This document shows, piece by piece, positions 1 through 64,000 of a DNA stretch of 64,000 nucleotides. Below the pieces are notes generated by a model, which worked only from the letters and a program-made list of their open reading frames with translations, had not been told where the DNA came from and did no database searches. Made by a program: the position numbers and the translations under genes. This DNA is from Arthrobacter citreus. GTDB taxonomy: Bacteria > Bacillota > Bacilli > Bacillales > Bacillaceae_G. The stretch spans positions 1,736,001 through 1,800,000 of the forward strand of contig CP053688.1 of NCBI GenBank assembly GCA_013200995.1, read 5' to 3'. Each line of letters begins with the position of its first letter. Position 1 is the stretch's first letter.

Positions 1-522
1 TTTCTTTTCTTTAGCAATGCGAATGGCAGTTGGAATTTCGATCATGGCATTCTCCGGTGTCAACACTGCAGAATAAGCCGTTATTTGCTCATACATATTA
101 CGAAAAACTTGAAAATTTCCATCCATTAAAGTATGGTGCATCTGTTTGTGTTCATTTTGATCTTTTGTAGGAGGCGAACCAACAATATGGATTACAGGAA
201 TATTCTCGCTATATGAGCCAGCTATCGGATTAGTTGCGTTTAACTCTCCGACCCCAAATGTTGTAATAAGTGCTGATATCCCCTTAACTCTTGCATAGCC
301 ATCTGCAGCATAACCCGAGTTTAGTTCGTTCCGTCCTTCTATAAACTGGATTCCATTATATTGCTCTAAAGTATCGAGCAGTGAAAAATTATAGTCCCCT
401 GCAACGCCAAAAATTTCTGTAATGCCCTCAAATTTCAAACAATCGAACAAATACTGACCAACAGTTTTTTGAGCTTTTGCAGTATGAATGACGGGACTTT
501 CTGTATTATTCATTTTATCCAT
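1..522 (-). CDS. Alpha-keto acid decarboxylase, N-terminal part (cut by window edge)
   Basis: First 174 codons of a thiamine-diphosphate decarboxylase of the indolepyruvate/phenylpyruvate/2-ketoisovalerate decarboxylase group; the rest lies beyond the left edge. I translated it from the ATG at 522, which follows GGAGTGAGCGTGTA. Family blocks visible: IFGVAGDYNFSLLDTLEQY, then FIEGRNELNSGYAADGYAR, whose Glu is the cofactor-activating residue, then GVGELNATNPIAGSY. These are cytosolic enzymes that turn 2-keto acids into aldehydes. The substrate cannot be read from this half, because the substrate-pocket and C-terminal cofactor regions are missing. The aldehyde dehydrogenase at 3685-5202 could use the product, but that is inference. 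Confidence 0.82.
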   Translation of the reverse strand, partial: MDKMNNTESPVIHTAKAQKTVGQYLFDCLKFEGITEIFGVAGDYNFSLLDTLEQYNGIQFIEGRNELNSGYAADGYARVKGISALITTFGVGELNATNPIAGSYSENIPVIHIVGSPPTKDQNEHKQMHHTLMDGNFQVFRNMYEQITAYSAVLTPENAMIEIPTAIRIAKEKK

Positions 523-683
523 TACACGCTCACTCCATATTCCAATTGGGTTTTCCCATTTTTTTATACCTTTTTATTCGTCCCCTTTCTTTGAACAGGC
601 TATTCGATATTTGTTTAATAATCCATCAAGTTTAAAAACCTTTTCGAATAGTTAAATGTAGTAATTAAACTTCACCCCACGCT

Positions 684-715
684 AAAAAACCACAGAAGAA
701 TCTGCGGTTTTTTAA
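684..715 (-). terminator. Intrinsic terminator after the sugar dehydrogenase-like gene
   Basis: On the minus strand AACCGCAG pairs with CTGTGGTT (one G-U) around an ATTCTT loop, followed by a run of T. It lies 26 bases past the stop codon at 741. Confidence 0.8.
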
Positions 716-740
716 ATTCTGTATAAATTATTAACTAGAT

Positions 741-2147
741 TCATGGAACGATTTCAAAAATAGTTCCTTGATTATAATCAGTCACTTTCGTAGAACCATA
801 AACACCTAAATACATTTTTGATTGATTTAAATTCGTACCTAGCCCAACATAGTAAGCTGGTTTGGACCCAAAATTATAATCGGTTTGAATTATACTGAAA
901 TCGCTTTGTTTACCATCATGTCTTACTTTCGTATAAGCTAAAACACCTTTAATTTCTCCTTGTGTACCTTTCCGTGCTAGATCAGTAAACACCACACTAC
1001 CAGACAGACTAGTTATTTCATTCCCCATATATGCTTGGACTCCTGTAAGTGCAGTTCCTTCAAATTTATTCGTTCTTGGATCTTTGTGATAATAGCAAGT
1101 TAAAGGTTGGAGACGACTAGCTGAAAGCTCTACTGATTCATTGTAATAAGCAATTGCTTTCTCTTCCAAATTTGAAGTTTCATTACATGCGTTTATGATC
1201 GAAGTAGGGAAATTACCTTCCCAGCCTCGCCAACCAAAGTTAATAAACCCATCCAAATTAGATTCAGCAATCATATTAGCTTGAATCAGCTGAATAACAG
1301 GTATTGGTTTATATTGAATAAATGAATAAATTGACTCAACCATATCCTGGCCAACATTACCTACATATTTAATAAATTGATTTGATAAACTTTGATATGA
1401 AATACCTGTTATGTTGCGAACCCCTTTTGCTATAACTGTGAGAGTTTCTTGAATAGTTGTTGGTAGTTCATTAAAACGAGTAACAACTGGGAGATAATCG
1501 ACGATTGTATTTTTTCCTACATCAATTTCAATAATTTTGCCCGCGATTTCTAAATTGTTCTGGCTTAAGTTAAAAGGATCATAGCCTGAACCGCCATCTC
1601 CTGTCGTTAAAACAAGCTTTCCTGTTTCCGGTGAAAAGTTTAATGAATTAACACCATTATGATTTAAGAATGGTCTTCTAAATTTAAGTAATGTTCTCCG
1701 TATTTGGGGCTTGCCATTGGATTGCAAAGCCCACTCCTCAACTGTATCGATATGATCATAATGATTTTCCCTATCTTCCCATTTTAAGTTTAGAGTATTT
1801 GGCTCACATGGATTAGGTTTAAACGGTTCTGAGAGTGTACCCGGACCTTGAGAATCAGCTACTGAATAATGAAGATAAAACAAACCATTATGATAAAAAT
1901 AAGGATGAAATGCTAGTCCTAACAGCCCACGTTCATCATAGCCACCTGAAGCACCTAGTTTTAATACCCGTGGCCGTAAATCTAAAAATGTCCTGATTTC
2001 TCCATTTCCTATGTAAAAAATCTCCCCTAGTTGAGTTGCGATAAATAATCTTTCAACAGAATCCCCTGGAAGAAATGTTGTCTTCATGACAGTCGGCAAA
2101 TTAATATTACTAACAATAGGGCGTAAACCAACCTTTACATCTCCCAT
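741..2147 (-). CDS. PQQ-dependent sugar dehydrogenase-like (glucose/sorbosone dehydrogenase fold) protein
   Basis: 468-residue beta-propeller protein of the soluble glucose/sorbosone dehydrogenase (GSDH/HHIP-like) family. The hallmark block DERGLLGLAFHP is near residue 71, followed by HNGVNSLNFSPETGKLVLTT and GDGGSGYDPF, and later GFINFGWRGWEGNFP and VVFTDLA. Known members oxidise sugars with PQQ at the cell surface, but no signal peptide is visible here, so the protein looks cytoplasmic or non-classically exported and its substrate is unknown. Start is the ATG at 2147, preceded by GGTGGAG. It is monocistronic with its own terminator. No PQQ synthesis genes are present in the window, so a non-catalytic or PQQ-scavenging role is possible. 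Confidence 0.75.
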   Translation of the reverse strand: MGDVKVGLRPIVSNINLPTVMKTTFLPGDSVERLFIATQLGEIFYIGNGEIRTFLDLRPRVLKLGASGGYDERGLLGLAFHPYFYHNGLFYLHYSVADSQGPGTLSEPFKPNPCEPNTLNLKWEDRENHYDHIDTVEEWALQSNGKPQIRRTLLKFRRPFLNHNGVNSLNFSPETGKLVLTTGDGGSGYDPFNLSQNNLEIAGKIIEIDVGKNTIVDYLPVVTRFNELPTTIQETLTVIAKGVRNITGISYQSLSNQFIKYVGNVGQDMVESIYSFIQYKPIPVIQLIQANMIAESNLDGFINFGWRGWEGNFPTSIINACNETSNLEEKAIAYYNESVELSASRLQPLTCYYHKDPRTNKFEGTALTGVQAYMGNEITSLSGSVVFTDLARKGTQGEIKGVLAYTKVRHDGKQSDFSIIQTDYNFGSKPAYYVGLGTNLNQSKMYLGVYGSTKVTDYNQGTIFEIVP

Positions 2148-2336
2148 CTATTCTCCACCTACTTTTATCTGTTTTCTTCTATTAAAAATATGATTAGAAC
2201 AGTTTCACTAGTACCGAAATTCAACTTTAAGAGGGATTCCACAGTTAGAAATATAGTTTTCATTGGTTATTATTGTTAAAATATGGTTATGTTTATTGAG
2301 CGTAAATTTCAACGAATTAGAGAGGAATGAGTAATT

Positions 2337-2663
2337 TTGATAAATGCAATATTTATTTTCTTATTAGCCGGTTTGGCAGAAATAGGTGGTGGATACCTTA
2401 TTTGGTTATGGCTAAGAGAAGGACAATCAGCTTATTTAGGACTAATCGGGGGGATAATTTTAGCCGTTTACGGTGTCATTGCAACGTTTCAAATTTTTCC
2501 TACATTTGGTAGAGTATATGCTGCATATGGGGGCGTGTTTATCGTTCTTTGAATTTTATGGGGATGGGGTATTGATAAAAAATCACCCGATATATACGAT
2601 TGGATCGGTGCTGCTTTCTGTTTAGTCGGTGTGTCTGTCATTTTATGGGCACCTCGGAATTAA
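2337..2663 (+). pseudogene. ynfA: ynfA (UPF0060 membrane protein) interrupted by an in-frame TGA
   Basis: The frame starts at TTG 2337 (SD AGAGG, about 11 bases upstream) and gives the typical YnfA N-terminal half, [20 protein letters not shown] to [13 protein letters not shown]. It meets TGA at 2550-2552 and then continues in the same frame with ILWGWGIDKKSPDIYDWIGA and VSVILWAPRN to TAA at 2661-2663. Joined, the two parts give a normal-length four-helix UPF0060 protein of 108 codons, so a single nonsense codon (family members usually have Ser here) splits an otherwise intact gene. The first part alone (71 residues) would have only about two helices. This is a recent inactivation or a base-call error. 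Function of the family is unknown; some members resemble small multidrug transporters. Confidence 0.85.
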
Positions 2664-2758
2664 ATTACTATTCAGGCAGGATAGTACAATTAAAAATTGA
2701 ACTATTATAGTTAAGAAAATTACAGCATTTTTTGATAATAGTTTAAGGAGTGGTAAAA

Positions 2759-3133
2759 TTGGCTTTACAAATCGGAGATATTATTTCATTTGAGCGAACT
2801 TTTACTCTAGAAGATGTTGAATTATTTACAAAGGTTTCTGGCGATGCAGGTGTTCATCACGTGTCCCCTGATGAACAAGGTAAGCTTGTCGTTCAAGGGT
2901 TATTGACAGCAACATTACCAACAAAAATTGGTGGAGATCACAATGTACTAGCACGCTCAGTGAATTTTGACTTTTTAAGACCAGTCTTTACAGGAGATAC
3001 AATTATTTGTGAAGTAACAATTGAAAAGTATGAAAAGCAAGAGAATAGGCTTTCGATTTTAGCCTCCTTCCTATGTACGAATCAGAATGAGAAAAAAGTG
3101 TTGAGCGGAAGTTTTTCAGGAGTAATATTATAA
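2759..3133 (+). CDS. MaoC-like hot-dog dehydratase / (R)-specific enoyl-CoA hydratase-like protein
   Basis: 124-residue single hot-dog protein. The N-terminal block FTLEDVELFTKVSGDAGVHH carries the Asp and, five residues later, the His that form the catalytic pair in PhaJ/MaoC hydratases (D29 and H34 from the start chosen here). ANFDFLRPVFTGDT-type sequence follows, seen here as VNFDFLRPVFTGDT. Such enzymes hydrate trans-2-enoyl-CoA to (R)-3-hydroxyacyl-CoA. A GTG at 2750 lies inside the ribosome binding site AAGGAG (2745-2750), so the TTG at 2759, eight bases after it, is the better start. No fatty-acid genes adjoin it, so substrate chain length is unknown. Confidence 0.75.
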   Translation: MALQIGDIISFERTFTLEDVELFTKVSGDAGVHHVSPDEQGKLVVQGLLTATLPTKIGGDHNVLARSVNFDFLRPVFTGDTIICEVTIEKYEKQENRLSILASFLCTNQNEKKVLSGSFSGVIL

Positions 3134-3225
3134 ACTCGTTTAACGTAAATCAATTTGATGTAACAATGGGTAGCCGAAAAGACGATGACATTAATTTCAT
3201 TTAATTCACATTCACTATACCTACA

Positions 3226-3262
3226 CTTTGAGACTGTCTAACTAACAGTCTCTTAATTTTTA
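3226..3262 (+). terminator. Intrinsic terminator after the MaoC-like gene
   Basis: GAGACTGT (3230-3237) pairs perfectly with ACAGTCTC (3245-3252), followed by TTAATTTTT on the plus strand. Confidence 0.85.
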
Positions 3263-3535
3263 AGTTTGATATAGTGACTGTAATGCTTCATGTTCTGAAT
3301 CTTTTTTTACATATATATCATATTGCGTATTCTCATCAAATTGCCTCCTATTTCTTAAATTCATCGGTACTTTCGTCTTATACTCAATACCATTCTTTTT
3401 CAATTTACCAATAATAAGAAAATAGTTTTGGTAACCAAAAGTAGTATAAATTAATTTCCACTTTCGAATTAAATATAATTGAATGAAACTATAAAGAACA
3501 ATTATTATAAATAAATAGATTACTAGAAATAACAT
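3260..3535 (-). CDS. Small membrane-anchored protein of unknown function
   Basis: 91 residues: one N-terminal hydrophobic helix (MLFLVIYLFIIIVLYSF, residues 1-17), then a short basic soluble domain with GKLKKNGIEYKTKVP and YDIYVKKDSEHEALQSLY. The tail resembles the small alpha/beta domain of DUF2007-like proteins (a conserved gly-ile turn followed by a V-x-V strand and a helix), but the match is weak and I do not assign it. An upstream ATG at 3556 is in frame, but GGAGGG lies between it and the ATG at 3535, so 3535 is the likely start. It converges with the MaoC-like gene. Confidence 0.55.
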   Translation of the reverse strand: MLFLVIYLFIIIVLYSFIQLYLIRKWKLIYTTFGYQNYFLIIGKLKKNGIEYKTKVPMNLRNRRQFDENTQYDIYVKKDSEHEALQSLYQT

Positions 3536-3642
3536 ACTAGTCCCTCCAATTAACATGTTTTATTTAGCATATTTAACTGCTACTAGTTTTTATGTATGTA
3601 TTTTCGAAAATTATTATATTTATTGCAGCTTTTCTATTAGAA

Positions 3643-3678
3643 CAAAAAACACTCCAGTAAATGCTTACCGGAGTGTTA
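3643..3678 (-). terminator. Intrinsic terminator after the aldehyde dehydrogenase gene
   Basis: Minus strand: AACACTCC pairs with GGAGTGTT, the stem being extended by TTAC/GTAA with one mismatch; six T follow. Confidence 0.85.
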
Positions 3679-3684
3679 GATTAA

Positions 3685-5202
3685 TTAAAAGAATCCTAGT
3701 TTACTTGGAGAATAACTAACCAGCATATTCTTTGTATTTTGGTAGTGATCCAACATCATCTTATGCGTTTCACGGCCTACGCCTGAATTTTTATATCCAC
3801 CAAAAGCAGCATGTGCAGGATATGCATGGTAGCAGTTTACCCATACTCGACCTGCTTCGATGTTGCGACCGAATCGATAGGCAGTATCCATATCACGAGT
3901 CCAAACACCCGCTCCTAATCCATATAACGTATCATTCGCAATTTCCAATGCTTCCTCTTTTGTTTTAAATGTAGTAACAGAAACAACAGGACCAAAAATT
4001 TCTTCTTGGAATACTCGCATTTTATTGTTCCCTTTAAAAATTGTCGGGTTAACATAAAAGCCATCTTTAAGTTCTCCATCAAGAACATTACGACTACCAC
4101 CAACTAAAACTTCTGCACCTTCATTCTTTCCAATTTCAAAATAAGATAAAATCTTATTCAATTGCTCATGTGATGCTTGCGAGCCGATCATTGTTTGAGG
4201 ATCTAATGGATTTCCTTGTTTAATTGCTTTAACACGTTTTACTGCGCGATCCATAAATTCTTCATAAATCGATTCGTGTATTAACGCCCTAGATGGACAA
4301 GTACATACTTCTCCTTGATTTAAAGCAAACATTGTAAATCCTTCAAGTGCTTTATCGAAGAATTCTTCATTCTCAACTACATCTTCAAAGAAAATATTTG
4401 GTGATTTACCACCTAATTCTAATGTAACAGGAATTAAATTTTTTGAGGCATATTCCATAATTAATCGTCCAGTTGAAGTTTCACCAGTAAACGCAACTTT
4501 AGCAATTCGATTACTAGAAGCTAATGGTTTACCAGCTTCTAGACCAAAACCATTGACGACGTTGACAACTCCAGCTGGTAATAAATCTTGAATTAGTTCC
4601 ATTAATACTAACACTGAAGTAGGAGTTTGCTCTGCTGGTTTAAGAACTACACAATTCCCTGCAGCTAAAGCAGGTGCAAGCTTCCATACAGCCATTAAGA
4701 TAGGAAAATTCCATGGAATGATTTGACCTACAACTCCTAGTGGCTCCTTATAATGATAAGCAACTGTATCACCATCTAGTTCACCGAGTGATCCTTCCTG
4801 GGACCTGATACAGCCTGCAAAATAACGGAAATGGTCGATTGCTAATGGAATATCGGCTGCTAAAGTTTCACGAACAGGTTTACCATTTTCCCAAGTTTCA
4901 GCAACAGCAAGATATTCTTTATTCGCTTCCATACGATCAGCTATCTTATGTAAAATATTTGATCTCTCTGTGACTGACATTCTGCCCCATTTTCCTTTTG
5001 CACTATGAGCAGCGTCAAGAGCTAGTTCAATATCCTCAGAAGTCGATCTAGCTACTTCACAAAAGACTTGTCCAGTTACAGGCGAAACATTTCCAAAGTA
5101 CTGCTCTCTTACCGGTCTTACCCATTCCCCACCAATAAAATTGTCATAACGATTTTTAAACGTAATTAATGAACCAGATTTTCCAGGTGTTGCAAATACC
5201 AT
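3685..5202 (-). CDS. NAD-dependent aldehyde dehydrogenase (acetaldehyde dehydrogenase ExaC/AldB/AcoD type)
   Basis: 505-residue cytosolic ALDH with every core element: PWNF (163-166), cofactor-binding LKPAEQTP (K188), the catalytic-base Glu in LELGGKSPN (E262) and the nucleophile in [11 protein letters not shown] (C300). The CTCPSR variant and the extended N-terminus [12 protein letters not shown] are typical of the AcoD/ExaC/AldB clade, which oxidises acetaldehyde and similar short aldehydes to acids. Start is the ATG at 5202, after AAGGGGG. Monocistronic, with its own terminator. It could work with the decarboxylase at 1-522 or the alcohol dehydrogenase at 53984, but no linkage shows this. 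The family call is firm; the exact aldehyde is not known. Confidence 0.92.
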
Positions 5203-5364
5203 AATGATTCCCCCTTAATAGCTTGTCTATATAAACTATGAGATTCTACCTAAAACTATGACTAATAATCTATCTTTTATTTAATAGAAATATTTTGATT
5301 CAAATCTAATAATTAGGTAGAATGATAGAAGTGTTAAAAATCTGTTAGAAAATGAGGGGTAACT

Positions 5365-6183
5365 GTGCGTAAAAACTTCGTAGATATTTTATATCTCCTT
5401 GTTGGATCAGCAATATTTGCAGTCGGTGTTAACTTCTTTGCGATACCGAATAAATTAGCTGAAGGTGGCTTTACCGGCATTACAATGATTACATATTATC
5501 TTTTTAACTGGTCACCTGATGTCGTATATTTTGTTTTAAATGCTTCGTTGTTAATAGTTGGATATAGGTATTTGAAGAAGCAATTAGTTTTATATACAGT
5601 TATTTCAATTGTAGCTATTTCATTTTTCCTACGTATTACTGATGGTTACGGTGTACCAACAAGCGAGACTTTATTAGGTACTATTTTTGCTGGTGTATTA
5701 ATTGGGCTAGGGTTAGGAATTGTCTTCCGCGCAGGTGGTACAACAGGTGGTTCCACTGTTCTTGCACAAATGGTCCATCAATCGTTTGGCTGGAGTATTA
5801 GTAAATCTTTACTTGCCTTTGATTTAGTTGTCGTATTAGGTGGCTATTTTGTAATCGGTTTTGAAAAAACACTGTATACCGTCATTTCAATTTATATTGG
5901 AATTAAAGTAATGGATTATGTTATGGAAGGAATAAATCCGAAAAAAGCAATTACAATTATTTCTGACCAAGCAAATGAAATTGCACAGATCGTATCAAAT
6001 GAATTGAATCGTGGGGTAACAATCTATCCAGCAAAAGGACATTTCTCAGGTTTAAGAAAAGAGTCATTATACATAATTGTGAGCAATAAGGAATTGTTTG
6101 AACTTAAAAAAATAATTCACGCAATCGACCCAAAAGCATTTGTCGTTATTCATGATGTAAATGATGTATTAAAAGCAGGATAA
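5365..6183 (+). CDS. YitT family membrane protein (DUF161 + DUF2179)
   Basis: 272 residues: five predicted membrane helices in about the first 180 residues, including the conserved GLGLGIVFRAGGTTGGSTV block (DUF161/YitT), then a cytosolic DUF2179 domain with RGVTIYPAKGHFSG and LYIIVSN. B. subtilis has several paralogues of this family without settled transport substrates. Start is the GTG at 5365 after GAGGGG. Single-gene unit ending in a strong bidirectional terminator shared with the convergent ABC-F gene. Family certain, function unknown. Confidence 0.9.
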   Translation: MRKNFVDILYLLVGSAIFAVGVNFFAIPNKLAEGGFTGITMITYYLFNWSPDVVYFVLNASLLIVGYRYLKKQLVLYTVISIVAISFFLRITDGYGVPTSETLLGTIFAGVLIGLGLGIVFRAGGTTGGSTVLAQMVHQSFGWSISKSLLAFDLVVVLGGYFVIGFEKTLYTVISIYIGIKVMDYVMEGINPKKAITIISDQANEIAQIVSNELNRGVTIYPAKGHFSGLRKESLYIIVSNKELFELKKIIHAIDPKAFVVIHDVNDVLKAG

Positions 6184-6208
6184 ACAAATCATATTAAGTT
6201 AAACAAAG

Positions 6209-6253
6209 AAACAAATCACTTTAGTCATTTACCTAAAGTGATTTGTTTTTTTA
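6209..6253. terminator. Bidirectional terminator between yitT-like and ABC-F genes
   Basis: ACAAATCACTTTAG (6211-6224) pairs with CTAAAGTGATTTGT (6233-6246), then seven T on the plus strand. The minus strand is weaker but also able to terminate. Confidence 0.88.
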
Positions 6254-6254
6254 C

Positions 6255-8090
6255 TTACACCTCTTGTTTCCCATTTATTCCTGATTCTAAAATTTGATTT
6301 ATGTTTTCTAATTCTTTTTGCAACATTACGATTTTTGTAATTTGAGCTTTCTTTTCTTCATCGGTTTCGATTTCTTCCGCACTCAATGCAGCAATTTCTA
6401 GTTGTAATCTAATTCGTTCATTTAATAAAGATTGTTGATCGTTTGTAATGCTTTGTCTACCGTTCCATTCCGCAAAAGAACCTTTGAATTCATAAAGATT
6501 ACCATTTTCGATATGAATTACACGATTTGAAACTTTTTTTAGTAAATAAGGATCATGAGAAACAACTACAACGGCTCCAGGATAAGCAGCTAATGCTTCC
6601 TCAATTCGTTCTCTCGTGTGAATGTCTAAATAGTTTGTCGGCTCGTCAAGAACAAGTAGATTTGAGTCTGAAAAATATAGCTTTACGAAAGCAACTCTAC
6701 ATTTTTCCCCCATACTTAATTGAGCGATATTTTTATAAACATCCTCTCTTCTAAAAAGGAAGCAAGCTAGTAGTGTCCTCGCCTCAGTTTCAGTCATATT
6801 TGGAAGAGATAAAATTTCATTTAAAATGGTAGAATCTTCATTTAACGCTTCGAGCTCTTGCATAAAATAACCTATTTTTAATTGAGGATTATGTCGTACG
6901 GACCCATTACTCGGAATCAATAATCCCGTTAATAATTTTAAAAATGTAGATTTTCCAGAACCATTTTTACCTATTACAGCTAATCGATCTTCTCGACCTA
7001 ACAAAAAGTCAACTTGGCTAAATAATGATTTGTCAGCGTATGAGAAATCTACTTTTTCAAAGTTAATCATTTGCTTTGCAGTGAACGTTTCATTTTCAAA
7101 GCTAGCTGCGATTGTCTTAACTTCTTTCGGTTTTTCTACTTTTCTTTTTTCTAATCGTTCTAAATCCTTTTCCTTTGATTTAAATCTTAATGCGTTTTTT
7201 GCAGCTTGTTTCTTGGCAAAAGGATCACGTTCACTCGCTGCATTATGCGAACTTGTAAACCATTGTTTATATTGATTAATCGTTTCGATTAACTTTTTCT
7301 TTTCCGCTTCTTGTTTTTCATATTGAGCTTGCTGGGTTTTTCGCTCATGTTCTTTTTGTATTTTATACGCTGAATAGCCACCATTATACTTAAATGTGCC
7401 AGCATGTGTTAATTCAACCGTAACAGTCGCAACATCATCAATGAATTGTCGTTCATGTGATATAAAAAGCACACTGCCTTTAAAGTTTTTTAACCACTCA
7501 GTTAACCATTGAATTGACTCTGTATCTAGATGATTTGTTGGTTCATCCAAAATTAATAGCTTTGGTTGTTTCATCATCACTTTTGCTAATTTAACTTTTG
7601 TTTTTTGTCCACCACTTAAATGACTGAACGGAATATTCCATAATTCTTGCGGTAATTGAAATTTCTTTAATACTTGATCTATATTATTTTCAAAGTCGTA
7701 TCCATCTAATTCTAAATACTTACTTAAATACTCATTATATTTATCAAGATTTTTTTCATTAGATAGATCAAGTGATAGCTTTTCTAAATTCTTCTTTATT
7801 AAATAACGTTCCTGATCAAATGATTCGATTACTTCCCTTGCTGTAAGTAATTCCTGGTCTTCTTCATCTGTTAAAAGCCAACCTATATCTTCTTTTGAAT
7901 ATTGAATTTGCAATAACCCTTTATTAAGCGGAATATTTCCTAAAATTGCATTGATAAATGTTGATTTCCCAACTCCATTTTCACCAATTAAAGCAACTCG
8001 TTCGCCTTCTTTTAGTTCTAGATTTCCATTTTTAAAAATTGTCATTCCGTTTAACTCTATTTCAATGTTCGATGCTTTTATAATAAACAT
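6255..8090 (-). CDS. ABC-F family ATPase (ribosome-associated; possible antibiotic-protection factor)
   Basis: 611 residues with two ABC domains in one chain and no membrane part, which defines ABC-F. Domain 1: Walker A GENGVGKST, signature LSGGQ, Walker B LLILDEPTNHLD. A charged linker of about 80 residues follows, then domain 2: GKNGSGKST, degenerate signature LSMGE, LLVLDEPTNYLD. ABC-F proteins bind the ribosomal E site; some (Vml, Vga, Lsa) expel antibiotics, others aid translation. I cannot assign the subgroup from sequence alone. Start: ATG 8090 is placed 8 bases after GGATGGAG; an in-frame GTG at 8099 overlaps that site and is less likely. The leader holds a strong terminator with no room for a promoter after it, so attenuation control is likely, as for known antibiotic-induced ABC-F genes. 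Confidence 0.88.
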   Translation of the reverse strand: MFIIKASNIEIELNGMTIFKNGNLELKEGERVALIGENGVGKSTFINAILGNIPLNKGLLQIQYSKEDIGWLLTDEEDQELLTAREVIESFDQERYLIKKNLEKLSLDLSNEKNLDKYNEYLSKYLELDGYDFENNIDQVLKKFQLPQELWNIPFSHLSGGQKTKVKLAKVMMKQPKLLILDEPTNHLDTESIQWLTEWLKNFKGSVLFISHERQFIDDVATVTVELTHAGTFKYNGGYSAYKIQKEHERKTQQAQYEKQEAEKKKLIETINQYKQWFTSSHNAASERDPFAKKQAAKNALRFKSKEKDLERLEKRKVEKPKEVKTIAASFENETFTAKQMINFEKVDFSYADKSLFSQVDFLLGREDRLAVIGKNGSGKSTFLKLLTGLLIPSNGSVRHNPQLKIGYFMQELEALNEDSTILNEILSLPNMTETEARTLLACFLFRREDVYKNIAQLSMGEKCRVAFVKLYFSDSNLLVLDEPTNYLDIHTRERIEEALAAYPGAVVVVSHDPYLLKKVSNRVIHIENGNLYEFKGSFAEWNGRQSITNDQQSLLNERIRLQLEIAALSAEEIETDEEKKAQITKIVMLQKELENINQILESGINGKQEV

Positions 8091-8144
8091 ATACTTCACT
8101 CCATCCGATTTAAAAATATCCCTCTGTTTTTAGCCCAGAGAAAA

Positions 8145-8178
8145 TAAAAACACACAAGCAGTATCTGCCTGTGTGTAA
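8145..8178 (-). promoter_or_regulatory. Attenuator-like terminator in the ABC-F leader
   Basis: Minus strand: 12-bp stem (one G-U) formed by plus positions 8150-8161 and 8165-8176, a three-base loop and then TTTTTATTTT. It ends about 55 bases before the ABC-F start, and the gap contains the SD but no convincing promoter, so transcription must pass through it. The 5' arm segment CAGGCAG (8171-8165) is also complementary to CTGCCTG at 8336-8330, a possible antiterminator pairing. A four-codon frame (MSIF, 8307-8293) lies between the two. Confidence 0.65.
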
Positions 8179-8468
8179 ATTGGATGTAATTTAATAAGCC
8201 TAGTACATACGAAAAAGTATATACAAAGTTTAGTTATTATTAAATAAACCATTTTTTTAATTGAATGGATTTACTTAATATTCATTATGGGCTCAAAAAA
8301 TAGACATACTTATCCAATTTCTCTGTTTTCAGGCAGAGTACTTTTTTGCTATATAATTCTTTAGCTTTAAAAGTTATCGGATATTGTACATAGTGTCTAA
8401 ATTTGATGCCTCCTTAAAAATATTAATTTAATCTTAGCTTACTTTTAGTATGATTTCAATCATTACTT
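8179..8468 (-). other. ABC-F leader / intergenic region
   Basis: About 290 bases with no gene. It holds two small hairpins of similar form (CTCTG-loop-CAGAG at about 8321-8338, and another at about 8124-8142 nearer the start). An isolated AAGGAGG lies near 8409, in front of no good start codon. A promoter for the ABC-F gene must lie here, but none is clear. Confidence 0.4.
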
Positions 8469-8963
8469 TTATTCTTTCCAAATTAATGCCAATTCCTTAC
8501 TTAATTTTTTTCTTAATTGGCGACTTTCTAAACGCTTAAATGCTAATTGTTGCAATTTAATTTCTTCTTCAGTTTCTGGTATTGCCTCTACTACTTTATG
8601 AGGTTTTCCATCTTTTAGTGCAACAAAAGTTACAAAACATGTTGCTGCTACTCTTTTTTCTCCTGAAAGCAAATCTTCTGCAGTTGCTCGAACAAATACT
8701 TCCATTGAGCTTGAGCCTGTTAAGATGACGAATGATTCATAATAAATGCAGTCACTTTCACGAACTGGACATAGAAACTCGACTGAATCCATCGACGCGG
8801 TTACACATTCCATTCTCGAATGCTTTGTTGCTGAAATAGAAGCAATTAAGTCCATTGCTGCAAGCATTTTCCCACCGAATAATGTACCATGGTTATTTAA
8901 ATCAGTTGGAAATATTCTACTACTATCAAATACTCTGGATTCTTTAACGTATCTACTGTTCAT
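8469..8963 (-). CDS. Acyl-CoA thioesterase (YkhA/BACH-type hot-dog)
   Basis: 164-residue single hot-dog thioesterase. The N-terminal motif NNHGTLFGGKML, with Asn-His-Gly at residues 23-25, is that of the YkhA/YciA/BACH acyl-CoA hydrolases, followed by CVTASMDSVEFLCPV and a charged helical tail (residues 140-164). It hydrolyses fatty acyl-CoA in the cytosol. Start is the ATG at 8963, after TAGGGAG. Upstream on the same strand, with no other intact gene between, are a promoter, a cobalamin riboswitch and its terminator (9186-9496), so this gene may be transcribed from a B12-controlled promoter. That would be odd for a thioesterase, and loss of an intervening gene is more likely. Confidence 0.85.
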   Translation of the reverse strand: MNSRYVKESRVFDSSRIFPTDLNNHGTLFGGKMLAAMDLIASISATKHSRMECVTASMDSVEFLCPVRESDCIYYESFVILTGSSSMEVFVRATAEDLLSGEKRVAATCFVTFVALKDGKPHKVVEAIPETEEEIKLQQLAFKRLESRQLRKKLSKELALIWKE

Positions 8964-9130
8964 CGGTTTCTCCCTACTTTTAATTAATTGAATTATGTAT
9001 TTCTCTAATTTTTTTCACTGATTTTATCAAATTTACAATTCATCTTTATTCAGTCTCATGGCGAGTCTTTATTTCAAATTCAGACTTGACCCTATTTCAT
9101 CAATTCTTTCAACTTTGCTATCTTACTTGT

Positions 9131-9172
9131 TTAATTTCCATCGTTTTTTGCATGTAAAATTGGAAGTTTCAT
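9131..9172 (-). pseudogene. 13-codon open frame behind the cobalamin riboswitch (possible gene remnant)
   Basis: MKLPILHAKNDGN then stop, beginning with ATG at 9172, placed seven bases after a good SD (AGGAG) that directly follows the riboswitch terminator. This is exactly where the regulated gene should start. About 170 bases of sequence with no recognisable coding content follow before the thioesterase SD. Either the original gene was deleted, leaving its first codons, or this is a leader peptide. I cannot name the lost gene. Confidence 0.45.
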
Positions 9173-9185
9173 AAATTCTCCTAAA

Positions 9186-9227
9186 AAAATAAAAAGCATT
9201 TTCATCTCTAAAAAGATAAAAATGCCT
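9186..9227 (-). terminator. Riboswitch expression-platform terminator
   Basis: Minus strand: GCATTTTTATCT pairs with AGAGATGAAAATGC with small bulges, then TTTTTATTTTTTT. It lies between the cobalamin aptamer and the short frame at 9172, the expected place for transcription-terminating control. Confidence 0.75.
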
Positions 9228-9327
9228 TAAGATCGTTGGAAAACATAAAATAATGACAATACTTTAAATTAAGCTTTCTTTCAAAAAGGCACCTCCCTAT
9301 CTCTCGTAGGTCAAACAGCGTCGTTAG

Positions 9328-9446
9328 AATAGGCAGGTCTCCTGACTTTAGAATTTTCATCTATTACAGTGGCGGGACCGCGTTGGAATTTCACCAATCT
9401 TCCCTTTTAAGTAAATGAATTAATAAGAATTTCATTTACACCTATT
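9328..9446 (-). promoter_or_regulatory. Cobalamin riboswitch aptamer
   Basis: Minus strand shows the conserved core in order: GGTGAAATTCC, GGTCCCGCCACTGT and the B12 box AGTCAGGAGACCTGCC. A closing stem is formed by AATAGG (9446-9441) and CCTATT (9333-9328). The peripheral P6 region is short, so it is a compact variant. An L13-like hairpin and the SD-like GGGAGG at about 9297 follow. Members repress B12 transport or synthesis genes, or B12-independent isozymes, when cobalamin is bound. No such gene follows here. Confidence 0.9.
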
Positions 9447-9467
9447 CCCTACTATTTAGTTTTCATT

Positions 9468-9496
9468 ATTTTGTCATAAAATACAAAAATAGTCAA
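9468..9496 (-). promoter_or_regulatory. Promoter of the riboswitch transcript
   Basis: Minus strand TTGACT (9496-9491), 17-base spacer, CAAAAT (9473-9468). Transcription would begin about 15 bases before the aptamer. Confidence 0.6.
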
Positions 9497-9657
9497 AATA
9501 TTTATTTCTTTTCCAAAAATCATAATATTCATTTATTATATCTTAATAACTTTTACTTAAAACAAAAAGTAACTAATCATAGATTCGGATGTCCTTTTTC
9601 ATACAAAAAAATATACTAAAAATGGTTTAAATACCACATTTTCCCTAACTTTTTTTA

Positions 9658-9666
9658 TGGTATAGT
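9658..9666 (+). promoter_or_regulatory. Possible extended -10 promoter of the lipoprotein gene
   Basis: TGGTATAGT, an extended -10 (TG-N-TATAGT), with no good -35. The rest of 9497-9843 is AT-rich and shows nothing else. Confidence 0.35.
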
Positions 9667-9855
9667 AGGTTAAATTAGAAATTTTTAACAAATATAAAAA
9701 TCTGCAACTAAAAAATAATTACTATTGCAATAGAATGTTTGATGAAAGATTAGGAAATAAAGGAAAGGAATACAAACAAAAATTAAACAATTAACCAAAC
9801 TCTTCACGATCTTTCCAACCCTTAAATTCGACCTACATATGAGGTGATTAATATC

Positions 9856-10782
9856 ATGTTAATTTATCGTCGTTTTTTAAAAAACTTATTTTTAATACTA
9901 CTTGTATGTTTATTCGTTTCTGCATGTTCAAATCCTGACTCAAAAGAAGAATTAAGTAGTATTTCATCAAAATCCTTAAAACAAGATCAGAAGGACTTTG
10001 TAAATAACACTGAGGCTTCGGTCAAAGATCAAAAAAAGCAACCATCCGAACAGCTTGTAGCTAGTAATCGCAAATTAGTAAAAACAGCTGAATTACAGCT
10101 CGAAACCAAGAAATTTGATAAAACCATTTCAGCTCTTGAAAAATCAGTTAGTAGTTCGAGCGGCTATATCGAATCGAATCATATTAGTGGAACATCCATA
10201 ATGGAAAAGTACTCTAGTAACGACTCTGAGCAATCACCATCTAGAACTGCAAATTATACAATAAGGGTTCCATCAACAAATTTAAATGAATTCCTAAATA
10301 ATTTAAATAAGATTGGAAATGTAATTTCAAAAACGATTTCAACTGATGATATATCCAATCAATACTTTGACACAGAAACGCGTATGAAATCATTAAAAAT
10401 TCAAGAAGACCGTTTATTGAATTTATTAAAAAAAGCTGGCTCTTTAAAAGACATTTTAGAAATTGAAAAGCAATTAACTGATGTTAGATACGAAATTGAA
10501 AGTTTAACAACAACTTTAAAAACTTATGATTCAGCTGTAAACTACAGTACAATCAATCTTTTTATTAATGAAGTTTCATCGATTACAGATACAACTCCTC
10601 CAATAACGATTGGAGACCGGATCGGTGTAACATTTAAACAAAATGTTGATGCAATCGTGAGTGGATTTAAAAATACGACAGTTTTCTTGATTGGTAATTC
10701 TCTTATGATTATTATTTGGTTTGCGATCATTGCAGTTGGTTATTTTATAACGCGTAAAGCCATTAAAAAATATCAAGCATAA
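9856..10782 (+). CDS. DUF4349 domain lipoprotein with C-terminal membrane helix
   Basis: 308 residues. The N-terminus is a lipoprotein signal (basic start, hydrophobic stretch LFLILLVCLFVSAC, with Cys in the lipobox VSAC). A low-complexity Ser/Lys linker follows, then the DUF4349 domain from RKLVKTAELQLE to about residue 240, including YTIRVPSTNLNEFLNNL and a coiled-coil stretch, and a last hydrophobic helix (about 276-298, NSLMIIIWFAIIAVGYF). The domain is therefore extracytoplasmic. An in-frame GTG at 9844 lies within the SD GAGGTGAT, so ATG 9856 is the start. Function of DUF4349 proteins is not known. Single-gene unit. Confidence 0.82.
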   Translation: MLIYRRFLKNLFLILLVCLFVSACSNPDSKEELSSISSKSLKQDQKDFVNNTEASVKDQKKQPSEQLVASNRKLVKTAELQLETKKFDKTISALEKSVSSSSGYIESNHISGTSIMEKYSSNDSEQSPSRTANYTIRVPSTNLNEFLNNLNKIGNVISKTISTDDISNQYFDTETRMKSLKIQEDRLLNLLKKAGSLKDILEIEKQLTDVRYEIESLTTTLKTYDSAVNYSTINLFINEVSSITDTTPPITIGDRIGVTFKQNVDAIVSGFKNTTVFLIGNSLMIIIWFAIIAVGYFITRKAIKKYQA

Positions 10783-10933
10783 AACATACCTAAATAGTTT
10801 TAAGATAGCATTCTTAAGAATAGAATTTAGTTAGATAGAATAAACCGTTTACCCTTTCTCAATATAAGTATCTATTTTACTAATCATTTTCATAGTTAGT
10901 TTAAAAAACAACTTATAGAAGGAGATCTATTAT

Positions 10934-11188
10934 ATGAGTCATTTCTTATTAAGTAGACTAGGTAATTGGAAAATACAAATTCATTGCCACGCTGGTATTC
11001 GAACTGTAGGAAATGAGAGAGAAGTTCTTGTACTTGATGAAGAACATGAAAAAATTGCTCATTTTTCAATTGATTCAAAAGGAGCCTTTTTAATCCTTCA
11101 AATCCCTTGGGGTGGCTATGTGAAAATTAAAGAGGGCTATCAAACAATTGTTGTACATATTCCATATGAAGAAGTTGCGGAAGAATAA
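10934..11188 (+). CDS. Conserved-looking hypothetical protein, 84 residues
   Basis: Begins MSHFLLSRLGNWKIQIHCHA and ends with an acidic tail (EEVAEE). Alternating beta pattern (EVLVLDEEHEKIAHFSI, GAFLILQIPWGGYVKIKEG) suggests a small beta-sheet protein without membrane segments. The start ATG is preceded by AGAAGGAG, an ideal SD, and a strong terminator follows, so the gene is probably real. I do not recognise the family. Confidence 0.7.
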   Translation: MSHFLLSRLGNWKIQIHCHAGIRTVGNEREVLVLDEEHEKIAHFSIDSKGAFLILQIPWGGYVKIKEGYQTIVVHIPYEEVAEE

Positions 11189-11214
11189 TTGTCATTATTA
11201 TTGATTTAATAACT

Positions 11215-11254
11215 TGAAAAAAAGAGTGTGCCTTTTTGGCACACTCTTTTTTTA
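11215..11254. terminator. Bidirectional terminator
   Basis: GAGTGTGCC (11224-11232), five-base loop, GGCACACTC (11238-11246), T-runs on both strands. It serves the 84-residue gene and the convergent GTPase. Confidence 0.92.
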
Positions 11255-13987
11255 TTTACGTAATGTTAAAAACTCTAATTGTCTTAAACGCACTGTGAAG
11301 AATGTAATCGGATCAAAGTAAATACTTGGATTTGATTTCATGTCATCTAAAGTACGGTTATAGTTAGAAATTGCTAATCTTATTTCATCAACTAGCTCAT
11401 GAATTTGCTCAAATGGAGCATTTAAGAACATAGCTAAATCTCTTGGTAAAGTCTTTTCAAACATTTCAAATTGTAGGAAAAACTTAGTTGATAGATCAGA
11501 TGTAACATCATCGTAGTTTACATTATCAACATATTTTTGGTATTGAGCAACAAGCTTCGATTTATTTTGAGGTAATAAACCTAATAAGATTCCTGAGCTC
11601 TTTAAAATAAATTGAGATGGTGATGCGTTTAATAATATATTCATCTCATCTAATTGAGTCATACTAGTCATTCGATCAGCATCACGACGCCAGTCATCTA
11701 ATACTTTAAAGTCACACTCAAGGCTTAAATATTCATTTCCAATATACTCATTTAAAGAATTACTCATTTCTGCTAAATAGCTTTGAGTACCTTCTAGTAA
11801 TACACCAGATTCTTTAATCCAATTTTGAAGTGCTTCATTTAATTTTGGTAAAGTAGTCGCTCTGACATACTCACCAATTCGATGATTCATCTCTTCATTT
11901 ACAGTTTCAAGAATAGTACTGAAATCACTATCTTCTTTAATTAATTCTTTACATTCCTTTAACAGGCCAGGAACACTTAATTTTAGATCATATTTTAATT
12001 CGTCTTTTAGTTCACGATATGAGTTTTTAATTGTATTTAAATGTTCCATTTCTTTATCTTTTAAAGAATGTAATAAACCGTTTAACTTTTCATCAAGAAC
12101 TTCATTCCATTCTACATTTGCACGTAACTCGTCTTCTTTCTCAACTCGTTTTTCAAGTAGGAAATTGATTAGTTTTCGAATTGCTAAAAGTAATTTCTCA
12201 GTTTGCTTTGAATTAGCCTCAGTTGATAGTACATTCTTCTCAATAAATAGTTCTAAGTCTTTAAACTGATCTTGATTACTATAAATAGATGAGTATGGTA
12301 ATACTTTAGCACCAGGGAAGTCTACCGTAATTTTTGCTTGTATTTCATTACGAACTCGTTCAATCTCTTCTTTACTATAAATCGAATCCATTTTATTTAA
12401 AATAAAGTGAATCGGAAGTGTTGGTAATTCTTTTTGAATAGTAATTAGTAATGAACGTTCATTCTCTGTATAAGGTGCAGTAGCATTTAGTACAAATACA
12501 AGTCGATCTGCTAATTTAACAGATTGTAATAGTGCTTTTGTATTTATTGTGTCTCCATCAATTCCAGGAGTGTCAATTATTGAAAGGTTATGTTTTTCTA
12601 AAAATGAATTTGGCAATTTATAGTAAACTAGTTCATCACCTTTTAACAGATTATTTTCAACTGTTGTTAAATCATAAAAATCAGAGTATTCAGCAAGCTG
12701 TGTATTTCCTTCGTTCGAGAATACGATTATTTCTGATTCATTATTTTGCTCAAATAATACAGGCATAGTCGTAGAAGATCCCATCATCTTCTCACCTAAA
12801 AGTGAGTTAACAAATGAAGATTTTCCGTTTCCAGCTGTTCCTGCTATTAGCATAGTTGTATTTTCAAATTGAGTTAATTTGTTTGTCCACCATTCAAAGC
12901 TGTCGCCAACTTCAATTTCATTAATTACAGACCATTGTAGAATGTTTTCAAATAATTCTTTTCCAATTTCAAAGCAATCAGGCGTTTGCATAAGTTGTTC
13001 AAATGCTCTCTCTGCATCAACAACTATTTGCTGATCGATACGACCTGGGAATATACGATCCCATGCTAAAGTTGCAGTTGTTGCTAAAACCGCACCTTTC
13101 AAATCAGTAATGCGCAACCAATTTGTTAAGAAACTTGGCATCATCTCTTCAAGCTGAGCAGCAAAATATTCACCTTCAACTAATGCCTCGTAAGTCATAG
13201 TATAAATTAATGGCAAACGATTCCATTTAACCCCTGTTTCAACGTTGATTTGGAATAACATATCGTTAAATGTTTGTAACCAATTTACATAAACTGGTTG
13301 TTCACGATAACTGTTCCATAATGCTTCTACCATTAATTCAAAATGCTCTAGATTTACTTTACTTAATGAAAGTAACGTTTGAACGAAATAACTTGGTGCC
13401 ATTTCTCTTGTTACACCATTAATGATATATTCCTTCAAAATGATAAACCATTTTAAATCTTCTGTTCGAATTGATTCGTCTGAAGCTAATGCTACAGCAC
13501 TGTTCCAATCGTGGTTTTTCTCATAAAAATTACGTGCAATTTTTGTTACATTAGGATAATCAGGATTATATTTCACTGCTTCTTTAATAATACGATCTGC
13601 TTCCTCATATTTCGCAACATCAATATAAAGTGAAAATAATTGTAGGTAGATCTCAGATGTTAGAGTTCTACTTTCTGTTTTAACTTCTTTATAAAGTTTC
13701 TCTGCTGTTTCATAAGAACCAATCTCATAATAAGAATCAGCTATATTTTTCTTTGCCCAATCACTTAACTGGTTTCCAACCTTTTCCCATTTAAAAACTG
13801 CAGATTCAAAATCCTTATTTTCAAAATAAACTTCACCTTGTGCAAATCGGATTGAAGAAAGATCCATCTCTTCATCTTGCTCTCTGTAAAGGTCTGCTAA
13901 AACCGCAATCGGATGATTTTCATTATGATTTTCATTTAAATATGATTTATAAAATTCTTTTTTAATAAATTGTTGTTTTACTGTCAT
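11252..13987 (-). CDS. Large dynamin-like GTPase with N-terminal TPR-type helical repeats
   Basis: 911 residues. Residues about 40-175 form TPR-like helix pairs (AQGEVYFENKDFESAVFKWE, ADSYYEIGSYETAEKLYKEV, KYEEADRIIKEAVKYNPDYP). The GTPase domain follows: G1 GTAGNGKSS at 383-391, a Ser/Thr-rich switch I (GSSTTMPV, 403-410), G3 DTPG at 472-475 and G4 NKMD at 531-534. The rest (about 600-911) is helical with coiled coil (EKRVEKEDELRANVEW) and one hydrophobic patch (SGILLGLL), as in bacterial dynamin-like proteins that act on membranes. Start is the ATG at 13987 after AGGTGAT. Monocistronic. The TPR-GTPase fusion is not a standard DynA layout; target and role are unknown. Confidence 0.8.
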   Translation of the reverse strand: MTVKQQFIKKEFYKSYLNENHNENHPIAVLADLYREQDEEMDLSSIRFAQGEVYFENKDFESAVFKWEKVGNQLSDWAKKNIADSYYEIGSYETAEKLYKEVKTESRTLTSEIYLQLFSLYIDVAKYEEADRIIKEAVKYNPDYPNVTKIARNFYEKNHDWNSAVALASDESIRTEDLKWFIILKEYIINGVTREMAPSYFVQTLLSLSKVNLEHFELMVEALWNSYREQPVYVNWLQTFNDMLFQINVETGVKWNRLPLIYTMTYEALVEGEYFAAQLEEMMPSFLTNWLRITDLKGAVLATTATLAWDRIFPGRIDQQIVVDAERAFEQLMQTPDCFEIGKELFENILQWSVINEIEVGDSFEWWTNKLTQFENTTMLIAGTAGNGKSSFVNSLLGEKMMGSSTTMPVLFEQNNESEIIVFSNEGNTQLAEYSDFYDLTTVENNLLKGDELVYYKLPNSFLEKHNLSIIDTPGIDGDTINTKALLQSVKLADRLVFVLNATAPYTENERSLLITIQKELPTLPIHFILNKMDSIYSKEEIERVRNEIQAKITVDFPGAKVLPYSSIYSNQDQFKDLELFIEKNVLSTEANSKQTEKLLLAIRKLINFLLEKRVEKEDELRANVEWNEVLDEKLNGLLHSLKDKEMEHLNTIKNSYRELKDELKYDLKLSVPGLLKECKELIKEDSDFSTILETVNEEMNHRIGEYVRATTLPKLNEALQNWIKESGVLLEGTQSYLAEMSNSLNEYIGNEYLSLECDFKVLDDWRRDADRMTSMTQLDEMNILLNASPSQFILKSSGILLGLLPQNKSKLVAQYQKYVDNVNYDDVTSDLSTKFFLQFEMFEKTLPRDLAMFLNAPFEQIHELVDEIRLAISNYNRTLDDMKSNPSIYFDPITFFTVRLRQLEFLTLRK

Positions 13988-14179
13988 TTCATCACCTACT
14001 ATGTATAATTAAATCTAAAAATAAGCCAAAGGAATGTGTTAATTTAATACAGCATTATTATTCTACCAAATTAGAGTAACACAAATTGTGACAATTAGAT
14101 GTCATTTTCTATAGAATTTTGTTATATTTGTTACGTTACAAACAAAACATAGGAAAAATAATAACTATTTGGAGGCATT

Positions 14180-14644
14180 ATGCTTACTTACGAAGAAAAA
14201 ATTAAAATCATCGAATCATTTCCAGAATTAACTCAAAAACCTGTTTCACTTGGGCGTACAAACTACCAATTTGAAGAAAGTTTAAAAGAAAAAAAGAACG
14301 TTGTTTTTCATTTACATCCTAATGGTAATGGATTTGTATATGCTGAAGGAATTAAAGGATATAAAACAAATGACAAAGGCATGGTAAATATAAGAGACTT
14401 TTCTGAAAACGAACTTCGTACAATTTTATCGAAGTCGATTGAAAGCCTTTCTGTTGAACCAATTTTTGATGAATACGAAGAAGAAGTCGAAGAAATTTGG
14501 ATAAATGAAAATGGACAAACCCTTAAATTAGTCTCAGAAATGGACATGTGGAATGTATATGCAGGAGAAAATCTTGACGGTACCTTCAACAGTTACGGTG
14601 AAGCTTGTGAATATTTAGACGAAGAAGGTTTTCAAATAAAATAG
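14180..14644 (+). CDS. Hypothetical acidic cytosolic protein, 154 residues
   Basis: No family recognised. Soluble, acidic, with strand-rich centre (NVVFHLHPNGNGFVYAEG), an acidic run EYEEEVEEI near residue 98 and a C-terminal GEACEYLDEEGF. SD TTGGAGG lies at the right distance and a strong terminator follows. It is divergent from the GTPase gene with a 192-base AT-rich gap, so shared control is possible. Confidence 0.65.
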   Translation: MLTYEEKIKIIESFPELTQKPVSLGRTNYQFEESLKEKKNVVFHLHPNGNGFVYAEGIKGYKTNDKGMVNIRDFSENELRTILSKSIESLSVEPIFDEYEEEVEEIWINENGQTLKLVSEMDMWNVYAGENLDGTFNSYGEACEYLDEEGFQIK

Positions 14645-14655
14645 TACAAAATTAA

Positions 14656-14687
14656 AAAGAGCTTGGGAATTCCAAAGCTCTTTTTTT
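14656..14687 (+). terminator. Intrinsic terminator
   Basis: GAGCTT(T/G)GGAAT-type self-complementary stem (14659-14680) followed by seven T. Usable by the small minus-strand gene at 14696 as well. Confidence 0.85.
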
Positions 14688-14695
14688 AGCCATTT

Positions 14696-14839
14696 TTAGT
14701 GTAGTTCTGTTTGAGATTTGCTTCCTTTTTTAGAACGATACTCGTTCCCTTTTGTGTTATCTCCACTCGCTGGTGCTTGGCCATGAAGTTCAGGTGCATT
14801 TTGATTTTTGCTACCTTTGCTACCATTTTTGCTTGTCAT
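14696..14839 (-). CDS. Small Ser/Lys/Asn-rich protein, 47 residues (spore-protein-like)
   Basis: Too short for ordinary gene calling. Starts MTSKNGSKGSKNQNAPELHG and ends KKGSKSQTELH; start ATG 14839 is eight bases after AGGAGG (an adjacent ATG at 14842 is too close). Composition (Lys, Ser, Asn, Gly, Gln; almost no hydrophobic residues) is that of minor small acid-soluble spore proteins, but I cannot match it to a named Ssp. The strong SD and a convergent terminator support a real gene. Confidence 0.6.
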   Translation of the reverse strand: MTSKNGSKGSKNQNAPELHGQAPASGDNTKGNEYRSKKGSKSQTELH

Positions 14840-14941
14840 CATTCTTCCTCCTAATACTATTTATCATAAATAGATTCCCATATTAAATAAGAGATTATTC
14901 AAGGAATTTAAGCACATAATAACAAAAAAGGAGGGTTAAAC

Positions 14942-15076
14942 ATGGCAAAAGGGCATACAAACAAAGGACCACAGAAAAGTTCTGTCGATCAATTTGGACA
15001 TTCAGAAGAATCTGCATACTCAAAGAGCAAAAAAATGGAAGAATTTCATAAGAAAAATACCGAAAAAGAAAATTAA
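14942..15076 (+). CDS. Small charged protein, 44 residues
   Basis: Begins MAKGHTNKGPQKSSVDQFGH and ends KKNTEKEN. ATG 14942 follows AGGAGGG. Highly hydrophilic, no membrane segment, similar in style to minor spore or stress-induced small proteins; no family assigned. It is divergent from the 47-residue gene at 14696-14839, with about 100 bases between them. Confidence 0.6.
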   Translation: MAKGHTNKGPQKSSVDQFGHSEESAYSKSKKMEEFHKKNTEKEN

Positions 15077-15157
15077 CTTGAACACTTATTTGACTTGCTT
15101 ATTTTCCTTCAACAAGTCATTATATAGGTAAGATGAAATTGGAGGAAAACTAAATTT

Positions 15158-15349
15158 ATGAGCGAAAATAATGAAGTGAAAAATGAACCGAAAAAAGTAA
15201 GTCTTCAAGACTTAATGAGACAAAAATTAGCAAATAAAAAACAGCAAAATTCTAACTCTAATATGGGTTTAAATGCTGTTAAGGATACTACTAAAAAGAA
15301 TCAAATTGCAAAAAAACCTAACAATCAACGTAAACGTATGGGTGTTTAA
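15158..15349 (+). CDS. Small basic protein, 63 residues
   Basis: Starts MSENNEVKNEPKKVSLQDLM, with one predicted helix (VSLQDLMRQKLANKK) and then an unstructured Asn/Lys-rich tail ending QRKRMGV. SD TTGGAGG lies about 11 bases before the ATG and a terminator starts within 10 bases of the stop. Likely binds nucleic acid or is a minor spore protein, judging only from composition. Family not recognised. Confidence 0.6.
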   Translation: MSENNEVKNEPKKVSLQDLMRQKLANKKQQNSNSNMGLNAVKDTTKKNQIAKKPNNQRKRMGV

Positions 15350-15356
15350 AAAAAAA

Positions 15357-15392
15357 ATGAGGATGTCCTATTTTTAGGGCATCCTCATTTTA
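15357..15392 (+). terminator. Intrinsic terminator
   Basis: ATGAGGATGtCCTA pairs with TAGGgCATCCTCAT (one G-U) over a short T-rich loop. Confidence 0.85.
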
Positions 15393-15444
15393 TATAGTTA
15401 TAATGTTGATTTAATGAAAAAATGCGAAGTGCAAGAAGTTATTC

Positions 15445-15549
15445 GTGCAAATAAAAATAGAGAATCCGCAAATAAAATTGGTAAGACTGCAATTAAAATG
15501 ACCAAATCTGCAATCAAATTTAGTAAAACTGCAATTAAATTACCTGTAT
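15445..15549 (+). repeat. Five degenerate units at exact 21-bp spacing (locus A)
   Basis: GCA(A) cores at 15447, 15468, 15489, 15510 and 15531, each 21 bases apart; unit consensus about YTGCAAWTAAA followed by ten variable AT-rich bases. Lies after the terminator of the 63-residue gene and before the 3' end of the convergent GNAT gene. In one frame it reads as heptads (ANKIGKT, AIKMTKS, AIKFSKT), the head of a 48-codon frame 15414-15560 that lacks an SD; I regard it as non-coding. The same spacing recurs at 26119-26224 and 55269-55386. Confidence 0.8.
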
Positions 15550-15797
15550 CCCCACTTTGATAGGATATTACCCATACCGGTTACCGGTATCCTGCCTTAT
15601 TATTTGTTCAAAATTAGATTACAATAAGAGAAAATGAATAATTTTGTTCAAACTCTTTCCAATCAGACTAAAAAAGTGAAGAAAACTACGAAATTTTATA
15701 AATTGGATTTATAAAATCAGCTCTAATAGGAATCCGCCACCAAAATACCTCTTTTTGCTTCTACTCAGACTGAGATCAACAATTTTTCTCAATTTAA

Positions 15798-15846
15798 AAA
15801 GGGCTGCCCAAGTATGAGTTGCACTAACCTTTAGGACGCCCCCTTC
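15798..15846 (-). terminator. Probable terminator of the GNAT gene
   Basis: Minus strand GGGCGTCC pairs with GGGCAGCCC with one bulge across a 20-base loop, then TTTTT. A short palindrome (ATACCGG-TTA-CCGGTAT, about 15574-15590) lies further downstream. Confidence 0.55.
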
Positions 15847-15860
15847 TATTTTGCAAAACT

Positions 15861-16436
15861 TCAAATGTCTTCTAAAAGGTTTTGATTTGTTTTATTTTCA
15901 CCAAATGTAAGTACTTCTTCTACAGGTTGATAAGCTTCCCCATAAAAATGTGTATCCCTATATGTATGAATCATATTATAAGTTTTTTTCATCGCTTTAA
16001 AAATCATTTCTTCACTCTCATTATTTGGCGACCAGTACAAAATTTCCATCGAATTTATTTCTTGAGTAGCAAGTGAACGTCTATTGTAGCCAATTGATTG
16101 GGCATGCTCAAACCCTTCTCTTTTATAAAAACGAAGCCTTTTTTCTGTATCCGTATCTTCATAATTTACAGGTTCAACTTCTAAAATAATTGGTTTTCCC
16201 TTCTTTTTAAGCATATTAAGCAGTTTATTACCAAGTCCTTGACCGCGCGCATCTTTAGAAACAAATAAGTAATCTATAAATACAAAGTCTTCCAGTTCAA
16301 CATACATCAACACATGATGAGGTCCTTCTTCTTTATGATAAATATTTGAACGCTCTTTTAATAATGTTTCCATGTGCTCTTTTGATTTCATTTCTTCAAC
16401 AGGAAAATACTGATTCAGTTTTTCATACCAATGCAT
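15861..16436 (-). CDS. GNAT family N-acetyltransferase
   Basis: 191 residues. The acetyl-CoA-binding motif A is visible as FVSKDARGQGLGNKLL, preceded by the strand DYLF, then ILEVEPVN and the motif-B stretch RLRFYKREGFEHA. Substrate unknown. An in-frame ATG lies at 16499, but AAAGGAG stands seven bases before the ATG at 16436 (MHWYEKLNQYFP), which I take as start. Monocistronic. Confidence 0.8.
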   Translation of the reverse strand: MHWYEKLNQYFPVEEMKSKEHMETLLKERSNIYHKEEGPHHVLMYVELEDFVFIDYLFVSKDARGQGLGNKLLNMLKKKGKPIILEVEPVNYEDTDTEKRLRFYKREGFEHAQSIGYNRRSLATQEINSMEILYWSPNNESEEMIFKAMKKTYNMIHTYRDTHFYGEAYQPVEEVLTFGENKTNQNLLEDI

Positions 16437-16834
16437 CCAAAATCTCCTTTTCATATATGCTGTTTTAAAGGAAGTATTTGAAGTATTTAACATTTTCATG
16501 CAAGTAAAGTATTAATTATTAAAAAGATCATGTAAAAACTTTCCACTACTTCAAAATGATCTTTTCCCCTTTCTTGAGTGACTACCTGTAAACAATTTAA
16601 TAACCCCTTAAATTCAATAATTGGAAAACCCAAACGAGTATGTGTTACCAGTTTTGAATAGTTTTACACTATTTCATCCTTACTAGTTTTTTTGCTTTTC
16701 TAACAATCCTTCAAAAAATTCAATTTTTCTATCTACCCTTCATAATTATTAAGCAACAGATTAATTTATTTAATACTTAAATTAACTTATTGAATTAAAT
16801 TATAAAAAAAAATAAATATTTTTAAAGTTTTTGT
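16437..16834. other. Gene-free AT-rich stretch
   Basis: About 400 bases between the GNAT start and the DUF2089 operon promoter. No convincing small gene, hairpin terminator or repeat was seen apart from A- and T-tracts. Confidence 0.5.
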
Positions 16835-16862
16835 TTGAAAATTTAAATATATGGTGTATTAT
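16835..16862 (+). promoter_or_regulatory. Promoter of the DUF2089 operon
   Basis: TTGAAA (16835-16840), 16-base spacer, TATTAT (16857-16862), ending 28 bases before the ATG. Confidence 0.55.
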
Positions 16863-16890
16863 ATGATTAAATAAAAGAAAGGAGAATTGT

Positions 16891-17262
16891 ATGGCGTATC
16901 CTTTACTTACAAATTGTCCTGTTTGCCAGAAGACGCTTAAAATTACTAAGCTACAGTGTAACCATTGCCACACAACGGTTGAAAATGAATTTGAAGTTTC
17001 GAAACTAGCGGCTCTTGGCCAGGAACAGCTTCATTTTATTGAGATTTTTCTTAAATGCAGAGGTAATATCAAAGAGGTCGAAAAGGAGCTAGGAATTTCC
17101 TATCCGACTGTGAGAGGAAAATTAGATGAAATTATCTCAGCTCTAGGCTACTCCTCTCAAAAGAAACCAGAAGTAGATAAAACAAAAATTGTAACATTAT
17201 TAGAAAAAGGCGAAATTACGGCGGAGAAGGCCATTCAATTATTAAAAGAGGGGGAATTATAA
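16891..17262 (+). CDS. DUF2089 family protein (zinc ribbon + HTH-like)
   Basis: 123 residues. Two CxxC pairs form a zinc ribbon at the N-terminus (NCPVCQ and LQCNHCHT), followed by the conserved DUF2089 helix-turn-helix-like block FLKCRGNIKEVEKELGISYPTVRGKLDE (given here as its key parts FLKCRGNIKEVEKELG and SYPTVRGKL). The tail ITAEKAIQLLKEG is SHOCT-like and recurs at the start of the next protein. Probably a DNA-binding regulator of its operon. First of three genes; it overlaps the next by one base (TAATG). SD AAAGGAG. Confidence 0.85.
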   Translation: MAYPLLTNCPVCQKTLKITKLQCNHCHTTVENEFEVSKLAALGQEQLHFIEIFLKCRGNIKEVEKELGISYPTVRGKLDEIISALGYSSQKKPEVDKTKIVTLLEKGEITAEKAIQLLKEGEL

Positions 17263-17648
17263 TGGATGAAATTTCTAGAATCTTAACATTGGTAGAAGAA
17301 GGTAAAATTGATAAAGACAAAGCGAGTGAATTAATTAATATATTACAAGTTAAAGATCAACCTGAGTTTATAGCAGCAAAAAAAGAAGTACCTTATGGAA
17401 ATAAAATGTTAAAGATTCGTGTGACTTCTGATGTTGGCGATAATGTAAATGTGAATTTACCAATTAATCTAGTAAAGGCTGTTTTAAAAGTAGGTACAAA
17501 TATCGCTGAAAAAATACCGGAAGCAGAAAAATATGTAAAAGATATTAATGTTGACCTTCTAATTGAAGCAATCGAAAACGAATTAGTAGGACAGATCGTT
17601 GATATTACTTCAGCTAATGGTGATAAAGTTTTTGTGGTTATTGAGTAG
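17262..17648 (+). CDS. SHOCT-like domain protein of the DUF2089 operon
   Basis: 128 residues. It opens with a SHOCT-like helix pair, ISRILTLVEEGKIDKDKASE, followed by a strand-helix domain (KMLKIRVTSDVGDNVNVNLP, then KVGTNIAEKIPEAEKYVKDI, VDITSANGDKVFVVIE). This N-terminal short helical domain plus YvlB-like part regularly accompanies DUF2089 proteins. No enzyme motif and no membrane helix. Translation is coupled to the first gene through the TAATG overlap. Confidence 0.75.
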   Translation: MDEISRILTLVEEGKIDKDKASELINILQVKDQPEFIAAKKEVPYGNKMLKIRVTSDVGDNVNVNLPINLVKAVLKVGTNIAEKIPEAEKYVKDINVDLLIEAIENELVGQIVDITSANGDKVFVVIE

Positions 17649-17651
17649 ATT

Positions 17652-17921
17652 ATGTTAAGAGTCAAGTTGAAAGTTAACGAAAAACGTTTCTCCATCCCTG
17701 TTCCCTATTCCGTTTTAAATTTGGCTTGTTTAATTATTACATCAAAAAAGATTAATCATTTAATTAATAAAGCAATCGAAAAAGAAGGTAGTAAATTCAT
17801 CTTCCCGAAAATTGAAAGAAATGATTTGAAGCCATTGTTGCAGGGGCTTTCTAAAAACCGTGGAGTCACCCTTGTTGAAACGAAATTGAAGGATGGAACT
17901 GAGGTCGTAGTAAAACTTTAA
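17652..17921 (+). CDS. Third gene of the DUF2089 operon, function unknown
   Basis: 89 residues, basic, starting MLRVKLKVNEKRFSIPVPYS; ends with a strand pattern LKDGTEVVVKL. Begins three bases after the preceding stop with no clear SD, so it is probably translated by coupling. No domain recognised with confidence; the C-terminal half resembles the preceding protein's strand-helix unit in style. A terminator follows at 17988. Confidence 0.65.
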   Translation: MLRVKLKVNEKRFSIPVPYSVLNLACLIITSKKINHLINKAIEKEGSKFIFPKIERNDLKPLLQGLSKNRGVTLVETKLKDGTEVVVKL

Positions 17922-17987
17922 GATTACATTTTTAGTATTTGACTTTTTGACCATCTTTTAGCACTTGAGCTCATAGTCGTTCCAACT

Positions 17988-18037
17988 TGAAAAGTCTAAT
18001 TTCCTGTAAGAAGTGGAGAAATTAGACTTTTTATTTA
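17988..18037 (+). terminator. Terminator of the DUF2089 operon
   Basis: AAAAGTCTAATTTC (17990-18003) pairs perfectly with GAAATTAGACTTTT (18018-18031), then TTTATTT. Confidence 0.9.
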
Positions 18038-18069
18038 AAAATAGACCTTCAACTAAATAACGCATAAAA

Positions 18070-18102
18070 ATCAAAGGAACTTTAGGCAAAGTTCCTTTTT
18101 TC
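18070..18102. terminator. Terminator of the WYL regulator gene
   Basis: AGGAACTTT (18075-18083), AGGC loop, AAAGTTCCT (18088-18096). T-rich flanks on both strands. Confidence 0.75.
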
Positions 18103-18123
18103 AATTTTATTTATTAGATTGGT

Positions 18124-19053
18124 TCATTCTATATTTTCAAGTAACTCTTTATAATATTGTCGTAAACTTTCTTTTAAAATAATGGGCTCAATGATTTTGA
18201 CTGTTTTGCCTAATTTGGCAAGATATTTAATGATAAAACCTAGTTCGTTTTGCTCATATGTACCAATTATATATGTTTTTTCAAACTCATTGATTAGTTT
18301 CATAGATGGGTAGTGTTCCTTTTGAAATAATTCGATTCCCTCTTCATTAATCAACCATTTAAATTTAACAGCGTTTTCTGATGGTTTCCAAAGCGAATGT
18401 GAATTTAACTTCGTAATTTCCTTTAATTCCTCTAACGGCTGAATTTTAGTTATTTCAGCTGATGAAATGCGATCGCAACGGAAAACACGGTACGCCATTT
18501 TATCCATATCATAAGCTTGACAATACCAATATTCCTTCAAAACGTATATAGCAATCGGGTGAATAGTTCGAGATATATTTTTATATACAATTTTAAGTAC
18601 AATATTTTGAACAGCTGCCATTAATAATATTTCTAAATGTTTACATTCTTCGATTTGTACGGCATTTTGAAAAGATACTCGATTTTGCATCCGCTCTATT
18701 TCCTGCTTTTGATTTTCCGACAGTTCATTGATGAATTTTTCATGTATTGTTCGGTAGGATACTTGAAATGGCAAATTCGAATAGCTTCCAAGTGCCTGCA
18801 TAGCAAAGTAAAGCGCAAGAATTTCTTGAGTATTAAAAGAAATAGGTGGGAGCTTCATCTGATTCAGTATACGATAACCTCCGTAACGACCGTATTCTGC
18901 ATAAAGCGGTACACCAATTTCCTCTATAGAAGCTACATCTCTTAAGGCTGTCCTTTTTGAAATCTGAAATTCCTGCATTAAATCCTGAAGTGTAAAATGC
19001 TGTTTTTGATTAATAAAGCGAAGAATTTGATTTATTCTTTCTGATTTTTTCAT
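18124..19053 (-). CDS. HTH-WYL transcriptional regulator (YafY/DeoR-type)
   Basis: 309 residues. N-terminal winged helix (residues 1-60: RINQILRFINQKQHFTLQDL, ISKRTALRDVASIEEIGVPL, then YGRYGGYRI, the classic HTH_11 plus wing). The central WYL region is KIVYKNISRTIHPIAIYVLKEYWYCQAY-like, with key parts HPIAIYVLKEYWYCQAYD and YRVFRCDRI, and a C-terminal WCX extension follows. WYL domains bind ligands or nucleic acid. Divergent from the PhnB-like gene with an 85-160 base intergenic region, which it may control. Start ATG 19053, SD AGAGGGG. Confidence 0.88.
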   Translation of the reverse strand: MKKSERINQILRFINQKQHFTLQDLMQEFQISKRTALRDVASIEEIGVPLYAEYGRYGGYRILNQMKLPPISFNTQEILALYFAMQALGSYSNLPFQVSYRTIHEKFINELSENQKQEIERMQNRVSFQNAVQIEECKHLEILLMAAVQNIVLKIVYKNISRTIHPIAIYVLKEYWYCQAYDMDKMAYRVFRCDRISSAEITKIQPLEELKEITKLNSHSLWKPSENAVKFKWLINEEGIELFQKEHYPSMKLINEFEKTYIIGTYEQNELGFIIKYLAKLGKTVKIIEPIILKESLRQYYKELLENIE

Positions 19054-19215
19054 AAAAACCCCTCTTAATGGTGCCTAAAATTGTCACCTTTAGACAGTAT
19101 ACTTGTAAGTGTAATGAATATTGTTTAAGAAAACAATATGAACTTATTTATAAATTGGAATATTTCCAATGATCTAAATAAGAAAGAATTTACAATAACT
19201 AAAGGAGCTATTATT

Positions 19216-19674
19216 ATGACTGTACAATTAAACTCATTTTTAATGATGAATGGCAATGCAAAGGAAGCAATTGAATTTTACAAAGAAGCTCTTGATGCAA
19301 AACTTTTATTTAGTCAAACTTTTGGAGATGCACCAGAAGACTCTAACTCCCCACTTCCAGAAAACTTAAAGGATTTAGTCGCACACGCAATCTTAAAAAT
19401 TGGTGAAACGAATATTATGATTGCAGATCTATTTCCCACTATGATTTATCGAAATGGGAACAACGTGAATATTTGTATCACTACTAATGAAATAGAGAAA
19501 ACCAACACTTTTTACAATTCGTTGAAGGAAGATGGCCAAGTGGTTATGCCGTTGCAACCTGTCCATTTTAGTCCAGCTTATGGCATAGTAACTGACAAAT
19601 ACGGGGTAACTTTTCAAATTTTCACAGCTAAATCAGAAGATGCAGTAAAAAGAGGACATCAAAAAGAAATTTAA
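19216..19674 (+). CDS. VOC / PhnB-like (glyoxalase fold) protein
   Basis: 152 residues starting MTVQLNSFLMMNGNAKEAIE; PhnB-type VOC features FYKEALDAKLLFSQTFGDAP, ILKIGETNIMIADLFP and VTDKYGVTFQIF. Family members dimerise to form a metal or ligand site; several are annotated as glyoxalase/bleomycin-resistance-like, but the activity is unknown. An in-frame ATG at 19138 exists, but AAAGGAG lies just before 19216, which is the start. Divergent from the WYL regulator. Between them GGTG/CACC inverted half-sites (about 19070-19088) may be its operator. Confidence 0.82.
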   Translation: MTVQLNSFLMMNGNAKEAIEFYKEALDAKLLFSQTFGDAPEDSNSPLPENLKDLVAHAILKIGETNIMIADLFPTMIYRNGNNVNICITTNEIEKTNTFYNSLKEDGQVVMPLQPVHFSPAYGIVTDKYGVTFQIFTAKSEDAVKRGHQKEI

Positions 19675-19727
19675 GTTATTAATACCTCAATCTTTTACCT
19701 ATCATAACGTTAAGTTAGCGTTAAATT

Positions 19728-19767
19728 AGAAGGAACTTCATTCATTGCGAAGAAGTTCCTTTTTCAT
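19728..19767 (+). terminator. Intrinsic terminator
   Basis: AAGGAACTTC (19730-19739) pairs with GAAGTTCCTT (19752-19761), then T-run. The region from here to 19985 holds no gene and no clear signal beyond a possible TTGACG -35 at about 19901. Confidence 0.88.
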
Positions 19768-19999
19768 TGTAAACTACCTCATTCGCTAATCTTTCACCCT
19801 TTATTTTTGATGATTAAAAAATAATCTGATTTTCTCAAAACTAAAAATACCAAATCAATTTTTATTAAAGAATAACTAAAAATTCTATGAATAAAATGGT
19901 TTGACGGGATGATGGTGTAACATTGCTAGCAAGCATATAGATTGGTGCGCATCAGGAAATTAAGTAACTGTCGAATCTATATTGGAAAGGCGGGGTTGA

Positions 20000-21259
20000 A
20001 TGAAAAAGAAAGCGCTTTTTTCCATTCCAATTAGTTTGCTACTAATCGCCATGATTGTCACTTCGTTTTTTTTAATTCACATGAAACCAAACACAAAAAA
20101 TGTATCACAAGCACACAAATTAGCCGTTTATACAAAATCTTCAGTTGTACGAATTTTAGATTATGCAACTGTCAAATGGTCTTTCGATTTATCCGATCAG
20201 CGTGTGATTAATGTTCTTCAAAAAGATGATTACAAAACATCAGTATCCGATTTAGGCTCCGGTGTCATTATTAGTTCAAATGGATACATCATCACAAATT
20301 CTCATGTGCTAGAAAGTTCACATATTATGACAGATGATGATATTGGAACTAATGCTTTTGATATAATTGTGAATGAAGTAGCATCTGCAAACAATTGGGA
20401 CTATGATCAGACTTACGATTATATGTATAAAAATACAACATATAAAGTAATCGAAAAAGGAACATCTGTCTATTTACCTGATGTAAATGAATCAATTAAA
20501 GCAGAAGTTAAAATGAATACATCGTTAACTAATGCAGCACAAGATGTGGCTGTATTAAAAATTGATGGAAAAGGCTTTCCAACCATCCCTCTAGGTGATT
20601 CTGATTCCCTTCAAAGTCAAGATCAAATTTGGGTGATTGGTTACCCAGCCGCAGCAGATTCTAACTTATTTTCAGATGATTCATTACTTGTCCCAACAAT
20701 GAACGAAGGGCAGATTTCAGCCATTTCAAAAACAACCAAGCAAGGCACACCAGTAATACAAATCAATGCTGCTGCAACACACGGAAATAGTGGTGGACCG
20801 GTTATCGATCAGAATGGAAAAATCATCGGATTGCTCACATTTCGCGGTGACACCGTAAACGGTCAAGAAATACAAGGGTTTAATTTTGCTATCCCAGTGA
20901 ATACAATTAAAAAATACATTGATTTATTAAATGTACCTCATTCAAGCAGTAACACTGATCGATTATTTAAAGAAGGAGCGGAGTTGTATTGGGGTGGTTA
21001 TTATAAAGATGCTCTACTAAAATTCCGTACTGTCCAAGAAATCTATCCAAAGTACGCTGATATCAACCAATTCATCAGTGATTCTGCACAAAAATCTGAT
21101 AGTAGCAAAATACTGTGGACTAATTATAAGGAGGCCTTTCTTCAATTTTATGTAATTTCAATTTTAATCATCATCTCTTTACTTATTTATACATTTACTT
21201 CTAATTCAAAACAAAATGTAAAAAATCGAACATTAACTGATCAAGATAAGGACGGTTGA
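20000..21259 (+). CDS. Membrane-anchored HtrA-like serine protease without PDZ domain
   Basis: 419 residues. N-terminal membrane helix (about 5-27), then a trypsin-like domain outside the membrane with the triad H102 (TNSHV), D182 (QDVAVLKID) and S264 (HGNSGGPV). Instead of a PDZ domain there is a helical TPR-like segment (about 320-365: LFKEGAELYWGGYYKDALLK and EIYPKYADINQF) and a second membrane helix (about 383-402) with a basic cytosolic tail. It resembles degP/HtrA quality-control proteases in catalytic core, but the layout is different and the target is unknown. SD AAAGGCGGGG. A long insert (about residues 105-165) separates His and Asp. Confidence 0.85.
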   Translation: MKKKALFSIPISLLLIAMIVTSFFLIHMKPNTKNVSQAHKLAVYTKSSVVRILDYATVKWSFDLSDQRVINVLQKDDYKTSVSDLGSGVIISSNGYIITNSHVLESSHIMTDDDIGTNAFDIIVNEVASANNWDYDQTYDYMYKNTTYKVIEKGTSVYLPDVNESIKAEVKMNTSLTNAAQDVAVLKIDGKGFPTIPLGDSDSLQSQDQIWVIGYPAAADSNLFSDDSLLVPTMNEGQISAISKTTKQGTPVIQINAAATHGNSGGPVIDQNGKIIGLLTFRGDTVNGQEIQGFNFAIPVNTIKKYIDLLNVPHSSSNTDRLFKEGAELYWGGYYKDALLKFRTVQEIYPKYADINQFISDSAQKSDSSKILWTNYKEAFLQFYVISILIIISLLIYTFTSNSKQNVKNRTLTDQDKDG

Positions 21260-21286
21260 CTTTATTGAAAACACTGATATTCGTCA

Positions 21287-21325
21287 TTTAAAAAAGGACT
21301 GTCTATATTTTGACAGTCCTTTCGC
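21287..21325. terminator. Terminator between protease and DUF1003 genes
   Basis: AAAGGACTGTC (21293-21303) pairs with GACAGTCCTTT (21312-21322); the stronger T-run is on the minus strand. Confidence 0.88.
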
Positions 21326-21328
21326 ATT

Positions 21329-21871
21329 TTAATTTTTTTGTTTAATTAAATCTCTAATCTCAGTTAATTGATTCTCTATATTGGTTAGTCGACTTTGCAT
21401 ATCATCAATCTCTTGTTCTGCTTTATAATTTATAGCAAAATCGATAACAGATTCATGTTTATCTCTTACTGCTTGACGGTTTTGACTCATCATAATGACT
21501 GGTGCTTGAAATGCTGCAATAAATGATAGACATAAGTTCAGCAAGATAAAAGGCGCAGAGTCAAAATGAAATGATTTCGTAAACGATAAGCTATTCCAAA
21601 TCATCCAGGCAGCAAGTGTACTACTAAACCATATAATAAATTTCCAACTGCCACCAAATTGCGCTATTTTATCTGCAATCCGATCAGACAATTTTGTTTT
21701 TTGTGTGTAATCACTATCTAAATGGTGCAGAATTTCTGACTCATAACGATCCACAAGTCGATCAATACGTGATAAGTTTTCTTGGTTTAAATCAATATCA
21801 AAACCTTGTATTTTTTTTGGTTTCTCAATTTGTTTTTTAAAATTAATTTGCTTCCAAATGTTTTGTACCAT
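21329..21871 (-). CDS. DUF1003 family membrane protein
   Basis: 180 residues: a soluble N-terminus, two membrane helices (about residues 77-95, KFIIWFSSTLAAWMIWNSL, and 105-125, PFILLNLCLSFIAAFQAPVI) with the conserved AFQAPVIMMSQNRQA block of DUF1003, then a coiled-coil tail (EQEIDDMQSRLTNIENQLTE). Function unsettled in the family. SD AGAGGAGG lies before ATG 21871 and is itself in a hairpin (21881-21901). A long structured leader lies upstream, which suggests ligand- or ion-responsive control. Confidence 0.85.
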   Translation of the reverse strand: MVQNIWKQINFKKQIEKPKKIQGFDIDLNQENLSRIDRLVDRYESEILHHLDSDYTQKTKLSDRIADKIAQFGGSWKFIIWFSSTLAAWMIWNSLSFTKSFHFDSAPFILLNLCLSFIAAFQAPVIMMSQNRQAVRDKHESVIDFAINYKAEQEIDDMQSRLTNIENQLTEIRDLIKQKN

Positions 21872-21880
21872 GCTTTAAAA

Positions 21881-21901
21881 CCTCCTCTTTTTTAGAGGAA
21901 G
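21881..21901 (-). promoter_or_regulatory. Hairpin sequestering the DUF1003 ribosome binding site
   Basis: Minus strand CTTCCTCT (21901-21894) pairs with AGAGGAGG (21888-21881), the SD of the DUF1003 gene, around a short A-rich loop. A T-run follows only weakly, so translational control is more likely than termination. Confidence 0.65.
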
Positions 21902-21932
21902 CCACGTTTCAAAAGCTTATAAAAGGCGGACT

Positions 21933-22035
21933 ACATTTTTATAAAGTAATCCTCCTCGGATATTCAATTGTATGACTTCCTCGGATGTCGGTAAATTATC
22001 CGACTCACCTATACTGGGACTACCCATAAAAATGT
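21933..22035 (-). promoter_or_regulatory. Candidate riboswitch-like structured leader of the DUF1003 gene
   Basis: Minus-strand RNA: ACATTTTTAT (22035-22026) pairs perfectly with ATAAAAATGT (21942-21933) to close a domain of about 100 bases. Inside it, GTAGTCC pairs with GGATTAC, GTCGG pairs with CCGAC over an eight-base loop, and the element ATCCGAGGA occurs twice. I could not match it to cobalamin, SAM, TPP, FMN, M-box, ydaO, yybP-ykoY or other consensus patterns I know. A TATAAT -10 at 22076-22071 lies upstream. Confidence 0.55.
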
Positions 22036-22138
22036 TCCACCTCACTTTTTTTAGTAAAAATACTCTTCTTATTATATGACGACTTATCCATTTGGACTAT
22101 ACTATTTTACCAAAAAATTGGTATATTCCTATATATAT

Positions 22139-22396
22139 TTATTCCAAATTTTCGATATTCCTTAAATAAGTCGCAAACGTGATCATAATTTTATCCACTA
22201 TCAAATACGATATCATACATTCACTAAATTTTTCATAAAAATGCTTGATTTTTCTATTACTTTTTAAATCTTCAACATTTCCAACTTTTTCTAAAAAAAT
22301 CCTCAATCTACAAAATAACCGTATAGATTCGGCATTACTACTACTTAAACACATAAAAAAAATCCCACTATTCATTAGTCGGATTGTTACTAGCAC
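22139..22396 (-). CDS. Doubtful open frame, 85 residues
   Basis: GTG start without an SD; starts MLVTIRLMNSGIFFMCLSSS and contains a charged helical part (RIFLEKVGNVEDLKSNRKIK). No family recognised. It fills a gap between the DUF1003 leader and the small membrane protein, and could be a decayed gene or chance. Confidence 0.2.
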   Translation of the reverse strand: MLVTIRLMNSGIFFMCLSSSNAESIRLFCRLRIFLEKVGNVEDLKSNRKIKHFYEKFSECMISYLIVDKIMITFATYLRNIENLE

Positions 22397-22482
22397 TTTA
22401 TTAAAGTTTTTTAGTTTAGTAGTTACAAAGTTTTTACCTATTCCTTCAATACACCATATGAGGGTTTATTAAGTTCCAAAAA

Positions 22483-22776
22483 TTAAGGATGTAAAAGAAA
22501 TCTTAAATTTGATCGTACGCCAAGTACTATAAATCCAATCCCTAACAAAAACCATAATGACCTCACTAACCAAACTGGCAAAAATCTTAAAAATCCACCA
22601 AGAACAAATGTTAGTATTAGACCGAAACAACCTAAAACCTCATTTCCATAAATCGTTATCTCTGCAGCATTACTTAAGTGTTCTTTATTATTTTCTTTTG
22701 TAAATATGCCCTGTGTGATTAGTAGTAAACCTGTAATACACAGTCCTACTAGAATTACCCAGTTAATCGACCACAT
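22483..22776 (-). CDS. Small membrane protein, 97 residues
   Basis: Three hydrophobic helices: WVILVGLCITGLLLITQGI, VLGCFGLILTFVLGGFLRFL and a last one WFLLGIGFIVLGV, with a short polar loop after the first. Ideal SD AGGAGG before ATG 22776. No family recognised. Confidence 0.65.
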   Translation of the reverse strand: MWSINWVILVGLCITGLLLITQGIFTKENNKEHLSNAAEITIYGNEVLGCFGLILTFVLGGFLRFLPVWLVRSLWFLLGIGFIVLGVRSNLRFLLHP

Positions 22777-22915
22777 AAATCCTCCTGATTGATAAAATTA
22801 ACCCGCTTTTATTACTAAAAGTTTTAACGTTACTAAAATCTTTTGGATCATAAATTTTACATTTTCTTGAATGTAAGGTTTATTCGTACCTTCATGGTAA
22901 TTGTATAACGTTTTA

Positions 22916-23332
22916 CTAACATTCGCCCTGAAATATGTACGGTGTTGAGGATTTTAATAAACTCTCTACACCTCTAGGATGATAGGGCATTAAACTATTA
23001 GCGGTATTTATGTCTACCCATTTTACTTCTTCAATTTCGTTCTGATTTTTAATAGTAATTTCTCCTCCAATTATTTTCGCTGAGAATGTAAACATTATAC
23101 CGTGATGCCCCTGCGTCTTAAAAAATGCTTCATTAATTGCATTTATGTTCACTGCTTCAACAACTAAACCGGTTTCTTCATTTGTCTCACGTATAACTGC
23201 CTGTTCTATGGTTTCTCCTTTTTCTACTGCCCTACCTGGTAGTGACCAAGTAGAATTTTGATTTTTAACCATTAATACCTTCTCTGCTGTTTCGTCATAA
23301 ATAAAAGCATATACTACATCTACTCTCTTCAT
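22916..23332 (-). CDS. Nudix hydrolase
   Basis: 138 residues. The Nudix box is visible as GRAVEKGETIEQAVIRETNE followed by ETGL (GX5EX7REUXEEXGU), at about residues 35-57 of the protein. Such enzymes cleave nucleoside diphosphate derivatives; the substrate is not evident. An in-frame GTG at 23341 is part of the SD AAGAGGTG, so ATG 23332 (MKRVDVVYAFIY) is the start. Confidence 0.88.
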   Translation of the reverse strand: MKRVDVVYAFIYDETAEKVLMVKNQNSTWSLPGRAVEKGETIEQAVIRETNEETGLVVEAVNINAINEAFFKTQGHHGIMFTFSAKIIGGEITIKNQNEIEEVKWVDINTANSLMPYHPRGVESLLKSSTPYIFQGEC

Positions 23333-23561
23333 TAATAACACCTCTTGCTATTATTCTAAATAACTATTTAACATTTTATTTTCTTAAACTATGCTCTCTA
23401 AAAGTATAATTGGAACTAATGTTATCGAGTGTGAAACATGGTACATATATTTCCTACAATTAACTTTTCTTGATATTGGATAATTCGTTAGATACTTGTT
23501 ATTTCCTTTTTGGAACAACTCTGCTATTTACTTCAATACAAAACAATATACAATACACCTA

Positions 23562-23590
23562 TTGTCAAATGGTTAAATTAATGTTAGGAT
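23562..23590 (+). promoter_or_regulatory. Promoter of the ABC-class ATPase leader transcript
   Basis: TTGTCA (23562-23567), 17-base spacer, TAGGAT (23585-23590). The expected RNA start is about 23597, more than 550 bases before the ATPase frame. The stretch 23333-23561 upstream shows nothing else. Confidence 0.6.
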
Positions 23591-23630
23591 TGGTTCTATC
23601 AAAATAAATTTTAATGAGGTGAGGATAACA

Positions 23631-23675
23631 ATGAAAACAAAAAATTATATGTCTTATCCTCATATTACTATTTAG
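23631..23675 (+). CDS. Leader peptide 1 (14 residues)
   Basis: MKTKNYMSYPHITI. The ATG follows GAGGTGAGG, an excellent SD, about 35 bases after the predicted RNA start, and the stop is about 30 bases before a terminator hairpin. This is the arrangement of ribosome-stalling leader peptides that govern attenuation in drug-resistance genes of Firmicutes; no direct evidence of function. Confidence 0.55.
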   Translation: MKTKNYMSYPHITI

Positions 23676-23701
23676 TTATTTTTTTATGAAAAAATTAGAT
23701 C

Positions 23702-23742
23702 AAGCTCTGAGGGTAGGATTCACTCTCAGGGCTTTTATATTT
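23702..23742 (+). terminator. Attenuator/terminator 1 in the ATPase leader
   Basis: GCTCTGAG (23704-23711) pairs with CTCAGGGC (23725-23732, one G-U), then TTTTATATTT. Confidence 0.75.
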
Positions 23743-23782
23743 AGGCAAAGGATTGTTTAATCTTTCTTGCCGACCTATTTTA

Positions 23783-23816
23783 TGACAGCCACTTACTGAG
23801 TGGCTGTTATTTTTTT
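23783..23816 (+). terminator. Terminator 2 in the ATPase leader
   Basis: ACAGCCACT (23785-23793) pairs perfectly with AGTGGCTGT (23799-23807), five-base loop, then TATTTTTTT. A strong intrinsic terminator with no gene between it and terminator 1. Confidence 0.85.
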
Positions 23817-23905
23817 GGAAAAAAATTACTCAAGACAACAATACTGGTAAGGATTTAATCGTTTGTCTTACAAATTAATTTGAAATCTTTTAGGGGGAAT
23901 ATGTA

Positions 23906-23974
23906 TTGAAATTGAATTACTTAGATTGGAATTTTTGTCATGGAAAATTTCAAACAGTGCCTGTTTATGTTTAA
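23906..23974 (+). CDS. Leader peptide 2 (22 residues), possible
   Basis: TTG start eight bases after AGGGGG; begins MKLNYLDWNFCHGK and ends QTVPVYV. Its stop lies inside a hairpin GCCTG (23959-23963) / CAGGC (23976-23980), so ribosome position would affect folding. It may instead be the remnant of a lost gene. Confidence 0.4.
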   Translation: MKLNYLDWNFCHGKFQTVPVYV

Positions 23975-24162
23975 GCAGGCTAATATATGGAGATTAGGGG
24001 TCAACTCGTTTTATCGTTACTTTGTTCCAAAGGATAAAGGGCCCCCCACCCAAAGGAAAGATTTCCGTTATTCTCTGTTTTCCAAATATGAAAGGATGAT
24101 GCTTTATTAAAAGACTTGCTCAATATTTTCGCTCATTACAATCAGGACAGTCATCTTACAGT

Positions 24163-25794
24163 ATGATTTATGAAGACCCAATCTATTGGAATAATGATGT
24201 TGCCTATTACATTGAAAAAACACATAAACTCACACCGGATAAGCCATGTATCACCATAAAAATACCGTTTGATCGTCTTGGCTTAGATGAAAAGATGGAT
24301 CAAGTTGTTCTCTCAGATTTTGCTTTAAGAGAATGGGTTGATCATATTGAAACATTAAATGAATTAATTTATAACCGTTCACGAACCGATAAAGAAAATG
24401 GTGCGTTTTATTGTTTTCGTCCAACCAATGTGTTGTTGAAACGCAATGTATCCTTTGTCGAGCTCATCTCGGAAAAATGGTATTTATGCATAATGATTAC
24501 AGTACAGCTTCCATTCAAGGATAATAATAAAGCTATGCGAATGCTATGCAAAATGCTTCCAAAAGAAGTGGAGAAGTTTATTACAAAGTTTGATCTCATA
24601 AAATTGAATACTGCCATGGATTTAGTAAAAAAACAAAATATGATTCGCGATTGGCTAAAAACCAATGGTTATTGTGCATTTATTGGGAATGGCAGCATTT
24701 TGCCAAGAAATAAAGAAAAAAATGGTCCACTAGAGGGTGCTTTGCCTTTTACATCCCCAGAAGATGTTGAAGTTGAAATTAAAGGTATGCGCGGAATGGG
24801 TATAAAACGTGGTGTCACAGTCATCACCGGTGGTGGCTATTCGGGTAAAAGTACAATGTTGGATGCACTAAATTCTGGGATTTACAACCATATTGTAGGA
24901 GACGGACGAGAATTTGTCGTTACAGATCAAAGTGCAATGGAAATTTCTGCAGAGGAAGGCCGTTCCATAAAAAATATCAATATTACACCATTCATAAAAT
25001 GGATTCCAAATAGCTCGGCAGAACAGTTTTCTACTGACTATGCCTCTGGTTCTACATCTCAAGCTGCAAATATTATGGAAGCAATCAATTATGGATGTAA
25101 GCTTCTTCTTATTGATGAAGATCGAAGTGCGACCAACTTTATGATTCAAGACATCAAAATGCGTTCATTAATTAAGCATGAGCCGATTACACCTTTTACG
25201 GAACGTGTTAGGGAACTTTATGAGGCTGTTGGCGTATCTTCTATTCTTGTAATTGGTGGAAGCGGCGAATTTTTATCCGTAGCCGATCAAATTATTTTAA
25301 TGGATAACTTTATGCCAAAAAACGTAACGCAAGAAGCAAAAAATTTATGTGAACATGACAAACCACATGAACGTATTCCCCTTACAAACTGGGAGATAGA
25401 AAGAAAAATAAACACCGATCACTTTTCGAGCTATCCACAAGGTAGCGGTACAGAAAAACTGATTGTTTCAACGATGGGATACATGATGATAGGCGATGAA
25501 CAAATTGATATCAGAGGACTATACAATATCACATCACACGCCCAGCTTGCAGCTATTGCCTTTTTAATTCGAAAAATAGCCATAAATAAACAAGATCGCC
25601 ACATCTTACTTCATGAAAAGATCAAAAAAGCTCTCGAAGACATGGAAAGAGATGGAGTGGATATTGTATTTTCTTCCTTTTTTCCTGGTTTCGAAAGATG
25701 GCTTGAATTACCTAGAATTAATGAAGTATTATCTGTCATAAACCGAATGAAACATTTGAATTTTATTCAGCCGGAGCCATCTGAACAACTCTAA
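24163..25794 (+). CDS. ABC-class P-loop ATPase (PF09818/COG3044 type)
   Basis: 543 residues from ATG 24163. Soluble ATPase with P-loop GGGYSGKST (223-231), the family blocks VGDGREFVVTD, AEEGRSIKNINI, the signature-like ASGSTSQAAN (294-303) and Walker B LLLIDEDRSATNFMI. This pattern defines the predicted ABC-class ATPases, whose role is unknown. The ATG has no SD. The same frame is open back to 24100 and reads FIKRLAQYFRSLQSGQSSYS before the Met, which fits the family's usual N-terminus, so translation probably begins near 24096-24106. There ATGATG sits one base out of frame behind AAAGG. Either a non-AUG start (ATT 24106) or a one-base frameshift is implied. Terminator at 25868. Confidence 0.82.
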   Translation: MIYEDPIYWNNDVAYYIEKTHKLTPDKPCITIKIPFDRLGLDEKMDQVVLSDFALREWVDHIETLNELIYNRSRTDKENGAFYCFRPTNVLLKRNVSFVELISEKWYLCIMITVQLPFKDNNKAMRMLCKMLPKEVEKFITKFDLIKLNTAMDLVKKQNMIRDWLKTNGYCAFIGNGSILPRNKEKNGPLEGALPFTSPEDVEVEIKGMRGMGIKRGVTVITGGGYSGKSTMLDALNSGIYNHIVGDGREFVVTDQSAMEISAEEGRSIKNINITPFIKWIPNSSAEQFSTDYASGSTSQAANIMEAINYGCKLLLIDEDRSATNFMIQDIKMRSLIKHEPITPFTERVRELYEAVGVSSILVIGGSGEFLSVADQIILMDNFMPKNVTQEAKNLCEHDKPHERIPLTNWEIERKINTDHFSSYPQGSGTEKLIVSTMGYMMIGDEQIDIRGLYNITSHAQLAAIAFLIRKIAINKQDRHILLHEKIKKALEDMERDGVDIVFSSFFPGFERWLELPRINEVLSVINRMKHLNFIQPEPSEQL

Positions 25795-25867
25795 GTATGT
25801 CTTAATTATTTGATTGTCTTATAGGAACTTAGAAAACTATCAAACTAAAAAAAGATTTATGATAAAT

Positions 25868-25912
25868 AAAGAACCCGTTTTGATCAATTTTCATCAAAAC
25901 GGGTTTTGATAA
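25868..25912 (+). terminator. Terminator of the ABC-class ATPase gene
   Basis: AACCCGTTTTGAT (25872-25884) pairs perfectly with ATCAAAACGGGTT (25893-25905), then TTGATAATTT. Confidence 0.85.
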
Positions 25913-25963
25913 TTTAACGTAAGATGTGGGTTTGTGATACCGATAGTGTTGTTGCATTATTCC

Positions 25964-26110
25964 CTAACTATCAATTACTTTCTCTAAATAAGTCTTAAAA
26001 ATTTCTACATTCCAATTATTTCTTTTGGCAGACTCAACTGACTCTATGGCATATTCGATTGCTTTTTTATGATCAACATGGGCAGCTAGCGCCTGTGTAT
26101 TTCGTAGATT
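25964..26110 (-). pseudogene. C-terminal gene fragment next to repeat locus B
   Basis: The minus strand encodes about 48 residues ending in a helical stretch (KKAIEYAIESVESAKRNN then WNVEIFKTYLEKVIDS) that looks protein-like. Upstream it continues directly into the 21-bp repeats, which supply a spurious Met-rich N-terminus. No SD. Most likely the tail of a lost gene; family not recognised. Confidence 0.4.
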
Positions 26111-26118
26111 TGTTTGTG

Positions 26119-26224
26119 ATTTGTGCATAAACTGGAGGTTTTTGTTCATTTTGTTGGGTGTTTTGTGCATAAAGTACGGAGATTTTTTCATAAAGCAGTT
26201 CGTTTTGTGCATAAGGCGTCTGCT
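26119..26224 (+). repeat. Five degenerate units at exact 21-bp spacing (locus B)
   Basis: CAT cores at 26126, 26147, 26168, 26189 and 26210, each 21 bases apart; unit consensus TTTGTGCATAAA plus about nine variable bases. Three of five units carry the full TTTGTGCATAA. Lies between the ATPase terminator and the convergent SRPBCC gene. The core differs from locus A and C, but unit length, copy number and setting agree. Confidence 0.8.
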
Positions 26225-26342
26225 CTTTTTGGAGAAGACCCTTTCAAGTCTAATCCGTGCTCAAGCAATGAATGCACATCTATCAATTCATCATTCAGTT
26301 AAAAAAAATTCGATATTTTCTCTGCTAAATCATTAATTTCTG

Positions 26343-26380
26343 ATTCAAAAAAGAGAATGATTTATAGAACCATTCTCTGT
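26343..26380 (-). terminator. Terminator of the SRPBCC gene
   Basis: Minus strand AGAGAATG pairs with CATTCTCT over an 11-base loop, followed by TTTTTT. Confidence 0.85.
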
Positions 26381-26390
26381 TATCTACTTA

Positions 26391-26813
26391 TTAATTTGTT
26401 TGCTCTGCATACTTTTTGAAATTGTCTAGAATAGATTGCCATCCTTGTTTTTGAAACTCAGGTGGATTCGTTGTTTCAGGATCGAATGTTTCAATTACTT
26501 CTGTCTGGTTTTCTTTTTCTCTAAAGGTGATATTTACTTTTCTTCCATCACCTAGCGTATAGGCAATAAGTTCATGTCTTTTTACATCATCATAGATTCC
26601 TCCAAAATCGAAACCAAAACTGCCATCCTTTGCTTCCATTCTTGAACAGAATTCTCCGCCAACTCGTAAATCATTCTCAGCCTTTAGTGTGTGCCAGTCC
26701 TCTGAAGGAGTGTTCCATTTTTTGATATGTGTTGGTTCTGTCCAAAATTCCCAAACCTTTTCTACTGGTGCATTAATAGTTGTTTCAACTGTTACTTTTT
26801 TAGTTGTATCCAT
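26391..26813 (-). CDS. SRPBCC / AHSA1-like domain protein
   Basis: 140-residue START-like fold: the N-terminal strand VTVETTINAPVEKVWEFWTE, then HIKKWNTPSEDWHT, VGGEFCSRMEAKDG and the C-terminal helix QGWQSILDNFKKYAEQ. This is the activator-of-Hsp90 homologue (AHSA1/SRPBCC) type common in Bacillus; the ligand is unknown. Start ATG 26813 after GGCAGG. Monocistronic. Confidence 0.85.
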   Translation of the reverse strand: MDTTKKVTVETTINAPVEKVWEFWTEPTHIKKWNTPSEDWHTLKAENDLRVGGEFCSRMEAKDGSFGFDFGGIYDDVKRHELIAYTLGDGRKVNITFREKENQTEVIETFDPETTNPPEFQKQGWQSILDNFKKYAEQTN

Positions 26814-26999
26814 TTTATTACCTGCCTCTCTTTGATAAAAAATAATTTTAATAAAACTTCCAATTGTCAGGCCTATTGTATAAGCTTTCTGAAAGTCACA
26901 ATTTCTTAATCCACTAACGAATTAAGTATAACCAATTAGTAACGGAAATAGTTTAAGTACTTAGTAATTCAACTATAACAATGCAATAGTTGAATAAAA

Positions 27000-27239
27000 C
27001 TACTCATTAATACCTTTCTTTATGTAATTAATACCTATAAAAAAGAATATCAAACTAATAACCAATGGAATGAGTCCAATAGTAAATAACACCGAACCAA
27101 ATGGACCTATACGCCAGTTATAATATGCACCATATGGTTTAGCTACATACAAAGAATAAACTGCTGCTGTAATAAGTGTCATTCCAAACAAAAGAATGCT
27201 TGATAAAATTCCGATCCCACCGATAAAAAGGTTCTTCAT
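27000..27239 (-). CDS. Small membrane protein, 79 residues
   Basis: Two hydrophobic helices (GGIGILSSILLFGMTLITAA and VLFTIGLIPLVISLIFFFIG) joined by an aromatic loop (YVAKPYGAYYNWRIGPFG). SD CAGGGAG before ATG 27239. Family not recognised. Confidence 0.65.
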   Translation of the reverse strand: MKNLFIGGIGILSSILLFGMTLITAAVYSLYVAKPYGAYYNWRIGPFGSVLFTIGLIPLVISLIFFFIGINYIKKGINE

Positions 27240-27844
27240 TTTTATTTCTCCCTGATATTATGTTTAATTTATTAAATTCGAGTCCTAGAAGAGGAATCCT
27301 TTTTATTAAACTATATTGTCAATTAGTACAAAAAAATAGATAGCCTTTGTAGACGATCATTGTATACCTAACCCAATGCATTTAGTTCCAAAAGTAGATT
27401 TTATGGATTTCGATTCTCCGTTGAAACATTTTTATTCCCAAGTTTGTGTTCGATAACCTTTAACAAAATTCCTATGTTAAGTCCAATTAAGATAACGCTC
27501 ATAAATAATAAAGTTAAAATGGTTATATGTAATTTTTACGAGTCAATTAAATCACTTTTTCTGATTGATTTAAAGGTAGTTTAGAAAATTATACCTACAC
27601 ACTGGGGAATTGTAACTTAGACGAATTTCCCATTTTTCATTGAAATTTGATTATCCTTAAGCATTTAAACTGTCATTATGTTACATAAAAAGCCCTATAA
27701 CAAAACGACAAAAAAGACAAATTCGAATTAACGAACTTGCCCTTTTATTAATTAATTTTTTCTCCAAGCTTAAGTTTCTAAACTACATAAACTTAACTTT
27801 GTTTTTATTATTTAACTTAAAAACTTTTTTTAGTCTAAGGATGA
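27240..27844 (-). other. 600-base gap with weak membrane-peptide frame
   Basis: Contains a 33-codon minus-strand frame (27502-27401, starting MSVILIGLNIGILLKVIEHK) that encodes one hydrophobic helix but has no SD; it may be the end of a decayed membrane gene. A terminator for the SDR operon lies at 27708-27743. Nothing else was seen. Confidence 0.35.
27708..27743 (-). terminator. Terminator of the MerR-SDR operon
   Basis: Minus strand GGCAAGTTCG pairs with CGAATTTGTC (G-U pairs) over TTAATT, then TTTTTT. It is about 100 bases after the SDR stop. Confidence 0.7.
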
Positions 27845-28606
27845 TTATAAAATCGTATTTTTCAACGCATTGTACATATTTTCAACGTGCTCATCGACTT
27901 TGTCGCGTGACATACGTAGTCTTTCAACGGAAGAGCCATATCCAATTTCTTGTTTGCCATCTTCTAATCCTTTAAAAATTCCATCTGCGAATTCACTTAA
28001 AGGTTCGCCGTGAGTATGCAATCCCGCTCCGCCTAAATCTGTATTAACTGCTGGAGGAGCAATTTCAATTACTTCTACAGTTGAATCAGATAGTTGGTGT
28101 CTCAAGCCAATTGTAAATGAGTGGAGTGCAGCTTTTGTTGCCGAATAAATTGGAGCAATTGCCAAAGGAGTAAAAGCTAATCCTGATGTAACATTAATAA
28201 TAGCCGCTTCTTGTTTTGTAGCAAAAAATGAAGCAAACAGCATGGAAAGGTGAATTGGAGCTTCGATGTTTGTTGTGATTTCATTATTGAAATATTTCCA
28301 ATCGTTTTTCGCATCTGCTTTTAAGACATTAAAACGTTGTTGAATCCCTGCATTATTTACTAATACATTCACTTCTGGATAGTTATTTGTTACCCAATCA
28401 AACAATAAAGCGCGGTCTGATTCAGTGCCTAAATCACTTACATGAGTAATAAGCTCTGGGAATTTTTCTTTTGCATCTTTAAGAACATTTTCTCGTCGAC
28501 CTATAATAATGACTTTATTTTCTAATTTTAAAAAGCGTTCTGCAATAGCCAATCCAATACCAGTACTTCCCCCTGTAATAAGGATTGTATTTCCTGTAAG
28601 TTTCAT
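27845..28606 (-). CDS. Short-chain dehydrogenase/reductase (DltE-like)
   Basis: 253-residue classical SDR: cofactor motif TGGSTGIG (10-17), VNNAGIQ, catalytic Ser in NVTSGLAF and the YxxxK pair in YSATKAALHSF. The arrangement DL after the second strand (HVSDLGTE) is DltE/YvaG-like. Substrate unknown. It is the second gene of a MerR-regulated operon (37 bases after merR), so it is probably induced by the effector that regulator senses. SD AGAGGAAAT before ATG 28606. Confidence 0.88.
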   Translation of the reverse strand: MKLTGNTILITGGSTGIGLAIAERFLKLENKVIIIGRRENVLKDAKEKFPELITHVSDLGTESDRALLFDWVTNNYPEVNVLVNNAGIQQRFNVLKADAKNDWKYFNNEITTNIEAPIHLSMLFASFFATKQEAAIINVTSGLAFTPLAIAPIYSATKAALHSFTIGLRHQLSDSTVEVIEIAPPAVNTDLGGAGLHTHGEPLSEFADGIFKGLEDGKQEIGYGSSVERLRMSRDKVDEHVENMYNALKNTIL

Positions 28607-28643
28607 TTTATTTCCTCTTTTCCTGACGTTTTTAAAAGGACAC

Positions 28644-29018
28644 TTATCCTTTTTCTTGTTCAGTACGTTTTAGATAACGATTAATTTTCAAATCAATACC
28701 CTCTAATGATTTTGTCATTAACGAGATTTCTTCTAATACTGCCTGCTTATGATTTTTCATCATTTCAAGTCGTAATTCCGTCGTTTGATCACCTTCCACT
28801 ACCCAATCAATATATTGCTTTATACTACTTATAGACATGTGCGTATTCTTTAAACAAATCACTGTTTCAAGAAGTAACATTTGATTTTCTGAGAACAGCC
28901 GTCTACCTGCATGATCACGTTCAATTAGTGGGAGTAGACCCTTTTTTTCGTAATATCGTAATGTAGATTCTGTAATATTAAATTTTGCTGCCGCTTCACT
29001 AATTGAACAATATTTCAT
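28644..29018 (-). CDS. MerR family transcriptional regulator
   Basis: 124 residues. N-terminal winged HTH (ISEAAAKFNITESTLRYYEK, then KGLLPLIERDHAGRRLFSE), followed by the dimerisation coiled coil (RLEMMKNHKQAVLEEISLMT). There is no Cys-rich metal site, so it is of the small-molecule or redox-insensitive type. It is encoded first in the operon with the SDR and preceded by a 19-bp-spacer MerR promoter with a perfect palindrome, so it almost certainly controls its own operon. Confidence 0.9.
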   Translation of the reverse strand: MKYCSISEAAAKFNITESTLRYYEKKGLLPLIERDHAGRRLFSENQMLLLETVICLKNTHMSISSIKQYIDWVVEGDQTTELRLEMMKNHKQAVLEEISLMTKSLEGIDLKINRYLKRTEQEKG

Positions 29019-29060
29019 AACTGTCCCCCATAAAATGTTTCTTTCATCGTCGACATGATT

Positions 29061-29091
29061 ATCATACGACTTAAACCATAGTTTAAGTCAA
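29061..29091 (-). promoter_or_regulatory. MerR-type promoter with palindromic operator
   Basis: Minus strand TTGACT (29091-29086), a 19-base spacer and TATGAT (29066-29061). The spacer is filled by an inverted repeat with arms GACTTAAAC and GTTTAAGTC (29089-29068) around TATG. The over-long spacer plus central palindrome is the signature of MerR activation by DNA distortion. Confidence 0.88.
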
Positions 29092-29208
29092 CAAAAGAAA
29101 TAAATGAATTATCGCTCATGAAATCATTTTTTTAGTATTAAGTAAATTTTTATGTATGTAATATGAAGCTTACCGATTAAAAAAGTAATGAAAAAAATGA
29201 ACTAATAA

Positions 29209-30000
29209 TTATTTACATGTATACATCATCCAAAATCCAATATCTTCAAATCCAATTCGTTTATAGATTGCACCTGCTTGAGGGTTATCATAAAACAAAC
29301 ACAATTCTTTCCCTTCTTGTAAAAGGGTACTACAAAGCTTGAGCATACACTTTGTTGCATACCCCTTTTTCTTATAGCTTTCTAGCGTTGCGACTCCTAC
29401 AACCATTGCTGACAAAGTATTTTCCGCTGCAGTTGAAGCACTTGATACCATTTTTCCATCTTCCTTAATAAAAAATGAACGTGAAGTACCATCAGTCAAT
29501 GTTCTACGTTTTCTTTCCACTGAAATAATCGAATCACTAAATTCAGGAACAGATGTCAATAATTTTACAAGTTCTTCTGCATCTTTTGGTGATGCTTGTT
29601 GTACATTTAAAAATTCTCCATGATTAGTTAAAATCAATCGTGTACATTTGGCGTAATATGTTTGTCTTTTTGTTTTAAGCTCTTTAGTTAAGTATGGCTC
29701 AATTTTTCCAGTAATCTCTTTAAGACCAGACATATACTTAAAGTCATGATCATTCGAAATAATCTCTGCAAATTCTTTTGCACTAAATGAATCCGCTGCA
29801 AATGGGATATAGTTTTCTTGGTATTTTAACAATATAGCTACTAATTCTCCATGAGAATTAAACTCTCCCCAAACCTTCTGAAATTCTTGGTCATATCCAT
29901 AAGCTTCAATGTCACCAATAATAAATAGATTTTCAGCGCTTCTAGACTTTAATAAGTTAAAACAAACCTCATGATCACTCTGATTAAGTCTTCTTATCAT
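29209..30000 (-). CDS. GNAT family N-acetyltransferase (two-domain, FR47-like)
   Basis: 263 residues. The C-terminal half carries the acetyl-CoA motif VVGVATLESYKKKGYATKCM and LFYDNPQAGAIYKRIGFEDI; the N-terminal half is a degenerate GNAT-like domain (NLFIIGDIEAYGYDQEF). This fits the GNAT/FR47 acyltransferases of Bacillus with unknown acceptor. GGGGGGAG stands before ATG 30000; an in-frame upstream Met at 30030 is less likely. Monocistronic. Confidence 0.82.
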   Translation of the reverse strand: MIRRLNQSDHEVCFNLLKSRSAENLFIIGDIEAYGYDQEFQKVWGEFNSHGELVAILLKYQENYIPFAADSFSAKEFAEIISNDHDFKYMSGLKEITGKIEPYLTKELKTKRQTYYAKCTRLILTNHGEFLNVQQASPKDAEELVKLLTSVPEFSDSIISVERKRRTLTDGTSRSFFIKEDGKMVSSASTAAENTLSAMVVGVATLESYKKKGYATKCMLKLCSTLLQEGKELCLFYDNPQAGAIYKRIGFEDIGFWMMYTCK

Positions 30001-30148
30001 TGTTTTTCTCCCCCCACATAGTAAAAACAAACAAAAAATATTTTCATCATTTTACAGTAAAACGAACATAATGAAAAGGGAAAAATTAGTATTTTCTAAA
30101 CTTTTAAAAAATAAAATCTTGCATATCATCTGAATGATTACTAGCCTA

Positions 30149-30559
30149 TTAATTATTTTCCTTCACTACTTCTGGATAATATTGAAAAATAAGATCTTCT
30201 TTCGATAAATCCGTTGGCACTCTTATAAAGCGCGAATACAACTCAGTTCCCGTTTGAAGTTTTTTATCAAATAGTTCAAAGCAGTCTAGGATTTCAATGA
30301 ATTTCCATTCTACTGTTTCACCAAATTGATTCAAGTATTCAGTTTCATTTTTTAAAGCTTCTTTTTCACCATTTAAATAGGCTTGTTCCACTGCAGGAGC
30401 TTTTATTAGAAGGATGGTTTCCTCAAATGTATTAAGATTATCGATTTCATAATTTATTTTTTCTGATGTAGGATTTCCAGATATTTTACATTCATATAAT
30501 ACTTTTACTGCAAACCATTCCCATTGTTGTGTCATTTTTTTTCGTAATCTTTTATTCAT
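30149..30559 (-). CDS. DUF4288 domain protein
   Basis: 136 residues with the DUF4288 pattern: WFAVKVLYECKISGNP near the start, FEETILLIKAPAVEQAYLNG, FGETVEWKFIEILDCFELFD and TELYSRFIRV. Cytosolic, function unknown. SD GAGAG before ATG 30559. Confidence 0.82.
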   Translation of the reverse strand: MNKRLRKKMTQQWEWFAVKVLYECKISGNPTSEKINYEIDNLNTFEETILLIKAPAVEQAYLNGEKEALKNETEYLNQFGETVEWKFIEILDCFELFDKKLQTGTELYSRFIRVPTDLSKEDLIFQYYPEVVKENN

Positions 30560-30673
30560 TTTCTCTCTCCTAATTAATTACGATTTATCTATTGTATTAT
30601 CTTGTTTTATTCAAAAAAAAGACAACATATAGCTGCCTTTATAATCTATTAAAATTAAAATTTCACATTATAT

Positions 30674-31144
30674 TCATCGATGAGAAGGCCACGATCCTTG
30701 CATTTTTCTAAGTTGAATAATTTGACCTGTATGATAGGCTTCATGAAGAAGTATATCCATTAGCTTCGTTTCGAAGGAATCTCTATTTAGTTCTTCTTCC
30801 GTAATATTATTTAATCGTTGTCTTAAACTTAATTGGGCATTTTCCAAACGTTCAAATACTTTTTCCCATTCGTTTTTATGATTAGACTGTTCAGTAAAGT
30901 TAAAGGTTTCATCACCATCTAGTTTTTTTGTCCATTCTCTACCTTCTAAGTTTGCTACTAACCTCTCTTTATAATAAAGCAGATGATTAACGTTTTCCCA
31001 GATTGATTTCGTTGCCTCTCCAGTAGGTTTCCAGTTAGCTTGTTCAGCACTAATTCCTTCGATTGAATCTTTTAATGGCGCAAACCAGCTTTCCTGATCA
31101 TACGTTTTGTCTAAAACATTTAAAATTAAATCTTTTCGATTCAA
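30674..31144 (-). CDS. DinB-family four-helix metal-binding protein
   Basis: 156 residues. The three conserved His of DinB/YfiT-like bundles fall in NHLLYYKERL and HEAYHTGQIIQL, a metal site typical of bacillithiol-dependent or unknown transferases. TTG start (31144) after AAGGAGGAG. Monocistronic. Confidence 0.85.
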   Translation of the reverse strand: MNRKDLILNVLDKTYDQESWFAPLKDSIEGISAEQANWKPTGEATKSIWENVNHLLYYKERLVANLEGREWTKKLDGDETFNFTEQSNHKNEWEKVFERLENAQLSLRQRLNNITEEELNRDSFETKLMDILLHEAYHTGQIIQLRKMQGSWPSHR

Positions 31145-31297
31145 AATCTACTCCTCCTTAAACTCGATTAATTTAAGAAAATTACTTCTGTAGAGTCGCG
31201 GTAACCACTGTTAATTTATTCAACATAGAGTAGCCTTTTCCTTTTATTATATCGAACTTATAAAGACATTTGTATTTTGTATCAACTCTTTCTTTAA

Positions 31298-31330
31298 ATA
31301 TAAAAAAGAGCCAAAACGATGACTCTTTTC
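31298..31330 (-). terminator. Terminator of the 68-residue membrane protein gene
   Basis: Minus strand AAAGAGTC pairs with GGCTCTTT over ATCGTTTT, then TTTT. Confidence 0.8.
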
Positions 31331-31346
31331 ATAACTATTCAAAACA

Positions 31347-31553
31347 TTAGTTTTTATATAGATCTATAAATTGAAGAATGAATAAAACTAAAAAAATAGC
31401 AGACACCAACCCAATTTTTTGAATCTTGGTTCTTTTTCGAAACCATTTCCATCTATTATTCTCTTCGTTAACATTTCCAAATTGAAAATACATCAAATAA
31501 TCAATTGTACTCATTATTAAAGCTCCTAAAATAATCCATAAAATATGTGACAT
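31347..31553 (-). CDS. Small membrane protein, 68 residues
   Basis: Two hydrophobic helices (HILWIILGALIMSTIDYLMY and IGLVSAIFLVLFILQFIDLY) joined by a strongly basic loop (NRWKWFRKRTKIQK). SD AAGGGAG before ATG 31553. Family not recognised. Confidence 0.65.
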   Translation of the reverse strand: MSHILWIILGALIMSTIDYLMYFQFGNVNEENNRWKWFRKRTKIQKIGLVSAIFLVLFILQFIDLYKN

Positions 31554-31669
31554 TTAATTTCTCCCTTAGTATAAATAGTTTCTAACTTTTAATTAATTAT
31601 ACTTCAACGATTATTAGTTGTAATTTGGGGGAATTTCATGGTTTTTCAAATAAAACTCTTCTACAAACG

Positions 31670-31703
31670 TAAAAAAGACGATAAATTATCACTTTATCGT
31701 CAG
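31670..31703 (-). terminator. Terminator of the his operon
   Basis: Minus strand GACGATAAA pairs perfectly with TTTATCGTC over a seven-base loop, then TTTTTT. Confidence 0.9.
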
Positions 31704-31710
31704 AACAAGA

Positions 31711-32532
31711 TCATTTAATAGTTGAAGAATAAACCTCATATCCTCTTCCAATATCCTTTACACTATGAGAATCTGAACCATACATAAATTGGATATTTAA
31801 TGAATTTGCAATTTCAACTACGTGATTTGGTGGATAAGTTTCACCACAATATTCTTTAAATAGTCCCGCGGTATTATAGTCTAAAATATAATTTTTTTCT
31901 TTTACTAGCTTTAATACTTCAATTTGTTTATTTATTATTTTTTCGGTATCTTCACACTTTAAAAATTGCATAAACTTATTACATAAAGTCATATGTCCGA
32001 TTCGTGTTGGTTTAAGTGGACCTAGATCATCTAAAATCGATTGTTTCACATTATCGTAGTAAGCAAGTTGAAACGCTTCTACACTACCATAGTAATTTAC
32101 TAGGCCGCTCAGTGTATCTTCAGCTTTATAATCTATACATTGCCATCCATCTTTCCCTTCCAAATAATGAATAGATAATAGACCCGTATCACAATATTTA
32201 CCGTATTCTTTTAAAAATTGTTTAAACCATACCGATTCGCTAGGTAAATAATCGTATTCAAAGCCGATTTTGATTCGAATTCGATCTTTGTATTGATCTC
32301 TTACTTTAGTCATTTCTTTTATATAATCGTCTACATCATTTTCAGACATTGAAAGTGATGCAACTGCTTCATCTGGCTTTAAAACATTTTGAAATGATGA
32401 CGGTATTGGAGTATGCTCAGTGATATGGTATTCATCGAAACCAAGTTCAATAGCTTTCTCAATCATTAATTGTACATCGTCTCCACTTCCGTGTGGACAA
32501 TATTGTGTATGAGTGTGTCCATCAATCTTCAA
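31711..32532 (-). CDS. hisJ: Histidinol-phosphatase (PHP family)
   Basis: 273-residue PHP phosphoesterase: metal-binding [12 protein letters not shown] (6-17) at the N-terminus, [17 protein letters not shown], and MYGSDSH near the C-terminus. HisJ/HisK hydrolyses L-histidinol phosphate to L-histidinol, the penultimate but one step. TTG start at 32532 overlaps the hisI stop (TTGA); the SD AAAGGAG lies inside hisI. Last gene of the operon. Confidence 0.9.
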
Positions 32533-33170
32533 GATTTTACTTTCTCCTTTCTGTTGATTAAACTATTGTTTATTTCTTCAAGTTTTATTCCCTTTTCTAC
32601 CATTAAGACCATTGTGTGATAGACAAGATCACTAATTTCATAAATTAATTCCTCTGTTCCTTCATTTTTAGCTCCGATGATCACTTCACTTGTTTCTTCA
32701 CCTATTTTTTTCAATATCTTATCAATTCCTTGATTAAATAAATATGTAGTATAAGATCCTTCAATTGGATTCTTTTTTCGATCAAGAATTGTTTCATAAA
32801 GATTTGGTAAATAGGATGGAACTTCGTTTTGAGTATCATTTTCTTTATTTAACACTAATTTTTCTGAAAAACAACTATAGCTTCCTGTATGACATGCAAC
32901 ACCTACTTGCTCAACTTGCAGTAAAATTGAATCTTGGTCGCAGTCATACGATACTGATTTTACATATTGTAAATTCCCTGATGTTTCACCTTTTTTCCAT
33001 ATTTCTTGGCGACTCCTACTATAAAAGGTTGCAAATCCTGTTTCAATTGTGAGATTAATTGATTCATAATTCATATACGCTAGCATTAATACTTCATTTG
33101 TATCTACATCTTGAACGATTGCTGGTACTAAACCTTGTTCATTAAATCGAATCTTTTCTAAATCAAACAT
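32529..33170 (-). CDS. hisI: Bifunctional phosphoribosyl-AMP cyclohydrolase / phosphoribosyl-ATP pyrophosphatase
   Basis: 213-residue HisIE fusion. Residues 1-110 are the cyclohydrolase ([19 protein letters not shown], zinc ligands in [12 protein letters not shown] and [12 protein letters not shown]); residues 120-213 are the pyrophosphatase ([30 protein letters not shown]). It carries out the second and third steps of histidine synthesis. SD GGAGGAG before ATG 33170. Eleven bases separate it from hisF. Confidence 0.95.
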
Positions 33171-33181
33171 GTTTGCTCCTC

Positions 33182-33940
33182 CTATAGTCGAACTGGAATA
33201 TTTTTTTCATTTAAATAGTTTTTTAGGTCTTTAATCTCGATTTCGCCAAAATGGAATACTGAGGCAGCTAATACACCATCCACATTTGCGTATTCAATCG
33301 CGTCGTAAAAATGTTCTAATTTACCAGCTCCTCCAGATGCAATGACAGGAACATTCACTGCATTCGTAACTTTTTGGAGTAATCCAATATCAAATCCTCT
33401 TTTCATACCATCTTCGTTAATACTATTTAGAACAATTTCACCCGCTCCGAGTTCTACACCCGTCTTAGCCCATTCAATTGCGTCCCACTCTGTTTCTTTG
33501 CGCCCACCATTTATAAACACTTTATATTGACCATCACTATTTAACTTTGCATCAATTGAAAGGACAACACACTGTGATCCAAAGCGAGCAGATGCTTCAT
33601 TGATTAAATTCGGATTTAAGATTGCAGCAGAATTAACGGATACTTTATCTGCACCATTTCTTAAAAGTTTAGTAAAATCATCTATTGAGCGTACCCCCCC
33701 ACCAACGCTGAAAGGAATACGTAATTCTTTTGCTACCTCTGAAACAAATTGCAATGATATATCTCTTTCTTCATTTGAAGCTGTAATATCATAAAATACT
33801 AATTCATCAGCACCATTATCACTATAATATTTTCCAAGTTTAGTAGGTGAATCAACATCTTGAATGCTTGAAAATTGTTTTCCTTTTACGACACGTCCAT
33901 TTCGAACATCTAAGCACGGTATAATTCTTCTTGCAAGCAT
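33182..33940 (-). CDS. hisF: Imidazole glycerol phosphate synthase, cyclase subunit
   Basis: 252-residue TIM barrel; catalytic Asp in [13 protein letters not shown] (D11) and in SIDAKLN (about D130), phosphate sites GGVRS and SGGAG. With HisH it turns PRFAR and ammonia into IGP and AICAR. Start ATG 33940 lies 31 bases inside the end of hisA, with SD GAGGAGG in hisA. Confidence 0.97.
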
Positions 33941-34641
33941 TTAAGTGCCTCCTCTACAGTAAATTTTCCTTCATACAATGCTTTACCAGAGATCGCACCA
34001 TAAATATTTAATTGACTGAGTGTTTCAAGATCATTTAACGTACTTACTCCACCTGAAGCAATAATATTTAAATTCGTTTCTTCAGCTAATCTTTTATATG
34101 CTTCAATATTTGGTCCACTTAGCATGCCATCCTTTGATATATCAGTGTATACGACTGTTTTCACACCTAGTAGTTCTAACTGCTTACAAAATTCAAAGCT
34201 GTCTTGATTAGTTGACTCCTCCCAACCATTTATAGCAACATAACTGTTTTTTGCGTCTACGCCTACAATGATTCGATTTCCGTATGTAGAGATAGCTTGT
34301 TCTAATAGCTGTCTATCTTTAATCGCAGCTGTTCCTAAAATTACACGTTCAACTCCTAGTTCTAACCAGAACGAAATTGATTCAAGCGATCTGATTCCTC
34401 CACCAATCTGAATTTTCAACTTCGTATTTTGAACAATTCCTTTAATAATTGAAGCATTTTTTCGTTCACCAGTTCTTGCACCATCTAAATCAACTATATG
34501 TAATACTTTTGCGCCAGATTTATCAAAATCTAACGCAACCTCTAGTGGTGAATTTTGATAGATTACTTTCTTATTAAAATCTCCTTGCTCGAGGCGAACA
34601 CAATTACCATCCTTTAAATCAATTGCTGGATATAGAATCAT
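33910..34641 (-). CDS. hisA: ProFAR isomerase
   Basis: 243-residue TIM barrel; [16 protein letters not shown] with the catalytic D8, VGVDAKN-type sequence ([14 protein letters not shown]) with the second acid, phosphate sites GGGIRS and SGGVST. Catalyses the fourth step. It overlaps the end of hisH by 23 bases and the start of hisF by 31, so translation is coupled. SD AAGGAG in hisH. Confidence 0.97.
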
Positions 34642-35242
34642 ATAAACACAACTCCTTAAATGCTTTTAATAGATTAAGACCTGTTTCTGCGCTTTTTTCA
34701 GGATGAAATTGCATACCGTAAATATTACCGGATTTAATGACTGCTGGGATTTTGACCCCATATTCAGAGTAAGCTAGCAGTTCATTATTTGAAGAACTAA
34801 CATAAAATGAGTGTACAAAATAGACATACTCACCTTCATTTACATACTTAACTAATGATTCCTCTTTCGTAAAATTTAATTTATTCCATCCCATATGTGG
34901 AACTTTTACAATATCCGGTATCTGTTTGACCTGACCTTGAATTAAGCCAAGACCATTCGTTCCTAAGTTTTCTTCACTAAATTCATATAGTAATTGCATT
35001 CCTAAGCAAATCCCTAAAATCGGCGTGCCACTTTTTGCTTTAGACTTTATAATCTCTATTAGACTAAGACTTTCTAATTCATTCATCGCCGCTTCATATG
35101 CGCCAACGCCTGGTAGAATAATAGATGAAGCTTGCTTTATCACTTCAATTTCATTACTGATCAATACTGGAAAACCAATTTCTTCACACGCTCTTTTTAA
35201 AGAGTCCAAATTACCTACACCATAATCAATAATAATATTCAC
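34619..35242 (-). CDS. hisH: Imidazole glycerol phosphate synthase, glutaminase subunit
   Basis: 207-residue class I glutamine amidotransferase: nucleophile C79 in LGICLGMQLL, His180 and Glu182 in QFHPEKS. Supplies ammonia to HisF. Start is the GTG at 35242 directly after the hisB stop, with SD AAAGGAATG in hisB. Confidence 0.97.
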   Translation of the reverse strand: MNIIIDYGVGNLDSLKRACEEIGFPVLISNEIEVIKQASSIILPGVGAYEAAMNELESLSLIEIIKSKAKSGTPILGICLGMQLLYEFSEENLGTNGLGLIQGQVKQIPDIVKVPHMGWNKLNFTKEESLVKYVNEGEYVYFVHSFYVSSSNNELLAYSEYGVKIPAVIKSGNIYGMQFHPEKSAETGLNLLKAFKELCLYDSISSN

Positions 35243-35821
35243 TTATAACATTCCTTTCGTGGAAGGTAACTTAGACGAGGTCACTTCTACCGCTTGTTTA
35301 ACTGCTCTACCGAACGCTTTAAATAAAGCTTCAATTTTGTGATGATCATTTTCCCCGTATAAAACTTCCATATGGCAATTCATTTTAGCTTCAGAGCTAA
35401 GTGCCTTAAAAAATTCTTTGAAGTTTTGTGTATCAATCATTCCAATTCGCTCTCTTACTGTTCGATCATTATAAACAAGATATGGTCTATTACTAAAATC
35501 AACTACTACTCTTGCTAATGTCTCATCCATTGGAATATAGCAAGAGCCGTAACGATTAATGCCAATTTTTTCTCCTAATGCATCTACCAATGCTTTACCT
35601 AATGCAATTCCAACATCTTCTGTCGTGTGATGGTCATCAACTTCCAGATCACCTTCACAAAATACTTCTAAATCGATCCCACTATGGAATGAAAATAAAG
35701 TTAACATATGGTCTAAAAATCCAATTCCAGTCTGAATATTACTTTCCCCATCACCATCTAAATTTAATGATAAACTAATTTTTGTTTCTTTTGTTTGTCT
35801 TGAAATTACTGCAGTTCTCAC
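35243..35821 (-). CDS. hisB: Imidazoleglycerol-phosphate dehydratase
   Basis: 192 residues; both IGPD metal motifs are present, DHHTTEDVGIALG and the related C-terminal NDHHKIEALFKAFG, plus the GFLDHMLTLFSFHSG block. Monofunctional, as in Bacillus (the phosphatase is HisJ). GTG start overlaps the hisD stop (GTGA), SD GAGGAGG. Confidence 0.97.
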   Translation of the reverse strand: MRTAVISRQTKETKISLSLNLDGDGESNIQTGIGFLDHMLTLFSFHSGIDLEVFCEGDLEVDDHHTTEDVGIALGKALVDALGEKIGINRYGSCYIPMDETLARVVVDFSNRPYLVYNDRTVRERIGMIDTQNFKEFFKALSSEAKMNCHMEVLYGENDHHKIEALFKAFGRAVKQAVEVTSSKLPSTKGML

Positions 35822-37107
35822 TCTGAATCCTCCTCAAATCGAATACTTATTGCTTTTCCATGTCCAAATAGTCCTTCTTCTTCTGCAATAACTTCAATGT
35901 GCTTTCTTGCTTCCTTTAAAGCTTTCTTATTGTAATAAACAACCGACGTTTTCTTTTGAAAATCATTCACATTTAAAGGTGATGTAAATCTTGCAGTTCC
36001 ACTTGTTGGTAAAGTATGATTCGTACCAGCAAAATAATCGCCAACTGGCTCAGGCGTGTAGTCACCTAAAAAAATAGCACCAGCGTTTTTAATTTGATGA
36101 ACGATTGATTCCGGGTTTTTGATCATGATTTCAAGATGTTCAGGCGCTAGCTTATTAACCAGCTCAATTCCTTCTTCAATTGTTTTAACAACTAGTATTG
36201 CTCCATACTGTTCGAATGAACTTTTAATAATTTCTTTTCTTGGTTGTTCTTCTAATAAATTTGGTATTTGTTGCTGAATTTTTAGAGCAAACTCTTCTGA
36301 ATTTGTAATAACAATACTAGATGCCATTTCATCATGCTCTGCTTGCGCCATTAAATCGGCAGCAATAAATCTTGGATTAGCTGTTTCATCTGCTAATATA
36401 ACAACTTCTGTTGGACCTGCAACCATATCAATTCCAACTATTCCTGAAACACTTTTCTTAGCAAGTGCAACATAAAGATTTCCTGGACCAACTATTTTGT
36501 CTACCTTTTCAATTGTTTCCGTTCCATATGCTAGTGCACCAATTGCTTGTGCTCCACCAACTTTATAGACTTTTGAAACGCCAGCTAATTTCGCAGCTAC
36601 TAGAATTGAGGGCTTGATTTTCCCTTCTTTATTCGGAGGTGTTACAATGACAATCTCTTTTACCCCTGCTATTTTTGCGGGAATTACATTCATTAAAACA
36701 GTAGATGGATATGCCGCTTTACCTGCTGGTATATACACACCAACTCTTTCAATTGGATGAATTAATTGTTGTACATAAGAATTTTTATCGTTTATTTTAT
36801 AGCCATCTTGAAGTTGTTTTTCATGGTATCTTTCTATGTTCTTCTTAGCTTCAGCTAATGCAGTAACTAGTTTTTCATCAGTTTGTTCTAACGCTTCATT
36901 AAATTCTACTTCACTTACTTCAAAGTCTTTTAGTTTGACTTCGTCGTAAATTAAAGAATATTGACGTACAGCTTCATCACCATTTTCTTTCACATTTAAT
37001 AAAATTTTTTCTACGCTTTTTGTGATCTCAACAGTAGGTAAATTAGTTCGGTTTATAATACTTTCAAGTTTATCGCTTTTTTGATTAATCGATAATATTT
37101 CCAGCAT
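35818..37107 (-). CDS. hisD: Histidinol dehydrogenase
   Basis: 429 residues; typical HisD blocks: GVYIPAGKAAYPSTVLM, GGAQAIGALAYGTETI, VDKIVGPGNLYVALAK, DMVAGPTEVVI and MAQAEHDEMASSI (zinc/catalytic residues), GDYFAGTNHTLPTSG. Catalyses the last two oxidations to histidine with two NAD. A TTG at 37113 is in frame, but ATG 37107, at better distance from AAGGGA, is preferred. It overlaps hisG by 23 bases. Confidence 0.97.
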   Translation of the reverse strand: MLEILSINQKSDKLESIINRTNLPTVEITKSVEKILLNVKENGDEAVRQYSLIYDEVKLKDFEVSEVEFNEALEQTDEKLVTALAEAKKNIERYHEKQLQDGYKINDKNSYVQQLIHPIERVGVYIPAGKAAYPSTVLMNVIPAKIAGVKEIVIVTPPNKEGKIKPSILVAAKLAGVSKVYKVGGAQAIGALAYGTETIEKVDKIVGPGNLYVALAKKSVSGIVGIDMVAGPTEVVILADETANPRFIAADLMAQAEHDEMASSIVITNSEEFALKIQQQIPNLLEEQPRKEIIKSSFEQYGAILVVKTIEEGIELVNKLAPEHLEIMIKNPESIVHQIKNAGAIFLGDYTPEPVGDYFAGTNHTLPTSGTARFTSPLNVNDFQKKTSVVYYNKKALKEARKHIEVIAEEEGLFGHGKAISIRFEEDSE

Positions 37108-37732
37108 ATACAATCTTTCCCTTCTTAATTTTTTCGAGAAACTCGGTAATTCGTAAGTGGTTAAATCTGTAACTTACACGATTTGAAATGACTCTAGCAC
37201 TAATCGGAATCATTTCTTCTAAGATCACTAATCCATTCGCTTTTAAAGTACTCCCTGTTTCAACTAAATCAACTATGATATCTGACATTCCTACAATGGG
37301 TGCTAATTCAACTGACCCATTTAAGTAAATTAATTCTATATTTTGCCTCAACTGAAAATATTTTGAAGTAATATTTGGATACTTTGTTGCGATCCTTAAA
37401 GTTTCTTCACCTCGATCGAGTAGTGTTCCTGGAAAACCAGCTGCTGCAAAGACGCATTTTCCAAGTTCTAAATCCATTAGTTCATATACATCCTTCTCTT
37501 GTTCTAGCAAAATATCCTTTCCAACAAAACCAAGATCACAAACTCCTCGTTCAACATAAGTAGCAACATCTACTGGTTTAACTACCAAATATTTAATTTT
37601 ATGTAATTCGTCTACAAATATTAGCTTTCTAGTTTTAGAATCAATTACTTTTTGAAACCCTGCTTGATTTAATATATTAATAACCTCATCTTCAAGTCTT
37701 CCTTTTGCAACTGCAACAGTTAGCCAACTCAT
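37085..37732 (-). CDS. hisG: ATP phosphoribosyltransferase, short form
   Basis: 215-residue short HisG without the C-terminal regulatory domain: VAVAKGRLEDEV near the start, DLGFVGKDILLEQ, PRPP loop VDLVETGSTLKANGL. The short form needs HisZ for activity and feedback, and hisZ precedes it, overlapping at ATGA. First step of histidine synthesis. Confidence 0.97.
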   Translation of the reverse strand: MSWLTVAVAKGRLEDEVINILNQAGFQKVIDSKTRKLIFVDELHKIKYLVVKPVDVATYVERGVCDLGFVGKDILLEQEKDVYELMDLELGKCVFAAAGFPGTLLDRGEETLRIATKYPNITSKYFQLRQNIELIYLNGSVELAPIVGMSDIIVDLVETGSTLKANGLVILEEMIPISARVISNRVSYRFNHLRITEFLEKIKKGKIVYAGNIID

Positions 37733-38646
37733 TGTTCATCCCTCATTTGACATGTTATCCAAGCATTTGTATCAATCGAAAAGCCGATTGCATCAATATT
37801 GTTTTCCGAATCTTCAGACACCAGAAGATAGCGCCCACCACTTAAAACCTCTTTATTTAACTGATCATAATAACCTTTAAAGACGATGCCGTCATAATAA
37901 TCAAATTCATTTACGATTGATAAATCAATCAGTATATTTGGGCTAATTTCTTGAAACTTGATTAACTTTTCAACAGCAATTTCCATTTCTTCGTTTAAGA
38001 TTAAGCTTCTCAGTACTGAATGAAGTTTTTCTCCCTTACCTTGCAAACTAAATAATTGTTTAAAAACATTTCTAGCTTGAGGAGGAAGATGGATTGACTG
38101 AATAAATCGTTCTAACTCATCTATGTTTTTTAAATAAATTAGCTTTTTCAATTTTGTTTTTTGAGATTTTGTAAAGTTACATTCTTTAAATAATCCTTCT
38201 ATAAAACCTGTATGGCCAATTTCTAAAATAAATGGAACATTACTTAGTAAATCAATTGCCATAATAACTACTTCAATTTCTGACGCTTCTGTAATTTGAC
38301 CTAAATTTTCAATACCGAACTGCTTAATTTCATCAATTTCTACACCATTATTTCGATAAATTGTTGATTGATAAAATACTTTGCACTTCTCATCTTTTTG
38401 TGCAATCGGATAAATTTCTTTCATCAATGTACTTGTTATATCAGGCCTTAACAATAAAATTTGTTGCAGGCGTGTTAAAACGACGACTAAGTCTTCTTTT
38501 GCTAATCTTGGGTTTCGACTAGAAAATGAATCATACTCTTCAAATAGCTGTGGATGAAACGGGATATATCCCCGCTCTAGTGCATAATCTTCCATTTTTC
38601 TTTTATATCGATAATTAATTAAGGACTGCTTTAATTTCTGATCCAA
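37729..38646 (-). CDS. hisZ: ATP phosphoribosyltransferase regulatory subunit, compact form
   Basis: 305 residues of HisRS-like fold: LLLRPDITSTLMKEI (motif 2-like), the strand-rich FYQSTIYRNNG, and C-terminal LSGGRYLLVS. Usual Bacillus HisZ is about 390 residues; this one lacks about 80, chiefly the N-terminal motif-1 region. It still shows an intact frame and correct position in the operon, so it is probably functional. TTG start 38646 after AAGGGAG. Confidence 0.88.
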   Translation of the reverse strand: MDQKLKQSLINYRYKRKMEDYALERGYIPFHPQLFEEYDSFSSRNPRLAKEDLVVVLTRLQQILLLRPDITSTLMKEIYPIAQKDEKCKVFYQSTIYRNNGVEIDEIKQFGIENLGQITEASEIEVVIMAIDLLSNVPFILEIGHTGFIEGLFKECNFTKSQKTKLKKLIYLKNIDELERFIQSIHLPPQARNVFKQLFSLQGKGEKLHSVLRSLILNEEMEIAVEKLIKFQEISPNILIDLSIVNEFDYYDGIVFKGYYDQLNKEVLSGGRYLLVSEDSENNIDAIGFSIDTNAWITCQMRDEQ

Positions 38647-38663
38647 TCGAAATAACTCCCTTC

Positions 38664-38710
38664 TAGAAAAATAAAAAGGCCATACAGGTTAATGCCTGTA
38701 TGGCCTTCTG
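38664..38710 (-). terminator. his operon attenuator
   Basis: Minus strand AAGGCCATACAGG pairs perfectly (13 bp) with CCTGTATGGCCTT over CATTAA, then TTTTTATTTTT. It lies between the leader peptide and hisZ, 18 bases before the hisZ start. Confidence 0.9.
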
Positions 38711-38779
38711 GCACGACACAAGCACCTTCTTCGATACACGAATAGGGCTTGCATCTATGGTCAATTTTTGTCCATAGAT

Positions 38780-38836
38780 TCAAACCCTGGGTGGATGATG
38801 ATGTTGTAGCCCATTATTCGTGCGTGCAAAAAACAT
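38780..38836 (-). CDS. hisL: his operon leader peptide with three consecutive His codons
   Basis: MFFARTNNGLQHHHPPRV, 18 residues; ATG 38836 is eight bases after AAGGAG (an in-frame ATG at 38842 is too close). His codons are CAT-CAT-CAT at 38803-38795. Its 5' part (38822-38808) can pair with 38749-38737 just before the attenuator, and AUCUAUGG/CCAUAGAU forms an inner hairpin. This is the layout of translation-attenuation leaders of enterobacterial his operons. No T-box sequence was found. Confidence 0.85.
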   Translation of the reverse strand: MFFARTNNGLQHHHPPRV

Positions 38837-38870
38837 GTTCATGTCTCCTTTTTAAGTTTTATTTTTATTC

Positions 38871-38899
38871 ATCTTAATGAATTTGGTATAAGTTGTCAA
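38871..38899 (-). promoter_or_regulatory. his operon promoter
   Basis: Minus strand TTGACA (38899-38894), 17-base spacer, TAAGAT (38876-38871): an almost consensus sigma-A promoter, about 35 bases before the leader peptide. Confidence 0.85.
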
Positions 38900-39025
38900 T
38901 CCCTTTTGAATAATAAAAATTTTGGAAGGGTTTACATTACGAAATTTTAATTTTTAAATCTATTATACTAAAATGTATTTTCCCATACATTTTTCCTTAT
39001 AATGAATGATCTTTTGATTATATCA

Positions 39026-39054
39026 TTGAACTTTAAAATAAATTCGATTATTAT
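39026..39054 (+). promoter_or_regulatory. Promoter of the MFS gene
   Basis: TTGAAC (39026-39031), 17-base spacer, TATTAT (39049-39054). The operator palindrome overlaps the -10. Confidence 0.6.
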
Positions 39055-39066
39055 CTAATTAGATAA
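39051..39066 (+). promoter_or_regulatory. Perfect 16-bp palindrome (likely repressor operator)
   Basis: TTATCTAATTAGATAA, its own reverse complement. Half-site ATTAGAT recurs twice as direct repeats CAAATTAGAT at 39126-39135 and 39142-39151, between promoter and SD. MarR/TetR-like operators have this shape; no regulator gene adjoins. Confidence 0.6.
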
Positions 39067-39189
39067 ATGTTTAATTAGCTTATTTTATATAGTGTCCACT
39101 TGACTCTATTATTTTTTTTACCTACCAAATTAGATATATATCAAATTAGATGAAAATATAAGTAAACATAACAAAGGGGATATATAAAA

Positions 39190-40401
39190 ATGAAGACTTC
39201 ATTTATTAAACAAGAAGAACAATATTTTAAATTATTTCTAGCCGGAATTGTGAATGGGATTGGTGACCGTTTTAGTTCTGTTGCTGTGCTAGCAATGCTT
39301 TTACATATATCAGGTTCAGGCCTTGCTGTAGGTATGACATTAGCAATTCGTTTGATACCTTTTTTATTGTTTGGACCAATAGGTGGAAGACTCGCTGATC
39401 AATTTTCTAGGAAAACAATTTTAATAACTACTGACCTGATAAGAATCTTATTTGCCCTCTCCTTCTTATTAGTTCACGATAAAAATGATATTTGGATTGT
39501 TTATTTTAGTTCATTTGTACTTGCAGCTGGAGAAGCAATCTATGCACCGAATAGAAAATCTGCTATTCCTCAACTAGTTAACAATGAAAATCTTGTAAAA
39601 GTGAATAGCTTAGAGCAAGTAATGATTGGAATTGTCTTAGTAATTGGTGCACTTTCAGGAGGAATAGTCTCTTCTATTTTTGGTCCGAGCGTGACATTTT
39701 GGATTAATGCCGCCTCATTTTTAGGGGCTGCTATTATCAATTTTACAACTAAATTTCCTGATCAAAATGTGAATAAAAAATTGGAGTTTCATAAAAAAGA
39801 AAACGTCCTCTCCGCTTTTAAAAAGATTATTTTCATTTCTATGCCGCTTCAAATACTAATTCTATGTGAGATTTTAATTGCATCTATTAATGGAATTGAT
39901 AATGTATTAATTAGCGTTTATGCAATTTCAGAGTATCGACTAGGAGATTTTGGAGTTGGTCTCTTTTATAGTGCTTTAGGGATTGGGCTAATATTAAGTT
40001 TTTCGGTTGCAAACCGTCTACGAAATCATTTACTTATTTCAGGTTTCGCGTGTCTATTGCTTGAAGGAATTTTTCAACTGTTATTAAGTCGAACACATTT
40101 TGTGGTTTTTGCACTTCTCATGTTTTGCGGAGCTGCATTTATGTCAGGTATTTGTAATGTTTGTTTTGATACGCTTCTCATGAATGAAATAGAACTCCAA
40201 CACCAGGGTACAATATTTGGTCTATTAGCAACCATCACAAGCTCTGTTTTAGGTATCTCTATGTTCATTTCTGGCTTAGCCCTCCAATATTTTTCCCCTC
40301 GATCGTTAGGATTGATTGGTGGAATCGCGTATATACTTATTGCTATTTCCCTTATAAGTACAATTACAGTGAAAGGATATCGGAAAAAGGGTACTATTTA
40401 A
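39190..40401 (+). CDS. MFS transporter (MefA/MFS_3-like exporter)
   Basis: 403 residues, about 12 membrane helices; the cytosolic loop motif GGRLADQFSRKT after helix 2 is typical of drug-exporting MFS proteins, and the later LMNEIELQHQGTIFGLLATI is typical of the MefA/MFS_3 branch. A drug efflux role is likely by family but the substrate is unknown. SD AAAGGGG. It lies alone, with a repressor-like operator on its promoter. Confidence 0.82.
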   Translation: MKTSFIKQEEQYFKLFLAGIVNGIGDRFSSVAVLAMLLHISGSGLAVGMTLAIRLIPFLLFGPIGGRLADQFSRKTILITTDLIRILFALSFLLVHDKNDIWIVYFSSFVLAAGEAIYAPNRKSAIPQLVNNENLVKVNSLEQVMIGIVLVIGALSGGIVSSIFGPSVTFWINAASFLGAAIINFTTKFPDQNVNKKLEFHKKENVLSAFKKIIFISMPLQILILCEILIASINGIDNVLISVYAISEYRLGDFGVGLFYSALGIGLILSFSVANRLRNHLLISGFACLLLEGIFQLLLSRTHFVVFALLMFCGAAFMSGICNVCFDTLLMNEIELQHQGTIFGLLATITSSVLGISMFISGLALQYFSPRSLGLIGGIAYILIAISLISTITVKGYRKKGTI

Positions 40402-40458
40402 TTTATTTCATTGTTCACTATTTTTATTAAAATTGACTAAAAAAACGGTCATTTAGAA

Positions 40459-40496
40459 TAAACAAACCACCCATTTAAACGGGTGGTTTGCACTTT
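40459..40496. terminator. Bidirectional terminator (MFS / PanE-like)
   Basis: CAAACCACCC (40463-40472) pairs perfectly with GGGTGGTTTG (40481-40490) over eight bases. Confidence 0.85.
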
Positions 40497-40508
40497 TGAA
40501 AGCAGTGG

Positions 40509-41450
40509 CTATATTACCTCATCCTTATACTTTTCTAATGATTTCTTTTTAAGATCATCCCAAACAGGAGTTGAAATATTCGCTTCTTTTTGTAACTCAT
40601 CAAATGTTCTATATACGGCTTCAATCTCACTAAAAGATCCCTCAATTAATTTATTCACTGGAAGTTTATGAAAAATTTTCATGCCGTAGTATCCAATCTT
40701 TCGATAATTTCGCACGATTTTCAATTGGAATACTGGGTCAATTTTGTAGCCTAATTTTTCTAAAATCATAAAACCCTCATCCATTGCAGAAATCATCTGC
40801 GTTAGTGCTTCCTTATTCTTAGAGATTTTTTTAAAGTCAAAGTTATTCAAGTAGTGAATTGAGTTCATCGCAACAATTGCAATGGCATGACTTTTAAGCC
40901 AGCCATCAATGTGATCATTATAAATAAGTTTATACTTTGATTGCTTAAAAGCATTTTCCAAAGTAGATTTAAATGATATGTCACCATCAAGGCTTCCAAT
41001 AACCATTTGTCCTCCTCCGCGAACCGAAATAATGCGACCACTTTCTTCCCTTTTCCCTCCACTCAGTTGGAACCCAAACGCAATATTCTTTTTAATTTCG
41101 CTATTTTCCACTAAGAAGTTTTGCATATTAGCTGAATCAGCATTATTTCCGACAATTACAATATTATTACTATTATTTTGTGCTAGTATCGGTAAAACTG
41201 AAGTGAATTGATTGTATTTCATAACAACAAATATAAGGTCATAATAATCTTCTTGTTCAAGTCTATTAATAACATTAACTTGGTCAACAGTATTTTTTCG
41301 TTGGAAATGATGACGAATAACAATTCCATCTTTTTTCAGTTGCTCATACCTTCTACCTCTAGCTAATACAGTAACATCATTCCCTGCGCGTACTAATGCG
41401 TGTGCAAGATAGCTTCCCAATACGCCAGCGCCATATATTAGTATTTTCAT
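40509..41450 (-). CDS. Ketopantoate reductase family (PanE/ApbA-like) protein
   Basis: 313 residues. NADP-binding GAGVLGSYLAHALVRAG at the N-terminus, VLARG, then the C-terminal helical domain with the family Lys region (DGWLKSHAIAIVAMNS). Divergence from true PanE means the substrate may not be ketopantoate. Start at ATG 41450, seven bases after AGGAG; another ATG at 41456 is too close to it. Divergent from a TetR regulator that may repress it. Confidence 0.75.
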   Translation of the reverse strand: MKILIYGAGVLGSYLAHALVRAGNDVTVLARGRRYEQLKKDGIVIRHHFQRKNTVDQVNVINRLEQEDYYDLIFVVMKYNQFTSVLPILAQNNSNNIVIVGNNADSANMQNFLVENSEIKKNIAFGFQLSGGKREESGRIISVRGGGQMVIGSLDGDISFKSTLENAFKQSKYKLIYNDHIDGWLKSHAIAIVAMNSIHYLNNFDFKKISKNKEALTQMISAMDEGFMILEKLGYKIDPVFQLKIVRNYRKIGYYGMKIFHKLPVNKLIEGSFSEIEAVYRTFDELQKEANISTPVWDDLKKKSLEKYKDEVI

Positions 41451-41599
41451 CTTCATACTCCTATTCTATCGAATCTATCGTTAATATTTTTTGAATTGTT
41501 AATGGACAATCGTTCGTTATTCAACATATGTCTATTATCTAAAATTTTAACAACTGTCTATAGCCGTATCAATGGATAATAAATTCGCTTTTGTTTAAT

Positions 41600-41675
41600 A
41601 ATGAACAAATTAAAATGATTTGTTTAACAAATGTTTAATAAAAAGCATTTGTTTCTTTTTAGACGTTTGTTCATT
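41600..41675. promoter_or_regulatory. Inverted AATGAACAAA elements between PanE-like and TetR genes
   Basis: AATGAACAAAT at 41600-41610 and its inverse TTTGTTCATT at 41666-41675, with an inner TTTGTTTAACAAA. The right arm touches a TATAAT (41675-41680) before the tetR-like gene. Probable operator region of the divergent pair. Confidence 0.5.
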
Positions 41676-41731
41676 ATAATTAATCGACTAAACCAATTCC
41701 TAAATGAAGCGATATTTGAGGGAGAATTTTT

Positions 41732-42289
41732 ATGGATAAAAGAATTAGAAAATCTAAAAAAGCGATAGAAGATGCACTAATTAGTTTAATGGCAGAGGAG
41801 GATTTTGAGAGTATTACAATAAACTCTATTGCTGAAAAAGCAGACGTTAATAGAGGGACCATTTATTTACATTACAAAGATAAATACGATTTATTAGAGC
41901 AATGTATTGAGAGAGAAATAAATGAATTATTAATTTCTTGTTTACCAGAAGGTTCCGGCGTTTATCCATCTAAAAACCCTTTACTAAGGACATTTAAATA
42001 CTTAGAGAAAAATTCTTTCTTTTACCACACATTGTTAACAAATAATGGCGTTCCGACTTTTAGAAATAAGTTATTAAACGTGATGAAAGATGGAATGAGA
42101 GAACAATTAAATTTAAATGAATTAAATCAAAATATGAATAAAGAATTTTTAATTCAGTTTTGGTCATCTGCAGCAATTGGCGTCATAGAGTGGTGGATCA
42201 TTCAGTCAATGCCCTTTAGCGCAGAAGAAATCACTGAACAGTTATGGATTTTACTCGAGCGAAATCAAATTTTACCGACTATTGAATAA
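41732..42289 (+). CDS. TetR family transcriptional regulator
   Basis: 185 residues. N-terminal HTH: RKSKKAIEDALISLMAEEDF, ITINSIAEKADVNRGTIYLH, YKDKYDLLEQ; the C-terminal part is of TetR_C_33/YfiR-like style (WSSAAIGVIEWWIIQSMP). Divergent from the PanE-like reductase. SD GAGGGAG. Confidence 0.88.
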   Translation: MDKRIRKSKKAIEDALISLMAEEDFESITINSIAEKADVNRGTIYLHYKDKYDLLEQCIEREINELLISCLPEGSGVYPSKNPLLRTFKYLEKNSFFYHTLLTNNGVPTFRNKLLNVMKDGMREQLNLNELNQNMNKEFLIQFWSSAAIGVIEWWIIQSMPFSAEEITEQLWILLERNQILPTIE

Positions 42290-42301
42290 TGCTACTGTTT
42301 A

Positions 42302-42346
42302 CATACTGATGTCTTAATAAAATTCTTAGGCATCAGTATTTTTTTA
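42302..42346 (+). terminator. Terminator of the TetR gene
   Basis: TACTGATGTCTTA (42304-42316) pairs with TTAGGCATCAGTA (42326-42338), G-U included, then TTTTTTT. Confidence 0.85.
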
Positions 42347-42380
42347 AACGTTGGCTCTTTAAAATTTAAATGTTTATTTT

Positions 42381-42416
42381 CGAACAAAAAAAAGAATATC
42401 TAATTTGATATCCTTT
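42381..42416 (-). terminator. Possible terminator of the zinc ribbon gene
   Basis: Minus strand AGGATATC/GATATTCT over AAATTA, then T-run. A second perfect inverted repeat (CATCTAAA/TTTAGATG, about 42430-42452) lies next to it. Confidence 0.65.
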
Positions 42417-42520
42417 AGGAAATCATAAACATCTAAAGCATGCGTTTAGATGTAGAATATACTAAAAATTTGTCCCTTAGCTTTATCTTAATTTATCATT
42501 TATTATTCCAATACAGGAAC

Positions 42521-42832
42521 TCACTTAAATGAACGATGACCGTGTCGTTCAATAATTGCATAATACATGCTTTTTGTTATCTCAAAACCACAACATTGGC
42601 AAACTTCATGCATAGATTCAATCTTCTTCATTTTATTTCGACAATTCACACAAAAGAAAAAACCCTCTATACTATTTTCAGATGTTAAAATTTGGGACTT
42701 TACCTTTGTAGACTTATCTATTTTTTCATTAAAAGCTTCTTCAATATGCTTTGAAAAATAAGTGTCTCCATTTTTACAATATAAATTTCCGTTTTTAACA
42801 ATCAAATCTTCTTTACAATAAGGGCAATACAT
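42521..42832 (-). CDS. Zinc-ribbon protein, 103 residues
   Basis: Two ribbon halves: CPYC near residue 3 with YC at residue 18, and CVNC near 61 with CQCC near 79, a four-cysteine zinc site in the C-terminal half. Soluble; middle part basic/charged. Function unknown, perhaps nucleic acid binding. SD AAGGAGG before ATG 42832. Confidence 0.7.
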   Translation of the reverse strand: MYCPYCKEDLIVKNGNLYCKNGDTYFSKHIEEAFNEKIDKSTKVKSQILTSENSIEGFFFCVNCRNKMKKIESMHEVCQCCGFEITKSMYYAIIERHGHRSFK

Positions 42833-42974
42833 TATTACCTCCTTGGGGGAATTTCTACTATTTCACCTAAAATATACTATTCTTATGTAATTAAACTCCA
42901 TTTAGTTTCACAAGAAAATCAACAATCTGCTTTAACAGAGCTAATAAATAAGAAATTATATATTTCTATAATCA

Positions 42975-44183
42975 TCAATCTTCAGATTCATAATCTTTCA
43001 GTTCAATCTCATTGGCAGCTTTAGTAATCATTTTCGTAATCATCTTAAACATTATGTTCATAACTATGGGAAACCGTAACATTAAATTACGTAACAATAT
43101 TTTGAAGTTTGACTTTTCAATCATACCTCCAGCAGTTAAAAGTCCTATTTTTTGATTTTTCTCAACAAAATTTCTCATTTCATTTTCATAGGAGATAAAA
43201 GCATTAGTGTAATCACTATGAGCTGCTTTAAGTTCCCCTGCTAATACATAAGCCCCGACTAGAGCTAGGCTGGTGCCTTGACCCGAAAGAGGAGACGGAC
43301 AATATGCCGCATCACCTACCAATGTAATTCGACCTTTTGACCAAGTTGGCATATGAATCTGACAAATTTCATCAAAATAAAATTCTGTAGATTCATTCAA
43401 TTTTTCAAGTAATCTCGAAGTTTCCCAACCAGTAAGTTCTTCAAAAGCTTTATTAATTAGCTCCTTTTGTTCCTCCTGATTATTGCGGTCGAACTTAAGC
43501 GATTCAGATTTGAACAAAAACATAGCCTTTGCTTCAGCATGGTCGTTTGAGTTATATATACCAACAGTTTTACCTGGTACCGTAAATAACATCTGGCTAT
43601 GGTCGAGATTAAGGTAATTCTCAAGGTTAAAAATCGAGATATAACAGCCAAGTGTACGTTTAAACTGATCTTCGATGCCAAATGTCAAGGTACGCACATT
43701 TGAATGAATCCCATCTGCTCCAATGATCAAATCGAATGTCCTTGACTGACTATAAGTAAATTGTGCTTCTACCCCTGTTTTTGTCTCATGTATCGATGTA
43801 ATAGAATCGCCCCAAATATATTCAACTTTATCTTTAGTTATCTCGTACAAAATGCTACTTAGATCCTCTCTCATAATTTCGATGTCCGTCCCTTGTTGAT
43901 TACCTAAACTCGCTTCGCTTAATTTACCTAGGATTTTGCCCTCATCGTTCACGAAATAAACACCTTTCATACGAGTATCAGCTGTACGAACTTGATCAAG
44001 AATACCCATCCGCTCTAGTACCGAAATCGCAGCACCACGGATATCAACACCATAACCACCTAATCGCAATGCTGGCGCACGTTCAATTAAAGTTACGTCA
44101 AAACCAAAACGGTGAAGCCAGTGAGCGAGTGCCGGTCCAGCAATACTCGCACCAGAAATTAAGACGCTTAACTTTTGCTTCAT
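42975..44183 (-). CDS. FAD-dependent monooxygenase (PHBH/TetX-like group)
   Basis: 402 residues, one FAD_binding_3 domain: the Rossmann motif ISGASIAGPALAHWLHRFGF (N-terminal), the middle IIGADGIHSNVR (DG motif) and the C-terminal GDAAYCPSPLSGQGTSLAL (GD motif). The C-terminal hydrophobic helices (LRNLMLRFPIVMNIMFKMIT) look membrane-associated. Related enzymes hydroxylate aromatic or antibiotic substrates; the substrate here is not evident. SD AGGAGAG. Monocistronic. Confidence 0.85.
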   Translation of the reverse strand: MKQKLSVLISGASIAGPALAHWLHRFGFDVTLIERAPALRLGGYGVDIRGAAISVLERMGILDQVRTADTRMKGVYFVNDEGKILGKLSEASLGNQQGTDIEIMREDLSSILYEITKDKVEYIWGDSITSIHETKTGVEAQFTYSQSRTFDLIIGADGIHSNVRTLTFGIEDQFKRTLGCYISIFNLENYLNLDHSQMLFTVPGKTVGIYNSNDHAEAKAMFLFKSESLKFDRNNQEEQKELINKAFEELTGWETSRLLEKLNESTEFYFDEICQIHMPTWSKGRITLVGDAAYCPSPLSGQGTSLALVGAYVLAGELKAAHSDYTNAFISYENEMRNFVEKNQKIGLLTAGGMIEKSNFKILLRNLMLRFPIVMNIMFKMITKMITKAANEIELKDYESED

Positions 44184-44458
44184 AATTTATTTTCTCTCCT
44201 ATACTAATTTAAGTTAACAAACATAAAAGAAGTATATTCGAGGCTTTTTTACTTATGTGTCGTATTAAAATATAGTGTGTAACTTCGATTTATATAAGTA
44301 CGCTCAAGACTCCACTCCAAAACAGTTGCAGCGGGAGATGGATAAGCACAAAAAAGATGCAATTAGAATTTGTATATGCAGCGGTTTATAAAAAATCTAA
44401 TAGCACTCCGCTCCCTTCATGTTCAACAATCAGGCCAGGTTGTTGATAATCATTTTGA
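44184..44458. other. Gene-poor stretch with decayed coding sequence
   Basis: Short open frames without SD between the monooxygenase and the acetyltransferase pseudogene, e.g. a 17-codon frame near 44338 (MDKHKKDAIRICICSGL). Probably remnants of the missing N-terminal part of the following pseudogene or of another lost gene. Confidence 0.3.
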
Positions 44459-44846
44459 AAGAAAAATAGGTTAGTAATTGTTAAGGATAAACTGAAAGGT
44501 CAAGTATTGGGGACAACTCAAGTTTGTGGCATCGATAAAGTAAACCGTAATGCGGAAATAGGATGGACTTGGCTTTCACCAAACGTTTGGAGAACAAAAG
44601 TAAACACAGAATTTAAATTCTTATTACTTAAGTATTGTTTTGAAGAATTAAAAGTAAATCGTGTCCAGTTTTCAGTTAGTGGCGAATACATACGCTCTAA
44701 AAAAAGCTGTTGAACGAATAGGAGCAACAAAAGAGGGAACTTTTCGTAAACATAGAGTAAAAGCAGACGGAACCATTCAAGACAATATATTTTACAGTAT
44801 TATTAATGATGAATGGAAGTCAGTAAAAGAAAGATTGATTTATTAG
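44459..44846 (+). pseudogene. RimJ/RimL-type GNAT acetyltransferase, N-terminally truncated and frameshifted
   Basis: In the first frame (after TGA at 44456-44458) the translation runs LKGQVLGTTQVCGIDKVN and AEIGWTWLSPNVWRTKVNTE up to RVQFSV and ends SKKSC. From the A7 run at 44699-44705 the family sequence continues in the next frame as KKAVERIGATKEGTFRKHRV and IINDEWKSVKERLIY. Removing one A restores a typical GNAT (RimL) C-terminus. The N-terminal 60 or more residues are missing, so it is dead. The homopolymer could also be a sequencing error, but the truncation would remain. Confidence 0.85.
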
Positions 44847-44934
44847 AGAAAGCATACTGTTAGCGTCACCTGTTCAAGTATTCTAAATAAATAATTAAGT
44901 AGTGCTTGTTCAAATATCAGGCGTTTTAACGGAA

Positions 44935-44988
44935 TAAAAGGAGAGAATAGATTAGTCATGTATAATATGTGCTCTCCTTTATTTTTTA
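44935..44988 (+). terminator. Terminator-like hairpin after the GNAT pseudogene
   Basis: AAAGGAGAG (44938-44946) and CTCTCCTTT (44972-44980) over a 25-base loop, then ATTTTTTAG. Confidence 0.6.
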
Positions 44989-45070
44989 GTTCGTTGGATT
45001 AGATTTGGTAGTTTATTCCTTAATTCCCTGTATAATGAAATCACTTTAGGGAGAAGTTAAGTTACTTTGT

Positions 45071-46147
45071 TCACTTTGTTTTATCAATCAGCTCCATATA
45101 TTGTGTATCCCCATATCCTATTGTTGGGAAAACCTCGAATAATCGTTTAAGTAATTCGGATGTAGGTAAATGTTTATTTTTTGAAATATATGTTATGACG
45201 GCATTATTTTCTGTCTGCATTTCTAAAAATAACTCTATTGCCTGGTACATTACTGGCATTAGTTTTGTAGTTGGCTTCAAATGATTGATCAATACTTCTT
45301 CATAAACAGAATAATAGCTACCTAAAGTAAGCTCCGTTTGGCTGACTTTAAATTCATCCTCTCTAAAGCTATTAAAAAATACTTTACCTTTATAATGAGA
45401 TTGTTCAAGATACGCAAGGATCGTTAGCAGATTCATTTGACAAAACATATCTTCTCCAAACCATAAAACAATATAGTTATAGTTTTTCCTAAATAGATTA
45501 TTTAAGGGCTTTATTACCATGTTGCTATAATTTTCAACAGATACATTATGTCCTGATGCTCTCGTTTGAATAAATACCTCATCGAAAATGAATTCCGTAG
45601 TTGCATTTACACACATGGCCTCATTGAAGGGAACATAATCAGAATTTCCCATAAGTTTTTTATTACTAAACTCATCGTACATTAATTGACCGTTTAAAAT
45701 ATTCAGTACATCTCGGTCAAATAATTCCATATTATTATTTTTTAATTGTTCAACCTCAGTTTCTCTAGATTTATTCATTCTGCTACCATCCTCACTCTGA
45801 TGAATAGTGAGTTTTGCAAATGATTGAACTGGCATTTGATTGAGTTGAAATTCTCTAGGACTAACACCAAAAACTGTTTTAAAAGCTCTACTGTAGGCTT
45901 CTTGCGAGGAATAATTATATTCAAAAGCAATATCAATTATCTTCCTATTATTTGCTAAATCCTTCGTAGATAAATAGACTCTTCTAAAAAGAATGTACCG
46001 TCTAATACTTATACCTGTTACCTGATGAAACTTAAATGAACAATAATAAGGGGAATATCCCATATAATTAGCTAAGTCTTCTAATGAAAATTTATTTTTT
46101 ATATTTTCCTCAATCCAATCAATCATCGGCTGTATGTATTCATTCAT
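45071..46147 (-). CDS. AraC family regulator with C-terminal DUF1835-like domain
   Basis: 358 residues. The AraC double helix-turn-helix is at the N-terminus (FSLEDLANYMGYSPYYCSFK, then DIAFEYNYSSQEAYSRAFKT and FGVSPREFQ), the reverse of the usual order. The rest (about 190-358: WFGEDMFCQMNLLTILAYLE, LGSYYSVYEEVL) resembles DUF1835-type domains and could bind a ligand. Start: ATG 46147 is eight bases after AGGAG; an earlier GTG at 46156 overlaps that SD. Target genes unknown; the neighbours do not suggest them. Confidence 0.75.
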   Translation of the reverse strand: MNEYIQPMIDWIEENIKNKFSLEDLANYMGYSPYYCSFKFHQVTGISIRRYILFRRVYLSTKDLANNRKIIDIAFEYNYSSQEAYSRAFKTVFGVSPREFQLNQMPVQSFAKLTIHQSEDGSRMNKSRETEVEQLKNNNMELFDRDVLNILNGQLMYDEFSNKKLMGNSDYVPFNEAMCVNATTEFIFDEVFIQTRASGHNVSVENYSNMVIKPLNNLFRKNYNYIVLWFGEDMFCQMNLLTILAYLEQSHYKGKVFFNSFREDEFKVSQTELTLGSYYSVYEEVLINHLKPTTKLMPVMYQAIELFLEMQTENNAVITYISKNKHLPTSELLKRLFEVFPTIGYGDTQYMELIDKTK

Positions 46148-46336
46148 TTGCATCACTCCTAAATAAAATTATAGATTACCTCAATTTTATTCTTTTGATA
46201 ATTGTTGTGCTATAACATACTACTGTCCACGAATAATTTCCATTTAGGCATAAATAAGACCTTCTCACATAGAAAAAGCCTTATTGCACAATAAAATCAA
46301 CAAACACTTTAACTGAGCCTATGAAAGTACAAGGCA

Positions 46337-46365
46337 ACAAAAAAACGACTAAAAAGCCGTTTTTA
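46337..46365 (-). terminator. Terminator of the small membrane protein gene at 46440
   Basis: Minus strand AACGGCT/AGTCGTT over TTTT, then TTTTTTT. Confidence 0.75.
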
Positions 46366-46439
46366 ACAGACACTTAACCCTTGTAAATGATTATCATATA
46401 ACATTACATAGTTAAGAGTTTATATTTAGTTAATTCCTA

Positions 46440-46709
46440 TCAAGATAATAAACTAGTAAGATTTAACACGATCATGAATAAAGTCGAACTTCCTATTATT
46501 AGCGTACAATAAAAACTAGTTTTAGCTCTCTTTTTAGATTCTTGAACATTACTTTTTCGAAAAAAGACATAGTTTTTTATTTGCTGGAATGTTAATACCC
46601 CAAAAATAATAGGATTTGCCCATTCTTTGTATTCGGTAAACATTAAAGATAATCCTAGTATTAGAAGAATTATTGAAAAAACGATTTCATATTTAGTCGG
46701 TTTTCTCAT
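46440..46709 (-). CDS. Small membrane protein, 89 residues
   Basis: Two to three hydrophobic helices (YEIVFSIILLILGLSLMFTE, ANPIIFGVLTFQQI, TLIIGSSTLFMIVLNLTSLL) around a basic loop (FFRKSNVQESKKRAK). GAGGAG stands before ATG 46709, 13 codons inside a longer frame. Family not recognised. Followed by the Nudix gene upstream on the same strand. Confidence 0.65.
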   Translation of the reverse strand: MRKPTKYEIVFSIILLILGLSLMFTEYKEWANPIIFGVLTFQQIKNYVFFRKSNVQESKKRAKTSFYCTLIIGSSTLFMIVLNLTSLLS

Positions 46710-46784
46710 CGTTTTACTCCTCAAATATGGTGATTTGCTGCATATCAAAATAGTATTTTTAGAGGAATTTCCACTGATCGTCTC

Positions 46785-47234
46785 TTACAATCTCTCCTTA
46801 AATGACATTATTATAGGAAGTTCAGGTGGACTAATATCAGATGGAAGATTATTAAAATCAAAAAAGCGTAAATCTTTTACTTCACTTTCTTGTTTTTCTA
46901 ATACACCTTTGTATTCAGTACATATATAAGTCGTAATTACATTAAATACTTCATCTCCGTGAGGATATTTATAATAGAACTCTTTTCCAGAAAAGATGTT
47001 AAAAAACTCAAGGTTTAATGCTGTTAAACCAGTTTCTTCTTTCAATTCTCTTTTAGCAACTTCTTCTAAATTTTCTCCTAACTCTAACGAACCACCAGGT
47101 AATCCCCAGGTATGATTGTCTTTTCTTAATTGTAATAGCACTCTTTTTTTTGAATCTAGTAGTACAACATTTGCACCGGCCATTATGAGAGGACGACTTC
47201 CTACAATTTTTCTTAAGTCCATAATGTATCCCAT
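46785..47234 (-). CDS. Nudix hydrolase
   Basis: 149 residues. Nudix box GGSLELGENLEEVAKRELKE then ETGL (about 48-72), preceded by HTWGLPGG. MutT/ADP-ribose-like type with unknown substrate. SD AAGGAG before ATG 47234. The downstream small membrane gene is 75 bases away, with possible co-transcription. Confidence 0.88.
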   Translation of the reverse strand: MGYIMDLRKIVGSRPLIMAGANVVLLDSKKRVLLQLRKDNHTWGLPGGSLELGENLEEVAKRELKEETGLTALNLEFFNIFSGKEFYYKYPHGDEVFNVITTYICTEYKGVLEKQESEVKDLRFFDFNNLPSDISPPELPIIMSFKERL

Positions 47235-47321
47235 TCATATTCTCCTTAAAAACGATGATGGTATATGATTCTATTAATTTAATTTGATCATTTTTGATTC
47301 TACTAAACTTACCAAAAGTTG

Positions 47322-47361
47322 AAACAAAAAATCGTCACCTTTTCAAATGACGATTTTTTAA
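47322..47361. terminator. Terminator between Nudix and hisC genes
   Basis: AAAAATCGTCA (47326-47336) pairs with TGACGATTTTT (47348-47358). T-runs on both strands; serves hisC on the minus strand. Confidence 0.85.
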
Positions 47362-47365
47362 TGAA

Positions 47366-48448
47366 TTAGATTGTAGAAGTATTTTTCGTTAATGTTGGCT
47401 TCAAATGTAATATTAGTCCTTCATTTTCAGCAGCTGTTCCGATTGTAATTCGAATTCCATTAGGGAAAGCACGGATAATATATCCTTTTGATTCAAGATC
47501 TTTGAAGATTTCTTGACTATTTTCAGTTGGTACGAATATAAAGTTAGCTTGAGATGGATAGTATTCTACGCCATAACTATTGAAAAATTCTTCATATTGT
47601 TCCATACCTTTTTTATTTTGTTCAACACAGTTTTTAATAAATACTTGGTCATCAAGTGCTGCTATTGCTGCAACTTGAGATAGCATTGAAGTGTTGAAAG
47701 GAAGTCTTGCGATATTTAATTCTTCAATTAATTTACTATTTGCGATACCATAACCGATTCTAAATGATGCTAGACCGTATGCTTTTGAGAATGTTCTTAA
47801 TACAATAAGATTATCAAATTTATTTAGTAAAGAAATTGTATCAGGGAAATCTGATGCTGATACGTATTCAACGTAAGCTTCATCAACAACTACAAAAGTA
47901 TTGCTTGGTACTTTTTCTAAAAATTCTGCTAGTTTACGACTACCAATATATGTACCTGTTGGGTTATTTGGATTACAAATCCAAACAATTTTAGTATTCG
48001 TATCTACTTCTGCAAGCATTGCATCTAAATCGTGTACACCATTCACTAAAGGAACAGCTCTAACTTCAGCTCCTTCAATAACTGCATGGTGAGCATATTG
48101 TGAAAATGTTTGAGAAGCTTGTACAATATTATGTTCATTCGTTAATAATGAGCGACTAATGATTTGAATCACTTCGTCAGCACCACTTCCGAATATTAAT
48201 TGATTTGGTTGTATATTTAAGAAATTTGCTAATTTCTTACTGATTTCTTCTGTTGCACCATCTGGATAGATTGCAAACTTACTAACTACATTACGTAGCT
48301 CTTCAAAAACTTTAGGAGAACATCCGAATGGATTTTCATTTGATGCAAGTTTTACTACTTTGTCTAGACCATATTCTCTCATGACTACTTCACTTGGTTT
48401 TCCTGGTGTGTATGCTTGAAGTGTCAAAATTTGCGGTTTCACGTACAT
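47366..48448 (-). CDS. hisC: Histidinol-phosphate aminotransferase (HisC-type)
   Basis: 360-residue PLP fold-type I aminotransferase; ASNENPFGCSP, GSGADEVIQII, CNPNNPTGT, DEAYVEY and the PLP Lys in RTFSKAYGLASFRIGYG. HisC transfers the amino group to imidazole-acetol phosphate; in Bacillus such enzymes also transaminate aromatic keto acids. The operon at 31.7-38.6 kb lacks hisC, and this copy lies right downstream of the tyrosine catabolic operon but behind its terminator (48611-48641), so it could serve histidine synthesis, tyrosine transamination or both. SD AAGGGAG. Confidence 0.9.
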   Translation of the reverse strand: MYVKPQILTLQAYTPGKPSEVVMREYGLDKVVKLASNENPFGCSPKVFEELRNVVSKFAIYPDGATEEISKKLANFLNIQPNQLIFGSGADEVIQIISRSLLTNEHNIVQASQTFSQYAHHAVIEGAEVRAVPLVNGVHDLDAMLAEVDTNTKIVWICNPNNPTGTYIGSRKLAEFLEKVPSNTFVVVDEAYVEYVSASDFPDTISLLNKFDNLIVLRTFSKAYGLASFRIGYGIANSKLIEELNIARLPFNTSMLSQVAAIAALDDQVFIKNCVEQNKKGMEQYEEFFNSYGVEYYPSQANFIFVPTENSQEIFKDLESKGYIIRAFPNGIRITIGTAAENEGLILHLKPTLTKNTSTI

Positions 48449-48610
48449 GCTAATTTCTCCCTTTATTCAAATTTTTGTATAATGTTGTCAGTTTATCATA
48501 TATTTAAGCTATTAATCTAGTATTATGATTTAAGAATATTTCAAATTATCTATTTCCGATGAAGCTTAAACTTCACTCGAGACAGTAAACTTATAGCTTT
48601 CAATATTCAA

Positions 48611-48641
48611 ATAAAAAGTAGAATCAAAAGACTCTACTTTT
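48611..48641 (-). terminator. Terminator of the tyrosine catabolic operon
   Basis: Minus strand AAAAGTAGA-type stem (48614-48622 with 48633-48641) overlapping the hmgA stop, then TTTTT. It separates hisC from hmgA. Confidence 0.65.
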
Positions 48642-49785
48642 CAATCCAGCTACCCATATAAGCCGGATCTTCATATTGGTGTGCTTCTTTTACAACATAT
48701 AAAGGTCTAAAAGTATCAATCATAACCGCTAGTTCTAATGTTTCTTTTTTACCAATACTACCTTCTACTTTACCTGGATGTGGTCCATGTGGAATACCTG
48801 ATGGGTGTAAAGTAATTGATTCTTGTTCAATTCCTTTTCTACTCATAAAGTTACCTTCAACATAGTAAAGTACTTCATCACTGTTTACATTACTGTGAAC
48901 ATATGGTGCAGGAATTGCTTCTGGGTGATAATCATACATTCTAGGAACAAATGAGCAAACTACAAAATTATGTCCTTCGAATGTTTGATGTACTGGTGGC
49001 GGCTGATGAATTCTTCCCGTAATCGGTTCGAAATCTTCAATATTAAATGCCCATGGATATAAATACCCATCCCATCCCACTACATCAAAAGGATGATGTG
49101 TTAAAACATGTTTGTAAAGATTGCCTCTTGCTCTAGTTAGAACAGTAAACTCACCTTTTTCATCAAATGTTTCTAATGTTTCTGGCCCTCTAAAATCACG
49201 TTCACAAAATGGGCTATGCTCAAGCATTTGACCATATTCATTTCGATAACGCTTTGGAGTTGTTAATTGGCTATTTGACTCTACAATTAATAGCTTTGTA
49301 TCATCATTAGGAACTACTTTGTAAATCGTCCCAATAGGGATCATGATATAGTCCCCTTTACGATATGTGATTGTTCCAAACATTGTTTGAACTTCACCAG
49401 AGCCGTAATGGACGAAAAACATTTCATCGCCTTCACCATTTCGATAAAAATGACGACTTTCTTCAGTTACATTAGCAACTGAGATTAATAAGTCAGCGTT
49501 TCCTAAAACATAAACTCTACCTTCTAATGCATCACCTGTACGTTCTAAATTACTAGTTCGAATATGGCGATGCTGTAATGAAGACTGTTCTTCAAATTCA
49601 ATTTGAATTGATTTATAAAAAGATGTTTCACTAACTGAAGTTGGCATATGGTTATGATATAAAATGGATTGGGTGCCTGAAAATCCTTTTGTACCCATCA
49701 CTTGTTCTCTATATAATGTTCCATCTTCTTTTCGAAATTGAATATGCCTTTTCTTTGGAATCTTACCTAAACTACGATAATACAC
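48634..49785 (-). CDS. hmgA: Homogentisate 1,2-dioxygenase
   Basis: 383-residue cupin dioxygenase: FEEQSSLQHRHIRTSNLERT, the C-terminal metal block VHSNVNSDEVLYYVEG and HPSGIPHGPHPGKVE. Opens the homogentisate ring to maleylacetoacetate with iron and O2. The gene is the last of the hppD operon, ten bases after fahA (49796), with SD GGGAGAG before ATG 49785. Confidence 0.93.
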   Translation of the reverse strand: MYYRSLGKIPKKRHIQFRKEDGTLYREQVMGTKGFSGTQSILYHNHMPTSVSETSFYKSIQIEFEEQSSLQHRHIRTSNLERTGDALEGRVYVLGNADLLISVANVTEESRHFYRNGEGDEMFFVHYGSGEVQTMFGTITYRKGDYIMIPIGTIYKVVPNDDTKLLIVESNSQLTTPKRYRNEYGQMLEHSPFCERDFRGPETLETFDEKGEFTVLTRARGNLYKHVLTHHPFDVVGWDGYLYPWAFNIEDFEPITGRIHQPPPVHQTFEGHNFVVCSFVPRMYDYHPEAIPAPYVHSNVNSDEVLYYVEGNFMSRKGIEQESITLHPSGIPHGPHPGKVEGSIGKKETLELAVMIDTFRPLYVVKEAHQYEDPAYMGSWIEK

Positions 49786-49795
49786 AAGCTCTCCC

Positions 49796-50692
49796 TCACT
49801 TTCTAACAGTATTTCGTAAAGTTCCTAATCCTGTAATACTTAACTCAACCTCGTCTCCGTCTTCTAGCCAACGATGTTTCTCTTCACCAAGTTCTAGAAT
49901 ACATCCTGTTCCGACAGTTCCTGAGCCGATGACATCACCAGGGTATAGCTTTACATTTTTTGAAGCATGAGCAATTAATTCTGGGATTGAATAATAAATT
50001 GAAGAAAAATTACCACTAGAAATAACGTTTCCATTTACTGAAGCAGTCATCTTCAAATCATAGCTTTTATCCGTTCTATATTGTTCTAATTCATCTTTTG
50101 TTACAATCCAAGGTCCAATTGAAGTTGCAAAATCTTTACCTTTAGAAGGACCTAAACCTACCTTGACTTCATGTGCTTGAATATCTCTTGCACTCCAGTC
50201 ATTTAATATTGTATAGCCAAGAATGTAATCATCAGCTTCTTCAACTGAGATATCTTTTCCTTCTTTGCCGATGATACAAGCAATTTCAAGTTCAAAATCC
50301 ATCTTTTTGCAATTAGCTGGAATGCTAACAAGATCATCAGGTCCAACGACTGCACGGTGATTTGTAAAATAGAAAACTGGTACTTCATACCATTCAGGTA
50401 TCATTTCTAATCCTCTTCTACCGCGAGCAGTTTTAACATGCTCTTCAAAGGCATAAAAATCTCGGATACTTTGCGGTCTTGGTAATGGTGCTCGCAATTG
50501 AACAGAAGAAAGTGGAATACCTTCTCCTGTTAATTCTGCAATTTCATTTTTATATAAATCGTAGTTTTCTAGTATCGATAATAAATCAACTGGTATTCTT
50601 CCATTACTAGCTTGATTTAAATCGATTACTTGATCTTCAACTAATAATCCTGCTCGCTCTTTACCATCATATTGGAAAGTAATAAATTTCAT
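49796..50692 (-). CDS. fahA: Fumarylacetoacetate hydrolase
   Basis: 298-residue FAH-fold hydrolase: catalytic and metal residues in the block FYAFEEHVKTARGRRGLEM, YFTNHRAVVGP, ELEIACIIGKEGKD and NDWSARDIQAHEVKVGLGPS. Splits fumarylacetoacetate to fumarate and acetoacetate. Start ATG 50692 after AAAGGTG; a longer frame upstream is read through the flavin reductase gene and is not real. Third gene of the operon. Confidence 0.93.
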   Translation of the reverse strand: MKFITFQYDGKERAGLLVEDQVIDLNQASNGRIPVDLLSILENYDLYKNEIAELTGEGIPLSSVQLRAPLPRPQSIRDFYAFEEHVKTARGRRGLEMIPEWYEVPVFYFTNHRAVVGPDDLVSIPANCKKMDFELEIACIIGKEGKDISVEEADDYILGYTILNDWSARDIQAHEVKVGLGPSKGKDFATSIGPWIVTKDELEQYRTDKSYDLKMTASVNGNVISSGNFSSIYYSIPELIAHASKNVKLYPGDVIGSGTVGTGCILELGEEKHRWLEDGDEVELSITGLGTLRNTVRK

Positions 50693-50696
50693 GCAT

Positions 50697-51308
50697 TCAC
50701 CTTTTTCTTTCAATTGCAAAAGTATCGGAAATAGCACGAGTGTATGAATGTCCAGCAAGGCGGCCTACTGGATTTAGCTTTTCGGAATTGATTTTGCCAT
50801 TTTCATATAATTCATCATTTATATGAACATTAACAACTTTACCAATTACTAAACTTCCTGCGCCTTTATTCTCACCAAAATGTAATAGCTCATGAAGCTC
50901 ACATTCTAGTCCTACTAAACTTTCTTTTACTCGAGGAACTTGTACAGTTGTCCCTTCAACTTTTGTAAGTCCAACTTGTTCAAATTCATCTACACCATAT
51001 GGAAAATCTACAGCAGCATTATTAACCTGCTCACAAATTTCTTCGCTTACAATATTAATAATGAATTTTTTTGTTAGTTCAATATTTTTTAAAGTGTCTT
51101 TTTTCTCGCCGTCTGTACCTCTAATCATTGGTGCAAAGCACACTAACATCGGGTCAGCACAAATCGCTGTAAAGAAACTAAAAGGTGCAACATTCGCTAC
51201 ACCTTCTGAGTTTACAGTTGAAACAAATGCAATCGGACGAGGCAACACTGAACCAATTAACAGCTTATAAGCATCTTGCCATGGTAAAGTATCGGGTCTA
51301 ATTTCCAT
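50697..51308 (-). CDS. Flavin reductase-like FMN-binding protein
   Basis: 203 residues of the flavoredoxin/DIM6-NtaB family: RPIAFVSTVNSEGVANVAPF (the FMN-binding strand-turn), SFFTAICADPMLVCFAPM, VGLECELHELLHFGENKGAG. Such proteins supply reduced FMN to a partner oxygenase or bind FMN for electron transfer; HppD and HmgA themselves need no flavin, so its job in this operon is unclear. Operon gene 2, 12 bases after hppD. SD AAGGAG. Confidence 0.85.
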   Translation of the reverse strand: MEIRPDTLPWQDAYKLLIGSVLPRPIAFVSTVNSEGVANVAPFSFFTAICADPMLVCFAPMIRGTDGEKKDTLKNIELTKKFIINIVSEEICEQVNNAAVDFPYGVDEFEQVGLTKVEGTTVQVPRVKESLVGLECELHELLHFGENKGAGSLVIGKVVNVHINDELYENGKINSEKLNPVGRLAGHSYTRAISDTFAIERKR

Positions 51309-51320
51309 TGTTACAACTCC

Positions 51321-52436
51321 TTATAGATTTCCTCGAAGTTCTTGCTCACGCTCGATTGACTCGAATAATGCTTTGAAGTTACCATCACCGAAACCTCTTG
51401 CACCTTTACGTTGAATGATTTCGATAAATAAAGTTGGACGGTCTACGATTGGACGAGTAAAGATTTGTAATAAATACCCTTCATCATCACGGTCAACTAA
51501 AATCTTTAATTCTCTTAATTTCGCGATATCTTCATCAATTGTTCCAACACGCTCTGCTAACATATCATAATACGTATCTGGTGTTTTTAAGAATTCTACA
51601 CCTAACGCTTTAAGTTTAGTAACAGTATCAACAATATCCTCAGTTAATAAAGCAATATGTTGAACACCTGGTCCATTGTTAAAGTCTAAATACTCTTGAA
51701 TTTGTGATTTCTTTTTACCTTCCGCAGGCTCATTAATTGGGAATTTAATTCTGCTACCATTTGTCATAACTTTTGACATTAATGCAGAATACTCAGTGCT
51801 AATATCATCATCATCAAAGTGGATCATTGACTGGAAGCCCATTACTTTTTCATAATAAGAAACCCACTCATCCATACTTTCAACATTTCCAACAACATGG
51901 TCAAGTGCCACTAAACCTGTTTCATTTACAGGAATTGTGAATGCACGATCTTTAAATCCTGGTAAGAAAGGACCATTGTAGTCGCCTTTTTCGATTAATG
52001 TGTGGATTGTATCGCCATATGTTCCGATTACAGCTTTTTTAACTGTACCGTGTTCATCACTAACTTCAGTTGGAGGTAAAATTTTAATCGCTCCACGGCT
52101 AACTGCACCTTGGTATGCTTTTTCAATATCATCTACTAATAAAGCGATATCTTTTACGCCATCGCCATGTTTTTTAATAAACTCAGCAATTTTAGTATCT
52201 TCTTTTAAAGATCCAGTAATTACTAAACGGATTGTTCCATTTTTTAATACGTAAGAAACTTTATCACGTACTTTTGTTTCTAAACCTGAGTAAGCTACTG
52301 GTGTAAATCCAAAAGTGTTTGCAAAGAAATACGCTGTTTGTTTCGCATTACCTACATATAATTCTAAATGATGTACATCTTGTACTGGAAAAACATCATA
52401 GCTAGTATTTGCTTGTTTTAATTCATCTTGTTTCAT
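51321..52436 (-). CDS. hppD: 4-Hydroxyphenylpyruvate dioxygenase
   Basis: 371 residues, two VOC domains. The iron ligands are visible as H180 (VALDHVVGNV), H260 (GVQHIALLTEDI) and E339 (FIEIIQRKGARGFG). Converts 4-hydroxyphenylpyruvate plus O2 to homogentisate, the committed step of tyrosine breakdown. Start ATG 52436 after AGGGGGAA. First gene of the operon hppD-flavin reductase-fahA-hmgA; the cre-like site lies about 60 bases upstream. Confidence 0.95.
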   Translation of the reverse strand: MKQDELKQANTSYDVFPVQDVHHLELYVGNAKQTAYFFANTFGFTPVAYSGLETKVRDKVSYVLKNGTIRLVITGSLKEDTKIAEFIKKHGDGVKDIALLVDDIEKAYQGAVSRGAIKILPPTEVSDEHGTVKKAVIGTYGDTIHTLIEKGDYNGPFLPGFKDRAFTIPVNETGLVALDHVVGNVESMDEWVSYYEKVMGFQSMIHFDDDDISTEYSALMSKVMTNGSRIKFPINEPAEGKKKSQIQEYLDFNNGPGVQHIALLTEDIVDTVTKLKALGVEFLKTPDTYYDMLAERVGTIDEDIAKLRELKILVDRDDEGYLLQIFTRPIVDRPTLFIEIIQRKGARGFGDGNFKALFESIEREQELRGNL

Positions 52437-52495
52437 TTTAATTTCCCCCTATAAATTACGATATTTGTAAAGAAAAAAACTATGTAAGAGCGCTA

Positions 52496-52509
52496 AGTAA
52501 ACGCTTACA
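52496..52509 (-). promoter_or_regulatory. CcpA cre-like site upstream of hppD
   Basis: Minus strand TGTAAGCGTTTACT, one mismatch from the cre core TGWAANCGNTNWCA. Its place before the first gene of the operon suggests carbon catabolite repression of tyrosine breakdown (inference). The rest of 52510-52766 is AT-rich, with no confident promoter. Confidence 0.7.
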
Positions 52510-52766
52510 AAACAAATAAACTACATAAAAAAAATTCTTAACAAGGATGACAATTCGCCAAGAAAATCATTTTAGAAATCTATGAGAAATACCTTAACGA
52601 ACACACAATCTTTACTACTATATTAATGGATCGACTGTTTTATGAATCGATTTCACATTTATATAGTAGTCTATAATTAATTATTTCTACACATCTTTTT
52701 AAATTCCTTCATTAAATTTATAATTAAATAAATTTTTTGTTGTTTCTAAATTTTTTAACTATAACT

Positions 52767-53087
52767 TTAATTCAGTTTGTTTTTTATTAGATGATTTCCG
52801 CCCCACGCACATAAAAGATCCAAAATAGGTTTCATTGATTTTCCGTATTCATTTAACTCATATTCTACTTTAGGTGGAATTTGATCATAAGCAATACGAT
52901 TAATCAGTCCATCCGCCTCTAATTCTCTTAATTGCTGCGTTAACATTTTCTGCGTTATTTTTGGCATTAATTTTCTTAATTCATTCGTTCTTTTCTTCCC
53001 AGTTTCTAAGTGACAAAGTATAATACATTTCCACTTACCACCTATTACTTCTATTGCTGCTTCAATCGGCATATTATATTCTTTCAT
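52767..53087 (-). CDS. HxlR family transcriptional regulator
   Basis: 106 residues of winged-helix HxlR type: PIEAAIEVIGGKWKCIILCH and LRKLMPKITQKMLTQQLREL, ELEADGLINRIAYDQIPPKV. B. subtilis members (HypR, YodB, CatR) sense aldehydes, quinones or disulfide stress through N-terminal Cys. Here a Cys occurs at residues 21 and 25 (KCIILCH). It is divergent from the flavodoxin-like reductase and is a probable regulator of that gene and of the ADH. SD TGGAGG. Confidence 0.88.
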   Translation of the reverse strand: MKEYNMPIEAAIEVIGGKWKCIILCHLETGKKRTNELRKLMPKITQKMLTQQLRELEADGLINRIAYDQIPPKVEYELNEYGKSMKPILDLLCAWGGNHLIKNKLN

Positions 53088-53348
53088 ACATCCTCCATAA
53101 TTTCTAATTACTATTTAATTATAATTTAAGTTATTTTATTCAACTTTTTTAGTTCAAATGAAAACTCTAAAACCCACAAATTAAATAGATAATATTACTT
53201 TAGTCCTATCACTTATTTGGCAGTCAATACTAAATTGTTCATAAAATATAGCATATAAATATTTTATAGTTCAAATTTTTATTAGTTTTAAAGAATTTAA
53301 ACCTAGTACGATTTGCTCGATTGACTTTTCATTTTATAGGCACTTTTT

Positions 53349-53397
53349 AGTACGTACTTTATTTTAAGTTTGTTATCATTCATAATAAAAATATTAT
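53349..53397 (+). promoter_or_regulatory. Promoter and palindrome of the reductase-ADH unit
   Basis: AGTACGTACT, a perfect 10-bp palindrome at 53349-53358, then TTGTTA (53370-53375), 16-base spacer and TATTAT (53392-53397), 26 bases before the ATG. A candidate HxlR operator. Confidence 0.55.
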
Positions 53398-53423
53398 TTT
53401 TGTATAAAAAGGAGTGTGTCAGT

Positions 53424-53960
53424 ATGTTTATCATTCATGGAAGTTCAAGAGAAAATGGAAATACAGAGCAACTTACAAATCTAATGACAAAAAATATGAA
53501 CAAGACGGAAGTACATTTACGTCATAAAAATATTATGGCAATTAACGACCAAAGACATGAGCCATCTGGATTCCAAACAATTGATGACGATTATGAGGAA
53601 ATCATAAAAGAAATGCTAGAGCATGATACGATTATTTTTTCAACACCATTATATTGGTATGGTATGAGCGGATACATGAAAAACTTCATCGATCGTTGGT
53701 CTCAAAGTCTTCGTAATAAAGATCTACATTTCAGTGAAAAAATTAAAAATAAAAAAATGTATGTTGTCATTGTTGGTGGAGATCAGCCGAAAATAAAGGC
53801 GTTACCATTGATTTTACAATTTAAACATATCTTTGAATTTGTTGGAGCAACTTTTGAAGGATATATTATTGGCGAAGGAAATTCACCAGGAGCAATTTTA
53901 GAAGATGATTTAGCAATTCAACAAGCGGAATTATTAAATAGTACATTAAAAAATAAGTAA
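53424..53960 (+). CDS. Flavodoxin-like NAD(P)H oxidoreductase
   Basis: 178 residues. FMN-binding P-loop-like start IIHGSSRENGNTEQL, then FSTPLYWYGMSGYMKNFIDR, typical of the NAD(P)H-dependent FMN reductases that reduce quinones or azo compounds. Start ATG 53424 after AAGGAG, 18 codons inside a longer frame. First of two genes; the ADH follows 23 bases on. Confidence 0.85.
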   Translation: MFIIHGSSRENGNTEQLTNLMTKNMNKTEVHLRHKNIMAINDQRHEPSGFQTIDDDYEEIIKEMLEHDTIIFSTPLYWYGMSGYMKNFIDRWSQSLRNKDLHFSEKIKNKKMYVVIVGGDQPKIKALPLILQFKHIFEFVGATFEGYIIGEGNSPGAILEDDLAIQQAELLNSTLKNK

Positions 53961-53983
53961 TTAGCATTAGAAGGAGTAAGGCA

Positions 53984-55141
53984 TTGATTCCATTTTTACA
54001 ACATAACCCAACTAAATTATGGTTTGGGAAAAATCAAATTGAACAACTAGCAAATGAAGTACGAGATTATAATCGTATACTTGTCGTTTATGGTGGCGGA
54101 AGTATTAAAAGTAATGGTGTATACGATGATGTAATAAACCAACTAAGTAATAAAACAATTTTTGAACTTTCTGGTGTTGAACCTAATCCGAGACTTACAA
54201 CAGTCGAAAAAGGTATTCAAATTTGTCGAGATGAAAAAATTGATTTTATTTTAGCTATGGGTGGCGGAAGTGTTATTGATTGTGTTAAAGCGATTGCAAT
54301 TGGCGTTCCATATGAAGGGAATGTTTGGGATATCATTACAAGAAAGTCCCAACCAACTAGTGCAACTCCTTTTGGGACTGTTTTAACATTAGCTGCAACT
54401 GGTTCGGAAATGAACTGTACATCAGTAATTTCTAATATGGAAGTAAATGAAAAAAGAGGATGGAGTAACCCGTTAGTTTTTCCTAAATTTTCAATTTTAG
54501 ATCCTACTTATACATTCTCTGTGCCTTTGGACCAAACAATCTATGGCATTGTTGATATTATGTCGCATGCATTAGAGCAATATTTCCACCGTGTCAGTAA
54601 TACACCAATGATTGATCGTTTTATTGAAAGTTTATTAATCACAGTGATTGAAGCTGGCACTAACCTTGTAAATGATTTAGAAAACTATGATTTACGTGAA
54701 ACGATTATGTATGCTGGTACAACAGCCTTCAATGATACTTTATTAAATGGTACGGATGGTGGCGACTGGGCTTCTCATCAAATCGAGCATGCAGTATCTG
54801 CCATTTACGACATTCCTCACGGAGGAGGATTAGCAATCATTTTCCCTAATTGGTTAAGTCACTGTCTAGACTACGATCCGAGCAGAATTAAAATGCTTGC
54901 TACAAATGTTCTTGGAATTTCTCAAGAAGGTAAGACAACAGAACAAATTGCAAAAGAAGGAATCCAAGCTCTAAGAAGTTTTTGGAATTCAATCGGTGCT
55001 CCAAGCCGTTTAGCAGATTATCAAATTGATGATTCTCGGTTAGATGAACTAGTCGAAAAATCATTTGTAAAACCAGTAGTTGGCGGCTACAAAATTTTAG
55101 ATAAGGAAAGTGCTAGAGATATTTTAGTACGATCTCTTTAA
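53984..55141 (+). CDS. Iron-containing alcohol dehydrogenase (YugJ/BDH-like)
   Basis: 385-residue group III ADH: NAD motif AMGGGSVIDCVKAIA (near residue 93), ATGSEMNCTSVISN, metal-binding HALEQYFH (about 194) and IPHGGGLAIIFPNW (about 271-284). Reduces short-chain aldehydes with NADPH. TTG start after AAGGAG. With the reductase upstream and an HxlR regulator alongside, a role in detoxifying aldehydes or quinones is likely (inference). Confidence 0.9.
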   Translation: MIPFLQHNPTKLWFGKNQIEQLANEVRDYNRILVVYGGGSIKSNGVYDDVINQLSNKTIFELSGVEPNPRLTTVEKGIQICRDEKIDFILAMGGGSVIDCVKAIAIGVPYEGNVWDIITRKSQPTSATPFGTVLTLAATGSEMNCTSVISNMEVNEKRGWSNPLVFPKFSILDPTYTFSVPLDQTIYGIVDIMSHALEQYFHRVSNTPMIDRFIESLLITVIEAGTNLVNDLENYDLRETIMYAGTTAFNDTLLNGTDGGDWASHQIEHAVSAIYDIPHGGGLAIIFPNWLSHCLDYDPSRIKMLATNVLGISQEGKTTEQIAKEGIQALRSFWNSIGAPSRLADYQIDDSRLDELVEKSFVKPVVGGYKILDKESARDILVRSL

Positions 55142-55146
55142 TGATG

Positions 55147-55180
55147 AAAAGAACCTTGCATTAAGCGAGGTTCTTTTTTG
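55147..55180 (+). terminator. Terminator after the ADH gene
   Basis: AAGAACCTTGC (55149-55159) pairs with GCGAGGTTCTT (55165-55175), one G-U, then TTTT. Confidence 0.85.
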
Positions 55181-55268
55181 TATTTGGGTGTTATTTGATC
55201 CATTTTGTTGAGAAACATTACCCTTTTGGTTCGATTTAATAACTTTTTTGACTGATTTCAGCTTGTTT

Positions 55269-55386
55269 TATATTAATACGAGGTTTATTTGCAGTTATAT
55301 TTTTTTTATTTGCAGCTTCACAGAACTAATTTGCACTCTATTTAATTTTATTTGCAAATTCACTGACCTTATTTACACTTCTCTAA
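55269..55386 (-). repeat. Five to six degenerate units at exact 21-bp spacing (locus C)
   Basis: Minus-strand motif TGCAAATAAA. Cores (plus strand TGC or TAC) at 55290, 55311, 55332, 55353 and 55374 are 21 bases apart, with a weaker one at 55269. The core matches locus A (CTGCAAWTAAA) in the opposite orientation. Lies between the ADH terminator and the convergent PfkB gene. The plus frame reads as heptads (FICSFTE, LICTLFN, FICKFTD), which I take as a by-product. Confidence 0.8.
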
Positions 55387-55430
55387 ATTCAGTTCCAGTC
55401 TCACTTACTTTTTTTATATCCACATTTAAA

Positions 55431-55463
55431 TCAAAAAAAAAGAACCCAACAAAAGGTTCTCAT
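55431..55463 (-). terminator. Terminator of the PfkB kinase gene
   Basis: Minus strand AGAACC/GGTTCT over a short loop, then nine T. Confidence 0.85.
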
Positions 55464-56417
55464 CTAAAATTGCATTTCTACCCAATTTATTTCATTAATA
55501 TGATGTTCAACAACATTACAACACATATTTGGATTAATCGTATCTACATGTGAAATTGTAATTGTAGACATTGAAACAGAATATTTAACTGTATCGACAA
55601 TACTCATGTTATTCATATAGCCATATCCAATACCTGCAACTAATGCATCACCCGCTCCTGTTACATTAACAACAGATACTCCATCTGCTTGAATAATTCC
55701 TTCTTCTATTCCATTATTATAATAAATTCCTTCTGAATCTAAACTAATGAAAACATTTGTTACACCTAGTTCTCTAAAATATCTACCAGCTTTTCTTACA
55801 TCTTCCACTGAGGTAATTTCAAATCCAGCCAATACTTCAGCTTCATGGCGATTTGGTTTAATCGTATGAAAATATTGGATATAATCTTTAATTTTTGAAG
55901 CTTTTGAGGCAGAAACGGGATCTAAAATAAATTTAGTTTCATTATGGAAATTTGTTAATAAATAAGCTAAAGTACTTGGGTTATCTGCATCTACTACCAT
56001 ATATTCAGCATTTCGAATAACTTCTTCTTTAGTGTCGATAAACTCTTTTGTAAAATTGTTTGTAATATCTAAATCTACTACTGCAGAGACCATTTCTCCG
56101 CTTTCATTTAAAATGGCTAAATATGTTGGGGTAGATTCACCTTTAATAATTAATGTATCTTCCATATCGATGTTCATATTTTTTGCATGATTTAACATGT
56201 TCATACCATTTATGTCATCGCCTATTACTGATATAAATTTTGTATTTAAATTGACCTTTGCCATATTTTCTGCAATATTACGGCAAACACCACCAAATGA
56301 TACTTTTACACTCCCCGGGTTTGAGTCATAGGGGCGATAGTTTTTTTTCGTAAAACCAATAATATCGCATATGGAAACACCAAATACTAATATATATGGG
56401 TTAGAAGGAATTGTCAT
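55464..56417 (-). CDS. PfkB family sugar/nucleoside kinase (pseudouridine kinase-like)
   Basis: 317 residues of ribokinase fold: N-terminal GVCRNIAENMAKVN (glycine-rich, substrate side), FILDPVSASKASKI, and the ATP/anion-hole catalytic motif VNVTGAGDALVAGIGYGY. The DPVSASK block and NxGG-type start recall pseudouridine kinase (PsuK), but no psuG or nucleoside genes adjoin, so ribose or another sugar is equally possible. SD AAAAGGA. Confidence 0.78.
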   Translation of the reverse strand: MTIPSNPYILVFGVSICDIIGFTKKNYRPYDSNPGSVKVSFGGVCRNIAENMAKVNLNTKFISVIGDDINGMNMLNHAKNMNIDMEDTLIIKGESTPTYLAILNESGEMVSAVVDLDITNNFTKEFIDTKEEVIRNAEYMVVDADNPSTLAYLLTNFHNETKFILDPVSASKASKIKDYIQYFHTIKPNRHEAEVLAGFEITSVEDVRKAGRYFRELGVTNVFISLDSEGIYYNNGIEEGIIQADGVSVVNVTGAGDALVAGIGYGYMNNMSIVDTVKYSVSMSTITISHVDTINPNMCCNVVEHHINEINWVEMQF

Positions 56418-56590
56418 GATGTCAGTCCTTTTCAGTTAAAGTTGAATTAAATAATTATACTCATTCCTAATTATATCAGTATAATAAATTTTATAAAGTA
56501 TTTTTTTGAACTTCTTTCACAATTACTTTTTATCTTATTATTGACTAAAAATCATTTTCGGTTTAATATTTATTCTTACGTGTAAATTTA

Positions 56591-56626
56591 CGTGGTTCGA
56601 AAACCTCCCACGGAAAAAAACTAAGG
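56591..56626 (+). promoter_or_regulatory. preQ1-I riboswitch
   Basis: P1 stem GTGG/CCAC around TTCG-type loop and the AAAACCTC stretch, then A-rich tail ending AAAAAACTAAGGAG. The tail contains the SD AAGGAG of queT, so preQ1 binding would hide the SD: translational control. Core elements match the preQ1-I consensus. Confidence 0.85.
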
Positions 56627-56635
56627 AGAAACAAA

Positions 56636-57121
56636 ATGAAGTTAAAGACAATTACCGTTAATGGAGTATTTGCTGCACTGTATATTGCAGTTACATACTT
56701 TATTCAGCCATTCGGGTTTACGAATATTCAATTTCGTGTATCTGAAATGTTCAATCATTTAGTCGTTTTTAATAAAAAGTACATTTATGGGGTAGTTTTA
56801 GGCGTTATTTTAGCAAATTTTTTCTTTTCCCCTATGCCCCTATATGATTTAACTTTTGGTGTTGGCCAATCAATTATTTCTTTATTAATTACGATTGCAA
56901 CAGCAAAATTTATTAAAGGTATTATTCCAAGAATGATTATTAATACGATTGTATTTACAGTAACTATGTTCATAATTGCATTCGAATTGAAGTTAGCACT
57001 TGGATTCCCGTTCCCAATGACTTATTTAACAACAGCAATTGGTGAATTTGTAGTGATGGTAATTGGTATACCAATTATGTACTATTTAAATAAACGAATT
57101 AAATTTGAACGTTTAATTTAA
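56636..57121 (+). CDS. queT: QueT-type queuosine precursor transporter
   Basis: 161 residues, about five membrane helices; the conserved block IQFRVSEMFNHLVVFNKKY and GVILANFFFSPMPLYDLTFG are typical of QueT (ECF S-component). Takes up preQ1/preQ0 or queuine. Directly behind a preQ1 riboswitch whose tail is its SD. Single gene with bidirectional terminator. Confidence 0.93.
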   Translation: MKLKTITVNGVFAALYIAVTYFIQPFGFTNIQFRVSEMFNHLVVFNKKYIYGVVLGVILANFFFSPMPLYDLTFGVGQSIISLLITIATAKFIKGIIPRMIINTIVFTVTMFIIAFELKLALGFPFPMTYLTTAIGEFVVMVIGIPIMYYLNKRIKFERLI

Positions 57122-57163
57122 GAAAAAAAGAGTTGTTTCCTTTTTGGAATCAACTCTTTTTCT
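57122..57163. terminator. Bidirectional terminator queT / VOC
   Basis: AAAAGAGTTGTTTCC pairs with GGAATCAACTCTTTT over TTTTT (one G-U). Confidence 0.88.
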
Positions 57164-57173
57164 ATATTATGTA

Positions 57174-57551
57174 TTATTTGTCTTCTCTTAATAAATAATC
57201 ATTACCATCTTGATCGTAGAAATTAAACATTGAACCGTATGGCATTTTCATTAGATCATCAACTTTTACTCCGTTTTGTTTCATTTTTTCATAAGCAGCA
57301 TCAATATCCGTTGTACTAAAAAGAACAGATGGATGAGATATTTTATCTGGTTTAAATTGTTCCATTGAAGATTTAGAGTAAAGAACTAGTGTAGTAAATT
57401 CACTTTCACTTGGACCTACTTCAATCCATTTTGCATCTGGCCCCATTGGCATTTCAATTTTTAGAACAAATCCCATTTTATTAATCCAAAAATCTTTTGC
57501 TTGCTCTTGATCTTCTACATAAACAGTAACTTTACCGATTTTATTAATCAT
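57174..57551 (-). CDS. VOC family protein (glyoxalase/bleomycin resistance fold)
   Basis: 125 residues: KIGKVTVYVEDQEQAKDFWI, FVLKIEMPMGPDAKWIEVGP, and the C-terminal MPYGSMFNFYDQDGNDYLLR. One VOC module with the metal-binding His/Glu set incomplete, so the activity is uncertain. AAAGGAG before ATG 57551; the longer upstream frame lacks an SD. Monocistronic. Confidence 0.82.
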   Translation of the reverse strand: MINKIGKVTVYVEDQEQAKDFWINKMGFVLKIEMPMGPDAKWIEVGPSESEFTTLVLYSKSSMEQFKPDKISHPSVLFSTTDIDAAYEKMKQNGVKVDDLMKMPYGSMFNFYDQDGNDYLLREDK

Positions 57552-57687
57552 TATAACATCTCCTTTACTGGATAATTTTACTACCAAATTAATTTTAGCA
57601 AACACAAATGCATAAAACAAACTGATTTCGCACTATTTAATTTGAATTGAATAAATCTTAATGAATAATAATTTTTGCTAATTAACG

Positions 57688-57724
57688 AATAAAAAGGATA
57701 GTTAGATTTTCTAACTATCCTCAA
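57688..57724 (-). terminator. Terminator of mutL
   Basis: Minus strand AGGATAGTTAG pairs perfectly with CTAACTATCCT, then TTTTTATT. Confidence 0.88.
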
Positions 57725-57791
57725 GTATTTCAAGATATAAGTCTATTCATGTTTCACACTTTAATAGACGACCCGTTCATTTACCAACATC

Positions 57792-59729
57792 TTACATTAC
57801 ACGTTTAAACATTTTTTCAAGCTCATACGAACTAAAATGGATGACGATTGGACGACCATGTGGACATGTAAATGGATTGCTTGATTTTCTTAACGATTCT
57901 AATAAACTAAAAATTTCATCGTTTGTGATATAGTGATTTGCTTTTATTGAAGCTTTACAGCTCATCATGATGGCTTTTTCTTCACGTAGTTTTTTTATGT
58001 TAATTGTTCCACGTTTTAATAATTCTTGAATCATTTCATCGATTAAAGTATCTTCTTGTCCTTCTGGAAACCAATTTGGATGCTCGCGAATGACATAACT
58101 ATTTGAACCGAATTTCTCGATAAACAGTCCAACTTCCATTAGTTCATCATGGTATTGGTCTAATAAAATAGCTTGCTCTGGCGAGACATCAAATGTAATT
58201 GGAATTAATAAAGTTTGTAGTTCTGATGCAACCTCACCTATTTTTTCTTTAAAATATTCATAGTAAACACGCTCTTGTGCAGCATGCTGGTCGATTAAAT
58301 ATAAGCCTTTTTCATTTTGAGCAATAATATAAGTACCATGCATTTGTCCAATTGGATATAAAGGAGGTAATTGGTCAATATTTTGCTCATCATATACTTC
58401 TTCTTTAACGATTACAGTTTCTTCTAATTTTGATTTATCTTCTTGATTCACTAAATTCGAATAATTTTCGTTTTTATTAACGATTTGTTTTTCAAAATAA
58501 AGACTCTCGTAATCGATCGGTGTTGATGAATCAATTTCTTCGGTTGACTCGAATTCAATTGAACTTTCTTCTATCGTTGTTTCGTTAGTTTCATTGGATC
58601 GATTTGAATTAAAACGCTCCTGAAGAGAAAATGGTAATTTCTTTTCTACGTCTTCTTTTATCGAAGAATGTTCAAATGAAAATGTAGATTGTTCACTATA
58701 TATTTTTTCCTTTGTTGCTGTTGGCTTTATTTCTGGTATTAGAGAACGTCCTCTAAAAACTTTTTTAATACTTTCACTAATTAATGTAAATAGTTGATCT
58801 TCTTTACTGAAACGAACTTCTTGTTTTGTAGGATGTACGTTTACATCTACTAATTGTGGGTCCATTTTAATAAATAGCGCTACGATTGGAAAACGACCAA
58901 TTGGAAGTAATGTATGGTATCCTTCGCTTATTGCTTTATTTACTCCGTAATGTTTAACATATCTTCCATTTACATAAAGTGAAATATAATTTCTAGTTGC
59001 TCTTGTATATTCGGGCATTGATAAATAGCCTTCAACCTGAAAGTCTAGTGATTCACCTTTAAAATGCACCATATTTTTAGCAATCTGTAGGCCGTATAAT
59101 GAAGCAAGAATTTGTCTTGCGTCACCATTTCCATTGCTTCGGAACATTAGTTTATCATTATGTTTCAAATCAAATGCGATCTTAGGATTTGCTAATGCTA
59201 ATCGATAGACGACGTCCGTCACATTGCTTAACTCCGTTTGAACAGTTCTCATATATTTTAATCTAGCTGGTGTATTAAAAAACAGATTTGAAACTTCTAT
59301 ACTAGTCCCTTGTGATTTGGCAATTTCTTTTTGAGATTGCAAAACGCCACCCTTTAAGATTGTTTCAATTCCGGGTCCATCTACGGTTGATGTTTTCACG
59401 GTAACATAACTAACAGATGCGATACTCGGCAATGCTTCACCACGGAAGCCTAATGTACGGATTCGAAATAAGTCATTTTCATCTTTTATTTTACTCGTTG
59501 CATGACGCTCAAAAGCAAGAATACTATCTTCCTTTGTCATCCCCTCACCATTATCGCTTACAAAAATTCGTGAGAGTCCACCGTCGTTAATTTCAACTGT
59601 AATACGTGTACTAGTAGCATCAATTGCATTCTCGAGCAATTCCTTAACAACTGATGCAGGACGTTCTACAACCTCACCTGCCGCTATTTGATTGGCTAAG
59701 ATCTCATCTAACTTCTGTATCTTTGACAT
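57792..59729 (-). CDS. mutL: DNA mismatch repair protein MutL
   Basis: 645 residues. N-terminal GHKL ATPase: [48 protein letters not shown]. The middle (about 340-440) is acidic and disordered. The C-terminal dimerisation/endonuclease domain carries [14 protein letters not shown] and [12 protein letters not shown], the nicking site. Acts with MutS and the processivity clamp. Start ATG 59729 with SD GAGGAGG. A terminator and a possible promoter separate it from mutS. Confidence 0.97.
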
Positions 59730-59811
59730 TAGTGAACCTCCTCTCTAATTAAATAAACTATACAATAAAAGGTATAGTACATTTAGCTATTTTCATAATT
59801 TTAACTATTAA

Positions 59812-59838
59812 TAAAAAGAAAGGCCAATTGGCCTTCTT
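59812..59838 (-). terminator. Terminator-like hairpin between mutS and mutL
   Basis: Minus strand AAGAAGGCCAATTGGCCTTTCTT, with arms GAAGGCCAA and TTGGCCTTTC, then TTTTATTAATAG. A separate perfect inverted repeat ACTATAC/GTATAGT lies at 59758-59779 before mutL. Confidence 0.75.
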
Positions 59839-62481
59839 TTATTTTTTCACTTGTTTTTGTAGTTCATATAATAAATTAAATGCTTCCATTGGATTTAACT
59901 CTAGAATATTTATTCCTTTTAATTGATCAATCACTGGATGGCTTTTAATTACTTCTTTAACTTTTGGTTGATTATCATCAAATAAGCTTAATTGAGATCC
60001 TAAATCTTCTTTGTCGGATGTTTGAACAATTTCTTTTTTAGTTTCTTGCTTTTTTATAATCACTTGTTCTGTATTTTCGATATCTTCTTTAACAAAAGAA
60101 TGATTATTTGATTCTAAATCAGTTAATAATTCTTTTGCTCGAATGATTACATCTTGCGGAAGATTTGCTAATTCAGCTACATGTATACCATAGCTTTGGT
60201 CAGCTGCTCCCTCAAAGATTTTATGAAGGAATAATACCTTTCCATCCTGCTCTTTTGCTGCTACGTGAATGTTTTTCAAAAACTTAAGCTGATTAGCTAA
60301 TACCGTCAATTCATGGTAGTGAGTAGAAAAAAGAGTTTTTGCTCCGATATGATCATGTATATATTCAATCATCGCTTGTGCTAAAGCCATTCCATCATAT
60401 GTCGATGTACCCCTACCAATTTCATCAAATAAGATTAAACTCTTTTCAGTTGCATTCGTAATCGCATAATTAGCTTCTAACATTTCGACCATAAATGTAC
60501 TTTGACCGGAGATTAAATCATCCGCTGCTCCAATTCGAGTAAATATTTGATCAAATACAGGTAATTTTGCATATTCAGCAGGTACGTAGCATCCTATTTG
60601 AGCCAGGACACTTATTAAGGCTACTTGTTTCATATACGTACTTTTACCGGCCATATTCGGTCCAGTAATTAAAAATTGATGTGTATCAACATCGAAATTT
60701 GTATCGTTAGGAATATATTCTAAACCATGTAATACTTTTTCAACTACCGGATGTCTCCCATTCTGCACAATATATTCTCGATCAGCCGTAAACGTTGGTC
60801 TTATATATCCATTTTTTTCACTTACTACAGAAAAACTTTGTAATACGTCAATTTGACTAATGACTTTTCCTAATGTTTGAAGTCTTGATAAATATTGTTT
60901 TACTTGTTCTCTAATTGAAATAAACAACTCATATTCTAAACCAATCATTTTTTCTTCAGCTTCAAGAATCATTGTCTCTTTTTCTTTAAGCTCTTCAGTT
61001 ATAAATCGCTCTGCATTTGCTAAAGTTTGTTTACGCTCATATCGTCCTTCTGGGATTTGGCTAATATTTGATCTTGTTACTTCAATATAGTAACCAAAAA
61101 TACGATTATATCCAATTTTTAATGATTTGATCCCAGTAATTTCTCTTTCTCGTTGCTCAAGTTCCATTAACCAGTTTTTACCGTTCTTACTCACGAAACG
61201 ATACTCGTCTAATGTTTTATTAAAACCATCTTTTATGATGTTACCTTCTTTAATCGATAGTGGAGCCTCTTCAATAATTGCGTTTTCTAAAATAATTTGA
61301 AGGTCCTCACATGGGTCAATATTCGTAATTAACTCGTCAATACTTTCGTGATTTATTGATTTCAAGACATGAATAATTGAAGGGACTGTTTGAAGTGAGC
61401 GTTTTAATTGCAATAAATCTCTAGCATTTACATTGCCAAATGAGACTTTACCAGCTAAGCGTTCTAAATCATATACATCTTTTAAAAGTTCCTTAAGATC
61501 TTCTCGAATAAAATAGTTTTCCATTAGCAATTCAACGATTGTTAAACGTTCATCGATTTGATTCGCATTTACTAATGGACGTTGAATCCATTTTTTTAGC
61601 AAACGACCACCCATTGCTGTTTTCGTTTCATCTAATAACCAATTCAATGAACCTTGTTTGTTTTTTGAACGCTGAGTTTCAACTAACTCAAGATTTCTCA
61701 TTGAATACATGTCCATATTTAAAAAATCATGTTGATTAATCACAACGATTTCTTGAAGATGTGAAAGTGTTCGTTTTTGCGTTTTTGATAAATAATTTAA
61801 TAGTCTAGCAGCTGTTGATTTTAAACTTGTTTGATCAATCGATTTTACAACATTTGTAAATTCCTCTAATAAACGATCATTTGATTCAAAAGAAACTGTA
61901 ATTGAGAAGCTCTTTTCAAGAGTTTGAATCGCTTTAGATGAAAAATCATCATGTACGACAACCTCTTTCGTTCCAGTTGCTGCAATTTTTAAGATCGCTT
62001 CTTCTAATGACCCGCTAAGTAATAAAGCATTCCCTTCACCAGTCGTTAAATCAATCCAAACTAAAGCATATGAAGTTTTAGAAACTTCCGTTAATGTTGA
62101 GATGTAATGGTTCTGCTTCTCATCAATTGATCTACCTTCCATTTGCGTACCAGGAGTAATTAATTGAACAACCTCTCTTTTTACTACTCCTTTAGCGACC
62201 GTTGGATCCTCAACCTGTTCACATATTGCTACTTTGTAACCTTTTTCTACTAATTGTTCTATATATCCAGCAGCTGCATGAAAAGGAACACCACACATTG
62301 GAATTCGCTCTTCAGTACCACCTGCTCGCCCTGTTAATGTTATTTCCAAAACTTGAGATGCTTTTATCGCATCCTCAAAAAACATTTCATAAAAATCGCC
62401 AAGTCTAAAAAATAAAAAAGCATCCTGGTAATTTTTCTTTATATTTAAATATTGCTCAATCATTGGCGTATATGTTGCCAT
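59839..62481 (-). CDS. mutS: DNA mismatch repair protein MutS
   Basis: 880 residues. Mismatch-reading Phe-x-Glu near the N-terminus ([10 protein letters not shown]), ATPase P-loop [15 protein letters not shown], Walker B and the [18 protein letters not shown] block, STHYHELT, and a C-terminal clamp-binding tail (QLSLFD). Start ATG 62481 after GGAGAGG; a longer upstream frame is not used. It is preceded by cotE and ricA, as is usual in Bacillus. Confidence 0.97.
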
Positions 62482-62745
62482 TTTATCCTCTCCATCAAAA
62501 AACATTCTTCGCATATTATATCACATTTTGACGAAGGCTTATGAAAGTTCGAAAGTTAAGATCAAGAAACTCTTCGATTGGTTAAACGATAAAAATAGAG
62601 TAACAGTCACGTTTTGAAGAAAACGCTCAGATTGGCTAGCTTTTAAGTTAAGACAGAGGCGTAGTTGCACTTATACTTAAATTCCTAAAATTGGAAAATT
62701 CTTCTTTTTTCTTCTCCGCTGCCAATTTATACTTTCTTACCAAAT
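62482..62745 (-). other. mutS-cotE intergenic region
   Basis: About 260 bases before the cotE terminator. Contains a small hairpin CGTTTT-GAAG-AAAACG near 62611; a mutS promoter probably lies here but is not clear. Confidence 0.35.
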
Positions 62746-62776
62746 TAAAAAAGCTAGGAAGTTTCACCTTCCTAGC
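62746..62776 (-). terminator. Terminator of cotE
   Basis: Minus strand GCTAGGAAG pairs with CTTCCTAGC over GTGAAA-type loop, then TTTTTT. Confidence 0.88.
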
Positions 62777-62781
62777 CTAGC

Positions 62782-63327
62782 TTATTCTTCTTCGCCTTCT
62801 AATACGAAATCTGGATCTAAATCTTCAAATTCGTCATCTACATCAAAGAAATCATCATCGTCATGTACACCGTGAGGCGCAACAAGTACAACAACTTTCG
62901 TTTCACCTACTACTTCAACTAAAACTTCTTTTTCTACAGTTACAATAAATCGATTCCCATTTGGAGAAATAATTGCATCTAAACAATTTGGATGTTTTAA
63001 TGATCGTGCAATAACTTCACAATCTTCACCAGTAAAATTGTCATCTCTGTGTCTTAATCTTACTACTTCAGTATACTTAACAGACTCAGGCACTACTTCT
63101 GTTTTCGTATTGTCACCATAGGAGTACCAAATATTAATATCATATTTACCAGATACTTCTACTCCATCTTTACATTTTTTTGCATCATATACATGGTTTA
63201 TAACCCAGCAGCCTAAAATACTTGATGGTGTATGATTTGGTGTAAGTGTATGAGTGACTTTGTTATATTTCTTGCCTCTTCCTACGACTGCCTTCGTTAT
63301 AATCTCTCTGTGTTCGCGTTCAGACAT
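62782..63327 (-). CDS. cotE: Spore coat morphogenetic protein CotE
   Basis: 181 residues; opens MSEREHREIITKAVVGRGKK, continues GCWVINHVYDAKKCKDGVEV and YDINIWYSYGDNTKTEVVPE, and ends in a highly acidic tail (DDDDFFDVDDEFEDLDPDF). CotE directs assembly of the outer spore coat, so the host forms endospores. SD GAGGAGGG before ATG 63327; CATAGAAT upstream (about 63360) resembles a sigma-E -10. Own terminator. Confidence 0.95.
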   Translation of the reverse strand: MSEREHREIITKAVVGRGKKYNKVTHTLTPNHTPSSILGCWVINHVYDAKKCKDGVEVSGKYDINIWYSYGDNTKTEVVPESVKYTEVVRLRHRDDNFTGEDCEVIARSLKHPNCLDAIISPNGNRFIVTVEKEVLVEVVGETKVVVLVAPHGVHDDDDFFDVDDEFEDLDPDFVLEGEEE

Positions 63328-63548
63328 AGGTGTGACCCTCCTCGTTCCATTTTCATTTCATTCTATGCGTGACATATGCGGAATGTGTTAATGACATGAA
63401 AATTCTTTTATACAAGTTAAAAAAACATGTGATGATAAATTGTATGACGACAGCCTAATAAAGTTGACTCTATTTTGAAGAATTTAAAAAATAAACATGA
63501 AAAATATTATATTTAGGCTATTTAGTAATTACTTTATTAGCTTTACTT

Positions 63549-63597
63549 AAAAAAAAGACTCAGGCAGCAAAATTAATTGCTTCTCCTGAGTCCTAAA
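63549..63597 (-). terminator. Terminator of ricA
   Basis: Minus strand GACTCAGGAGAAGCAA pairs with TTGCTGCCTGAGTC (bulge inside), then TTTTTTTT. Confidence 0.85.
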
Positions 63598-63601
63598 TTT
63601 G

Positions 63602-64000
63602 TTAATTGCTGCAGCTATCTGTTTTGCAAGCATCCGGTCCATGTGCTACCTTTGATCCTGTTTCTCCGCTTAGTAAGTTGCCACCTGTTGATTTAATAAT
63701 TTCATCTGTTACACCATTTGAGATCGTGTGGGCGATTAATTGTAGTAAATCATTCACTTCTACTTGAGATGATTGGAATTCTTGTACTACTGGAATTGAT
63801 TCTAATTTTTCGTTTAAATCATCAAGCTCTTGTTCAACCTTTTTAAGAGCTTCTTTCTTACCCCAGTGCTCTAAATTAACAGCTTGTTTTTGTAATGATT
63901 TAATTTCTTCGATATGCGATCTTACAGAATCGCTCTCGTTAATTTGCGCTTCAGCACGTTTAAAAAAGTCTACTTCTTCTGTTTCAGAAATCATTACTGC
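63602..64000 (-). CDS. ricA: RicA (YmcA) family protein, C-terminal part (cut by window edge)
   Basis: The frame is open to the right edge (codons 131 on, with A-V before the internal Met), so the start lies outside. MISETEEVDFFKRAEAQINE, IKSLQKQAVNLEHWGKKEAL, VNDLLQLIAHTISNGVTDEI and the Cys-rich tail (CKTDSC) identify RicA of the RicAFT (Y) complex, which speeds phosphorelay to Spo0A and affects RNase Y. The tail cysteines bind the Fe-S clusters of that complex. Gene order ricA-cotE-mutS-mutL matches B. subtilis. Confidence 0.93.
   Translation of the reverse strand, partial: AVMISETEEVDFFKRAEAQINESDSVRSHIEEIKSLQKQAVNLEHWGKKEALKKVEQELDDLNEKLESIPVVQEFQSSQVEVNDLLQLIAHTISNGVTDEIIKSTGGNLLSGETGSKVAHGPDACKTDSCSN

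Follow-up and report, generated by a model that had tools for sequence, protein, structure and literature searches.

A probable histidine leader-peptide attenuator upstream of hisZ in a Gottfriedia-like genome, and similar leaders in other Bacilli

The his operon of the Bacillaceae_G genome deposited as Arthrobacter citreus (contig CP053688.1) raises the question of how its transcription is controlled ahead of hisZ, its first gene. In the window, that is, the whole 64,000-nucleotide stretch that was analysed, the minus strand at 38899–38673 displays a promoter, a Shine-Dalgarno (SD) sequence, an 18-codon ORF (MFFARTNNGLQHHHPPRV) and a strong terminator, with hisZ of the his operon next (Table 1). 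The near-consensus promoter, the SD, the ORF and its three CAT codons had been described in an earlier sequence-only reading of this DNA and are present on the minus strand as described. The strong terminator with its U-run right before hisZ was likewise confirmed. An alternative in-frame ATG at 38842 adds two codons to the ORF, yet it is positioned just 2 nt from the SD. Taken by itself, the promoter scan is at chance level (5 in the region on both strands vs 4.1 in shuffles), while the terminator scan returned 1 vs 0.3 in shuffles. The 206-nt leader folds at −76.6 kcal/mol vs −41.9 kcal/mol (sd 4.0) for its shuffles, giving a z of −8.6, and 0/200 shuffles were as low. The names hisG to hisIE given to the downstream genes, and that of the PHP-type ORF, presumably a histidinol phosphatase, are assumed from family resemblance.

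Table 1. Features of the his leader and operon in the window
Feature	Position	Strand	Remarks
Sigma-A type promoter TTGACA-17-TAAGAT	38871..38899	-	10/12 consensus bases
Shine-Dalgarno AAGGAG of leader ORF	38845..38850	-	read from sequence
Leader peptide ORF MFFARTNNGLQHHHPPRV, 18 codons	38780..38836	-	codons 38836-38783, stop TGA 38782-38780
Tandem CAT CAT CAT (His), proposed sensor	38795..38803	-	codons 12-14 of leader ORF
Segment B, GGGTTTGAATCTATGG	38772..38787	-	partner C; helix BC 98.3% of cells paired in A1
Segment C, CCATAGATGCAAGCCC	38745..38760	-	partner B on stalling; partner D, through 38755-38739, with the ribosome at stop
Segment D	38715..38733	-	predicted to pair with C 38755-38739 once the peptide is finished; helix CD 98.9% of cells paired
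Antiterminator 5' arm GTGCTTGTGT	38716..38725	-	extra pairing GCC 38712-38710 / GGC 38705-38703
Antiterminator 3' arm ATACAGGCAT	38692..38701	-	overlaps terminator 5' arm; helix DE 100% of cells paired, 12 distinct rows
Intrinsic terminator and T-run	38673..38709	-	11-bp core 38705-38695 / 38688-38678; 15 pairs in all, flanking A-U included; loop 6
hisZ (TTG start at 38646), first operon gene	37729..38646	-	TIGR00443 best NCBIfam match, below curated cut-off; PF13393 above gathering score
Remaining operon: hisG, hisD, hisB, hisH, hisA, hisF, hisIE, PHP-type ORF	31711..37732	-	listed ORFs

Very probably the leader attenuates transcription specifically in response to histidine by means of its leader peptide, in the classical manner of the E. 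coli his operon. This proposal is built on the promoter and SD, on a short ORF containing a run of His codons, on four conserved complementarities (B:C, C:D, D:E and E:F) and on a modelled switch. Segment C extends over 38760–38739 when its D-pairing part is included, segment E over 38705–38692, and segment F is the terminator 3' arm. When B:C is formed, D is free for E; when C:D is formed, E is free for F. At scarce charged tRNA-His a ribosome would stall at 38803–38795, B:C would pair and D would be left to pair with E, and the D:E helix would keep the terminator from forming and allow transcription of the his operon. At ample histidine the ribosome would reach the stop codon and cover B, leading to C:D pairing, formation of the E:F terminator and the end of transcription before hisZ. 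The weakest step concerns transcripts that are not translated; here the SD and the start of the ORF may pair with D in a long hairpin, and the terminator may form in this state too. The his attenuator of E. coli and Salmonella works alike, with B:C and D:E set against C:D and E:F, although its His run is longer than that of the window leader.

The alternative pairings put forward by the sequence-only reading stood in part. The pairing of 38822–38808 with 38749–38737 exists as written, but of the cells in the long-range helix that contains it just 89% are paired across 12 distinct leaders, and many of its pairs include unpaired cells. This helix might account for the state without translation. 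Similarly, AUCUAUGG/CCAUAGAU occurs as written, but the AUCUAUGG hairpin does not itself compete with the terminator. The helix that does had been missed and was identified as 38725–38716 pairing with 38701–38692, the latter located within the terminator. The D:E antiterminator thus defined joins GUGCUUGUGU with AUACAGGCAU, plus the GCC/GGC pairing.

The switch was modelled by masked folding, in which bases were blocked to 12 nt beyond the A-site codon and the transcript was folded up to the F arm. In the window the probability of the antiterminator, P(D:E), is 0.99 for a ribosome whose A site holds the first His codon and 0.01 for one at the stop codon, which lends in silico support to the earlier proposal that stalling at the His codons prevents the terminator. 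For footprints of 9–15 nt the drop in P(D:E) occurs somewhere from codon 13 to codon 17, which places it at the His codons (12–14) or just past them. Across the 14 leaders of the genus, P(D:E) at the first His codon is 0.90–1.00 in 14/14, and at the stop codon it is 0.00–0.06 in 12/14. In equilibrium folding L086 switches partly (0.34–0.47 at stop) and L013 fails to switch (0.98 at stop), contrary to the model; in both leaders C:D forms (0.85) prior to the transcription of E, and a kinetic route is therefore possible as a prediction. When the stretch from stop codon to terminator was shuffled, 1/100 shuffles switched as well as the window. In a cruder switch test of 30 leaders, seven of them from the genus, ≤5/100 shuffles equalled the leader in 16/30. 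Little or no equilibrium switch (difference <0.24) is seen in 11/30 leaders of this wider set, namely L102, L115, L117, L118, L119, L121, L128, L149, L155, L159 and L160.

Stalls earlier than codon 13 likewise give D:E in the window model (0.99), and D:E also forms (0.81) in the unterminated transcript without a ribosome. Since any stall before codon 13, or no ribosome, gives D:E, His specificity depends on where the His codons are placed. An ORF that encodes an arrest peptide or senses translation rate in general, resembling the ermC type and not specific for His, would fit a modelled switch that requires merely a stall before about codon 15, and would also fit the Pro-Pro that follows the His run in 12/14 leaders. 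The conserved part is nevertheless the His codons: Pro-Pro is missing in L013 (RKR) and L086 (PLR) and is also lost in leaders of other families (QLHHHT, QQHHHG), and the downstream genes that can be named are mostly histidine genes. Such an arrest or rate-sensing role is very unlikely, and the histidine-specific attenuator is retained as the preferred reading.

Conservation of the peptide and pairings in relatives, as the sequence-only reading required, was found in the genus. hisZ homologs are present in 59/60 genomes searched, the own genome included, and the leader precedes hisZ in 13/13 same-genus (Gottfriedia-like) genomes, again including the own; there are 14 copies in total, genome G002 having a second his operon with its own leader copy. 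Two leaders, that of G003 and the second copy in G002, sit between hisC, as we take this gene to be, and hisZ. The second his operon of G002 (L086, 7075–8187, minus strand) carries an HDHH leader after hisC, and its HisZ is nearest to the G003 type in the tree. The ORF has 18 codons in 14/14 leaders, with CAT CAT CAT in 13/14 and CAT GAT CAT CAT in L086, while the non-His residues vary. Relative to the window, 22/28 distinct codon changes are non-synonymous and 6 are synonymous, the His codons being retained. The SD region reads GGAGACAT in 13/14 leaders and GGGGACAT in L013. A promoter matching 10/12 consensus bases with a spacer of 17 is located at the same place in 12/13 main copies of the genus and precedes 12/14 copies overall, the promoters of L013 (8/12) and L086 (9/12) being weaker; in two genus members the −10 box is TAATAT.

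The pairings were assessed on A1, an alignment not fitted to a model and comprising 12 distinct rows, in which the paired cells amount to 98.3% for B:C, 100% for D:E, 98.9% for C:D and 100% for E:F, vs 33.6–54.8% in slid controls. Column 155 (38705) is G in 10 rows and A in two, L013 and L086, and these two leaders carry a C to U change in both partners of that column, antiterminator column 150 and terminator column 183. Read from the alignment, this doubly matched change is to be expected if one arm has two alternative partners, and it is probably a single evolutionary event. Few pairs vary because the genus sequences are close, with a mean column identity of 92%, and most of the support found within the genus is drawn from sequences that are nearly identical. 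For C:D/E:F on A1, 175/500 shuffles had as many pairs changed on both sides, and several shuffle measures are unremarkable.

Like a leader peptide, a T-box riboswitch (RF00230) couples transcription attenuation to tRNA charging, and the operon might be imagined to sense uncharged tRNA-His directly through a T-box, the small ORF being incidental. T-boxes are at hand in the own genome, which contains 31 T-box matches, 29 of them above cut-off and one located 82 bases before the hisS match, and Lactobacillales his operons are under T-box control (PMC9413887). Nonetheless, neither the T-box (RF00230) nor the His_leader (RF00514) covariance model of Rfam matched the leader at E≤10. The earlier observation that a T-box core is absent is thereby upheld, and the lack of an RF00514 match distinguishes the window leader from that of E. 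coli and Salmonella. None of the 31 genomic T-box matches falls in the leader, the distance from the −10 box to the terminator end is only ~200 bases vs the 219 positions of the T-box model, and the His codons are conserved within an ORF. The T-box reading is refuted at the level of known T-box models and retains next to no probability. With 31 T-box matches and the his leader in the same genome, T-box and leader-peptide control therefore appear to coexist there. At E≤10 the leader gave 13 weak Rfam matches, none near its cut-off; the best, trpB RF04312 (31.8 bits vs a cut-off of 59), aligns mainly with the terminator and a hairpin and was rejected. At Rfam cut-offs the whole window contains only a cobalamin riboswitch (9315–9460, minus strand, 78.7 bits) and a preQ1 riboswitch (56586–56630, plus strand, 52.2 bits).

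The usual his regulator of Bacillales is not the T-box, as the sequence-only reading had supposed, but the HisR (YerC) repressor, which is listed for most members of the order (PMC9413887). HisR might thus be thought to control the window operon as well, the terminator merely lowering basal transcription, and in G003 leader and hisR are both present. hisR (TIGR02531) was, however, not found in 12/13 genus members, the own genome among them. No CTTTA-N6-TAAAG site with 0–1 mismatch occurs near the promoter, the only site being one with 2 mismatches at 38903–38918, and operator-like sites in the window are at chance level (85 vs 98.8 expected). Control by HisR would, moreover, leave the alternative pairings unexplained, and it is extremely unlikely here. 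TIGR02531 is present in 42/60 genomes searched, comprising G003 and 41/41 same-order genomes, and was not found in 6/6 other same-family genomes. Outside the genus, inspection by eye revealed no such leader at 17 hisZ loci (L014–L030), many of which carry, also by eye, a sequence resembling the HisR consensus of PMC9413887. Two of these loci, L025 and L027, belong to same-family genomes without a hisR match; at their hisZ promoters the sequence CTTGTAA...TTACAAG, seen by eye, is an inverted repeat free of mismatches, which may be the operator of another regulator.

Similar leaders were sought with the covariance model R1, built from the 14 genus leaders. On 19 family genomes R1 recovered the 14 known copies and matched 4/6 genomes of other genera, with E≤2.6e-11, and on 398 class genomes it gave 14 non-own matches, with E≤1.5e-8 and a His-codon run in 14/14. 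One of these, in G067 (E 1e-21), lies upstream of hisZ followed by a HisG-like ORF. The other 13 belong to one genus (g78; genomes of 4.4–6.7 Mb) and precede a gene whose start is HisS-like; the two downstream genes that were scanned, those of L119 and L128, scored as histidine--tRNA ligase (NF009085). The g78 genomes are presumably Brevibacillus. A weaker match, L129 in G090 (E 1.3e-5), contains four His codons and is accompanied by a his operon. A second model, R2, was built from 20 leaders and, on 397 order genomes at E≤1e-9, matched 18 genomes, 12 of the own genus and 6 others. Its weaker places were taken from 70 rows with E from 4e-6 to 0.01, reduced to 52 by removal of 18 opposite-strand or overlapping echoes; a His ORF before a HisS-like start is found at 15/52, a count that leaves out four chance ORFs (L131, L136, L202, L214), and 37/52 are without one. 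Beyond an E of about 1e-5 the matches are mixed. On 398 phylum genomes R2 matched 12 non-own genomes, with a His ORF by pattern at 1/12 loci (L137), whose downstream gene has NF009085 as best match, below its cut-off. No leader was seen at L107, L108 and L130–L133, which were dropped.

The genes behind these leaders are varied. The family scan placed hisS downstream of L163, L165, L155 and L160. hisS paralogs lie behind the leader peptides of L116–L128, of L154, L155, L159 and L160, and of 11 of L177–L207; these peptides mostly end in QLHHH or QQHHH plus one or two residues. A two-His leader (YNHHNR) stands before hisD in L149/L164, hisD having been scanned in L164. In L161 and L162, which represent two genomes without a hisR match, the leader MTQQLNVCMTIKHHHL precedes a Na+/H+ antiporter-family gene (PF03553 + PF13726) that we take to be YuiF-like. 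An APC antiporter is found downstream of L103 and L104 (= L168), with TIGR00905 as best match, below cut-off. L105 and L106 display a good His leader (QLHHHT) before an ORF of 151–163 aa, which in L106 (= L167) has no Pfam or NCBIfam match and is possibly a decayed gene. No Rfam family reached its cut-off in 14 of the wider-family loci.

On the model-fitted alignment A4, 14/26 B:C and E:F pairs change on both sides vs 7.4 in shuffles, and on A5 the figure is 23/26 vs 11.0, including 13/15 pairs of helix BC; the fitting of both alignments relied on the B:C and E:F helices, towards which they are biased, and A5 includes one spurious reverse-strand L115 row. Arm B is shifted by one base in L103–L106 of the MAFFT alignment A3, and for this reason no pairs were counted on it. 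The D:E helix, which is in no model, forms a duplex of ≤−12 kcal/mol in 27/30 leaders, and in 17/30 of them ≤10/200 base shuffles are as stable. In several leaders D:E is not unusual against shuffles (L090 47/200, L099 44/200, L116 74/200), and L155, L159 and L160 have weak D:E duplexes only, their terminator seemingly being placed elsewhere. Much of the model score comes from the CAT run and terminator, common to any His attenuator, and common descent of the wider-family leaders, as judged from sequence, is therefore likely but not proven.

In the HisZ tree the short HisZ of the genus groups with those of G067, G090 and G051, far from the HisZ of its own family. G067 and G090 bear leaders and belong to other families than the genus; in G051 no leader was seen. 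The tree is rough: columns filled in <30% of rows were trimmed, its branches are long, a warning of long-branch joining was raised, and some ORF starts lie too far upstream (345 aa in L003 and L005–L008, 377 in L012, and also in L023 and L030). For these reasons, joint acquisition of the his operon and its leader by transfer in the genus is a suggestion only. The balance tips slightly towards a single homologous His-attenuator family, which shares the B:C, C:D, D:E, E:F plan and in which a core of the type UUG-AUCU...AGAU-CAAG recurs, carried across Bacilli between genes that are not related, namely the his operon, a hisS paralog, hisD, a YuiF-like antiporter and an APC antiporter. Such a family would amount to a mobile regulon for histidine, taking the place of HisR in some lineages and existing alongside T-boxes; the Gottfriedia-like genus may have received it together with a foreign his operon of the short-HisZ type.

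The window leader, which the earlier reading presented as a Firmicute version of his attenuation, is not the first of its kind, bacilli His leaders having been in print since 2010 (PMC2965389, PMC9413887, PMC4833913). It is of the same kind as these and not new in kind. Naville and Gautheret (2010) described a His leader peptide upstream of hisZ and hisS* in bacilli (PMC2965389), which resembles the present leaders in its His-codon ORF and terminator before hisZ and a hisS paralog, with similar sequences at both. As far as consulted, that account leaves the anatomy of an antiterminator undescribed and is silent on this genus, on hisD and on transporter genes. For C. difficile and B. cereus group species, structures lying ahead of hisZ were cited in 2016 (PMC4833913). 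Candidate his-operon attenuators were reported by Ashniev et al. (2022) in the B. cereus group, Peptostreptococcaceae/Lutispora and Erysipelotrichales (6, 5 and 6 species; PMC9413887), where the B. cereus group element is treated as independently acquired. Compared by description, those attenuators are like the window leader, with 3–5 His codons, a terminator, an antiterminator and genomes without HisR; the main text of that paper never mentions Gottfriedia. Similar leaders before hisD and two kinds of transporter gene are unmentioned in the published accounts consulted. In searches that covered subscription journals thinly, nothing was found on Gottfriedia with histidine or an attenuator, nor on histidyl-tRNA synthetase, a leader peptide and Brevibacillus together, and on yuiF with attenuation only PMC9413887 appears relevant. 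The leucine-rich attenuator peptide of the S. aureus ilv-leu operon is also a Firmicute case of leader-peptide attenuation, with genetic support, and differs from the window leader in amino acid and operon (PMC5794164).

The element is real, well conserved and was interpreted correctly in outline by the sequence-only reading, and its wider family is probable. It provides a clean instance of enteric-style his attenuation from a Firmicute, with the antiterminator worked out; its genus mostly lacks HisR, and its genome continues to use T-boxes, including one ahead of hisS. Since similar RNA precedes several histidine genes elsewhere, the alignments and models are on offer for a curated RNA family. 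The system thus represents a tractable case for how one regulatory system replaces another.
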